A stretch of DNA of 34,829 nucleotides, from NCBI GenBank assembly GCA_035764505.1, contig DASTZC010000269.1, positions 1-34,829 on the forward strand. The letters are read 5' to 3'. The translations under genes were made by a program, and so were the position numbers. This document shows, one piece after another, positions 1 to 34,829 of the stretch. Positions within the stretch are counted from its first letter, which is position 1; each line of letters starts with the position of its first letter. Below the pieces are notes generated by a model. It was not told where the DNA came from, ran no database searches, and worked only from the letters and a program-made list of their open reading frames with translations. Source of the DNA: Candidatus Polarisedimenticolia bacterium (lineage in GTDB: Bacteria > Acidobacteriota > Polarisedimenticolia > Gp22-AA2 > AA152).

Positions 1-601
<601 letters not shown>

Positions 602-1276
602 CTAGTTGGAAGGGGCGCTTCCATGGATGAGAGGCACGAAACGCACCGGCACCAGGCGCCGTGACGTCCAGCTCCCCTCCGTCGCGCGGAACAGCCAAAG
701 ATCCTGATGCTCTTCCCCGAGCGGAAGGATGAGTCTGCCTCCATCGGCGATCTGGTGTCTCAGCGAGCCGGGAACCTCTTCGGAGGCGGCGGCGGCGAGC
801 ACGGCGTTGAAAGGGGCTTCCTCGCGCCAGCCCAGACGGCCGTCCCCGATGGCAAAAGAGATGTTGCGATACCCAAGGCGGTCCAGAACGACCCGCGCCT
901 TGAGAGAGAGCGTCTCCAGGACCTCCACCGTGTAAACTCCCTCCACCAGCTCGGCCAGCACCGCCGTCTGGTAGCCCGATCCGGTGCCGATCTCCAGCAC
1001 CCGCTCGTCCCCCCGCAGCTCCAGCTTCTCCGTCATGAACGCCACGATGAAGGGCTGGGAGAGAGTCTGTCCCAGCCCGATCGGGACGGGGGCGTCTTCA
1101 TAAGCCCGATGGGAGAATTCCGGGGGAAGGAAGAGATGCCTTGGAACTTTGGCCATGGCCCCCAGGACTCTGGGATCCCTGATGCCGCGCGCCTCGAGCT
1201 GCGACCGTACCATTTCCAGGCGGCGCTGCGCATACTCTGTTTCCGAAACACCTGCCGACCCATTCCTGTCGTTCAT
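602..1276 (-). CDS. pcm: Protein-L-isoaspartate O-methyltransferase
   Basis: The product repairs isomerised Asp/Asn residues by methylating L-isoaspartate with S-adenosylmethionine. The 224-residue protein shows the family order: the entry segment GLGQTLSQPFIVAFM (residues 67-81), SAM motif I VLEIGTGSGYQTAVLA (93-108), and a C-terminal LILPLGEE strand. The frame is open upstream to 1381, but the ATG at 1276 is preferred because GGAAAG lies 9 bases upstream and because the extra 35 residues would cross the promoter at 1303-1311 and match nothing in the family. It lies just upstream of proS and shares its orientation. The length is normal for Pcm (about 210-225 residues), and nothing is missing. 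Confidence 0.93.
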   Translation of the reverse strand: MNDRNGSAGVSETEYAQRRLEMVRSQLEARGIRDPRVLGAMAKVPRHLFLPPEFSHRAYEDAPVPIGLGQTLSQPFIVAFMTEKLELRGDERVLEIGTGSGYQTAVLAELVEGVYTVEVLETLSLKARVVLDRLGYRNISFAIGDGRLGWREEAPFNAVLAAAASEEVPGSLRHQIADGGRLILPLGEEHQDLWLFRATEGSWTSRRLVPVRFVPLIHGSAPSN

Positions 1277-1302
1277 CGAATGGAGCTTTCCAACATGGTG
1301 GA

Positions 1303-1311
1303 ATCTTAGCA
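1303..1311 (-). promoter_or_regulatory. Extended -10 promoter for pcm-proS
   Basis: The minus strand reads TGC-TAAGAT, an extended -10 element (TGn plus a 4/6 hexamer). There is no convincing -35 at 16-18 bp. Predicted initiation is near 1296, which gives a leader of about 20 bases containing the GGAAAG ribosome site of pcm. Confidence 0.45.
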
Positions 1312-1430
1312 CAAGCGTTCGGAGGGCCCGGAACCACACTTGATCAAACGGAAGCCCGGCGCGCTTCCGAGCTAGCCACACCGAACGGCCGCGCCGTGCA
1401 ACGCGTGGGGTGAACGCACTTCACTTGTCA

Positions 1431-1459
1431 TTGACACTGTCGGGACCCCCTCCTAAGAT
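1431..1459 (+). promoter_or_regulatory. Sigma70-type promoter, TTGACA-N17-TAAGAT
   Basis: A perfect TTGACA at 1431-1436, a 17-base spacer and TAAGAT at 1454-1459 (4/6) point into the gene at 1465. The expected start of transcription is 1465-1467, which coincides with the GTG start codon and lies 4-6 bases before the alternative ATG at 1471. The message would be leaderless or nearly so. Confidence 0.6.
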
Positions 1460-1464
1460 GAGCC

Positions 1465-2175
1465 GTGGCCATGCAAGGCGATCGCATCGCTTCTTCCTGC
1501 CGTTTCTCCCTCGTCCCAGAATGCCTGATCCTTACCGCGGCGCTTGCCGGACTGACATCCAGCCGTTGCAGCGGGGTTCGCGTGTCTCCGGAGGAGCAGC
1601 TCGTCTACAAGTATGCGGAAGGAATCCAGAGCCTGCACCAGCCAACTTACGACGACTTCTTCCTGGCCTGCCATCCGGAGTGGGAGCAGACCGATCTGGT
1701 CACCCGCATGGCCCGGTACGAGAGCGCGCGGCGCGGGGGAAGCGTGGAATTCTCCAGCGACGGCATCGAGATGGTGAAGCTCGCCGCCCTCGGGAGAGGG
1801 GCCTATTTCAAGGTGGCACGGGTGGTGAAGGAAGCCGGCAGGCTGCAGTTCCGGACGATGGTGAAGCCCGACTACATCGCCATCAACAATCTGGTTTTTC
1901 CGGAGAAAGCCGTCGTCTATCTCCTCGGAGAGCCATTCGGGTCCGTCCTTTCCATCAAGCCCGGCGGAAAATCGTTTGGTCCCGAGCGCAGCGTTCTCTG
2001 GTCGGTGGACCTTCACTGGATCTGGGTCCCCAATCCGCTCGCCAAGTCGGACTGGTGCCTGTATTCGGTGGCGCCCGTCCCCGGGAGCGAGGTATTCATG
2101 AAAATGAAATTCAACGAAGCGGGAACTCCGGCGGCGGCCGGACAGCCTAGGGAACCCGCAGGACCCTCACCGTAA
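1465..2175 (+). CDS. Unknown membrane-anchored or exported protein
   Basis: I do not recognise this 236-residue protein. A hydrophobic stretch (about residues 20-31, ILTAALAGL) follows a short polar N terminus, so it is probably exported or anchored. A Cys follows the stretch (SSRC), but the residues around it do not form a normal lipobox. The rest is a soluble domain with no familiar motif, containing DYIAINNLVFPEKAVVYLLG and a Trp-rich WSVDLHWIWVPNP segment, then an Ala/Pro-rich tail. The start is GTG 1465 or ATG 1471; neither has a Shine-Dalgarno site, which fits the promoter sitting directly in front. The 3' end overlaps the convergent gene by 29 bases. Confidence 0.7.
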   Translation: MAMQGDRIASSCRFSLVPECLILTAALAGLTSSRCSGVRVSPEEQLVYKYAEGIQSLHQPTYDDFFLACHPEWEQTDLVTRMARYESARRGGSVEFSSDGIEMVKLAALGRGAYFKVARVVKEAGRLQFRTMVKPDYIAINNLVFPEKAVVYLLGEPFGSVLSIKPGGKSFGPERSVLWSVDLHWIWVPNPLAKSDWCLYSVAPVPGSEVFMKMKFNEAGTPAAAGQPREPAGPSP

Positions 2176-2647
2176 GATAGTTGGAGCGGATCTCCCTGCC
2201 GTCTTTTCCGGTGACCGAAATCCTGTAAAGGTAGGAGCCGGGGTAGAGGATCTCGAAGTTCTTGCTGAATGTCGTGGAGACATGCAGCTCGTTCTCGTCG
2301 TGCAGGCAGCGCGGAGCTTCGGTCAGGCGGGTTTCTTTCTCGGGGCTCGATCCCGGATCGACCCGAACCCAGGTGACTGCCGCGTGGCAGTAGTTCGGAT
2401 CGAGCGGATCAATACCCGTCAGGGTCGCAACAAGCTGTATCTCCATGGGGGCAAAGCCATAGACCGGCGATCCGTTGAGGAGGAGCCTGGGGGACTTTTT
2501 CTCCTCCTTGGGAGCCTCCTTCGGAGGCGCCTCCTTCTTCGAATTGCCGAATGCCAGCCCCCACGGCTGCATCAATGCGACGGTGAAGGCCAGCACGACG
2601 AGCGGTGAAGTCTGGCGCAACCGCCTCGGATCCACGAATTTCCTCAT
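2147..2647 (-). CDS. Unknown secreted protein with a beta-sandwich-like C-terminal half
   Basis: This 166-residue protein has an N-terminal signal-like segment (LVVLAFTVALMQPWGLAFG, about residues 16-34), then a short Lys/Glu/Pro linker (KKEAPPKEAPKEEKK), then a domain of about 115 residues. That domain alternates polar and hydrophobic strands and ends YPGSYLYRISVTGKDGREIRSN-type, which resembles Ig/PKD-like folds. No family is assigned. It is expected in the periplasm or at the surface. ATG 2647 is chosen over GTG 2656 because a -10 element lies at 2668-2673 and the GTG would sit within about 5 bases of the start of transcription. It is convergent with, and overlaps, the 1465 gene by 29 bases. 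Confidence 0.7.
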   Translation of the reverse strand: MRKFVDPRRLRQTSPLVVLAFTVALMQPWGLAFGNSKKEAPPKEAPKEEKKSPRLLLNGSPVYGFAPMEIQLVATLTGIDPLDPNYCHAAVTWVRVDPGSSPEKETRLTEAPRCLHDENELHVSTTFSKNFEILYPGSYLYRISVTGKDGREIRSNYLTVRVLRVP

Positions 2648-2667
2648 AGATTCCACTCTCTTCCGCG

Positions 2668-2696
2668 ACTCTATGTCAGGCTCCCGTCAGGGTCAA
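2668..2696 (-). promoter_or_regulatory. Sigma70-type promoter, TTGACC-N17-TAGAGT
   Basis: On the minus strand TTGACC (2696-2691, 5/6) is followed by 17 bases and TAGAGT (2673-2668, 4/6). Initiation near 2661 would leave a leader of only about 14 bases before ATG 2647. Confidence 0.55.
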
Positions 2697-2895
2697 GAAT
2701 CAGCATTCCTGCGCACTCTGCGAGGGACAGATACGCATTTTCTGGTACACTCCCGGGCAGTGCTCCTATCTCGATCCCATCGACCGTGCTGTAAACAATC
2801 AGCTTATCCATGGCTTCGGGGCTGGCATGCTTCTGGCTCATGGGGTGGTTCCGCCGGCGTCGATTGAAATCGGCGCCATCGGGAGAATCAAAGCC

Positions 2896-4821
2896 ATGAC
2901 CCCTCTCATCAAGCGTTGGATTGGCTGCCTCGCCCTGGGCTTTGCCCTCGTGATTCAGCCTGGTGCCGCCCAGGACGACTCCCAGGACGGTTACGATTCC
3001 GAGGCCGGAGTTCCGGCCCGGATCCGAGCGCTGGAGGGAGACGCGACCCTGGAACGGGACCTGGAGCGGGATCGACTGAACGCCACCATCAACGCGCCCG
3101 TTTATCCGGGAGACCGGATCATTTCCTATCGAGCTCTAGAGCTGCAGCTCCCCGACGGCAGCCTGGTGTGGTGTGACTCCGACACGGTACTTGAAGTCGT
3201 GGCGCTTAGCGATACCTCCAGCTCCGAGGGGACGGTCCTGAAAGTGACCAACGGGACGATCGAAACGCGGATTGAAACGGCCGCCTCGGGCGAGTCGGCG
3301 ATGCGTGTCGATACTCCCGAATCATCGGTCTATCTGATGAGCCGTGGGCGTTTCCGCATCGAATCGACGCATGGCGTCACCACCGCTACCTCCTATCGCG
3401 GCGTGGCCGAGCTGGCGGGAGACCAGGGTTCCACGATCATTCGGAGCGGACAGCAAAGCCGGGTTCAGAGCGGCGCGGGAGCCGAGGATGCCTGGGCGGT
3501 GAACACGCTGAGGCTGGACAACTTCGGAGAGTGGTGCGAGGAGCGTGAGTCGAGCTACCTCACCGATTCCGAGGATCAGGAAGAGCGCGAGTATGTCGCC
3601 CAGGTTCCCCGTCCGGTTCGACATTATGTCTCCGAGCTCGATTACTACGGAGACTGGCAGTTCGTATCGACCTATGGGTGGGTCTGGCGTCCGGCGGCGA
3701 TCCAGGTCGGCTGGAGGCCTTACTACAGCGGCTACTGGTGCTGGCGCCCTGGCGGCTGGACCTGGGTTTCCTACGAGCCCTGGGGCTGGCTCCCTTATCA
3801 CTACGGGCGCTGGAGCTGGGTGACCAGCGCTGGATGGGTCTGGATACCGGGGGCGGTCTATTCCGGAGCCTGGGTCAGTTGGGCGGTGACACCGGCCTAC
3901 GTGGGATGGTGTCCGCTGGATTACTACAATCGTCCGGCTTACGTGCGCTACAACTACACCAATGTGACGGTGAACCACTATGGAGGCGGGTGGAACTTCC
4001 TTCCCCTCAACCACTGGGGCGAGCGCAATCTCAGCCGGGACATCGTGCGCGCCGACCGCGTGCCGCAACTGCAGGGGGCGGTTGCGACACGGTCGCTGCC
4101 CCGCTTCGATTCGCGCCAGGCCAAGGTCCGCCCCGAGATCGTGCAGCGTATCGTCCGCGAAAATCCCTCGCGCCGAGATCTGTCGCTCGAATCCGCTCAG
4201 CCGGGGTCGCCGCAGGCAGGGGGAACTTCCTTCCGCCAGTCGGACCGCAGGGAGCGGACCTTCTCGAGGCAGCCCGATGCCAGGTCCTTCAAGCCTGATA
4301 ACGCCGGGACCATGAGGTCCTACAAGCCCGACAATGCCGGAAAACAGCCTGCACGCGCGGGCGTTTCGACACGTGGTCCGGCAGGGGAGTCCGAGCAGAA
4401 CAACCGGTCTCCACGTTCGGTGGAAACTTTCAAACCGCGCAGGACCGCACCTCCGACAGGCCCGGCTCCGGCTACCACGCTGGAGCGGCAGCGTGAAACG
4501 AGGAATCTGCCTCCGCCGCGGGTGCGCTCGAGCTCCGACGATCCTTCGCGCAGGGTGCTCGACAAGATCCTGAGGGATAATGCTGGTCAGCCGCCGCAGG
4601 AGGCGCGCGCCACCCCCCAGGGGCCCGATCGTGGCCGCTCCGGCGTCCCCCCTGGGGAAGGCGGCCGGCGCAGTACAGGGGGCGAGACCATCCGAAAGCC
4701 GGTTCCGGGCCAGGCCGCGCGACCGGTGGAAGGCAGGCCGGGAGGGTCTCCTCAAGGCCGGCGCGATGCCCCCCCGGCCGGGAAGAAACAGGATGAATCC
4801 CGGAAGAAGGACAAGCCCTGA
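2896..4821 (+). CDS. Secreted FecR-domain / DUF6600 protein
   Basis: This 641-residue protein begins with a signal peptide (LALGFALVIQPGAA, cleavage near A25). A FecR-like domain spans residues 44-192, with the typical YPGDRI and LQLPDGSLVW strands. Residues 245-345 form a DUF6600-type block built from repeated Trp/Tyr/Gly/Pro phrases such as GWVWRP and GRWSWV, with 17 Trp in residues 251-340. The C-terminal 240 residues are Pro/Arg/Ser-rich, probably disordered and basic, and contain a direct KPDNAG repeat. There is no transmembrane helix or sigma-factor partner, so it is not a classical FecR signal transducer; a structural or surface-binding role outside the inner membrane is inferred. Start ATG 2896 has GGGAG 10 bases upstream. 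The frame is open to 2827, but the upstream residues would hide the signal peptide. Confidence 0.85.
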   Translation: MTPLIKRWIGCLALGFALVIQPGAAQDDSQDGYDSEAGVPARIRALEGDATLERDLERDRLNATINAPVYPGDRIISYRALELQLPDGSLVWCDSDTVLEVVALSDTSSSEGTVLKVTNGTIETRIETAASGESAMRVDTPESSVYLMSRGRFRIESTHGVTTATSYRGVAELAGDQGSTIIRSGQQSRVQSGAGAEDAWAVNTLRLDNFGEWCEERESSYLTDSEDQEEREYVAQVPRPVRHYVSELDYYGDWQFVSTYGWVWRPAAIQVGWRPYYSGYWCWRPGGWTWVSYEPWGWLPYHYGRWSWVTSAGWVWIPGAVYSGAWVSWAVTPAYVGWCPLDYYNRPAYVRYNYTNVTVNHYGGGWNFLPLNHWGERNLSRDIVRADRVPQLQGAVATRSLPRFDSRQAKVRPEIVQRIVRENPSRRDLSLESAQPGSPQAGGTSFRQSDRRERTFSRQPDARSFKPDNAGTMRSYKPDNAGKQPARAGVSTRGPAGESEQNNRSPRSVETFKPRRTAPPTGPAPATTLERQRETRNLPPPRVRSSSDDPSRRVLDKILRDNAGQPPQEARATPQGPDRGRSGVPPGEGGRRSTGGETIRKPVPGQAARPVEGRPGGSPQGRRDAPPAGKKQDESRKKDKP

Positions 4822-4828
4822 TCCTTTC

Positions 4829-4858
4829 TTGACAGCGCCGGAAATCGCATGCTAGGTT
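4829..4858 (+). promoter_or_regulatory. Promoter for the def-fmt-rsmB run, TTGACA-N18-TAGGTT
   Basis: A perfect TTGACA at 4829-4834 lies 18 bases before a weak TAGGTT -10. It is just downstream of the FecR/DUF6600 stop and points at def. The predicted start of transcription (about 4865) falls at the base of the 4863-4898 hairpin. Confidence 0.5.
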
Positions 4859-4862
4859 CCAA

Positions 4863-4906
4863 GCGGCCCTCGGGGAAAAATGGATCCCCGGGGGCCGCGG
4901 CCTTTT
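4863..4906 (+). terminator. 14-bp GC-rich hairpin followed by TTTT (terminator or 5' leader hairpin)
   Basis: Bases 4863-4876 pair with 4885-4898 over 14 positions, with one G-U pair and an 8-base loop (AAAATGGA). GGCC and four T residues follow. It could terminate the upstream gene. The short T-run offset by four bases, and the TTGACA promoter lying before it, also allow it to be the 5' end of the def transcript, where it would act as a stability element or attenuator. Confidence 0.6.
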
Positions 4907-4926
4907 AAGGGAGAACTCCACCCCCC

Positions 4927-5451
4927 ATGCCCCTCCGACCCATCATCAAGTACCCGGATCCCGTCCTGAGCACGCGCGCCGAGGAGGTGGCATCCATCAC
5001 CTCCGAGATCCGCGCCCTGGCGGCCGATATGATCGAGACCATGCACGAGGCTCCGGGTGTGGGACTGGCCGCCAATCAGGTGGGCGTCACCCTGCGCGTC
5101 GCCATGGTCGACTTGTCCGTCGGAAAGGATCCTGCCGCCCTCGTAATCCTCGTAAATCCCAAAGTCGTTTCCGTGGAAGGCCACCAGATCGACGAGGAGG
5201 GATGCCTGAGTCTTCCGGGAATCACGGAGCAGGTAGGACGTCCCCTGCGTGCCGAGGTCGAGGCCCTGAACCTCGAAGGGAGCAGGTTTCGTGTCGTGGG
5301 GGAGGGGCTGATGGCCAGGGCCCTGCTTCATGAGATCGATCATCTGGACGGGATACTTTTCCTGGATCGGCTCAGCCCGCTGAAGCGCCGCCTGGTGCGC
5401 AAGAAGATTCAAAAGCTGATTCGCGACGGGGAGTGGGGCGAGGTCGGGTGA
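4927..5451 (+). CDS. def: Peptide deformylase
   Basis: The product removes the formyl group from the N-terminal methionine of new proteins. The 174-residue protein has all three signature motifs: GVGLAANQ (residues 44-51), EGCLS with metal ligand C93 (91-95) and HEIDH with two histidine ligands and the catalytic Glu (135-139). The length is normal. The nearest Shine-Dalgarno, GGGAG at 4909-4913, is 13 bases from the ATG, longer than usual. The stop overlaps the fmt start (GTGA), which couples the enzyme that removes formyl groups to the one that adds them. This order is conserved in many bacteria. Confidence 0.97.
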   Translation: MPLRPIIKYPDPVLSTRAEEVASITSEIRALAADMIETMHEAPGVGLAANQVGVTLRVAMVDLSVGKDPAALVILVNPKVVSVEGHQIDEEGCLSLPGITEQVGRPLRAEVEALNLEGSRFRVVGEGLMARALLHEIDHLDGILFLDRLSPLKRRLVRKKIQKLIRDGEWGEVG

Positions 5452-6407
5452 GACTGGCATTCCTCGGAACCTCCGATTTCGCTGTTCCCACGCTCGACTC
5501 CCTTTGCGATGCCGGACACGAGGTGGCGCTGGTTCTCTGCCAGCCCGACCGGCCCGCCGGCCGCGGGCGACAGCTCCAGCCTGGTCCGGCCAAGCGCCTT
5601 GCGCTGTCGAAAGGGCTCCCGATCTTCCAGCCCCAGGTTCTGGACGATGCGGCTCTCGAGAGGCTCTCGCGCCTGGAGATGCGGGCGGCCGTCGTCGTCT
5701 CGTACGGGCTCATTCTTCCCGCGGCGCTCCTGCGCCTGCCTCCGCTCGGCTGCATCAACCTTCACGGGTCCCTTCTGCCGAAATACCGCGGCGCTTCACC
5801 CGTGGCCCATGCGATTCTCCGCGGCGAAACGGTCACCGGAGTGACGACCCTGCTGATGAACGAAGGTATCGACACAGGCCCCCTTCTGCTCCAGAAGGCG
5901 ACGCCCATAGGGGAAGAAGAGTCTGCCGGTGAGCTGGAGGCGAGGCTCGCCGTAACGGGCGCCGGATTGGTGCTCGAGACCCTGGAGAAGCTCTCCGCCG
6001 GAGAGCTGACCCCGCGCTCTCAGATTGTGGACCGGCAGACCTATGCTCCCAAGATCGCGGTGAGCTCCGGGCGCATACTCTGGAGCCTTCCGGCCGCCGG
6101 GATCGCGAGGCAGGTTCGCGCCTACAACCCCCGCCCCGGTGCCTTCACCCGTCATCGCGGACGAATCCTCAAGATCTGGAGAGCGCGGACCGCACCCCCC
6201 TCCGGCGGAGTAGAGCCCGGCATCGTGATCGCCGGCGGTGGCACGTTGCAAGTGGCCTGCGGGGAGTCCAGCGTCCTCGAGCTGCTGGAGGTCCAGCTCG
6301 AAGGGCGCCGCCGCGTGAGTGGCGAAGAGCTACTCAGGGGGCGGTTGATTGCATCGGGAGATCGTTTTGACGACGGTGAAGCGTGGCAGGATGAAGGGCC
6401 CGCGTGA
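5448..6407 (+). CDS. fmt: Methionyl-tRNA formyltransferase
   Basis: The product transfers a formyl group from 10-formyl-tetrahydrofolate to Met-tRNA(fMet). The 319-residue protein has the N-terminal Rossmann start VRLAFLGTSDFAVPTL and the catalytic signature INLHGSLLPKYRGA, with N104 and H106 plus D142 in GIDTGP. A C-terminal beta-barrel follows (from about residue 210). The start is GTG 5448, sharing GTGA with the def stop. The frame is open 15 bases further upstream, but family alignment supports V1 as the initiator. It ends inside the rsmB start region. No anomalies. Confidence 0.97.
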   Translation: MRLAFLGTSDFAVPTLDSLCDAGHEVALVLCQPDRPAGRGRQLQPGPAKRLALSKGLPIFQPQVLDDAALERLSRLEMRAAVVVSYGLILPAALLRLPPLGCINLHGSLLPKYRGASPVAHAILRGETVTGVTTLLMNEGIDTGPLLLQKATPIGEEESAGELEARLAVTGAGLVLETLEKLSAGELTPRSQIVDRQTYAPKIAVSSGRILWSLPAAGIARQVRAYNPRPGAFTRHRGRILKIWRARTAPPSGGVEPGIVIAGGGTLQVACGESSVLELLEVQLEGRRRVSGEELLRGRLIASGDRFDDGEAWQDEGPA

Positions 6408-7731
6408 GGTTGCCTGCGAAATCCTCGAACGCCTGGGAGACCCGAAGATGCGGGCAAACCAGGAGCTCCTCGAGCGTGGCGCGGCGCTTTGCGATGAAAG
6501 GGACCGCCGGCTGGCCAAGGAGCTGGTGAGCGGCACGCTGCGGAACCTCGCCACCCTGGACGCGGCGCTCGAGGACCTGTCGGGGGTCGCCCTCGAAAGA
6601 ATCGACGGGCATCTCCTGGGCCCCTTGCGCATCGGCTTGTACCAGATCCTCCACCTGGATCGCATTCCCCCCTCGGCGGCGGTAAACGAGTCGGTGAAGC
6701 TCGCCCGCTCGACCTCGGGCACGCGGGGAGCGGGATTCGTGAATGCGGTGCTGAGAAAGGCGGTCAATGGGCGAGATCGGCTTCGGGCGATGCCGGACCA
6801 GGGCCTCGACGCAGCGGCCCTGGCGCTGCAGTTCTCCGTCCCGGAATGGATCGTCGCGCGCTGGCTGGACCGCTGGGGTCAGGACGAGACCCATGATCTC
6901 CTCCGGTCCATGTCACGGCCGTCTCCCGTTTCGCTCTGGGTGAATCCGGCCCTCGGCACGGCCGAGGAGCTGGCAAGGGAGCTTCGCGAAGAAGGGATCG
7001 AGACCCGGGAATCGGAACGGATTCCCCACTGTCTGCATGTCGTGAAAGGGAACCCAGCGACCTCACGCTGCTTCAGCGAGGGGAAAGGCTACCTCCAGGA
7101 TGAAGGCTCACAGGCCATCGCGCTCCTGATGCCGGTGCAGGCGGGTATGACGATTCTCGATGCATGCGCGGCGCCCGGCGGCAAATCCTTCATCCTTGCG
7201 AGCCGGACGGGAGCTGGCGGAAAGGTAATCGCCGTGGATCGGGCCGTGCCGCGGTTGCGACGGCTGCTCCATAATCGCGCGCGCCTGAAGATCGACAACG
7301 TCTTTCCTCTGGCGGCGGACATGGAAAGACGGCCTCCTTTCTCGTCCGCTTTCGACGCGGTTATCCTCGATGCGCCCTGCACGGGAACCGGCGTCATGGG
7401 CCGTCATCCCGAGATCCGCTGGCGCCTCGATCCCGGCGACCTGGTCTCGCTGGTCGCACGCCAGCGCAACCTGCTCCAAAGTACTGCCGCGGCGGTGGCT
7501 CCCGGAGGCGTCCTCCTCTATTCGGTCTGCAGCCTCGAGCCCGAAGAAGGGGAGGAGCAGATCGATTGGTTCGTCGAGGCCCACCCGGAGTTCGAGACGG
7601 TTTCGCTGCTTCCTTTCCTTCCGATTTTGGCGTCGGACGCCCTCGGAGAGGGGGACAGTGTCTGCTTCCTGCCCCACCGCCACAGGACGGATGGTTTCTT
7701 CGCGGCTCTGTTGCGGCGCAAGGCTTCATAG
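6391..7731 (+). CDS. rsmB: 16S rRNA (cytosine-967-C5)-methyltransferase
   Basis: The product methylates C967 of 16S rRNA using SAM. The roughly 446-residue protein has a NusB-like RNA-binding domain (residues 1-140) and a Rossmann methyltransferase domain. Motif I is LDACAAPGGKS (256-266), motif IV is DAPCTGTGVMG (from residue 327, Cys 330) and motif VI is YSVCSLEPEE (catalytic Cys near 380). The start is uncertain: ATG 6391 overlaps fmt by 17 bases, while TTG 6367 has GGGAG six bases upstream and would add eight residues. It is the third gene of the def-fmt-rsmB run, and its stop is followed by a new promoter. Confidence 0.95.
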   Translation: MKGPREVACEILERLGDPKMRANQELLERGAALCDERDRRLAKELVSGTLRNLATLDAALEDLSGVALERIDGHLLGPLRIGLYQILHLDRIPPSAAVNESVKLARSTSGTRGAGFVNAVLRKAVNGRDRLRAMPDQGLDAAALALQFSVPEWIVARWLDRWGQDETHDLLRSMSRPSPVSLWVNPALGTAEELARELREEGIETRESERIPHCLHVVKGNPATSRCFSEGKGYLQDEGSQAIALLMPVQAGMTILDACAAPGGKSFILASRTGAGGKVIAVDRAVPRLRRLLHNRARLKIDNVFPLAADMERRPPFSSAFDAVILDAPCTGTGVMGRHPEIRWRLDPGDLVSLVARQRNLLQSTAAAVAPGGVLLYSVCSLEPEEGEEQIDWFVEAHPEFETVSLLPFLPILASDALGEGDSVCFLPHRHRTDGFFAALLRRKAS

Positions 7732-7739
7732 CGGTTATG

Positions 7740-7768
7740 TTGAATCGACTTTTCCCCTGTGCTAGCAT
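7740..7768 (+). promoter_or_regulatory. Sigma70-type promoter before the PASTA gene, TTGAAT-N17-TAGCAT
   Basis: TTGAAT (7740-7745, 4/6) and TAGCAT (7763-7768, 4/6) are separated by 17 bases directly after the rsmB stop. Initiation near 7775 gives a leader of about 40 bases, in which no Shine-Dalgarno is visible. Confidence 0.45.
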
Positions 7769-7815
7769 GCCGCCCTCGATCCGTCGACGTTACTGATGAG
7801 TTTTCAATTACTTAA

Positions 7816-8589
7816 ATGATGGTACCTGGGCCGGTGCCGGGACGCAGGGTTCGCGCGGTTGCCGCGAGCGTCGTGCAATGGAGCCTCATCGGGGTCGCGA
7901 TCGTGGGCGTCGCGCTGCTCAGCGGCTACCTGTCGATGCGCAAGGCCGTCCGGGGCGGGGAAGTGAAAGTTCCGTCGCTGCTGGGGATCGCGGTGGAGGA
8001 AGCGACCGGGCGGCTCCGGGAAAAGGGACTCATCCTGGATCGCAGCGGCGAGCGTGTCGATTCCGTCGTGCCGGCCGGGCAGATCATTTCCCAGGATCCC
8101 CCGGAAGGAGCACGGCTGAAGAAGAATCGCAAAGTTCACGTTCTGATTAGCCTCGGCCAGGAGGTGCTGCTCATTCCGCAGCTCGTCGGACAACCGGCTC
8201 GCCGGGCACAGATTGGGCTGCAGCAATCGGGCCTGCGTGTCGGCGAGATCGCTTATGTAGCCAGCGACGCCGCCGAGGCTGACAAGGTGCTGGCCCAGGA
8301 GCCTCCACCCGGAACTCAGAGCGGCCGTGATGGACATGTCGATCTGCTGGTGAGCCGGGGAAGCCGCGCCCGGACCTGGGTCATGCCGCACCTGGAAGGA
8401 ATGGATATGGCATTAGCCACCCGCGTTCTCGACCAGGCTGGCTTGCGGGTCACCAACGTGCGGCGCGAGCCCCGCGGCGACGGCACCCCCGCAGGAATCG
8501 TTCTCGAGCAAGTCCCGGTCGCGGGCTACCCCTTGCAAGAAGGGGAATCGATCAGCCTGATCGTCTCCGATGAGGAAGACCATGGGTAA
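7816..8589 (+). CDS. Membrane-anchored protein with three PASTA domains, no kinase domain
   Basis: This 257-residue protein has a short N terminus rich in Arg/Pro, one transmembrane helix (about residues 20-42, LIGVAIVGVALLSGYL) and then three PASTA repeats, about 46-113, 114-180 and 181-250. Each contains the typical VPxLxG start and an SQDPPEG- or EQVP-type turn. PASTA domains bind peptidoglycan fragments or beta-lactams in PrkC/PknB kinases and PBP2x; here they would face the periplasm. There is no catalytic domain. The gene lies between rsmB and rpe, the place that the PASTA kinase prkC occupies in Firmicutes. The start at ATG 7816 (or 7819) has no clear ribosome site. The 3' end overlaps the rpe start by eight bases. 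Confidence 0.9.
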   Translation: MMVPGPVPGRRVRAVAASVVQWSLIGVAIVGVALLSGYLSMRKAVRGGEVKVPSLLGIAVEEATGRLREKGLILDRSGERVDSVVPAGQIISQDPPEGARLKKNRKVHVLISLGQEVLLIPQLVGQPARRAQIGLQQSGLRVGEIAYVASDAAEADKVLAQEPPPGTQSGRDGHVDLLVSRGSRARTWVMPHLEGMDMALATRVLDQAGLRVTNVRREPRGDGTPAGIVLEQVPVAGYPLQEGESISLIVSDEEDHG

Positions 8590-9259
8590 CTCGAGGCAGA
8601 GTTTGCTCTGCCCATCGCTTCTGTCAGCCGATTTCGCCCATCTGGCCGAGGCCATCCGTGCGGTCGAGAAGGGGGGCGCCGGTGCGCTCCATCTCGACGT
8701 GATGGACGGGCATTTCGTCCCGAACCTGACGATGGGCCCGGCGGTGGTGAAATCGGTGGACAAGGTGAGCTCGCTACCGCTGGACGTGCATCTGATGATC
8801 GAGGAGCCGGACCGCTATCTCGAGGCTTTCCGCGACGCCGGCGCCGACCTGATTTCGGTGCATGTCGAAGTGGTGCCTCATCTGCACCGAACCGTGTCGC
8901 GCATCCGGGAGCTTGGGGCCCGTCCGGGGGTGGTGGTGAACCCCGCGACCCCGCTGGGGTCGCTGCAGGAGATCCTGGACCAGCTCGATTTCGTCCTGCT
9001 CATGTCGGTCAACCCCGGCTTCGGCGGGCAGGCGTTCATCCCTTCGGTGGTGGGGAAGGTGACGGCGCTCGCGCGCATGATTGCCGAAAAAGGCCTCGCT
9101 CTCGACATCGAGGTGGACGGGGGCGTCGGGCCGGAGAACGCGCGCGAGCTGGTGCGCGCGGGGGCCACCATGCTCGTCGCCGGCAACTCGGTATTCGGAA
9201 AGGGGAACCCTGAGGAGAACACCCGCGATCTCGTTCGGCGGATGCGTGGGGACTCGTAG
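8582..9259 (+). CDS. rpe: Ribulose-phosphate 3-epimerase
   Basis: The product interconverts ribulose-5-phosphate and xylulose-5-phosphate in the pentose phosphate and Calvin pathways. The 225-residue TIM barrel keeps the metal-binding signature HLDVMDGHFVPN (H37, D39), the DVHLMI strand (H70), SVNPGFGGQAF, and the catalytic Asp 179 in EVDGGV. ATG 8582 is chosen because AGGAAG lies five bases upstream and the translation matches the family start; an earlier ATG at 8570 in the same frame adds four residues. It overlaps the PASTA gene by eight bases and is followed directly by the TTG of the next gene. Confidence 0.96.
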   Translation: MGNSRQSLLCPSLLSADFAHLAEAIRAVEKGGAGALHLDVMDGHFVPNLTMGPAVVKSVDKVSSLPLDVHLMIEEPDRYLEAFRDAGADLISVHVEVVPHLHRTVSRIRELGARPGVVVNPATPLGSLQEILDQLDFVLLMSVNPGFGGQAFIPSVVGKVTALARMIAEKGLALDIEVDGGVGPENARELVRAGATMLVAGNSVFGKGNPEENTRDLVRRMRGDS

Positions 9260-9661
9260 TTGAAGCGCGGCGTCACCAGCGTGAGGGTTCGGTATCCGGA
9301 GGTGGACCGCATGGGCGTGGTCCATCATGCGAACTTCTTCATCTGGTTCGAAATCGGGCGCACCGAGCTGCTCCGGGAACTGGGCTGCACCTACGAGGAG
9401 ATGGAGGCGCAGGGAGTCTTCATGCCGGTGGTGATGGCCTCGTGCCGCTACCGGTCGCCGGCGCGCTACGACGAGGTCCTCGAGGTCGAGACCGTCCTCG
9501 AGCAGGTGTCCGCTTCGCGCGTTTCCTTTGATTATCTTCTCCACCGTCCGGGGTTCGGTCCGCTCCTGGCGGAAGCCAAGACCGTACACGCCACCGTCAA
9601 CCGGGCCGGCGAGGTCATCCGGCTTCCGGACTCCTACCGCGACATTCTGTGCGCTCCTTGA
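9260..9661 (+). CDS. YbgC/4HBT-family acyl-CoA thioesterase
   Basis: This 133-residue hotdog-fold protein carries the 4-hydroxybenzoyl-CoA thioesterase signature YPEVDRMGVVHHANFF, with the catalytic Asp at residue 16, followed by the WFEIGRTELLRELG helix. Family members hydrolyse acyl-CoA or acyl-ACP thioesters; YbgC in proteobacteria is linked to the Tol-Pal envelope complex. The start is TTG immediately after the rpe stop (TAGTTG), with a GGGGA stretch about eight bases upstream. The stop lies inside the next gene, a 13-base overlap. Its position before an envelope lipoprotein and glycosyltransferases suggests a role in envelope lipid turnover, which is an inference. Confidence 0.88.
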   Translation: MKRGVTSVRVRYPEVDRMGVVHHANFFIWFEIGRTELLRELGCTYEEMEAQGVFMPVVMASCRYRSPARYDEVLEVETVLEQVSASRVSFDYLLHRPGFGPLLAEAKTVHATVNRAGEVIRLPDSYRDILCAP

Positions 9662-10440
9662 TTCGCGAACGCCCGGGCGTACACCTCCGTCGAGCGACCC
9701 TGCTGGTGCTCCTGGCCGTCACGCTGGGCTGCCATCACAAGAATCCGGGACTCACCGAGCCGGTCGATCAGGTCTATCAGATGGCCCTGCAGAAGATGGA
9801 GAAGAAGAAGTACTATGCGGCGCGCACAATGCTGCAGTCGCTGCAGGCGAGGATTCCGCAGGACGACCGGGAGCTCCTTCCCCGCGTGCAGCTGAAGCTG
9901 GCGGACGCCTTCTACCTGGAGGGAGGAATCCTCAGCCTGGGAGAGGCGCTCAACGCCTACCGCAACTTCCTCACCTATTACGGGCAGCGCGAGGAGGCCG
10001 CCTACGCACAGTTTCAAGTGGGCATGTCGCTGTACGGCCAGGTGCTGGCTCCCGATCGGGACCAATCGCTCACGCACAAGGCCATCGACGAGTTCGAGAA
10101 AGTCGAGCGGCTCTATCCCGACAGCCCCTACGTCGCGAAAGCGCGCGACCAGATCCTCGCCTGCCGCGAAAACCTCGCCGCCCACGAGTTCGTGATCGGC
10201 AGATTCTACTATCGGCGCAAGGACTTCCCCGGCGCCGCCGATCGCTTCCGGGTGATCCTCGACAAGTATCCGCAGTATCCCGGCACCGAGGAGACCCTCT
10301 ACCTTCTCGCGGACTGCCTGGTGGCCACCGCCAACCCCGATGAGGCCCGGCTCTACCTGTCGCGCCTGGTTGCGGAGTATCCCGACGGCAAATACGCCCG
10401 CGAAGCCCAGGCCCGGCTCAAGGAGCTGGAGAAGGGATGA
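9649..10440 (+). CDS. BamD-like outer-membrane assembly lipoprotein (TPR)
   Basis: This 263-residue protein starts with a hydrophobic export segment ending VTLGC (Cys 28), a slightly atypical lipobox, so it is probably a lipoprotein. The rest is TPR-like helical hairpins, including the repeated pattern AIDEFEKVERLYPDSPYVAKA and RFRVILDKYPQYPGTEETLY typical of BamD/YfiO, with about five repeats. BamD recruits BamA substrates for outer-membrane beta-barrel insertion. The start is GTG 9649 inside the thioesterase 3' end; the stop overlaps the next ATG (ATGA). Placement inside a glycosyltransferase operon means a more specialised TPR lipoprotein cannot be excluded. Confidence 0.85.
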   Translation: MRSLIRERPGVHLRRATLLVLLAVTLGCHHKNPGLTEPVDQVYQMALQKMEKKKYYAARTMLQSLQARIPQDDRELLPRVQLKLADAFYLEGGILSLGEALNAYRNFLTYYGQREEAAYAQFQVGMSLYGQVLAPDRDQSLTHKAIDEFEKVERLYPDSPYVAKARDQILACRENLAAHEFVIGRFYYRRKDFPGAADRFRVILDKYPQYPGTEETLYLLADCLVATANPDEARLYLSRLVAEYPDGKYAREAQARLKELEKG

Positions 10441-11207
10441 GCGAGAAGGTCACCGCGCTGATTCCCACCTTCAACGAGGAGCAGGTGCTGGGGGAATGCC
10501 TGGAATCGGTCGGCTGGGCGGACGAGATCTTCGTGGTCGATTCGTTCAGCAGCGACCGCACCCTCGACATCGCCCGCGAGGCGGGGGCCCGCATCCTCAC
10601 CCACGAGTATGTCAATTCCGCGGCTCAGAAGAACTGGGCGATTCCCCAGGCGCAGCACCCCTGGGTGCTCCTGGTGGACGCCGACGAGCGGGTCACTCCG
10701 GCACTGCAGGAAGAAATACGCTCGCTGCTGGACAGCGCGCCCGAGCACGACGGCTACTGGATTCGTCGGTCCAACCATTTCCTCGGGAAGCGGATGAGGC
10801 ACGGCGGCTGGGAAACGGACAAGGTGATCCGCCTCTTCCGGCGGGACCGGGCACGCTACCAGACGAAGGAGGTGCACGCCGAGATCGAGCTTCCCGGACC
10901 CCTTCCGACGCTGCAGCATCCGCTGCTGCACTACTCCTTCCGCGGCTTCGGGCAGTACTGGCGCAAGATCCAGCTCTACTCCGACTGGGGCGCCAGCCAG
11001 CTCTGGAAAGAGGGAAAGCGCGCCGGCTGGGTCTCGATCGGCCTCAGACCCGTCCAGAGGTTCTTGAAGATGTACGTGGCGCGCGCCGGGTTCCTGGACG
11101 GCATCCACGGGCTGGTGCTGGCCATGCTCGGCGCCTTCAGCGTCTTCCTGAAATACGCCAAGCTCTGGGAGATGGAGGTCCGGGCAAAGGAAAAGCCGGG
11201 AACGTGA
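10437..11207 (+). CDS. Family 2 glycosyltransferase, LPS-core WaaE/KdtX-like
   Basis: This 256-residue GT-A enzyme opens with the nucleotide-binding segment TALIPTFNEEQVLGECLESV and has the DAD metal motif at residues 81-83 (LLVDADE). Then come the HFLGKRMRHGGW and KEVHAEIE segments characteristic of WaaE/KdtX-type enzymes that add glucose to the lipopolysaccharide inner core. C-terminal hydrophobic helices (about 215-245) suggest membrane association. It overlaps bamD by ATGA and the next GT by GTGA. The acceptor sugar cannot be read from sequence. Confidence 0.9.
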   Translation: MSEKVTALIPTFNEEQVLGECLESVGWADEIFVVDSFSSDRTLDIAREAGARILTHEYVNSAAQKNWAIPQAQHPWVLLVDADERVTPALQEEIRSLLDSAPEHDGYWIRRSNHFLGKRMRHGGWETDKVIRLFRRDRARYQTKEVHAEIELPGPLPTLQHPLLHYSFRGFGQYWRKIQLYSDWGASQLWKEGKRAGWVSIGLRPVQRFLKMYVARAGFLDGIHGLVLAMLGAFSVFLKYAKLWEMEVRAKEKPGT

Positions 11208-12310
11208 AACCTCTGAGAGTCCTTCACGTCAACACCGAAAAGGGATGGCGGGGAGGCGAGGTCCAGACGCTGCTCCTGGCCAGAGGACTCTCGGAGAGGG
11301 GACATGTCTCCCTGCTGGCCGCACCGGCGGGCTCGCGTCTCGAGGCGCTGGGGCGCGAAGCAGGGCTGGAGACCGTGCCTCTGGTAGCGCGGGGCGAGCT
11401 CGATCCGGCCGGGGCATGGCGCCTGGCGCGCGACTGGAAGCGCTTCCGGCCCGATCTCCTGCACTACCACACCTCCCACGCCATCACTCTAGGCACTATC
11501 GCCTCGTACCTCGCGGGCCGTCGGCCGGCCGTTGCCAGCCGCCGCGTCTCCTTTCCGCTCTCCCGCAATCCAGTGGCCCGCTTCAAGTACACCCATCGGG
11601 TGGACCGCGTCCTCGCGGTGTCGGGAGGCATTCGCGATCTTCTCGTCCGGGCCGGCATCCCCGCATCATGCCTCCGAGTGGTCCACAGTGCCATCGATCT
11701 CGATCGCTTCCGCACCCTGCGCAGCCGCGGCGAGATCCGCAGCGAGCTCGGATTCTCCTCCACGGACTTCGTCATCGGGACGGTGGGACACCTCGCCTCG
11801 CACAAGGGGCATCGCGTTCTGATCGAAGCAGCCGCGCGCGCGGCGTCGCGGGCGCGCTGCCGATACCTGGTGGCGGGGACGGGGGAATGCGAAGCCGCTC
11901 TCAAGGAAGCGGTCCGGCGGCTGAACCTGCAGGACTCGTTCCGCTTCGTCGGGTTCCTCGAGAGAGTCGAAGAAATCCTGCCGGGGCTCGATCTTTTCGT
12001 CTTTCCGTCCCTTTCGGGAGAAGGATCGCCGGCTGCGCTGAAGGAGGCGATGGCGTGCAGCGTACCGGTGGTGGCCTCGCGCATCTCCGGCGTCGAGGAA
12101 GTCTCGCGCGACGGGGTGGAAGCGCTGCTGGTTCCCCCGGGAGACCCGGCGGCGCTGGCCGCCGCAGTCGACATGCTTGCCTCCGACCGGGAGCTATGCT
12201 TAGAATTCGGGCGTCGTGGACGCCAGCGGGCCCGGGAGTTTGGCGTCGATCGGATGGTACTGGCGACCGAATCGGCCTACCGCGAGGTTCTGGGAAGCAC
12301 GGGCCTGTGA
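11204..12310 (+). CDS. Family 4 glycosyltransferase
   Basis: This 368-residue GT-B enzyme starts LRVLHVNTEKGWRGGEVQTL, the glycine-rich loop of family 4 transferases. Its C-terminal nucleotide-sugar domain has IGTVGHLASHKGHRVLIEA and the EX7E motif (E273 and E281 in EGSPAALKE), followed by VPVVAS. It would transfer a sugar from an activated donor in the cytoplasm during LPS or glycan assembly. The true start is GTG 11204 within GTGA shared with the preceding GT; the frame is open far upstream (to 10340), but that part is a shadow of the GT2 gene. The next gene again overlaps by GTGA. Confidence 0.92.
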   Translation: MKPLRVLHVNTEKGWRGGEVQTLLLARGLSERGHVSLLAAPAGSRLEALGREAGLETVPLVARGELDPAGAWRLARDWKRFRPDLLHYHTSHAITLGTIASYLAGRRPAVASRRVSFPLSRNPVARFKYTHRVDRVLAVSGGIRDLLVRAGIPASCLRVVHSAIDLDRFRTLRSRGEIRSELGFSSTDFVIGTVGHLASHKGHRVLIEAAARAASRARCRYLVAGTGECEAALKEAVRRLNLQDSFRFVGFLERVEEILPGLDLFVFPSLSGEGSPAALKEAMACSVPVVASRISGVEEVSRDGVEALLVPPGDPAALAAAVDMLASDRELCLEFGRRGRQRAREFGVDRMVLATESAYREVLGSTGL

Positions 12311-13356
12311 AACACCGCAATCCCAAGATCAACCGCTATTACATGATCTTGCCCGAGGACGGCTTCCTCGGCCGCTGGCGCAAGCGCCTGACCCGGCGGC
12401 CGGTGCCGCGCTTTCCCCGCAACATCCAGATCCAGACGCAGACCGGCTGCAACGCCGACTGCGTCTTCTGCCCCTACGGCGCCACCGCCGACAGCCAGCC
12501 CAAGGGGAAGATGGACTGGGATCTGTTCCGCAAGATCATCGATGAGACCGTCGGCTACCGCGTCCGCCGCATCAGCCCTTACCTGATGAACGAGCCTTTC
12601 GTGGATCGCGAGATCTTCGAGCGCATCCGCTACATCAACCGCGTCAATCCACGCGCCAAGGTGATTCTCACGAGCAACGGCTCGCTGCTGACCGAGGAGG
12701 TCGTGGGCCGCATCGTGGATCTGGGCGACGGCCTGCACGAGCTGGCAATCTCGGTGCAGGGAATCGATCCCGACGCCTACGAGAAGACGATGCGCGGCGG
12801 GCTGCGCTTCGACCGGACGATGGCCAACGTGGACCGCCTGATCGAGGCGCTGCGCCGGCGGCAGGCCACCCGGCCGGCCCTCTGGATCACGATGGTCGAC
12901 ACGGAGCTGATCGACGCGAAGAAGGCCGTGGAATACTGGCGCGGGCGCGGCGTGAACGCGCGCTACACCATGCTGGAGAATCGCGGCGGGAACATCACGG
13001 ACGCCGAGGAGATGGCGCACCACGAGCAGATGGACTATTTCAGCGACTGCACGCGGCTGCTCAAGCAGGCCTACATCAAGTTCAACGGCGACCTGGTCCT
13101 GTGCTGCACCGATTACGATGCGAAGGTCATCCTGGGCAACGTGCGGGAGAAGAGCCTGTACGAGGTGTGGAACGGCGAGATGGCCACCTCCATCCGGAGG
13201 AAGTTCCTCTCGGACCGCATCGGCGAGATTTCCCTGTGCAGCGTCTGCAAGGTGGATCGCGAGAAGGAAATCGCGGTCAAGGCAAGCGGTCCCACGCCGT
13301 TTGCCACGAGACCGTCGCTCCCGACGGCCACCCCGGCCACTCGGGCTACTCCTTGA
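12307..13356 (+). CDS. Radical SAM protein with SPASM-type C-terminal cluster region
   Basis: The 349-residue protein has the radical SAM CxxxCxxC motif at C48, C52 and C55 (TGCNADCVFC), which binds the [4Fe-4S] cluster that cleaves SAM. A TIM-barrel half follows, then a SPASM-like Cys region: the YIKFNGDLVLCCTDYD phrase with paired Cys, GNVREKSLYEVWNG and a final CSVCKVDRE. SPASM proteins bind one or two extra clusters and modify peptides or sugars; the substrate here is unknown. Context suggests glycan or envelope modification. The start is GTG 12307 (GTGA with the GT4 stop). The tail is a Thr/Pro/Ala-rich extension whose end overlaps the convergent regulator gene by 11 bases. Confidence 0.9.
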   Translation: MKHRNPKINRYYMILPEDGFLGRWRKRLTRRPVPRFPRNIQIQTQTGCNADCVFCPYGATADSQPKGKMDWDLFRKIIDETVGYRVRRISPYLMNEPFVDREIFERIRYINRVNPRAKVILTSNGSLLTEEVVGRIVDLGDGLHELAISVQGIDPDAYEKTMRGGLRFDRTMANVDRLIEALRRRQATRPALWITMVDTELIDAKKAVEYWRGRGVNARYTMLENRGGNITDAEEMAHHEQMDYFSDCTRLLKQAYIKFNGDLVLCCTDYDAKVILGNVREKSLYEVWNGEMATSIRRKFLSDRIGEISLCSVCKVDREKEIAVKASGPTPFATRPSLPTATPATRATP

Positions 13357-16300
13357 CGCGCAGCGAGCGCATCTTGCGGAACAGCGTCGCTCGCGAGATT
13401 CCCAGCAGCGCCGCCGCCTGAGAGCGGTTTCCCGCGGCGGCTTTCAGCGCCCGGCGCAGCTCGCCGCGGCTGAGGGCCGACTCCGGCGCCTTCTTTCCGC
13501 CCGGCAGGTCCGCCACCCGATCCAGCAGCTCCGGATCCCGCGCGAGATCCGAGAGCGTCAGCGAGGGGCCCTCGGCGAACAGGGCGAGGCGCGCCAGCGT
13601 GTTCTCCAGCTCCCGGATGTTGCCCGGCCAGGGATGCCGTGAGAGCACCGAGAGGACGTGCGGATCGATCCGCAAGGGGCGGGTCCCTTTCTCGGCCGCA
13701 ATCTTCTCCAGGAAATGGTCGATGAGCAGCGGCAGATCTTCCTTACGCTGCCTCAGCGGTGGCAGCGTCACGGTGACGACGTTGAGCCGGTAGAACAGGT
13801 CCTCGCGGAATCTTCGCTCGGCCACCATCGCCTTGAGGTCGCGGTTGGTGGCCGCCACGATACGCACGTCCACCTTGCGCGGCGCGCCGCTCCCCACGGG
13901 ACGGATTTCTCCTTCCTGGATGGCCCGCAGCAGCTTGCTCTGCAGCGGCAGGCTCATCTCCCCCAGCTCGTCCAGGAAGAGCGTGCCACCGTCGGCCAGC
14001 TCGAACAGGCCCGGCTTGTCCTGTTCGGCGCCGGTGAAGGCGCCGCGGACATGTCCGAACAGCTCGCTTTCCAGGAGGCTCTCCGGCAGCGCGGCGACGT
14101 TCTCGGTCAAAAACCGCCGGTCCTTGCGGCGCGAGTTGAAATGGATGGCGCGCGCGATCAGCTCCTTGCCGGTGCCGCTCTCTCCCTGGATGATCACCGG
14201 GAGCGCGGTATCCGCCACCTTCTCCACCCGCTCCAACGCGGCGATCAGCGCCGGGCTGGATCCGATGATGTTGCGGAAGGAGAAGCGGTTCTGCACCGTC
14301 TGCTTGAGGTAGAGGTTCTCCTGGCGGAGAGCCTCGACCAGCCGGGCGTTCTCGATCGCCACGGCGGCCTGGTTGGCGAACGCCTCGAGGAACTCGAGGT
14401 CCTCCTCGCCGAACAGGACGTCCCCACGGCGGCTGTCGAGATAGACGGTCCCCAGGATGCGCTCGCGGATCCGCAGGGGCACGCAGACCAGCGAGCGGAT
14501 GTTGTAGAGGCTAACGCTGTCGAAGCGCTCGAAGCGCCGGTCGGAGCCGGCATCCAGGGTGACGATTGGCTTTCCTTCGGCCGCCTCCTCGAGGATGCGG
14601 CGGCTGTACTCTCCGGCGTCCCGAATCGTCTCCTGGTCCAGGTTCCTGGCGACCCGCACCTTGAGCTCGCCGGCCTCCCCCTCGCGCAGGAAGATGAGAC
14701 CTCGCTCGGCGCCGACGATTTGAATCGCCAGGTCGAGGACGCGGCTCAGCAGCTCGGTGAGATCCTTCAGGGTGCTGACGATCTGCGTGATCTCGTAGAG
14801 GGTCGCCAGCATCTTCACCGGGGGCACCCGACGCGTCGCGGTCCCCATCGGACGATCCTCTCCGCCTTCCAGGGAGGCCAGACGCTCCCTGACCTGCTGG
14901 CGGGAACCCGTGGCCAGGTAGCGCCGTCGGGCGGACGAGTCCTCCAGCCGGGACGCGATCTCGCGATGCAGGCGCTCCACCTCCCGCAGCAGCGCCGCCC
15001 GACGCTCCGGCCTGGCCGATTTTTCCATCCATTCCGATTGCGCGATCCGGAGATCGGCTTCCTGGTCGCGCCGCGCCAGGTTCTGCGCCAGGCCGATCGC
15101 CTTTTCCAGGCACACGGAGGCCTCGTCCAGCCGTCCTTCGGCAAGACGGCAACGCCCCTCCGCCGCGCTGCACCGCAGGCGCTCCTCGACGCTGCTGTTG
15201 CCGCCCAGCAGATCCTCCATCTCGTGTGCCCGGGTAGAGGCTTCGCGGAGCGACCCGGTTCCCAGAAGGGCATCCAGCAACGCCTCCAGGGATCCCAGCT
15301 GCAATCGCCGGTTCTTCAGTCGGCGCGCCAGGACCAGGGCCTTCTCCCCGCCGGAGAGCGCTTCGCGGTGCTTTCCCTCCTCCAGGGCGTCGCGCGCCAG
15401 CGCGAGCAGGAGAAAACCCTCCTGGAGATCGTGCGAGCCTTCCCGCGCGATCCGCAGCCCTTCCTGGTGGGCTTCCCATGCCCCCGCCGAATCGCCCAAT
15501 CGCCGCCGCGCGGTTCCCAGCAGGTCGAGCGACAAGGGCTGCAGCGACGTGTCGCCGATCTGCTTGCGAATCTCGAGCGCCTCCTCCGCCAGGCGAGCCG
15601 TCCGATCGTAGCGGCAGCGCGCCAGCTCGATCTCGGCCAGCGAGCTGAGGACCACGGCCAAGGTGGCCCGATCCGGCGTGGACCGGTAGAGGGCCGCCGA
15701 TTCCTCGGCGCGTTCGCCGGCTTCCTCCAGCCGTCCCAGGTCCTTGAGGGCCTGGGCCATGTTCCCAAGGGTCATGGCGACTCCCCGGCGATCGCCCAGC
15801 TTTCGCCAGGCTTCAAGCGCCTCGCCGTAAAGCTGCAGCGACACTTCCGGGCGATTCAAAGAGCTCTGCACCGTGCCCAGGTTGGTCTTGACGGTGACCA
15901 CCTGCCAGGCGTCCCCGGCCGCCTCCAGGTGCTCCAGAGCCTGGGTGAAATAGGGGACCGCCTCCTCCAGCTGGCCCATGCGGCCGTAAGCGGTCCCCAG
16001 GAAGTTCTTGGCGCGTCCGATTCCCAGCTGATCTCCCAGAGGCTCGAGCAGCGCCAATGCGGACCGCGCGCCGCGCACCGCCTGATCCAGATGGCCCTGA
16101 AGGAGATGGCCGTGCGCCATCGTCGCCAGGATCTGTCCCTCCTCCTTGCGATCCTCGAGACTGCGCGCAAGCCGCAGGGCGCGTTCCGAGAAGTCGCTCA
16201 TCTCCGGGAAATCCGAAGCTCCGGCATGCAGCCTGGCCAGCCGCGCGAACAGGGTCATCCGCCGACGCGTTTCCTTGCGCGGCAGCAGCTCCAGCGCCTT

Positions 16301-18583
16301 GCGATAGAACTGCAGCGCCGCCGTGAACGCGAACAACCGGGCGCACTTGTCTCCCGCTTTCTCGGCATACTCGAGCGCCTGCGGCTTCGAACCTGCCTGG
16401 ATGAAGTGGTAGGCGATCTCCTCGAGCATCTCCTCCGCGCCGGCTCGTGCCTGCTCCTCGAGCAGGCTCCCCGCCGCCAGATGCAGGCGCAGGCGCTCGG
16501 CGCCCAGGCTGCGGTAGATGAGGTCGCGCGCCCGCGAGTGGGCGAATCCCAGCTTCTCCTCGCCCCCTTCGTGGGTGCGCCGCAGGATGCCGCGATGCAG
16601 CAGAGGAGGGATTTCGGCGCTCAGCCGGTCGGCTTCCCAGCCGCCCGCGCGGGCCAGCAGGACGCGAGCGACCGGCCGGTTGAATACCGACAGGACTCGC
16701 ACCAGCCCTCGCTGTGCTTCGCTCAGGCGCGCCAGCCGGCGCGTCAGGGTCTCGTTGATGCTGCGCGGCACTTCCAGGCGATCGAGGTGGGCCAGGTCGA
16801 CGTCCCACTCTCCGTCGCGCCGGGTGACGGCGTTCTCCTCGGCCAGCGCCTTGAGGATCTCCTCGATAAACAGCGGATTGCCCGCCGTCTGCCGCTGCAG
16901 GATGAGGGCCAGATCGGCGGGATCCTCCTGCAGGGACATCATCGACTGGATCAGGCTGCCGATCTCCGCCACATCCAGACGCTGCAGCCGCACGACGCTC
17001 TGGCGCGCTCCGGCCGAGACGTCGCGCACCAGCGACGCGATGGGTTTCCCCTCCAGCTCGTCGTCACGATAGGTTCCGATGATCAGGTAAGGAGCGCCCG
17101 GAGCGCGCTCCCGCAAGGCGCGCAACAGCTCGATGGTGAGCTCATCGGCCCAGTGCAGGTCCTCCAGCGCCAGGACGAACGGGCGCTTGAGACAGACCTC
17201 GCGCAGCAGCCGCTCGATCGCCTCGAACAAACGGGACTTCGCCTCGCGGGCCGAAAGAATCCCGGTGGAAGACGAGCCGGACTGCAGATCGGGAAACAGG
17301 GGGGCGAGAATTGCGCGCGAGTCGGCGTCGGATTTCCCGGACGAATCGCTCAAGGCCGGCGAGAGAAACCGGAAAGCTTCGACGAAAGGCTGGTAGACGC
17401 TCGCGCCGCTCTCGAAGCAGGAGCCCGACAGGAACAGCACTCCCTCGGTCTGGCTCTGGGTGCGGAACTCCCGCAGCAGGCGGCTCTTGCCGACGCCGCT
17501 CTCGCCGCCGATCAGGATGAGGCGTGGTAAGGGGGAATCTTCTTCCTCTGCCGGCGTCGCGGTAAGGCGGAGCAGGGCGGCGCGCAGCGCCTGCATCTCG
17601 CGATCCCGTCCGACCAGCGCCGCCGAAGTCAGGTAGCTGTCGCGCGTCTCGCGGGTTTCCAGCACGTGCCGGGTCCCGAGCGCCTCGTTCAAGGCGCGCA
17701 AGAGGGCAGCGGCGTCGCGCGGCCGATCTTCCGGGTTCTTTTCCAGCAGCCAGAGGATGAGACGATCCAGGCCCGCAGGCAGGGTCGGATCGAGGCTGCG
17801 CGGCGAAGGGGGAATCGCTTCGCGCTGCGCCCGGATCAGCGCGACAGGGTCGCGCTGCGTGAAGGGGAGCGATCCGGTGGCGAGCCGGTAGAGGACCATG
17901 CCGAGGGAATAGAGATCGGAGCGCGGGTCCAGCCGGCCGCCGGCGAGCGCCTCGGGGGGCGCGTAGTGGAGCGTGCCTCCGGGTCGGGACGGCTCATCCT
18001 GATCCAGGAAACGAGCCAGTCCGAAATCCATCAGCTTGACCTGAAAAGGACGGCCTGCCGCAGCTTCAGGCAGGGGCAGCAGGAAGATATTCTGCGGCTT
18101 GATGTCGTTATGGAGGATGCCCCGTGCGTGGATGTAATCGAGTGCGCGGCAGAGCTGGGCCACCAGCTCTCCGAGGTGTGGTCTGATCTCGGCCGGCTCC
18201 AGCGCGGCGAGGTCTTTTCCGTCCAGATACTCCAGCGTCAGGAAGGGCTCGCCTCCTTCGTCGAGCACCCCGTAGTCGTAGACCCGCGCCAGGTTGGGGT
18301 GGCGCAGGCGTACCATGGCGCGAAACTCCTGCTTGAGGCGCTCCTCGCCGCCCTCGCCGGTCAGCGTCCGGCGCAGGCGCTTGAGGGCCACCTGCCTTCC
18401 CCCGTCCAGGATGTCCTCGCAGAGGTAGACCTGGCCCATGCCGCCCTCCCCAAGCGGGCGGAGGATCCGGTAGCGATGGTTGAGGAGATCTCCTGCCTCA
18501 GGCAGAGTCCCTTCTCCCGACTTCCTGGCGTTGAGATGGATGAATTCCTTTCGAAGTGTACGACGAACGATGAGCCGGATCAA
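13346..18583 (-). CDS. Giant Ser/Thr kinase - ATPase - TPR - GAF - sigma54 activator - Fis HTH hybrid regulator
   Basis: One 1745-codon frame joins five modules. Residues 38-300 form a Hanks-type kinase with glycine loop GEGGMG (45-50), VALK lysine 68, catalytic loop HNDIKPQN (158-165, Asn in place of the usual Arg) and DFG (186-188). Residues 322-700 are an AAA_16/MalT-like ATPase with Walker A GGESGVGKS (359-367) and Walker B LALEDLHWAD. About 700-1200 are TPR repeats, then a GAF domain (about 1245-1415). Residues 1440-1670 are a sigma54-interacting AAA+ domain with GESGTGK (1467-1473), intact GAFTGA (1514-1519), TLFLDE and an arginine-finger region. A Fis-type HTH (1707-1741) ends it. All motor motifs look intact, so it should remodel sigma54 holoenzyme in response to kinase, TPR or GAF input. 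TTG 18583 is the only standard start before the kinase fold. The neighbour divergent at 18739 is a likely target. Confidence 0.95.
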   Translation of the reverse strand: MIRLIVRRTLRKEFIHLNARKSGEGTLPEAGDLLNHRYRILRPLGEGGMGQVYLCEDILDGGRQVALKRLRRTLTGEGGEERLKQEFRAMVRLRHPNLARVYDYGVLDEGGEPFLTLEYLDGKDLAALEPAEIRPHLGELVAQLCRALDYIHARGILHNDIKPQNIFLLPLPEAAAGRPFQVKLMDFGLARFLDQDEPSRPGGTLHYAPPEALAGGRLDPRSDLYSLGMVLYRLATGSLPFTQRDPVALIRAQREAIPPSPRSLDPTLPAGLDRLILWLLEKNPEDRPRDAAALLRALNEALGTRHVLETRETRDSYLTSAALVGRDREMQALRAALLRLTATPAEEEDSPLPRLILIGGESGVGKSRLLREFRTQSQTEGVLFLSGSCFESGASVYQPFVEAFRFLSPALSDSSGKSDADSRAILAPLFPDLQSGSSSTGILSAREAKSRLFEAIERLLREVCLKRPFVLALEDLHWADELTIELLRALRERAPGAPYLIIGTYRDDELEGKPIASLVRDVSAGARQSVVRLQRLDVAEIGSLIQSMMSLQEDPADLALILQRQTAGNPLFIEEILKALAEENAVTRRDGEWDVDLAHLDRLEVPRSINETLTRRLARLSEAQRGLVRVLSVFNRPVARVLLARAGGWEADRLSAEIPPLLHRGILRRTHEGGEEKLGFAHSRARDLIYRSLGAERLRLHLAAGSLLEEQARAGAEEMLEEIAYHFIQAGSKPQALEYAEKAGDKCARLFAFTAALQFYRKALELLPRKETRRRMTLFARLARLHAGASDFPEMSDFSERALRLARSLEDRKEEGQILATMAHGHLLQGHLDQAVRGARSALALLEPLGDQLGIGRAKNFLGTAYGRMGQLEEAVPYFTQALEHLEAAGDAWQVVTVKTNLGTVQSSLNRPEVSLQLYGEALEAWRKLGDRRGVAMTLGNMAQALKDLGRLEEAGERAEESAALYRSTPDRATLAVVLSSLAEIELARCRYDRTARLAEEALEIRKQIGDTSLQPLSLDLLGTARRRLGDSAGAWEAHQEGLRIAREGSHDLQEGFLLLALARDALEEGKHREALSGGEKALVLARRLKNRRLQLGSLEALLDALLGTGSLREASTRAHEMEDLLGGNSSVEERLRCSAAEGRCRLAEGRLDEASVCLEKAIGLAQNLARRDQEADLRIAQSEWMEKSARPERRAALLREVERLHREIASRLEDSSARRRYLATGSRQQVRERLASLEGGEDRPMGTATRRVPPVKMLATLYEITQIVSTLKDLTELLSRVLDLAIQIVGAERGLIFLREGEAGELKVRVARNLDQETIRDAGEYSRRILEEAAEGKPIVTLDAGSDRRFERFDSVSLYNIRSLVCVPLRIRERILGTVYLDSRRGDVLFGEEDLEFLEAFANQAAVAIENARLVEALRQENLYLKQTVQNRFSFRNIIGSSPALIAALERVEKVADTALPVIIQGESGTGKELIARAIHFNSRRKDRRFLTENVAALPESLLESELFGHVRGAFTGAEQDKPGLFELADGGTLFLDELGEMSLPLQSKLLRAIQEGEIRPVGSGAPRKVDVRIVAATNRDLKAMVAERRFREDLFYRLNVVTVTLPPLRQRKEDLPLLIDHFLEKIAAEKGTRPLRIDPHVLSVLSRHPWPGNIRELENTLARLALFAEGPSLTLSDLARDPELLDRVADLPGGKKAPESALSRGELRRALKAAAGNRSQAAALLGISRATLFRKMRSLRVKE

Positions 18584-18604
18584 GCAGTTTCTTGAGACGG
18601 ACAG

Positions 18605-18672
18605 GCCACCAAATGCTTCTATGACAATCGGTTCTACGACCGAGCAGTGAGACGGTCAGAAAAATTGGTGGC
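18605..18672. repeat. 8-bp inverted repeat GCCACCAA-N52-TTGGTGGC in the divergent control region
   Basis: GCCACCAA (18605-18612) and TTGGTGGC (18665-18672) are perfect inverted copies whose centres are 60 bp apart. A smaller palindrome, TCGGT-N6-ACCGA (18628-18643), lies between them. The right arm touches the sigma54-like -24 element. They could be activator-binding sites for the hybrid regulator, but no footprint consensus is known. Confidence 0.35.
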
Positions 18673-18683
18673 GCGGGAGCTGC
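18669..18683 (+). promoter_or_regulatory. Sigma54-like promoter, TGGCGCG-N4-CTGC
   Basis: TGGCGCGGGAGCTGC matches the -24/-12 consensus TGGCACG-N4-TTGC at all but two positions and has the required 10-base GG-to-GC spacing. It points at the 18739 gene, with initiation expected near 18695. In GC-rich DNA such matches arise by chance; the argument for it is the adjacent GAFTGA-type activator. Confidence 0.35.
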
Positions 18684-18691
18684 GGGGGGCC

Positions 18692-18720
18692 TTGACAGCT
18701 TCGGGGGGGAGGGCTAAAAC
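18692..18720 (+). promoter_or_regulatory. Sigma70-type promoter, TTGACA-N17-TAAAAC
   Basis: A perfect TTGACA, a 17-base spacer and TAAAAC (4/6) precede the 18739 gene. Initiation near 18727 would give a 12-base leader that begins with the AGAGGAG ribosome site. It overlaps the predicted start of the sigma54-like promoter. Confidence 0.55.
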
Positions 18721-18738
18721 GAAGCCAGAGGAGCGACC

Positions 18739-19038
18739 ATGAAACCGGCGCCGCGCGTCCTGATCGTCACCTGTCCCTGCTGCAATACCGTGCTCCACCT
18801 CGATCGCGATACCGGAGCGCTGCTCCTTGAGGAGCGGCCGCGCAAAGGACCGACGAAATCGCTGGAGGAAGCGGCGCGGGAGAACGCCGCGCGCCAGGAG
18901 CAGGCCCGCGCCCAGCTGGCCAAGGCGATGCAGGAAGAAAAGCACCGTGACGAGATCATGGAGAAGAAGTTCAAGGAGGCGATGAAGAAGGCCGAGAAGG
19001 ACGAAACGCGGCCACCGCGCCCCTTCGACCTCGACTGA
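18739..19038 (+). CDS. Small CPCC-motif protein with a charged helical tail
   Basis: I do not recognise a named family. The 99-residue protein has an N-terminal strand VLIVTCPCCNTVLHLDRDTG containing C12-P-C14-C15, which looks like one half of a zinc ribbon. About residues 38-90 are rich in Glu, Lys, Ala and Gln with no helix breakers (EEAARENAARQEQARAQLAK), a probable long helix or coiled coil. The final segment is Pro-rich and acidic (RPPRPFDLD). With too few ligands for a complete zinc site, dimerisation through the helix could complete it; this is inference. The ATG has AGAGGAG five bases upstream. It is divergent from the giant regulator and convergent with the NamZ gene eight bases away. 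Confidence 0.8.
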   Translation: MKPAPRVLIVTCPCCNTVLHLDRDTGALLLEERPRKGPTKSLEEAARENAARQEQARAQLAKAMQEEKHRDEIMEKKFKEAMKKAEKDETRPPRPFDLD

Positions 19039-19045
19039 GACAATC

Positions 19046-20296
19046 CTAGGCGTACATCCGGAAGGGCTTCGCTTCTCGCACGAAGGCAGCGGTTTCCTTG
19101 CGCCAGCTCTTCTCCAGCTTTGCCAGGCTGCTCCCCGACTCCAGCACCTTCCGCACGGCCGGATCTCCCGTGAGCACGTCGACCGGCAGCTTGTCGGTGA
19201 CGTACTCGTAGGGTGGCTGCTTCCAGATGAAATCGAGCCGGTGCTCTGCCAGCACGTCCTGGAGGATCGCGAGGGTCGTCAGGTAGGGCTTGTACGCCTT
19301 CCGATCGGTCACCTGAAGCTGGAACCCGAAGCAGATCTTGCCGCTCCATTTCGAGAAGGTGGGCTGGAACGTCTGGTCCCTCAGGACCACCCCCGGCAGC
19401 TTACGGGAGTCGAAGGCGGCCCTGAACCGCTTCATGTCGAGGTACGGAGCGCCGAAGATCTCGAACGGACGCGTCGACCCTCTCCCCTCCGACAGATTGG
19501 TCCCTTCCAGGAGCACCTGGCCCGGATAGACCATGGCCGTGTCGAAAGTGGGCATGTTAGGGGAGGGAAGGACCCACTCCAGCCCGGTATCGGGAAACAG
19601 CATCTTTCGGCGCCAGCCGCGCATCGGAATAACCGTCAGGTCGCAGGCCCCGGGACAGCGGATGCCGACGCCGTCGCGCCGCGGCTTGGGACGGGCCCCT
19701 TTCGAGGCGTTCCCCAGCCGCGCATTCACCAAGGCCGCCATTTCCCCGAGCGTCATGCCGTGGCGCATCGGGACCGGATATAGCCCGACGAAGGATCGAA
19801 ATCCGTCGCGCACCAGATTTCCTTCGACGACTTCTCCTCCCAGCGGGTTCGGGCGGTCCAGGATGACCACCTCCTTGCCTGCCGCGGCGCAGGCTTCCAG
19901 GGCCAGGGCCGTCGTCCATTCGAAGGTGTAGACGCGGCAGCCCACGTCCTGAAGATCCACGAGGAGGACATCGAGATGCTCCAGCATCGCGGCCGTCGGC
20001 TTGCGCGTCTCCGAATAGAGGCTGTAGACGGGGATCATCAGCTCGGTGTCGAATCCATGCGGCGATTCGACCATGTTGTCCTGCTTCTCCCCGCCGAAGC
20101 CGTGCTGGGGCCCGAAAAGGCAGGAGAGTTTCTTGCCGTAAACCTGCAGGACGACATCGCGGGCCGAGACGAACTCGGAGGAGACGGAGGCGGGGTGCAT
20201 CAGCAGACCGATCCGTCGCCCGCGCAGCCAGCGCGGCTTCGAGCGGGCCAGGATCTCCAGTCCGGTTAGTACTTTGGGTCGGGATCGGGAGGACAT
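19046..20296 (-). CDS. DUF1343 / NamZ-type exo-beta-N-acetylmuramidase
   Basis: This 416-residue protein matches the DUF1343 family, whose characterised member NamZ releases MurNAc from the non-reducing end of peptidoglycan fragments. Conserved blocks are RRIGLLMHPASV, LFGPQHGFGGEKQDNM, VDLQDVGCRVYTFEWT, LDRPNPLGGEVVEGN and VLPSPNMPTFDTAMVYPG. The His in GPQHGF and the Glu in YTFEW are the expected active-site region. ATG 20296 has AAGGGG seven bases upstream; the longer frame to 20359 lacks a better site. No signal peptide is visible, which is unusual if the enzyme is to act outside and points to cytoplasmic muropeptide recycling. It lies 129 bases downstream of pepE on the same strand. Confidence 0.9.
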   Translation of the reverse strand: MSSRSRPKVLTGLEILARSKPRWLRGRRIGLLMHPASVSSEFVSARDVVLQVYGKKLSCLFGPQHGFGGEKQDNMVESPHGFDTELMIPVYSLYSETRKPTAAMLEHLDVLLVDLQDVGCRVYTFEWTTALALEACAAAGKEVVILDRPNPLGGEVVEGNLVRDGFRSFVGLYPVPMRHGMTLGEMAALVNARLGNASKGARPKPRRDGVGIRCPGACDLTVIPMRGWRRKMLFPDTGLEWVLPSPNMPTFDTAMVYPGQVLLEGTNLSEGRGSTRPFEIFGAPYLDMKRFRAAFDSRKLPGVVLRDQTFQPTFSKWSGKICFGFQLQVTDRKAYKPYLTTLAILQDVLAEHRLDFIWKQPPYEYVTDKLPVDVLTGDPAVRKVLESGSSLAKLEKSWRKETAAFVREAKPFRMYA

Positions 20297-20344
20297 GATT
20301 CGGCCCCTTGCCAAGCGAAAACTGCCGGTCCTACCGCAGCTGGG

Positions 20345-20372
20345 GTGTCCCGGGGACACAGGCGGTGTCCCC
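20345..20372. repeat. REP-like palindromic element
   Basis: Two overlapping perfect palindromes occur: GTGTCCC-G-GGGACAC (20345-20359) and GGGGACAC-AGGCG-GTGTCCCC (20352-20372). The second would form an 8-bp stem with a 5-base loop. Stacked GTGTCCC/GGGACAC arms like these resemble intergenic REP elements mobilised by REP-associated tyrosine transposases. I see only one copy here, between pepE and the NamZ gene. Confidence 0.5.
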
Positions 20373-20425
20373 TCCGAAGGGGGCGGAGTCTACCAGCGTC
20401 TCCCGGGCCTGTCAAAAGCTTCGGA

Positions 20426-21169
20426 TCAAGACTCTTGCAGGAGGAAGTCGAGCGCCGAGCCGGGCGAAATCTCGCGCGGCGGCTGGTCTTTCATGAAGAT
20501 GCGGGCCCCGGCGGTTCCCTTGAGGGTCATCGAGGATCCCTCGATACGCAGGATCGCGGCCTCGCGAAGTCCCACCACGGGGGGAGAGTTCATCTCGTGG
20601 AACTCGCGGATTCTCTCCTCGCGCGTCTCTCCCATGTGAGTTGATGCCGGATCGGGATCGAGGTAGTGAGGATTTACGTTGAAGGGTACGAAGCAGAGCG
20701 CCTCGAAGGAGGGGGGATAGACGATCGGCATGTCGTTGGTGGTCTTGATGCTGAGACAGGCGACGTTGGTCCCGGCGCTGGAGCCGAGGTAGGGACAGCC
20801 TGCCCGGACGCGGGCGCGCATCGGCTCGATCAGTCCGCGGGCGTAGAGATCGTTCAGGAGGCGGAAGGTGTTGCCGCCCCCGACGAAGATTGCCTCGCTG
20901 CGTCGGATCGCATCGAACGGGTCCTCGGCCGCATGCAGCGAGTCGACCTCGAAGCCCATTTTCCCCAGCCTTTCACGCACGCGCCCGGCGTAGCCGGCAT
21001 GGTCCGCCGCCGCGAACGGCGCGAACAGGACTCTCGACACTCCTGCCAGGTAGTCGCGGATCTCGGCTTCGCAATGGTCGAGGTAGCCCCGGGAATGGAC
21101 CCGGGAGCTGCTGATGAGAAGTAGTCGCAGCTTCTTGCAGTCTTCGGCTGATGAGGGGTCCTGGGGCAT
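20426..21169 (-). CDS. pepE: Peptidase E (S51 alpha-aspartyl dipeptidase)
   Basis: The product hydrolyses Asp-X dipeptides in the cytoplasm. The 247-residue protein has the S51 features AIFVGGGNTFRLL, the nucleophile elbow LGSSAGTNVA (Ser 131), and FNVNPHYLD with the catalytic His 168, followed by an acidic EERIREFHE segment. The start is ATG 21169. GAGAGG is only two bases upstream, too close for a normal ribosome site, while a -10 element ends five bases before the ATG, so a leaderless start is likely. The NamZ-type gene follows on the same strand. Confidence 0.92.
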   Translation of the reverse strand: MPQDPSSAEDCKKLRLLLISSSRVHSRGYLDHCEAEIRDYLAGVSRVLFAPFAAADHAGYAGRVRERLGKMGFEVDSLHAAEDPFDAIRRSEAIFVGGGNTFRLLNDLYARGLIEPMRARVRAGCPYLGSSAGTNVACLSIKTTNDMPIVYPPSFEALCFVPFNVNPHYLDPDPASTHMGETREERIREFHEMNSPPVVGLREAAILRIEGSSMTLKGTAGARIFMKDQPPREISPGSALDFLLQES

Positions 21170-21174
21170 GGCCT

Positions 21175-21204
21175 CTCATACACAGGTCTCCCCCTGTCCG
21201 TCAA
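21175..21204 (-). promoter_or_regulatory. Sigma70-type promoter abutting pepE, TTGACG-N18-TATGAG
   Basis: The minus strand reads TTGACG (5/6), 18 bases, TATGAG (4/6), then AGGCC and the pepE ATG. Initiation would fall at the start codon itself. Confidence 0.5.
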
Positions 21205-21324
21205 GCGGGTGGAAGAAATGAGCTCGCGAGGCCCGAAGCCCGGTGCCGGTCGGGAGGAGAGGTGGCACGGGCCTCTATGGGACATTAAGTTATCCCGCGC
21301 CGGGCTCCGCCCGCGGGGAGAAAC

Positions 21325-21837
21325 ATGAAGCCTTCCGTCCTGCCGTCCCAGCCTTCCGAATATCGCGTGCCGAAGCGGGAAATCTCCGCGGAAGCATCCT
21401 TTCTCGGGCACCCCGATCGAGTGCTGCGTCTCTTCCTCAACGAGAGGGCCGCGCTGCGCGACGGCGAGGAGCGTCTCAGCGACCTGCTGAACGGGCCCGG
21501 GGAGTTCCTTCCGGCCCTGGAGCCACCGGGCAAGCTCGTGCTCCTGCGCAAGGAAGCCATCACGCTTCTCACCGTCTCGGCGGATATCGAGTTCCCGGCC
21601 GCGGGCGAATCCGCGCCGGCCGGCTTCTCGCGGGTGCGCACCGAGATCATCCTTCAGGACGGCACCCAGGTCCGCGGCGAGGTGGAATTCGCCATGCCCG
21701 AGGGGCGCGCCAGGCTGGTCGATTTCCTGAACCTGCCGGAGCGCTTCTTCGCGGTCCTCGATGCGCCCGTGGCACGGCTCGTGAATAAGCACTGCATCGT
21801 CCGGGTCTCCATCCTGGGCCCGGAGCCGGGGGCGTAG
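21325..21837 (+). CDS. Unknown soluble protein with two copies of an RLxDxLN module, upstream of pilT
   Basis: I do not recognise a named family. The 170-residue protein contains two related segments: residues 50-84 (RLSDLLNGPGEFLPALEP, then LVLLRKEAITLLTV) and 130-163 (RLVDFLNLPERFFAVLDA, then RLVNKHCIVRVSI). Each is preceded by a basic/acidic strand, which suggests an ancient tandem duplication of a small beta/alpha module. There is no signal peptide or membrane helix. The ATG has GGGGAG four bases upstream. The stop is six bases before the PilT-like gene, so the two are surely co-transcribed and a pilus-linked role is inferred. Confidence 0.75.
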   Translation: MKPSVLPSQPSEYRVPKREISAEASFLGHPDRVLRLFLNERAALRDGEERLSDLLNGPGEFLPALEPPGKLVLLRKEAITLLTVSADIEFPAAGESAPAGFSRVRTEIILQDGTQVRGEVEFAMPEGRARLVDFLNLPERFFAVLDAPVARLVNKHCIVRVSILGPEPGA

Positions 21838-21843
21838 ATTTCA

Positions 21844-23445
21844 ATGGCACAGTTCGATCGGTTCGCCCAGAGCATTTTCAAGTTCAAGGCCGACCTCCTC
21901 GTCATCGCCACGGGGGAGCGTGTCGTTCTCGGATTCGGAACCGACAAGAAGCCGGTGAGCGCCGAAGCCGCCACGCGCACACAGGTGGAAGGGATCGTCC
22001 GGGAGATTGCCCCGCCTCATCTCGCGCCTCAGCTCTCACGCGACGGCGAGCATGAGTTCCTCTACCGTTCTCCCTCGGGGTTGGTGCAGGTCCGGGTGGC
22101 CCGCAAGGACTCCTCGGTCCGGCTGACCGCCGTCCCCGCGGCCTCGGACGCGGAGGAAGCTCCGCTGCCGGCAGCGATTCCCGTCCTGGCAGAGACGTCG
22201 ACCGGCGAGGCCGACGGGTTCATGTCAGAAGCCGCCCCCGAATCCTCGGCCGAACCTGAGGCTGCTTCGGAAGCCACCTCCATGGACTACCCGAGGGAGG
22301 AGGAATCCTCCCAGGACCCCCCGGCCCTGTTCAGCCAGGGCGAAGCCCCTTCCCCGCAGGCGCTGGAAGCCATCGAAGGATTGCTGCGTCGTCTGATCTC
22401 GGAGAAATGCTCCGATCTCCATTTGTCGAGCGGCAATCCGCCCATGTTCCGCAAGGACGGCACGATCGTCGCCGTAGGCGGCTCCGCGACGATGAGCCCG
22501 GCGACGGTGCGTGAGATGGTCTTCGCCATCGCGCCCGCCAAGAGCCGCCGGGAGTTCGACGAGCGCCACGACACCGATTTCGCCTACGAGATCGCGGGGC
22601 TGGCCCGTTACCGCTGCAATCTCTACATGGACCGTCTCGGCGTCGGCGGAGTCTTCCGGGTCATCCCGTCGAAGACGCCGAGCGTCGACGAGCTCGGACT
22701 GCCCAAGCACATCCTGCAGCTCTGCCAGCTGAGCAAAGGCCTCGTCCTGGTCACCGGCCCGACCGGCTCCGGGAAATCCACGACCCTGGCGGCGCTGGTG
22801 GACTGGATCAACCGCAACCGCACCGACCACATCATCACCATCGAGGATCCGATCGAGTTCGTCCACGCCAACCAGAAGTGCCTGGTGAACCAGAGGCAGG
22901 TGGGGGTGCACACCGAAGGTTTCAAGCCCGCCCTGCGCGCCGCCTTGCGCGAGGACCCCGACATCGTCCTGGTGGGGGAGCTGCGCGACCTGGAGACCAT
23001 GGCCATCGCCATCGAGACGGCGGAGACGGGGCATCTCGTCTTCGGGACGCTGCACACCAACAGCGCGCCTTCGACCGTGGATCGAATCATCGACCAGTTC
23101 CCGTCCGACCGGCAGAGCCAGATCCGGACGATGCTGTCGGAATCGCTCAAGGGAGTCGTCTCCCAGACGCTGTGCCGCAAGAAAGGCGGCGGGCGCGTGG
23201 CGGCCTACGAGATCCTCTACGTCACCTCGGCCATCAGCAACCTGATCCGTGAAGGGAAGACCTTCCAGATCCCCTCCATCATGCAGACGAACAAGGCGCT
23301 CGGCATGACCCTGATGAACGAGGCGCTGCTGGATCTGGTCCACAAGGGCCTGGTGGAGCCGCAGGAGGCCTACTTCAAGTCGGCCGCCAAGACGGAATTC
23401 AAGGCCCTCCTCGAGCGCAACCACATCAAGATCGAAACCACCTAG
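21844..23445 (+). CDS. PilT-like pilus retraction ATPase with an extra N-terminal domain
   Basis: This is a hexameric ATPase of the PilT/PilU type that powers type IV pilus depolymerisation at the inner membrane. The 533-residue protein is about 180 residues longer than usual. Residues 175-276 are the normal N-terminal domain (SDLHLSSGNPPMFRKDG through GVFRVIP). The ATPase core has Walker A GPTGSGKST (305-313), an Asp box ITIEDPIEF, Walker B DIVLVGELRD and a His box TLHTNSA. The PilT-specific AIRNLIRE motif appears as AISNLIREGK. Residues 8-98 repeat the pattern of the N-terminal domain in degenerate form, joined by an acidic Ser/Pro linker (100-172). The upstream gene is six bases away. No other pilus genes are in the window. 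Confidence 0.93.
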   Translation: MAQFDRFAQSIFKFKADLLVIATGERVVLGFGTDKKPVSAEAATRTQVEGIVREIAPPHLAPQLSRDGEHEFLYRSPSGLVQVRVARKDSSVRLTAVPAASDAEEAPLPAAIPVLAETSTGEADGFMSEAAPESSAEPEAASEATSMDYPREEESSQDPPALFSQGEAPSPQALEAIEGLLRRLISEKCSDLHLSSGNPPMFRKDGTIVAVGGSATMSPATVREMVFAIAPAKSRREFDERHDTDFAYEIAGLARYRCNLYMDRLGVGGVFRVIPSKTPSVDELGLPKHILQLCQLSKGLVLVTGPTGSGKSTTLAALVDWINRNRTDHIITIEDPIEFVHANQKCLVNQRQVGVHTEGFKPALRAALREDPDIVLVGELRDLETMAIAIETAETGHLVFGTLHTNSAPSTVDRIIDQFPSDRQSQIRTMLSESLKGVVSQTLCRKKGGGRVAAYEILYVTSAISNLIREGKTFQIPSIMQTNKALGMTLMNEALLDLVHKGLVEPQEAYFKSAAKTEFKALLERNHIKIETT

Positions 23446-23613
23446 CCGTATCGGCAGGACCCGCTTCCGACGGCGCCCCTCCCGGAACGCTCCGTCTGCA
23501 GTTCCCATTCCGCACTTCCTGAAAACCCACCTCGTTGCAGGGAACTTTTCGAGGGAATGATCCTCCAAGGAGATTGAAGTGCCATGCCCATCCTTTTGGA
23601 GGAGGCCGATCCC

Positions 23614-25314
23614 ATGGATGTGATCCGAGCCGTAAGGCGCGCCGCGTGCGCGGCTTTTCTGCCGCTCTGCGCCGGAATTGCGGGCGCCGCCGAACTCAAG
23701 CCTGTTTCGCGCGTCACCGGGGTCACCGTCTACCGCGACGGGGCCCTGATCACCCGGGAGTCCAAGGTGAGCCTGACCCCAGGCGATCATCGGATCCTGC
23801 TGGAGGAGATCCCCTCCGTTGCCGACCCCAGCTCGGTGCGGGTCACCGGCAGCGGCGCGGGCGGCATGACGCTCGGGGGCGTCGAGATCTCGCAGGAGTT
23901 CCGCGCCGCCAATCTCACGCCCGAGTACCGGCAGCTGCAGGACGAGATGCAAGAACTGATCGGGGAGATGGGCAGCCTGGACGATCGCCAGAAGTCGATC
24001 AACTCGCTGCGGGAATTCCTCTCCGGCCTCAAGGCGTCCGCCGGACAGGAATCGAGCAAGGACCTCCTGGCCCGCGGCTTCGCGGTCGACTCGTGGCAGA
24101 AGGCTTTCCAGTTCCTGTCGGAGCGTCTCAACGGCCTCGCGGCCGAGGAGCGCGCCATGGCGCCCAAGCGCAAGGACCTTTCCGAGCAAATCGAGGTGAG
24201 GCGCCAGAAGCTGAGCCAGCTCGCCTCCCAGGGCGGGCTCCAGCGCTGGAGTGCCGCGGTCCTGGTGGCCTCGGCGCACGGCGGTGAGTTGACGCTGCGG
24301 ACGACCTACCTGGCGCGCGGAGCTTCCTGGCAGCCCTTGTACGACGCGCGTCTCGAGCCGTCCACCGGCAAGGTGGAGCTGGTCTGGCAGGCGCAGATCA
24401 CCCAGAACACCGGCGAGGACTGGAAGGAGGTCGCCGTGTCGCTCTCGACGACCCGACCGGCGGCCGGGATCGACCTGCCGCAGCTCGCGAGCCTGACCCT
24501 CGTCCCGGCCCCGATGGCCCCTGTCGCGAAGGCGAAGGCCGCCAGGAAGGAGGCGAACCAGGCGGCCCCGGAGGCGGATTATCGGGACGCGCTGACCCTC
24601 GCGGATGGCGCCGAGGGCGGATTCGTCGGCGGGGTTGTTTCGGCGGTACCGGCGCCGGCGCCCGCCGAGATGGCCGAAGCCGAGACATCGCGGCGCGACG
24701 TGGCGGTCACCTTCGATCTGCCCGGGAAGCTGGACATCCCGAGCGACGCCCAGCCGCACAAGCATCGGGTCGCCTCCCGGGATCTGGAGGGAAAGACGGA
24801 ATACCGGACCATCCCGAAGCTGAACCCGGCCGTCTTCATCATCTCGAGCGTCACCCTGACAGGGGAGGTTCCTCTGCTGCCGGGCCGGGTCCAGCATTTC
24901 GTCGGGCCGGATCTCGTGGGTAGCTCCTGGATGATCGATCGCGCGGCAGGAGAGGAATTCCCCCTTTCCTTCGGGCCGGATGATCGCCTCAAGGCGGAGC
25001 GCAAGCCGATCTGGAGGAAGGTCGAGCAGAAGGGGAAGGACGACGAGATCGACTACAAGTTCGTCACGACCCTGGAGAACCACCTCGGGGGCGACGCCGC
25101 CCTGGAGCTGAAGGACCGTATCCCGGTCTCGGGTGACGAGCGGATCACCGTGAGCCTGGACGAGAAGGAAACCAGCGCCGGCTTCACGCGGGACCCCAAG
25201 GAGCCCGGGATCCTCACCTGGCCCGTCACGGTCCCCAAGGGAGGGAAGAAAGAGATCACCCTGCGCTACCGGGTGCGCGCCCCCCGCGGATGGCCGGTGT
25301 CCGGGATCGAATGA
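23614..25314 (+). CDS. Exported DUF4139 (MuiA-type) protein
   Basis: The 566-residue protein starts with a signal peptide (VIRAVRRAACAAFLPLCAGIAGA, cleavage about residue 25). Next is a DUF4140-type N-terminal domain (VTGVTVYRDGALITRES), a charged coiled-coil region (about 100-200), then the DUF4139 beta-rich domain starting TTYLARGASWQPLYDARL and running to the C terminus. The family is named mucoidy inhibitor A; its molecular role is not known. ATG 23614 is preferred because GGAGGAGG lies seven bases upstream and the signal peptide begins there; ATG 23584 with AAGGAG would add ten acidic residues. The stop is three bases from the convergent permease stop. Confidence 0.88.
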   Translation: MDVIRAVRRAACAAFLPLCAGIAGAAELKPVSRVTGVTVYRDGALITRESKVSLTPGDHRILLEEIPSVADPSSVRVTGSGAGGMTLGGVEISQEFRAANLTPEYRQLQDEMQELIGEMGSLDDRQKSINSLREFLSGLKASAGQESSKDLLARGFAVDSWQKAFQFLSERLNGLAAEERAMAPKRKDLSEQIEVRRQKLSQLASQGGLQRWSAAVLVASAHGGELTLRTTYLARGASWQPLYDARLEPSTGKVELVWQAQITQNTGEDWKEVAVSLSTTRPAAGIDLPQLASLTLVPAPMAPVAKAKAARKEANQAAPEADYRDALTLADGAEGGFVGGVVSAVPAPAPAEMAEAETSRRDVAVTFDLPGKLDIPSDAQPHKHRVASRDLEGKTEYRTIPKLNPAVFIISSVTLTGEVPLLPGRVQHFVGPDLVGSSWMIDRAAGEEFPLSFGPDDRLKAERKPIWRKVEQKGKDDEIDYKFVTTLENHLGGDAALELKDRIPVSGDERITVSLDEKETSAGFTRDPKEPGILTWPVTVPKGGKKEITLRYRVRAPRGWPVSGIE

Positions 25315-25317
25315 TCC

Positions 25318-26493
25318 TCAAGCTTCGCGCAGGGCGTTGATGATCTTCAGCCGGGCCGCGCGAGCGGCGGGGAAGAAGCCGCCGAACAGCCCGATGGCCA
25401 CCGAGAAGATCATCCCGGCGACCAGGAGCCAGGTCGAGAGCTGGAAGTTGAACAGGATTTCGGCGAAGGTGTTGAAGTTCTGCGTCCCGGTCGGCGCGGT
25501 GAGGAAGAACTTGACCACCAGGGTGGCGATGACCCCTCCGACCAGGCCGCCCAGCACCCCCAGCGCGAGCGACTCCAATACGAACGACAGGAGGATGGAG
25601 TGCCGCGGGAAGCCCAGAGCGCGCAGCGTGGCGATCTCGCGGATGCGCGCGGAGACCTGCGCGTACATCGTGTTCATGGCGCCGAAGGAGGCCCCCACCG
25701 CCATCAGGACGGCCACGAAATAAGCCAGGAACTGGATCGGCTTCGCGGTGCCCATCTGCTCCTCGTAGTAGAGGTCCTCGGGCTTGGCGTCCAGCTTCAC
25801 CTGCTGGTTCCCCTTCACCGCCGCGGCGAAGCGGTCGCGGCTCGCCAGGTCGGGAACCCGCACCCGCACGATGGAGAAGCCCTGGTCCCGCCGAGTCTGC
25901 GCCTGCACGTCGTGCGCGTCGGCCCAGATCTCGGAATCGTACGGCGACCCCTTGGCGTCGAAGATCCCCACCACCTGCCATTTCTGCGAGCCCGACTGGA
26001 TCGTCCGTCCCACCTCGGTGCTGGCGAAGCGCTCCTTCGTGCGGCGCGAGACGATCGCCTCGTTGGTGCCGTAGCGGAACATCCGCCCTTCCACGATGGG
26101 CAAGGGCGGCCGCAGCTGAAAGGCCGCCGGCTGGACGCCCCGCACAATCACGTTGGTCTTCTTGCCGTCGCGGCGCGGGACGTTGATCAGGATCACCGAT
26201 TCGGGCGACACCAGCGGCTGTCCCTTCTCGTCGCGGGCGATCCCCGGCAGCGCCTTGATGGTCTCCACCTGATCCCTCAGGACGAAGCTCTGCACGTCGG
26301 ACTGCGCGCCGACGCGCATGACGATCAAGTTGAGCGGCGAGACGGAGGTCTGGAAGGTCTTGCGCACCCCCTCGGCGAGCGACATCACCAGCAGGAACAC
26401 CGTCACCACCAGCGCCACGCCCAGCACCGTCATGGCGGTCGAGACCTTCCGGACCATCAGGTTGCGCAGGTTGTACTTCAGGGGGATCGCCAT
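25318..26493 (-). CDS. MacB/FtsX-type ABC transporter permease (second of pair)
   Basis: This 391-residue protein has one N-terminal transmembrane helix (about 18-40), a large periplasmic MacB-type domain and three C-terminal helices. The FtsX signature SARIREIATLRALGFPRHSILLSF lies at about residues 282-305, and the end is ARLKIINALREA. It has no ATPase domain. Such permeases couple ATP hydrolysis to movement of the periplasmic domain (mechanotransmission) for export of peptides, lipoproteins or drugs. It follows the other permease after a single base and is the last gene of the four-gene operon. Confidence 0.93.
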   Translation of the reverse strand: MAIPLKYNLRNLMVRKVSTAMTVLGVALVVTVFLLVMSLAEGVRKTFQTSVSPLNLIVMRVGAQSDVQSFVLRDQVETIKALPGIARDEKGQPLVSPESVILINVPRRDGKKTNVIVRGVQPAAFQLRPPLPIVEGRMFRYGTNEAIVSRRTKERFASTEVGRTIQSGSQKWQVVGIFDAKGSPYDSEIWADAHDVQAQTRRDQGFSIVRVRVPDLASRDRFAAAVKGNQQVKLDAKPEDLYYEEQMGTAKPIQFLAYFVAVLMAVGASFGAMNTMYAQVSARIREIATLRALGFPRHSILLSFVLESLALGVLGGLVGGVIATLVVKFFLTAPTGTQNFNTFAEILFNFQLSTWLLVAGMIFSVAIGLFGGFFPAARAARLKIINALREA

Positions 26494-26494
26494 C

Positions 26495-27655
26495 TCACAC
26501 CACCTGCCGCAAGCCGTTGACGATCGAGACGCGCGAGGAGCGGATTGCCGGGACGAAGCCGGCCAGCGTGCCGATGGTCACGGCCGCCGCCATGGCCATC
26601 AGCACGGTGGCGGGAGAAACCTTGAAGTTGTAGGCGAACATCGCCACCGGTGAATGTTTCATCCCCTCGACCAGGAAGGCGGTGAACGGGAAGGAGAAGA
26701 TCACCCCCGCCAGGCCCGCGAGCAGCGACAGCACCAGTGCTTCGGAGAGAACCATTGCCAGGATCTGGCCGCGGCGAAAGCCCAGCGCCCGGATCACGGC
26801 GATCTCGGTGACGCGCTCCCGCGCGCTCATCGCCATGGTGTTGGCGACAATCAGTACGACGGTGAACAGCACGATGATGGCGATGGAGCGGACCAGCAGC
26901 TTCACGTTGCCCATCATCTCCAGGAACTGGAGCGTGAACTCCTTCTCGGGCATCGCCTTCACCGGCGCGTCGCTGTTCTCGAACATCTGGTTGATGGTAT
27001 CCGTGACCCGCGGCACGTCCTCGGGCGATCGCAGGCGCAGGAAGAAGATCCCGGTCTGGCCCGAGCGCCCCGCCCAGGTGTTCTCCAGGTACTTGTTGTG
27101 GAAGAAGATGTTCGACTCGTCGCGCCCCTTGTAGACGCCGCGCAGGACGAGGTCGAGATCGGTCTGGATGTAGGAGCCCTGGATGCTGATCCGGTCTCCG
27201 ATCTTCCAGTGGTAGCGGTCGATCAGCTGGGAGCCGGCGATGAACGAGTCGCGCTCCGCCTGCCAGGCCTTGACCTGCTCGGCGGGAATCTGCACGTCGG
27301 CGTTGATGGTGGGCCAGACCTCCGGGTCGGTGGAGAGCTGTCCGAAGAAGTGCTCCGGGCGCTGGTCGATGTAGGTGCCTCCGAACCAGATTTCGGGCGC
27401 CACCGCCACCACCCCGGGGATCTGCTCGATCTTCTGCCGGTACCCCAGCGGCATGAAGTTCGCCAGCCCGGTGGCGTGCTGCACCACGACCCGCGATCCG
27501 GCGAGGCTCCCGGCGGCCGACTCTCCCGACAAGGCGTCGAGCAGCGAGACGAGGACGATGATCAGCACCATGACCAGGATGATCGAGCCCATGGTCAGGA
27601 AGGCGCGCGTCTTCTTGCGGAACACGTTCTTCCAGATCAGCCGGAAGTACTTCAC
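26495..27655 (-). CDS. MacB/FtsX-type ABC transporter permease (first of pair)
   Basis: This 386-residue protein has the same topology as its downstream partner: an N-terminal helix (ILVMVLIIVLVSLL), a MacB-like periplasmic domain, then three helices with SARERVTEIAVIRALGFRRGQILAM and the terminal VSIVNGLRQVV. The start is GTG 27655, sharing GTGA with the ATPase stop; the frame is open into the ATPase gene but that part is a shadow. Two non-identical half-permeases imply a heterodimeric transporter. The substrate cannot be read from the sequence. Confidence 0.93.
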   Translation of the reverse strand: MKYFRLIWKNVFRKKTRAFLTMGSIILVMVLIIVLVSLLDALSGESAAGSLAGSRVVVQHATGLANFMPLGYRQKIEQIPGVVAVAPEIWFGGTYIDQRPEHFFGQLSTDPEVWPTINADVQIPAEQVKAWQAERDSFIAGSQLIDRYHWKIGDRISIQGSYIQTDLDLVLRGVYKGRDESNIFFHNKYLENTWAGRSGQTGIFFLRLRSPEDVPRVTDTINQMFENSDAPVKAMPEKEFTLQFLEMMGNVKLLVRSIAIIVLFTVVLIVANTMAMSARERVTEIAVIRALGFRRGQILAMVLSEALVLSLLAGLAGVIFSFPFTAFLVEGMKHSPVAMFAYNFKVSPATVLMAMAAAVTIGTLAGFVPAIRSSRVSIVNGLRQVV

Positions 27656-28371
27656 GGCCGCAGCTCGCGCATGGCCGCCAGCTCGCGTGCTTCCGCCGGC
27701 GCGAGCACTCCCTTGTCGAGGTGCACCATGCGGCGGGCGACCGCGGCCGCCCGCGGGTCGTGGGTCACCATGACGATGGTCTTCTGGAACTCCGTGGAGA
27801 GGCGCTTGAGCAGGACCAGGATCTCGTCGGCGCTCCTGGCGTCGAGATCCCCCGTCGGCTCGTCCGCCACCAGGATGTCGGGATCGGCCACGATGGCGCG
27901 GGCGATGGCGACCCGCTGCTCCTGGCCGCCCGAGAGCTGGCGCGGGTAGTGCTCGGCGCGGTCCGCCAGCCCCACCACCGACAGCGCCGTCTTCACATGC
28001 TCGCGTCGCTGCTTGCGGCTCAGCCGGGTGAGCAGCAGCGGCAGCTCCACGTTCTCGAAGGCGGTGAGGACCGGGATCAGGTTGTAGAGCTGGAAGATGA
28101 AGCCGACATGATCGGCGCGCCAGCGCGCCAGCTGTGTCTCCCCGAGCGCGGAGATCTCCTTGTCGCCGATCAGGATCCTTCCGGCAGTGGGCTTGTCGAT
28201 CCCGGCCATCAGGTTGAGCAGCGTGGTCTTTCCCGAGCCCGAAGGCCCCATCAGGGCGAGGAACTCGCCCGGCTCGACGGTCAGGGAGATGTCCTTGAGG
28301 ACCGGAATCTCCAGCGAATCCCGGCGGTAGACCTTGGAGACGCGATCGATCTGGATTTGCGCCTGGCTCAC
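27652..28371 (-). CDS. ABC transporter ATP-binding protein, MacB/LolD type
   Basis: This 239-residue ATPase has Walker A GPSGSGKT, Q-loop FIFQLYNLIPVLTAFENVELP (the typical LolD/MacB phrase), signature LSGGQEQRVAIARAI, Walker B ILVADEPTGDLD and switch His VTHD. GTG 28371 has GGGGAGG six bases upstream. The open frame continues to 29715 but overlaps the adaptor gene. Its stop overlaps the permease start (GTGA). The upstream gap of about 130 bases to the adaptor gene holds a GC-rich hairpin. Confidence 0.94.
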   Translation of the reverse strand: MSQAQIQIDRVSKVYRRDSLEIPVLKDISLTVEPGEFLALMGPSGSGKTTLLNLMAGIDKPTAGRILIGDKEISALGETQLARWRADHVGFIFQLYNLIPVLTAFENVELPLLLTRLSRKQRREHVKTALSVVGLADRAEHYPRQLSGGQEQRVAIARAIVADPDILVADEPTGDLDARSADEILVLLKRLSTEFQKTIVMVTHDPRAAAVARRMVHLDKGVLAPAEARELAAMRELRP

Positions 28372-28401
28372 GAGAATCCTCCCCTGCGTTGCGGCAACTC
28401 G

Positions 28402-28442
28402 CCCGCGCCGCCGGACTGTAACGCGAAGCGGCGCGGCGCGGG
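28402..28442 (-). other. GC-rich hairpin between adaptor and ATPase genes
   Basis: CCCGCGCCGC (28402-28411) pairs perfectly with GCGGCGCGGG (28433-28442) around a 21-base loop. No T-run follows on the minus strand, so it is not an intrinsic terminator. It could protect or divide the operon message, or be chance in GC-rich DNA. Confidence 0.3.
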
Positions 28443-28502
28443 AGCAAAATCGGATAGGCGGTGCCTGCGGGTGGCGGACGGCTTTGCGGGCGGCACGAGC
28501 GG

Positions 28503-29666
28503 TCAGTCCTTGACGTGGATCTTCTGCCCGTCCTTCAGCTCCAGCTGTGCGGCACCCGCCACCAGCGTCTCTCCTCCCGCGAGCCCCTCCTGGATCTCCG
28601 CCATCCCGTCGGCGGTGCGGCCCACCTTGACCGGCCGGAACACCGCCCGATCTCCGCGGATCAGATAGACGCCGGTCTGCCCTCCGGCGCTCGCGAGCGC
28701 TCCCTGCGGCACCTGCACCGAGGTCCTGGCTTCCTTTCCCTGGGTCGGCTCGGCGGTGAAGTTCACCCGGGCGGAGAGATCGGGAAGGATCCGCTCGTCG
28801 GGATCGCCGAAGCTCACCTTCACCTTGACCGTCCCTTTCTGCCGGTCGGCCGAGGGAATCACCTGCCGGAGGTCGCCGTGATAGACGCGGTCCGGATAGG
28901 CATCGAGCACGATCTCGGCGGGCTGGCGGTCCTTGAGGACGGATAGATTGCTCTCGTTGACGTCGGCCCCCACATAGAGGGTGGAGAAATCGACCAGAGT
29001 GACGATCGCTCCGCCGTTGGAGGAGCCCTGTCCGGGGGAGCCGAATGGCGAGACCGCTTCCCCGACGTGCGCCCGCTTCGCGATGACCACCCCGTCGAAG
29101 GGGGCCCGCAGCACCGTGTAATCGAGCAGCGCTTTGACGTAGCTGACCCGGGCGCTCGTGGCGCGCTCCGCCGCCACGGCGGCGTCGAGCGACGATTGCG
29201 GCGTGAGATCCTGCGCGCGCAGCGCGCGCTGGCGCTGCAGGTCGGCCTGGGCGTTCTCCCAGGCCGCCTCGGTCTCGTGCAGCTGCGCGTCCAGGTCGGT
29301 GTGGTCCAGACGCGCCAGGATGTCTCCCTTCCTGACCCGGCTTCCCTCGGTGACCTTCAGGTCCGTGATGCGCGAGGTGATCTTCGGCGAGATGTCGGCG
29401 CGCGTCTCGGCTTCCACGTAGCCCGCCACCGACAAAACGGTGAGGGCCTGTCCCTGGGTCACCAGCGCGGCGGAGGTCTTCTCCACGGCGAGGACCCCGA
29501 AAGTACGGCTCAACAGGAAGTAGGAGACGGCCGCCACCAGCACCGCCGCGATCGCGCCCCCGAGCAGCCAGGCGGTGGGCCGCTTCGGAGGCTCCTCGCC
29601 CCGGGGAATTCTCAAGGCGGCCAGATCGGCGCCGGTTCTCGGGGTGCTGGTGCGCGATGCTTCCAT
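28503..29666 (-). CDS. Periplasmic adaptor (membrane fusion) protein of ABC efflux pump, MacA/HlyD type
   Basis: This 387-residue protein has a cytoplasmic N terminus, one transmembrane helix (about 32-53, WLLGGAIAAVLVAAVSYFLL), then two lipoyl-like halves (ISPKITSRITDLKVTEGSRV and LRAPFDGVVIAKRAHVGEAV) around a short alpha-hairpin (LHETEAAWENAQADLQRQRA). Beta-barrel and membrane-proximal domains complete it. It would link the permease pair to an outer-membrane channel, for which no gene is seen here. ATG 29666 lacks a strong ribosome site. First gene of the adaptor-ATPase-permease-permease operon. Confidence 0.92.
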   Translation of the reverse strand: MEASRTSTPRTGADLAALRIPRGEEPPKRPTAWLLGGAIAAVLVAAVSYFLLSRTFGVLAVEKTSAALVTQGQALTVLSVAGYVEAETRADISPKITSRITDLKVTEGSRVRKGDILARLDHTDLDAQLHETEAAWENAQADLQRQRALRAQDLTPQSSLDAAVAAERATSARVSYVKALLDYTVLRAPFDGVVIAKRAHVGEAVSPFGSPGQGSSNGGAIVTLVDFSTLYVGADVNESNLSVLKDRQPAEIVLDAYPDRVYHGDLRQVIPSADRQKGTVKVKVSFGDPDERILPDLSARVNFTAEPTQGKEARTSVQVPQGALASAGGQTGVYLIRGDRAVFRPVKVGRTADGMAEIQEGLAGGETLVAGAAQLELKDGQKIHVKD

Positions 29667-29743
29667 GCGGAAGGATGCCCTCGGTTCCGGACCGCCCGAT
29701 CGGCAGCCGGTTCATTCGATCCGATCTGCTCGGGAGGGGAAAA

Positions 29744-29773
29744 AGTCTATCCGCTTCCCCCCGGGGGGGTCAA
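29744..29773 (-). promoter_or_regulatory. Promoter of the efflux operon, TTGACC-N18-TAGACT
   Basis: On the minus strand TTGACC (29773-29768, 5/6) and TAGACT (29749-29744, 4/6) flank an 18-base spacer that contains the palindrome CCCCCCGGGGGG. Initiation near 29737 leaves a leader of about 70 bases before the adaptor ATG. Confidence 0.55.
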
Positions 29774-29805
29774 CGCATGGAGGCGACGCCGCGGGGCCGC
29801 AGACG

Positions 29806-30234
29806 TCAGGATCGAAGGATCAGGAAGGACCAATTAACAAGGATGAGCCCGAGGGCGCCGGCCCGCAGGAGCCGGCTCAGCGCGGGGCCCGGCCGCGGCG
29901 GCGCGGGAAGCTCGACGTGCAGCGACCTGCAGGCCAGGCTCACCATCGCGGCGGCCACCAGGAACAGGGCGACGGCGGCGACCAGCGGGTTGAAGGAGAG
30001 CGCCTCGATCAGCCGCCCCTGCGTGAGGGCCGCGAGAGCGCGGGTGGAGCCGCAGGTGGGACAGGGCCAGCCGGTAATCTGCCGGAAAGGGCAGAACAGC
30101 GGGAGGTGGATTCCGCCGGCGAGCGACAGGAGGTGAAGGCGTGCCGCGACCGCCGCGAGCAGGGTCGAGACACCCAGGATTGGCAGGATCGGAATCGGCG
30201 CCGCGGCGCCCGGCGCCCGAGCGGGCGCTTCCAT
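29806..30234 (-). CDS. DUF2752 membrane protein
   Basis: This 142-residue protein has three predicted helices and the DUF2752 hallmark: LFCPFRQITGWPCPTCGSTRA with C48, C58 and C61, then a helix with an FNPL phrase. The function of the family is unknown; the conserved Cys/Thr/Arg cluster at the membrane face suggests metal or cofactor binding. The ATG at 30234 overlaps the Yip1 gene's TGA by one base (TGATG), so translation is coupled. The efflux-operon promoter begins about 30 bases after its stop. Confidence 0.88.
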   Translation of the reverse strand: MEAPARAPGAAAPIPILPILGVSTLLAAVAARLHLLSLAGGIHLPLFCPFRQITGWPCPTCGSTRALAALTQGRLIEALSFNPLVAAVALFLVAAAMVSLACRSLHVELPAPPRPGPALSRLLRAGALGLILVNWSFLILRS

Positions 30235-31001
30235 CAGGCCGACATTCCCTGGAACATGGCCGCGAAGAAGGTGGCGAACAGAATGATACAGGCCACGATG
30301 AGCATGCAGCAGAGCAGCACGGGCAGGAAGACGGCGATCGCCGCCTTGCCCCCGGGGATCTCGTGCACCCGTGAGAAGCCGTAAATCTGCAGGACCAGCG
30401 ACCAGATCAGGGCAATCAGTCCGCCGCAGAATGGTATCCACTGGAACAGCGCGGTGCTCCCCGCGGCGTAGGCGTGAGTGCGCAGGGTGGCTTCGTACCC
30501 GTGCGTGGCGCCTCCCACAATCCAGAGCGAGACGTGGAAGATGCCGGAGATGATGAACACGGAGATGGCGATGAACAGCGGGAGCAGCACGGCAAAGCCG
30601 ATGCTCAGGGCCGCCATCATCGCGGGATCCAGCTGCCGCTCCTGCGCCGGCACCCCAAGGTTCTGCAAGGCCTGCCGCCAGAAGCCCTGGCTTATCCGAT
30701 CCCAGAGGAGGCCTCCCAGTCCGCCGACCCATCCGAGGAGCACGACGTAGGCCAAGGCGGCGCCCACGTTCTCCCGCTTCGGCATCGCCGTGTAGAAGGC
30801 GGAGGGATCGAACAGGCAGGCCCTGAGATTCTGCGTCAGGGCGGTCATGAAGCCCAACTCGCCGCGCCGCTCCCAGGGAATCCCTTCGAGAGGCGCGCCG
30901 GAGGGAATGGAACTGCCGGATTTCAGGGTAGCTCCACAGAACGGGCAGGAAGATCCCGCGAAACCTTCCGCCAACTCCTTGCCGCATCCGGGACAATACA
31001 T
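30234..31001 (-). CDS. Zinc-ribbon Yip1-family membrane protein
   Basis: This 255-residue protein starts with a rubredoxin-like zinc ribbon, C3-x2-C6 and C19-x2-C22, then a linker, then a Yip1 domain with about five transmembrane helices (for example ALAYVVLLGWVGGLGGLLW and IALIWSLVLQIYGFSRVHEI). In bacteria Yip1-like proteins often lie beside membrane-traffic or envelope genes, but no molecular role is established. The ATG has AGGAGG about eight bases upstream. Coupled to the DUF2752 gene downstream. Confidence 0.9.
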   Translation of the reverse strand: MYCPGCGKELAEGFAGSSCPFCGATLKSGSSIPSGAPLEGIPWERRGELGFMTALTQNLRACLFDPSAFYTAMPKRENVGAALAYVVLLGWVGGLGGLLWDRISQGFWRQALQNLGVPAQERQLDPAMMAALSIGFAVLLPLFIAISVFIISGIFHVSLWIVGGATHGYEATLRTHAYAAGSTALFQWIPFCGGLIALIWSLVLQIYGFSRVHEIPGGKAAIAVFLPVLLCCMLIVACIILFATFFAAMFQGMSA

Positions 31002-31086
31002 GCTCCGTCCTCCTCAGGATGGGGGATCCGTTGGGACGCATACGGTACACGCGACCCACGCGGGGCGCAACAGCGCCCGCGCTGCT

Positions 31087-31842
31087 TCAGTTCCTGCTGA
31101 GAGCCGGAGGGGGAATGCGGAAGGCGGTGGGCGCCGCTCGCGGGGGAAGATCACGTCGTGGGTCGCCGTCCTGCAGGCGCCGGTTGTCGGCCAGCGTAAG
31201 AATCTGATCAAAAGTGGCGCCGTCTTCGGGAAAGGTGGCACTCCCCAGGCGCGCGCGCGCCAGGCGGGCTCCGGCGGGAGATTCGTAGCGCACGCCGTGG
31301 ACCGCCACCCGCAGCCGGGCCTCGACGCGGCGCGATTCCTCACGCGACACTCCCGGGAGGATCAGAATGAATTCGTCGGCGGCGTAGCGGATGCAGGTGT
31401 CGCACCCCCGCATCTGCCCGCGCACCGCCAGGGCGACGCCGCGCAGCAGCCGATCGTAGGGTTCGGGATCCCCGGCATCGCTCGCCTGCGCGTTCTCCAG
31501 GGAGATGGTCAGCAGCGTGAGGGGAGCACCCCGCCCGCGCGCCCGGCGAATTTCCTCCTCGAAGGAAACGAAGAGGTAGCGGGAATCCGAAGGAATGGCG
31601 CGCGGAGCTTCCGTGGAAGGCGGAGCGCTCGAGGCGCGATTCGCGTCCACGTCCCCCACGAGCGGAGTCTTCGCGGTCCGTGAGATCCCCTCCAGCAGCT
31701 TCAGGTAGGACCTGGCCCTTTCTTCGGCCGCTTCGGCCCGCTGCCGGTGCTGCGCCACGCGGCGCCGCGCCAGCAAGGCCACTCCCAAAAGAAGCGCGCC
31801 GGCGGCGGTGAGAATCGTCAGGATCTGCGCCCCGATCGGCAT
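31087..31842 (-). CDS. Membrane-anchored degenerate GGDEF protein with intact I-site (c-di-GMP receptor candidate)
   Basis: This 251-residue protein has one N-terminal transmembrane helix (about 8-25), a short coiled coil (30-55) and a GGDEF-like domain from about residue 85. The signature that should read RYGGDEF is RYAADEF (A154-A155-D-E-F). Losing both glycines normally abolishes diguanylate cyclase activity. Five residues upstream is an RxxD (R145-G-C-D148), exactly where the inhibitory c-di-GMP binding site lies in PleD. A sensor that binds but does not make c-di-GMP is therefore likely, by inference. The -10 element ends six bases before the ATG, so the message is probably leaderless. 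It is divergent from the phosphodiesterase-fold gene. Confidence 0.85.
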   Translation of the reverse strand: MPIGAQILTILTAAGALLLGVALLARRRVAQHRQRAEAAEERARSYLKLLEGISRTAKTPLVGDVDANRASSAPPSTEAPRAIPSDSRYLFVSFEEEIRRARGRGAPLTLLTISLENAQASDAGDPEPYDRLLRGVALAVRGQMRGCDTCIRYAADEFILILPGVSREESRRVEARLRVAVHGVRYESPAGARLARARLGSATFPEDGATFDQILTLADNRRLQDGDPRRDLPPRAAPTAFRIPPPALSRN

Positions 31843-31848
31843 ACGATC

Positions 31849-31877
31849 AATCTAGTGCCGGACAGGCGGGGCGGCAA
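31849..31877 (-). promoter_or_regulatory. Promoter of GGDEF gene, TTGCCG-N17-TAGATT
   Basis: On the minus strand TTGCCG (4/6) is 17 bases from TAGATT (4/6); six bases later comes the ATG at 31842. Canonical -10 geometry puts initiation on the A of the start codon. Confidence 0.55.
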
Positions 31878-31910
31878 TGGCGGTCCAGACTTTTGCCCCT
31901 GGGGAACGGG

Positions 31911-31916
31911 TATAAT
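31911..31916 (+). promoter_or_regulatory. Perfect -10 element TATAAT six bases before the start codon
   Basis: TATAAT at 31911-31916 is followed by six bases and ATG 31923, so initiation should fall on the start codon. The -35 region is weak (GACTTT at a 17-base spacing). There is no ribosome site in front of the gene. Confidence 0.6.
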
Positions 31917-31922
31917 CCGCGC

Positions 31923-34727
31923 ATGTCGCGGCGCTGGATTCTGCCGGTCGTCATCCTGGTCCTCCTCTTCGCCGCCAGTCTCATCAGCGTGGAGCCCGGC
32001 ACCGTGGGGGTCCTGCGCGGCGCCGCGGGCGGCAAGTCTTTCCTGCTCGAATCGGGCCTGCACTTCAGGATCCCGTTCCTGCAGCGTCTCATGGCTTATC
32101 CCGCCGGACCCTTTCCCCTCGACTTCACGCTCAATCTTCCCGCGCGCGAAGGGGCCCCGGTGCCGGTCCAGGTGCATTTCGAAGGCCTGCTCATCCGCGA
32201 TTCCCTGCTCGAGTTCTCCTCGCGGGCCTCCGGCAGGAACGGTCCGACCGTGGTGCGCGAAGACCTGGAGTCCCTCATCGGCCCCTGGATCGCCCGGCAC
32301 ACCGCCGACGAGATCCCCGTGCAGCCGCTCGATCTGGCCGACGAGTTCCGCGACCGCGCCCGGAAGCTGGGCTTCCAGATCAAGGTGCTCACGGTCATGC
32401 GCGCCCCGGCCGGCGGAGCGCAGCCGGCGGCCCGCACACCCGCTCCCCCCGCGCCGGGACCCCGGGTCCGGGTGGCCCTGATAGGTCTCGACGGCGCCGA
32501 TTGGCAGCTCATCTCCCCGTTGATGGAGCGCGGCAAGCTGCCGCACCTGGCGAGCCTGAAAAAGGAAGGTGCCTGGGCCGAGATGCGCTCCATGGATCCG
32601 ATGCTTTCTCCGCTGCTGTGGACCAGCGCCGCCACGGGCAAGCTGCCCGAGGAGCATGGCGTGGTCGACTTCATGATGCGCGATCCGGAGAGCGGCAAGC
32701 GGGTCCCGGTGGGCGCCGCCTCGAGGCGCGTGCAGGCTTTGTGGGGAATTCTCTCGGGGTCGGGACTTTCCTGCGACGTGGTGGCCTGGTGGGCCACCTG
32801 GCCCGCGGAGACCATCAACGGCACGATGATCTCCGACCGGGTCGCCTATTCGCTGTTTTCCGCAGACGGTGCGCCGCCGCCGGCGGGGGCCGTCAGCCCT
32901 CCCGAATACTCCAGCCGGGCCGCCCGGCTCAAGGTCGGTGCCGAGAGCATCTCGGCCCAGGACCTGGCGCCCTTCCTGGAGATTTCCGCTCGACAGCTGG
33001 CCGATCTCAGAAAGCGCGCCGCCGCCGACGCGGCGCTGCGCGCCCGGGATCCGGTGCTGCACCTGACGCGCATCCTGGCGGCGAGCAGGACCTACCAGGC
33101 CATCGCCCTCGACCTTTTGGATAGCCGCCAGCCCGATTTCTTCGCCATCTACTACCAGGGGATCGACGAAGTCAGCCATCGCTTCGCGCATTTCGCCGAC
33201 CCGAAGATGGCGATGGTGAGCGAAGCGGATTACCGGCGATTCCGCGGGGTGGTCGACGCCTACTACGAGTACCAGGATCACCAGCTGGGCGAGCTCCTCT
33301 CGCGCCTCGATCCCTCCAGTCTCGTCCTGGTGCTCTCGGATCACGGCTTCAAGAACGGCGATGCGCGCCCGCGCGACCACCCGCCCGATATCGAAGGCCA
33401 GCCGGCACGCTGGCACCGGCGGGAAGGGATCTTCCTGGCCAAAGGTCCGATGGTGGCGCCGGGAGAGAAGAAGGCCTTCTCGTTGCTGGAGGTGGCGCCC
33501 CTGGTCCTGTCGGCCGAAGGGCTGCCCACGGCGCAGGACATGCCCGGAGTGGTGCGCGAGGATCTCTACGCCTCGGAGTTTGCGCTCTCCCGCCCGCGCC
33601 AGCCGGTATCGACCTATGAGACGCGGATCAGCCCGAAGGCGGCATCACCGGTGGCGGCCGCCGATCCGGCCTCCGCGCAGGCGCAGGAGGCGATGGAAGA
33701 AAACCTCCGCTCCCTGGGCTACATCGGCTCAGGCAAGGGAGGCCAGGAGCCGACCGATACCGCGTTCGCGCATGCCAACCTGGCCGGCATCTACCTGCAG
33801 CGCGGGCGCACCGCCGAGGCGGAGAAGGAAGCGAAGGAAGCGCTGCGTATCGTCCCGGGCTATCTCCCGGCGCTGGTCTATCTCGCGGAGGCGTACCAGC
33901 GGCAGGGACGCTTCGAGGAGGCGATTCCCCCGGCACGCCAGGCAATCTCCACCGACAGTCCCGATCGGCAGCCCGGGATCTATCTCCTGCTCGCCAATCT
34001 CTACGTCTCCGCCGGCAAGGCGGGGGAGGGGTTGTCCGATCTCTCCACTTTCCTGGCGCAACGGGGCAACGAGAGCGACCTGCATTCCGCCTTCGGCATC
34101 CTCAAGGCGGCGGGCGGGGACCCCGCGGGCGCCGAAGCGGCCTTCCGCCAGGCCCTGCGCCTCGATCCCGCGGCGCAGGAGCCGGTGAAGCGACTGTTCG
34201 ATCTGTATCGCAAGCAGGGAAGTCCCGAGCGATTGGTCTCCTGGATGGAGTCCCTCCGGAAGCAGAACCCGGATTCGGCTTTCCATGCGAGCTATTACGC
34301 TCTGGCCCTCGATCAGGCCGGCCGTCCGAAGGAGGCGGAGAGCGCCTACCGGCGCGCGCTCGAGAAGGATCCGGCGCACGTCGGGTCGCTCGTGAACCTG
34401 GGAAACCTCCTGGCGCGCACGCGCCGCTTCCAGGAAGCGATTCCGCTGTTCCGCAAGGCGATTGACGAGGATCCGCGCAGCACCGAGGGGCGCGTCGGAC
34501 TGGGCGCGGCGCTGAGCCTGGCGGGGAAGAATGACGAATCCGTGGCCGTGCTGGAAGAAGGGGAGAAGCTGGGGCTGTCCTCTCCGGCGCTGTACAACGC
34601 CCTCGCGATGGCTTACTACCAGCAACGCCGCAAGCGGGAAGCGATTGTCTCGCTCAAGCGGTCGCTGCAGCTCGACCCGGCGCAGTCTTCGGCGCGATCT
34701 CTGCTCGACGAGTGGCAAAGACCTTGA
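31923..34727 (+). CDS. SPFH-like domain + alkaline-phosphatase-superfamily phosphodiesterase domain + TPR fusion
   Basis: This 934-residue protein has an N-terminal helix (5-22) and an SPFH/Band-7-like segment (23-160; EPGTVGVLRGAAGG, LLESGLHFRIPFLQ). A Pro/Ala linker leads to a type I phosphodiesterase/nucleotide-pyrophosphatase fold. Its metal-site features are LIGLDGADW (D190), DPMLSPLLWTSAATG with S229 at the nucleophile place, YYQGIDEVSHRF (D415, H419), LSDHGF (D473, H474) and H498. Residues 615-930 are TPR repeats. All metal ligands expected of the fold are visible, so it is probably active on a phosphoester or phosphoglycan in the periplasm; the substrate is unknown. An earlier TTG at 31893 would precede the promoter's -10, so ATG 31923 is chosen. 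Bases 34728-34829 hold nothing I recognise. Confidence 0.9.
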   Translation: MSRRWILPVVILVLLFAASLISVEPGTVGVLRGAAGGKSFLLESGLHFRIPFLQRLMAYPAGPFPLDFTLNLPAREGAPVPVQVHFEGLLIRDSLLEFSSRASGRNGPTVVREDLESLIGPWIARHTADEIPVQPLDLADEFRDRARKLGFQIKVLTVMRAPAGGAQPAARTPAPPAPGPRVRVALIGLDGADWQLISPLMERGKLPHLASLKKEGAWAEMRSMDPMLSPLLWTSAATGKLPEEHGVVDFMMRDPESGKRVPVGAASRRVQALWGILSGSGLSCDVVAWWATWPAETINGTMISDRVAYSLFSADGAPPPAGAVSPPEYSSRAARLKVGAESISAQDLAPFLEISARQLADLRKRAAADAALRARDPVLHLTRILAASRTYQAIALDLLDSRQPDFFAIYYQGIDEVSHRFAHFADPKMAMVSEADYRRFRGVVDAYYEYQDHQLGELLSRLDPSSLVLVLSDHGFKNGDARPRDHPPDIEGQPARWHRREGIFLAKGPMVAPGEKKAFSLLEVAPLVLSAEGLPTAQDMPGVVREDLYASEFALSRPRQPVSTYETRISPKAASPVAAADPASAQAQEAMEENLRSLGYIGSGKGGQEPTDTAFAHANLAGIYLQRGRTAEAEKEAKEALRIVPGYLPALVYLAEAYQRQGRFEEAIPPARQAISTDSPDRQPGIYLLLANLYVSAGKAGEGLSDLSTFLAQRGNESDLHSAFGILKAAGGDPAGAEAAFRQALRLDPAAQEPVKRLFDLYRKQGSPERLVSWMESLRKQNPDSAFHASYYALALDQAGRPKEAESAYRRALEKDPAHVGSLVNLGNLLARTRRFQEAIPLFRKAIDEDPRSTEGRVGLGAALSLAGKNDESVAVLEEGEKLGLSSPALYNALAMAYYQQRRKREAIVSLKRSLQLDPAQSSARSLLDEWQRP

Positions 34728-34829
34728 AGAAGCCGCCGCGCGGTGAAGGCAGGGGACGGCGCCCGGGTCCGGGGGATAGGGGCGGGTCCGGTCGAAGGCA
34801 ACGTCCCGCCGGTGGGGGGGGGCGCAGAT

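Follow-up and report, generated by a model that had tools for sequence, protein, structure and literature searches.

A conserved fusion of a Hanks kinase, a STAND-type ATPase and a sigma54 activator in Polarisedimenticolia

The window (the whole stretch of DNA analysed, 34,829 nucleotides from a Candidatus Polarisedimenticolia bacterium) encodes a regulator that joins, in this order, a Hanks kinase, a MalT/STAND-type AAA_16 ATPase, a TPR region, a GAF domain, a sigma54 AAA+ activator and a Fis helix-turn-helix (HTH) in one chain. The kinase-to-sigma54 chain is real. We give an even chance to the reading that the protein by itself constitutes a cytoplasmic sigma54 signalling system organised around a MalT-type STAND switch, in which the TPR and STAND regions would form the input and ATP-driven assembly would seed the AAA+ ring. 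Much is known about Hanks kinases, STAND switches and sigma54 activators individually, and they are usually treated as separate control layers; here all three are placed in one chain, which is kept in most sampled genomes of an Acidobacteriota class and occurs in at least three other phyla. The first-pass annotation had supposed the mechanism to be undescribed, and no description of the fusion was found in the open-access literature searched.

The gene is located on the minus strand (18583..13346) as a single open frame of 1745 codons, an unbroken frame that had been noted before without its strand; stops are present on the plus strand across 13346..18583. Three relatives were colinear with the window protein at 63-69% identity, two over the whole length and one from residue 23. 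Because of this colinearity a frameshift or assembly join, which the first-pass annotation had named as a reason to give up the fusion, is very unlikely, and together with the unremarkable G+C along the gene (0.63-0.69 in 700-base steps) it led us to reject an assembly chimera or frameshift. The other reason it had named, modules encoded as separate proteins in close relatives, was not borne out, as the fusion is kept there.

The mechanically called frame begins at TTG 18583, and residue numbers follow this 1745-aa frame. The frame is open over all 1745 codons, as annotated, but translation probably begins after the first 26 codons, which would give a protein of 1719 aa between a CTG (18505..18503), the likely start, and the stop at 13348..13346 (13346..18505, minus strand). 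The CTG aligns with the ATG starts of relatives, two relatives have in-frame TGA stops within the first 26 codons, and TTG 18583 coincides with the start of a conserved sigma70-like -35 hexamer. A GGAG resembling a Shine-Dalgarno sequence (18514..18517, minus strand) lies 8 nt before the CTG, and at 6-8 nt in all four family genomes. Counter to the CTG start, TTG 18583 is available in the window, and in the relative G003 two in-frame TTG codons closely precede the CTG; only G001 and G002 leave no choice of ATG, GTG or TTG before the kinase.

The probable promoter (18555..18583, minus strand) is composed of TTGATC (18583-18578), a 17-nt spacer and TACACT (18560-18555), and it agrees at 8/12 positions with the sigma70 consensus. 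TTGATC, the 17-nt spacer and TA[CG]ACT were present in 4/4 family genomes (window included); a consensus promoter scan at 9/12 listed nothing, and the elements are named solely from their conservation in these four genomes. Upstream, two TGAGACGG boxes (18593..18655, plus strand), 55 bp apart from start to start, form a candidate operator. The core TGAGAC pair recurs at 55 bp in all four family genomes, with the outer bases differing in one box each in G001 and G002. Used as a regulon marker, the TGAGACG pair occurred twice in the own genome, once at the fusion locus, and no regulon was found. A sigma54 promoter candidate between the fusion gene and its divergent neighbour (TGGCGCGGGAGCTGC, 18669-18683) was rejected as an unconserved, chance-level match: the sigma54-like pattern has two matches in the window against 0.59 expected, a count reached by 13 of 100 shuffles, and with up to one mismatch allowed it matched none of the three relatives' intergenic regions (L196, L001, L195). 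The region 18584-18738, proposed in the first-pass annotation for sigma54-dependent in vitro transcription, is a poor assay template because this is its sole sigma54-like site; the conserved elements are sigma70-like instead.

In the Pfam search every claimed module was found above its curated cut-off, all encoded on the minus strand. The Hanks-type Ser/Thr kinase (residues 38-289, E 3.8e-42; 17717..18472) has a glycine loop, the VAxK lysine (K68), the HxD aspartate (H158-N159-D160), the DFG motif starting at D186 and an APE motif that reads PPE. It is of the non-RD type (HND), was modelled with a PknB-like fold and is probably active. The STAND region (16379..17623; Pfam and model, subdomain limits inferred) comprises an AAA_16/NACHT-like nucleotide-binding domain with Walker A and B (residues 323-502, E 2.9e-25), followed by modelled helical and beta elements to about residue 735. 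The joint model of kinase and STAND was confident (pTM 0.85), and kinases filled the structure-search results. Beyond AAA_16 and AAA_22 no Pfam family matched the STAND region, and sequence searches of solved structures with it gave no MalT/PH0952 chain and no STAND transcription factor. A TPR superhelix follows as the putative sensor (about residues 736-1230, limits inferred; 14894..16378), with TPR_12 matches in five stretches.

The C-terminal half consists of the GAF domain (residues 1274-1410, E 1.5e-19; 14354..14764), the sigma54-activator AAA+ core with Walker A and B and an arginine finger region (1439-1605, E 3.9e-72; 13769..14269), the lid (AAA_lid_14, 1611-1682; 13538..13753) and the Fis-type HTH (HTH_8, 1708-1739; 13367..13462). 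The GAFTGA loop (1514-1519; 14027..14044) is intact in the translation, as is the HTH; of the two P-loop ATPases and the kinase reported earlier, each ATPase likewise retains its Walker A motif and the kinase its Lys, Asp and DFG. No receiver (Response_reg), FHA or HisKA/HATPase domain was found in the window protein by Pfam. The closest solved structure by sequence was NifA over GAF-AAA+-HTH (9qq6, E 1.6e-84), and the best-scoring NCBIfam, the NifA equivalog TIGR01817, gave 382.3 bits, below its cut-off of 528.85. A sigma54 factor is encoded in the own genome.

Reading the sequences showed the kinase-to-sigma54 frame in at least 32 of the 41 class genomes (own included), with the same module order in relatives from the genus, family, order and class. 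Myxococcota, Schekmanbacteria and Planctomycetota contributed a single genome each with such a frame, which agrees with the earlier expectation of a few phyla. Only fusions read in sequence were counted; three Myxococcota proteins (L153, L157, L159) are listed at 1621-1693 aa and have sequence frames of 600-625 aa. The catalytic lysine of the kinase is present in 25/25 rows covering the region, the HxD aspartate in 26/27, and GAFTGA is exact in 27/30. AAA_16 was found in 23/23 rows scanned, from which seven of the 30 were omitted, among them rows with a short or diverged region. No Pfam AAA_16 match was obtained for the fusions L180 (Schekmanbacteria) and L185 (Myxococcota), and some class members have a degraded Walker A or B; ATP switching may therefore not hold for every fusion. 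Against six order-level relatives, identity was 48-51% for the kinase, 32-36% for STAND, 59-65% for GAF and 58-63% for AAA+; TPR, at 23-27%, was the lowest of the large modules and the fastest-evolving. This ranking is as expected if TPR and STAND are a variable input and GAF-AAA+ a common output. Over 25 fusions the pairwise identities of kinase, STAND, TPR, GAF and AAA+ were correlated (Spearman 0.53-0.73, in each case higher than in any of 300 permutations), and correlations with the HTH were weak (four of five inside the permutation range). Among 72,556 plasmid records none had one place covering 80% of the fusion protein, and 2116 had partial matches.

From the anatomy, the intact motifs, the conserved fusion and the relative rates we infer a course of events, phosphorylated residues included, in which the TPR superhelix would sense an effector or partner and the STAND ATPase would open from a closed state with ADP into one with ATP and then self-assemble. 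The assembly would gather the C-terminal GAF-AAA+ modules into a ring, which would remodel sigma54-RNA polymerase through its GAFTGA loops, with the Fis HTH bound to enhancer DNA. The same assembly may set off the N-terminal kinase by trans-autophosphorylation, and the kinase may then adjust the assembly or phosphorylate partners. For STANDs with TPR sensors, the accessible text of two sources gives MalT as the precedent for inducer-driven, ATP-dependent multimerisation (PMC4381067, PMC6468293). No documentation of a STAND driving a sigma54 ring was found in the portions of the open-access literature searched. More tentatively, the protein could be a self-contained, apoptosome-like sigma54 machine, in which ATP-driven STAND assembly, acting jointly with trans-autophosphorylation of the kinase, would serve as template and licence for the activator ring, with promoter melting as output and no partner histidine kinase or receiver.

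Control of the activator by its own kinase is possible. According to the first-pass annotation the kinase could replace the receiver of NtrC-type regulators, here by phosphorylating its own linker, GAF or AAA+ and so switching the activator on or off; as an account of the whole protein we find this doubtful. The intact kinase, nearly as conserved as the activator, and the missing receiver speak for it, and so do the nearest GAF-activators in the Myxococcota sample, which bear an N-terminal FHA domain (8/10 scanned, from 20 fetched loci) or only the FHA-like Yop-YscD_cpl (2/10), so that in that group Ser/Thr phosphorylation in trans probably feeds into a related output. However, the only invariant Ser/Thr outside the kinase, the ATPase cores and the HTH (where T1733 is invariant in 27/27 rows) are two GAF-domain serines, S1356 and S1364 (28/28 each). 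By eye, similar serines occur in four FHA-GAF activators, so these two are not tied to the fused kinase, and no conserved Ser/Thr attributable to it was found in the aligned fusion rows. Non-RD kinases lack classical activation-loop control as a rule, and HND in place of HRD in 10/10 family and order members suggests the same here. Moreover, the Planctomycetota member has lost the kinase motifs and kept its activator.

It is rather unlikely that the kinase is a second output, such that TPR/STAND input yields both transcription and phosphorylation of other proteins, whether or not the activator is itself a substrate. The kinase-STAND front end is joined elsewhere to a PAS-LuxR HTH (L003), to PAS and a histidine-kinase ATPase in a Schekmanbacteria genome (L181, with HATPase and HisKA below its cut-off, and L182, with HATPase only) and to a SpoIIE phosphatase (L184), and kinase-STAND-TPR proteins in which no output domain was found also occur. 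Since a kinase is retained with each of these C-terminal parts, it does not have to be matched to the activator. On the other hand, a sigma54-type AAA+ gene lies near 5 of 20 fetched kinase-STAND loci of the Schekmanbacteria genome, which hints at kinase-to-activator signalling, although three of these partners have no GAFTGA; one of the others reads GAFTDA and one is a divergently placed response regulator. On these features the pairs are at most weak support for a split version of the fusion. That the protein is an ordinary modular regulator with a vestigial or structural kinase, its activator controlled by GAF-ligand binding alone as in NifA or FhlA, is very improbable: NifA is the closest solved structure, GAF is as conserved as AAA+ and in a 98-domain AAA+ tree as drawn the fusion label changes at least 14 times (only three changes forced by well-supported branches), as expected of loose module exchange, but the catalytic kinase residues are kept where TPR identity falls to 20-27% and the fusion persists in most class genomes.

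If STAND assembly does seed the activator ring, sigma54 transcription would have a switch of a new type, and single point changes would give a direct test of what the fused kinase does. The exchangeable outputs on one front end amount to a natural experiment in signalling design.

The C-terminal half has the GAF-AAA+(GAFTGA)-Fis HTH arrangement of the GAF-type enhancer-binding proteins NifA, FhlA and NorR, which to our knowledge have no kinase, STAND or TPR. NtrC-type response regulators carry an N-terminal receiver, unlike the fusion. In the Myxococcota sample the GAF-AAA+ halves closest to that of the fusion belong to myxobacterial FHA-domain sigma54 activators, for which Jelsbak 2005 is a cited reference; there a phospho-signal would arrive in trans through FHA, whereas the fusion has its kinase in the same chain. 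In MalT the DNA-binding effector is of the LuxR type, unlike the AAA+ ring for sigma54 of the fusion, and MalT is not known to contain a kinase. MalT/STAND activators share with the fusion a STAND NTPase, a TPR-type sensor and a DNA-binding output, as far as the accessible text goes (PMC4381067, PMC6468293). The inventory of activator domains in the available part of PMC3162934 covers receiver, PAS, GAF and PTS types and does not name a kinase type. Mycobacterial PknK is a Hanks kinase classed as a STAND protein, like the fusion front end; unlike the fusion, it phosphorylates other proteins (Rho, PrrA, MtrA), and the text available mentions no GAF or sigma54 activator (PMC9045387). An M. tuberculosis kinase with a MalT-like C-terminal part is described in the accessible section of PMC1262709. 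HstK-like forms of the fusion front end are present in a Schekmanbacteria genome. The HstK-type dual kinases (cbSTKIII, cyanobacteria), as presented in the available passages of PMC2176072 and PMC1262709, resemble the fusion in joining a Ser/Thr kinase, GAF and a second output in one chain, but their output is HisKA/HATPase and that of the fusion is a complete sigma54 activator.

The frame that the first-pass annotation had read as uninterrupted (13346-18583) was borne out as a single open frame on the minus strand, running from 18583 to 13346. In a Pfam search every module expected along the 1745 residues scored above cut-off: Pkinase (residues 38-289), AAA_16 (323-502), TPR_12 in five stretches, GAF (1274-1410), Sigma54_activat (1439-1605), AAA_lid_14 and HTH_8 (1708-1739). 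The top NCBIfam score was that of NifA, under the NifA cut-off. The model of the kinase and STAND region (707 residues) was confident (pLDDT 84, pTM 0.85), and a structure search, which bears on the kinase part only, matched the modelled kinase to PknB (Z 25.6, rmsd 1.9 over 253 residues). The GAF-AAA+-HTH model (pLDDT 84, pTM 0.63) showed a long helix from the GAF domain towards the AAA+ domain.

The fusion is conserved. Three relatives were colinear with it, two from the same genus (69% identity each) and one from the same family (63%), and by fetched sequence kinase and sigma54 domains shared one frame in 32 of 41 class genomes, the window's own included; in four of them (G018, G023, G026, G031) a contig or locus end truncates the kinase. 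Among the remaining nine, G010 has the kinase half at the end of a contig, G015, G028 and G035 have the activator half at the end of a contig or locus, and the fusion was not read in G011, G025, G032, G036 and G039. Outside the class, 59 genomes from the phylum were sampled and at least 4 carried it (G054, G064, G079, G095), a lower bound from reading candidates with long listed frames. The first-pass annotation stated that similar long proteins exist in a few phyla, and the fusion was found in one genome each of Polyangiaceae (two genes, L185 and L186), Schekmanbacteria (L180) and Planctomycetota (L005, where the glycine loop and HxD are missing from the kinase). When 98 AAA+ domains were placed on a tree, the window protein fell within a fusion-only group of 13 (SH-aLRT 81), containing its four-row family group (SH-aLRT 99). 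With four truncated rows unlabelled and the contig-truncated L203 and L105 counted as 'other', the fusion label required at least 14 changes over the whole tree as drawn, three of them forced by starred branches; since several changes are needed, the fusion arose or was lost several times.

The window genome (4.46 Mb, 288 contigs, computed completeness 100%) encodes a sigma54 factor. Kinase matches passed the Pfam cut-off in 43 of 44 cases, and 25 of 30 sigma54-activator matches were strong, the next longest of these after the fusion having a computed frame of 791 aa. A second fusion-type member, C7, is reduced by a contig end to its last 567 aa (GAF and activator), and its kinase was not seen. 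Five genomes of the order have such a second fusion gene with a short sigma54 activator gene (395-502 aa) directly after it on the same strand (L189 9928-16680; L190 3746-10492; L191 6512-13251; L203 3101-6172; L205 3356-9736), counting the window genome with its truncated copy.

Within the family the fusion gene adjoins a divergent gene for a 99-aa CPCC protein with a charged tail (18739-19038, plus strand), which had no Pfam match and is 72-80% identical in the three other genomes (L082, L083, L084), and beside it lies a NamZ exo-beta-N-acetylmuramidase (19046-20359, minus strand) kept at 85-87% identity. In the sister family, an HD-GYP + GAF + GGDEF enzyme was encoded directly upstream on the same strand in all five loci read out of six (L189, L190, L192, L193, L194), and c-di-GMP turnover is therefore a reasonable guess for the signal there. 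Translation probably starts at a CTG at 18505 (minus strand). CTG-CCY-GAG with GGAG 6-8 nt upstream is common to all four family members, G001 and G002 have in-frame TGA stops upstream of the kinase and no ATG, GTG or TTG before it, and order-level relatives in the sister family have ATG-CC (4/6) or GTG (2/6) near this position; however, G003 has two further TTG codons nearby. Gene callers restricted to ATG, GTG and TTG would truncate or misplace the gene in the window, L082, L083 and L084. The TTG at 18583 opens TTGATC-N17-TACACT, conserved as TTGATC, a 17-nt spacer and TA[CG]ACT in 4/4 family genomes and probably a sigma70-type promoter (8/12 consensus matches); a consensus promoter scan did not list it. 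All four genomes also share a CTTGAC-type element, seen by eye, upstream of the 99-aa gene and, between the two genes, a pair of boxes with a TGAGAC core at a spacing of exactly 55 bp. The suggestion that 18584-18738 holds a sigma54 promoter did not hold up, the sigma54-like site there being no better than a chance match and having no counterpart in the intergenic regions of three relatives.

Motifs were compared between the window protein and 29 relatives. The kinase Lys was present in 25/25 rows with the region, the HxD Asp in 26/27, the DFG Asp in 28/28 and full DFG in 22/28; family and order kinases were HND, non-RD, in 10/10. GAFTGA was exact in 27/30 rows, the exceptions being two GSFTGA and one GAFSGA. 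AAA_16 was found in 23/23 rows scanned, with 7 of the 30 left out as short or diverged; Pfam did not find it in L180 and L185. Identity to six order-level relatives was 48-51% for the kinase, 32-36% for STAND, 23-27% for TPR, 59-65% for GAF and 58-63% for AAA+. Module distances were correlated across 25 fusions, except in four of the five pairs that include the HTH. Variant fusions L096, L100 and L206 (4229-12556, a 2776-aa frame) carry an additional Fis-type HTH immediately ahead of the kinase and thus an HTH at both ends.

The fused kinase is probably active. We propose that the variable TPR/STAND part would read the signal and that STAND opening and assembly, for which MalT offers a precedent (PMC4381067, PMC6468293), would gather the GAF-AAA+ modules into a ring acting on sigma54; the same assembly would trigger the kinase. 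Phosphorylation of its own activator by the kinase is possible, though we consider it doubtful. Somewhat less likely still, the kinase may act on other proteins as a second output; the same front end (kinase, STAND and TPR) occurs with a PAS-LuxR output in Brevinematales, with PAS and a histidine-kinase ATPase in Schekmanbacteria (one protein with HisKA below its cut-off, the other with no HisKA found) and with SpoIIE in Planctomycetota. That the kinase does not act at all, leaving control to the GAF domain, is very improbable given the retained catalytic residues.

Other architectures were also noted. L184 (840-5972, Planctomycetota) joins kinase and SpoIIE-type phosphatase in one chain, and L183 (1430-7051) encodes 1874 aa combining 7TM-DISM, histidine kinase, receiver, GGDEF, GAF and sigma54 activator. 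Kinase-STAND-TPR genes (~1000-1440 aa) are greatly expanded in G101, the Schekmanbacteria genome of L007 (20 loci fetched, L130-L149, two holding two such genes each). Sigma54-type AAA+ proteins without GAFTGA, on a long branch of their own in the AAA+ tree, directly precede such genes in a Schekmanbacteria genome (L140 7951-9639; L147 8082-9947; L148 8133-9833). The best GAF-activators in a Myxococcota sample were mostly ~600 aa, with FHA in 8 and only an FHA-like family in 2 of the 10 scanned among 20 loci.

No description of a kinase-sigma54-activator fusion was found in searches of an open-access library. A survey of Planctomycetota kinases names TPR and WD40 as kinase partners, and its main text never mentions 'sigma54' (PMC11032199). 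Several partial combinations are familiar: kinase-STAND from PknK (PMC9045387) and a MalT-like kinase (PMC1262709), kinase-GAF-histidine kinase from the HstK group (PMC2176072, PMC1262709) and GAF activators (PMC3162934).

What the first reader, a model, noticed from the sequence alone, without database searches (positions are those of the whole stretch)
31923..34727. SPFH-like membrane domain fused to a phosphodiesterase-fold enzyme and TPRs
The first 160 residues look like the start of an SPFH/Band-7 protein (helix, EPGTVGV, ESGLHFRIPF). They continue into a complete AlkP-superfamily catalytic domain and then about nine TPR-like units. SPFH domains form large membrane cages; a caged or microdomain-bound phosphohydrolase with a TPR docking arm would be a new arrangement. 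AlkP-TPR fusions exist; the SPFH part is what is unusual.
Basis: partly seen in the sequence, partly recalled or inferred. Interest (0 to 1): 0.65.

Follow-up and report, generated by a model that had tools for sequence, protein, structure and literature searches.

The report
SPFH-anchored periplasmic phosphodiesterase with TPR tail
The gene joins a real prohibitin/HflK-like membrane domain, a complete phosphodiesterase-type enzyme and a nine-repeat protein-binding tail, and it belongs to a little-known family, six copies in this one genome, that appears to use a membrane-organising domain to hold an enzyme at the cell membrane of certain Acidobacteriota.

Summary
Window 31923-34727 (+) encodes 934 residues: one transmembrane helix, an SPFH domain (about 20-160), a disordered linker of about 20 residues, an NPP-like AlkP domain (183-602) and nine TPRs (614-932). 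SPFH rests on three lines: Pfam Band_7 above cut-off, a family profile that finds HflK and prohibitins in the PDB (E about 1e-12), and an AlphaFold2 model (pLDDT 91) whose 50 listed PDB matches are all SPFH or vault proteins. The proposed refutation failed. It is no oddity: the genome holds six such proteins plus one SPFH-TPR protein; the architecture runs through this Acidobacteriota class and occurs in four other phyla. Homologs without SPFH mostly carry a lipoprotein signal instead, so SPFH fills the place of a membrane anchor and the enzyme faces the periplasm. Seven putative catalytic residues are invariant in 104 proteins. The 'cage' part is not supported: the coiled coil that builds SPFH cages is absent (linker median 22 residues, 87 proteins). 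The substrate is unknown. The window's subfamily has a divergent GGDEF-family neighbour in two bacterial families. No paper describing the fusion was found. New variant of a known kind.

The parts
31911..31916 (+). TATAAT box 6 bases before the ATG (possible leaderless transcript)
   Evidence: Sequence read directly; same box at the same distance in the same-genus and same-family orthologs L049 and L050.
31923..34727 (+). SPFH-AlkP-TPR protein, 934 aa
   Evidence: Open frame; Pfam; six proteins of this architecture in the genome.
31923..31985 (+). N-terminal transmembrane helix (residues 1-21), positive charges before it
   Evidence: Hydropathy and charge count: net positive charge before the helix in all 45 SPFH members examined.
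31980..32402 (+). SPFH (Band_7) domain, residues about 20-160
   Evidence: Pfam, PDB profile search, AlphaFold2 and Foldseek.
32403..32468 (+). Disordered Ala/Pro-rich linker (residues 161-182); no coiled coil
   Evidence: pLDDT 43-48; linker length in 87 proteins.
32469..33728 (+). AlkP-superfamily, NPP-like phosphodiesterase domain (residues 183-602); putative metal and nucleophile residues D190, S229, D415, H419, D473, H474, H498
   Evidence: Pfam Phosphodiest; invariant in 104 of 104; Foldseek match to NPP3.
33762..34724 (+). Nine TPRs and a capping helix (residues 614-934)
   Evidence: Pfam TPR models; helix pairs in the model.
31087..31842 (-). Divergently transcribed membrane protein with a degenerate GGDEF domain (AADEF), conserved neighbour
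   Evidence: Pfam GGDEF 2e-11; same arrangement in nine loci of two families.

Best explanation
It is an inner-membrane-anchored enzyme facing the periplasm. One N-terminal helix and an SPFH module of the HflK/C-prohibitin type sit at the outer face of the inner membrane and, most likely through SPFH-SPFH or SPFH-lipid contacts, gather the protein into patches or small oligomers. A flexible linker carries a metal-dependent NPP-like phosphodiesterase, and a nine-repeat TPR arm binds a partner protein. The SPFH module does the job that a lipid anchor does in the family's lipoprotein relatives, with added lateral organisation. Shown by computation: the three domains, a full set of putative catalytic residues, absence of the cage coiled coil, spread and paralogy. 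Inferred: periplasmic side, clustering, partner binding. Unknown: the substrate (a phosphodiester, perhaps of a lipid head group, nucleotide or envelope polymer).
For: SPFH. Enzyme: Phosphodiest 7e-32; D190, S229, D415, H419, D473, H474, H498 identical in all 104 AlkP domains; fold match to NPP3 and weak sequence matches to bacterial NPPs and phosphonoacetate hydrolase. Periplasmic side: net positive charge before the single helix in all 45; of 31 homologs without a recognised SPFH, 12 by a strict pattern and about 21 by eye have a lipobox directly before the AlkP domain, including one in this genome (L017). Exchange of anchor: SPFH, lipoprotein and plain-helix forms are partly interleaved on the AlkP tree. 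No coiled coil.
Against: No experiment. Oligomerisation and microdomain binding are not shown, and SPFH proteins without their coiled coil may not assemble. L059, on the branch next to the window's subfamily, has the AlkP-TPR part with a plain helix and no SPFH, so SPFH is dispensable in at least one relative. Some canonical SPFH groups (p-stomatins) face the cytoplasm (PMC2636767).
Confidence: 0.62

Rival explanations
1. SPFH is only a passive membrane spacer: the protein is monomeric, and the SPFH fold merely holds the enzyme near the bilayer without clustering.
For: No coiled coil; flexible linker; swap with simple lipoprotein or single-helix anchors.
Against: A 140-residue fold kept in order and length in over 70 distinct proteins, and also present with TPRs but no enzyme (C211 and similar frames), suggests more than a spacer.
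Confidence: 0.25
2. It forms a closed HflK/C-like or prohibitin-like cage, with the AlkP domains in or on the wall, enclosing the substrate.
For: Closest folds are prohibitin and HflK/C, which form cages.
Against: The wall and lid coiled coil is missing in all 87 proteins measured, and the joint is disordered.
Confidence: 0.05
3. The AlkP domain is a catalytically dead scaffold and the protein is an adaptor built from SPFH and TPR.
For: TPR and SPFH are both interaction modules; an SPFH-TPR protein without AlkP exists (C211); the Asn that follows the HG(I/V) motif in NPPs is Phe here (recalled alignment, not computed).
Against: All seven putative catalytic residues are invariant in 104 of 104.
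Confidence: 0.06
4. The SPFH resemblance is a chance likeness of a signal region.
For: The single-sequence PDB search alone is weak (prohibitin E = 0.066).
Against:: independent sequence and structure matches across 40 relatives and several phyla.
Confidence: 0.01

Closest known systems
HflK/HflC and prohibitins (SPFH3/SPFH4 of the 2009 survey, PMC2636767)
   Same: N-terminal helix followed by SPFH1-SPFH2; best profile and fold matches; presumed periplasmic side as in HflK/C.
   Different: No coiled coil after SPFH2; an AlkP enzyme and TPRs instead; 934 rather than about 300-420 residues; no FtsH link looked for or seen.
NPP / type I phosphodiesterase family of the AlkP superfamily (Pfam PF01663)
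   Same: Fold and metal-site residues.
   Different: Putative nucleophile is Ser (S229) rather than Thr; fused between SPFH and TPR; substrate unknown.
Lipoprotein AlkP-TPR proteins of Planctomycetota, Myxococcota, Krumholzibacteriota and others
   Same: Same AlkP domain and C-terminal TPRs.
   Different: Anchored by a lipobox cysteine instead of helix plus SPFH.
Bacterial flotillins / functional membrane microdomains
   Same: SPFH domain at the membrane.
   Different: Flotillins have a long coiled coil and no enzyme; not the closest SPFH group by profile (flotillin-1 E = 0.05).

Membership tests
SPFH / Band_7 superfamily | Recognisable SPFH sequence profile (PF01145) | tested here: met
   Above the curated cut-off in P0001; E <= 0.01 in 40 of 45 members.
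SPFH / Band_7 superfamily | SPFH1-SPFH2 fold after a membrane segment | tested here: met
   Model pLDDT 90.9; Foldseek top match prohibitin 4.8e-9.
SPFH / Band_7 superfamily | Long coiled coil after SPFH2 (cage-forming members) | tested here: not met
   AlkP begins a median 22 residues after SPFH, n = 87; disordered linker.
SPFH / Band_7 superfamily | Ring or cage oligomers | not testable with these tools
   Needs native mass or EM.
AlkP superfamily, type I phosphodiesterase / NPP | Profile and fold | tested here: met
   PF01663 7e-32; NPP3 fold match.
AlkP superfamily, type I phosphodiesterase / NPP | Two-metal ligand set and nucleophile | tested here: met
   D190, S229, D415, H419, D473, H474, H498 invariant in 104 of 104; assignment to metal sites by motif pattern, not by structure superposition.
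AlkP superfamily, type I phosphodiesterase / NPP | Phosphodiester hydrolysis | not testable with these tools
   Needs an assay.
TPR proteins | Tandem 34-residue helix pairs | tested here: met
   nine pairs between 614 and 917.
HflK/C (FtsH modulators) | Equivalog score of the HflC model | tested here: not met
   HflC model 10.7 bits against a cut-off of 427.

The most novel reading that the evidence does not exclude
SPFH modules in this lineage are ring- or patch-forming platforms that carry enzymes and TPR adaptors on the periplasmic face of the inner membrane, so that a set of six SPFH-AlkP-TPR paralogs plus an SPFH-TPR protein builds mixed enzyme assemblies; the window's one works with the neighbouring degenerate GGDEF membrane protein as a signal-controlled envelope phosphodiesterase.
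Probability: 0.15. Interest if true: 0.75.

Novelty: new variant of a known kind. Interest (0 to 1): 0.5.

Why it matters
SPFH proteins are known as scaffolds around other proteins; here the scaffold domain is built into the enzyme itself, in place of both a lipid anchor and the cage coiled coil. The expanded paralogous set gives natural variants for asking what an SPFH domain does without its coiled coil: is it an anchor, a lipid sensor or an oligomer seed? The window's organism and the named relatives are nearly all known only from metagenomes, which may be why the family has escaped description.

Tried and rejected
Chance resemblance of the N-terminus (rejected). An assembly or frame artefact (rejected: same architecture in many genomes). 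An HflK/C equivalog (rejected). A first genome-contig scan with the single protein found nothing; the alignment found 80 loci. Thr234 as nucleophile was considered first; motif spacing to the invariant Trp (S229-P-L-L-W233, as in T-x-P-A-W of other AlkP phosphodiesterases, recalled) and invariance point to S229. A promoter/terminator scan gave nothing useful. Literature searches for SPFH-phosphodiesterase or SPFH-TPR fusions found no description; the main text of the 2009 survey of prokaryotic SPFH proteins has no mention of phosphatase or TPR.

Full report
What is there. The open frame 31923-34727 (+) encodes 934 residues. Pfam finds Band_7/SPFH at 22-147, type I phosphodiesterase at 184-480 and TPRs from about 610 to 925. 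The full AlphaFold2 model (45-sequence alignment, mean pLDDT 88.6) shows a helix, an SPFH domain, a disordered stretch 161-182, the AlkP domain, low-confidence stretches around 568-576 and 605-610, and nine TPR helix pairs plus a last helix.

Is SPFH real? The single-sequence PDB search is weak (prohibitin, E = 0.066), so it was tested further. (i) Pfam Band_7 passes its curated cut-off in the window protein, and 40 of 45 family members match it at E 0.01 or better when scanned one by one. (ii) A profile of the 45 N-termini finds HflK at 1.5e-12, prohibitin-2 at 2.6e-12, then HflC, erlin, stomatin and QmcA, aligned from the membrane helix to about the start of the coiled coil. (iii) The model of residues 1-185 (pLDDT 90.9) matches in the PDB only SPFH proteins and, more weakly, vault protein among the 50 listed.

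What is missing. In HflK/C and prohibitins SPFH2 runs into a long coiled coil that forms the cage wall (established knowledge). In 87 proteins with both domains complete, AlkP starts a median of 22 residues (range -7 to 31) after SPFH. Some members still show what look like the first residues of that helix (for example PPEVRASFERATIYGRRVETGARVVLVGIDAGD in L069) and then pass straight into AlkP. The enzyme thus takes the place of the coiled coil, and a cage of the known design is unlikely.

The enzyme. Among 104 distinct AlkP domains D190, S229, D415, H419, D473, H474 and H498 are all identical, the pattern of two metal sites and a nucleophile (assigned by motif). The best AlkP-type match in the fold search is NPP3; there are weak sequence matches to bacterial NPPs and phosphonoacetate hydrolase. 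A working phosphodiesterase is likely; its substrate cannot be told.

Which side of the membrane. All 45 SPFH members examined have net positive charge before their single helix. Homologs without a recognised SPFH mostly carry a lipobox directly before AlkP (12 of 31 by a strict pattern, about 21 by eye), among them a paralog in this genome (L017). Both point to the periplasm. On the AlkP tree the SPFH label is clustered but needs about ten changes (six forced by well supported branches; the tree is a quick one), and L059 without SPFH stands next to the window's subfamily: anchors have been exchanged.

Spread. The genome (4.46 Mb, 288 contigs) has 11 Band_7 hits: four ordinary SPFH proteins, six SPFH-AlkP-TPR proteins (window, C27, C184, C78, C222, C38) and one SPFH-TPR protein without AlkP (C211). 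All 20 relatives searched have an AlkP homolog. In a draw of 149 genomes of the phylum, family-type SPFH domains in long frames (about 840 residues or more) occur in 13 of the 16 genomes of the window's class that are listed with a match, and in few outside it (frame length used as a proxy). Named relatives are Acidobacteriota MAGs (isolate PMV_2.74 nearest, several 'gp22', Candidatus Polarisedimenticola), and the three-part form also occurs in Eiseniibacteriota, Krumholzibacteriota, Latescibacterota and UBP1, confirmed with Pfam Band_7 above cut-off in L131 (second gene), L142, L137 and L127, slightly below it in L130 and L147.

Neighbourhood. The gene on the other strand just upstream encodes a membrane protein with a degenerate GGDEF domain (AADEF). 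The same divergent arrangement, with a longer HD-GAF-GGDEF or GGDEF protein sharing the RYLFVSFEE...RYA(A/G)DEF segment, stands beside the related gene in six genomes of a second family. The window's genome has only about twelve GGDEF genes, so this is unlikely to be chance; a shared regulatory role is inferred. Other paralog groups have other fixed places: inside yebC-ruvC-[gene]-ruvA-ruvB, and after dnaE-metK-ahcY with lptF/G beyond. These are housekeeping loci and say little about function.

Known or new. Each domain is known; AlkP-TPR proteins exist widely; searches of 5.4 million papers found no description of SPFH joined to a phosphodiesterase, and the 2009 survey of prokaryotic SPFH proteins (PMC2636767) does not mention it. 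I call it a new variant of a known kind. Confidence in the architecture is about 0.97; in the functional reading about 0.6.

Noticed in passing
window 31087-31842 (-): Membrane protein with a GGDEF domain whose motif is AADEF, probably inactive as a cyclase; divergent neighbour conserved across two families, where longer forms carry HD and GAF domains.
   Followed up: partly
L009 (G000:C211, - strand, about 19-20.2 kb): A 419-residue SPFH-TPR protein with no AlkP domain, with similar-sized SPFH frames (450-477 aa) in related genomes; an ORF for a TPR protein with a lipoprotein-like start lies just upstream.
   Followed up: partly
L069 2300-8433, L013 135-4892: One SPFH-AlkP-TPR paralog sits inside the yebC-ruvC-ruvA-ruvB cluster, between ruvC and ruvA, in about 11 loci.
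   Followed up: partly
L077 1532-14391: Another paralog group follows dnaE-metK-ahcY and faces lptF/G.
   Followed up: partly
window 31911-31923: TATAAT box 6 bases before the ATG, also in L049 and L050: probable leaderless transcript.
   Followed up: partly
window 13346-18583 (-): 1745-residue regulator: protein kinase, AAA, TPR, GAF, sigma-54 activator and Fis-type HTH in one chain; a homolog lies next to the GGDEF/SPFH-AlkP locus in the second family.
   Followed up: no
L131 657-5843: Two SPFH-AlkP-TPR genes in tandem in an Eiseniibacteriota MAG.
   Followed up: no
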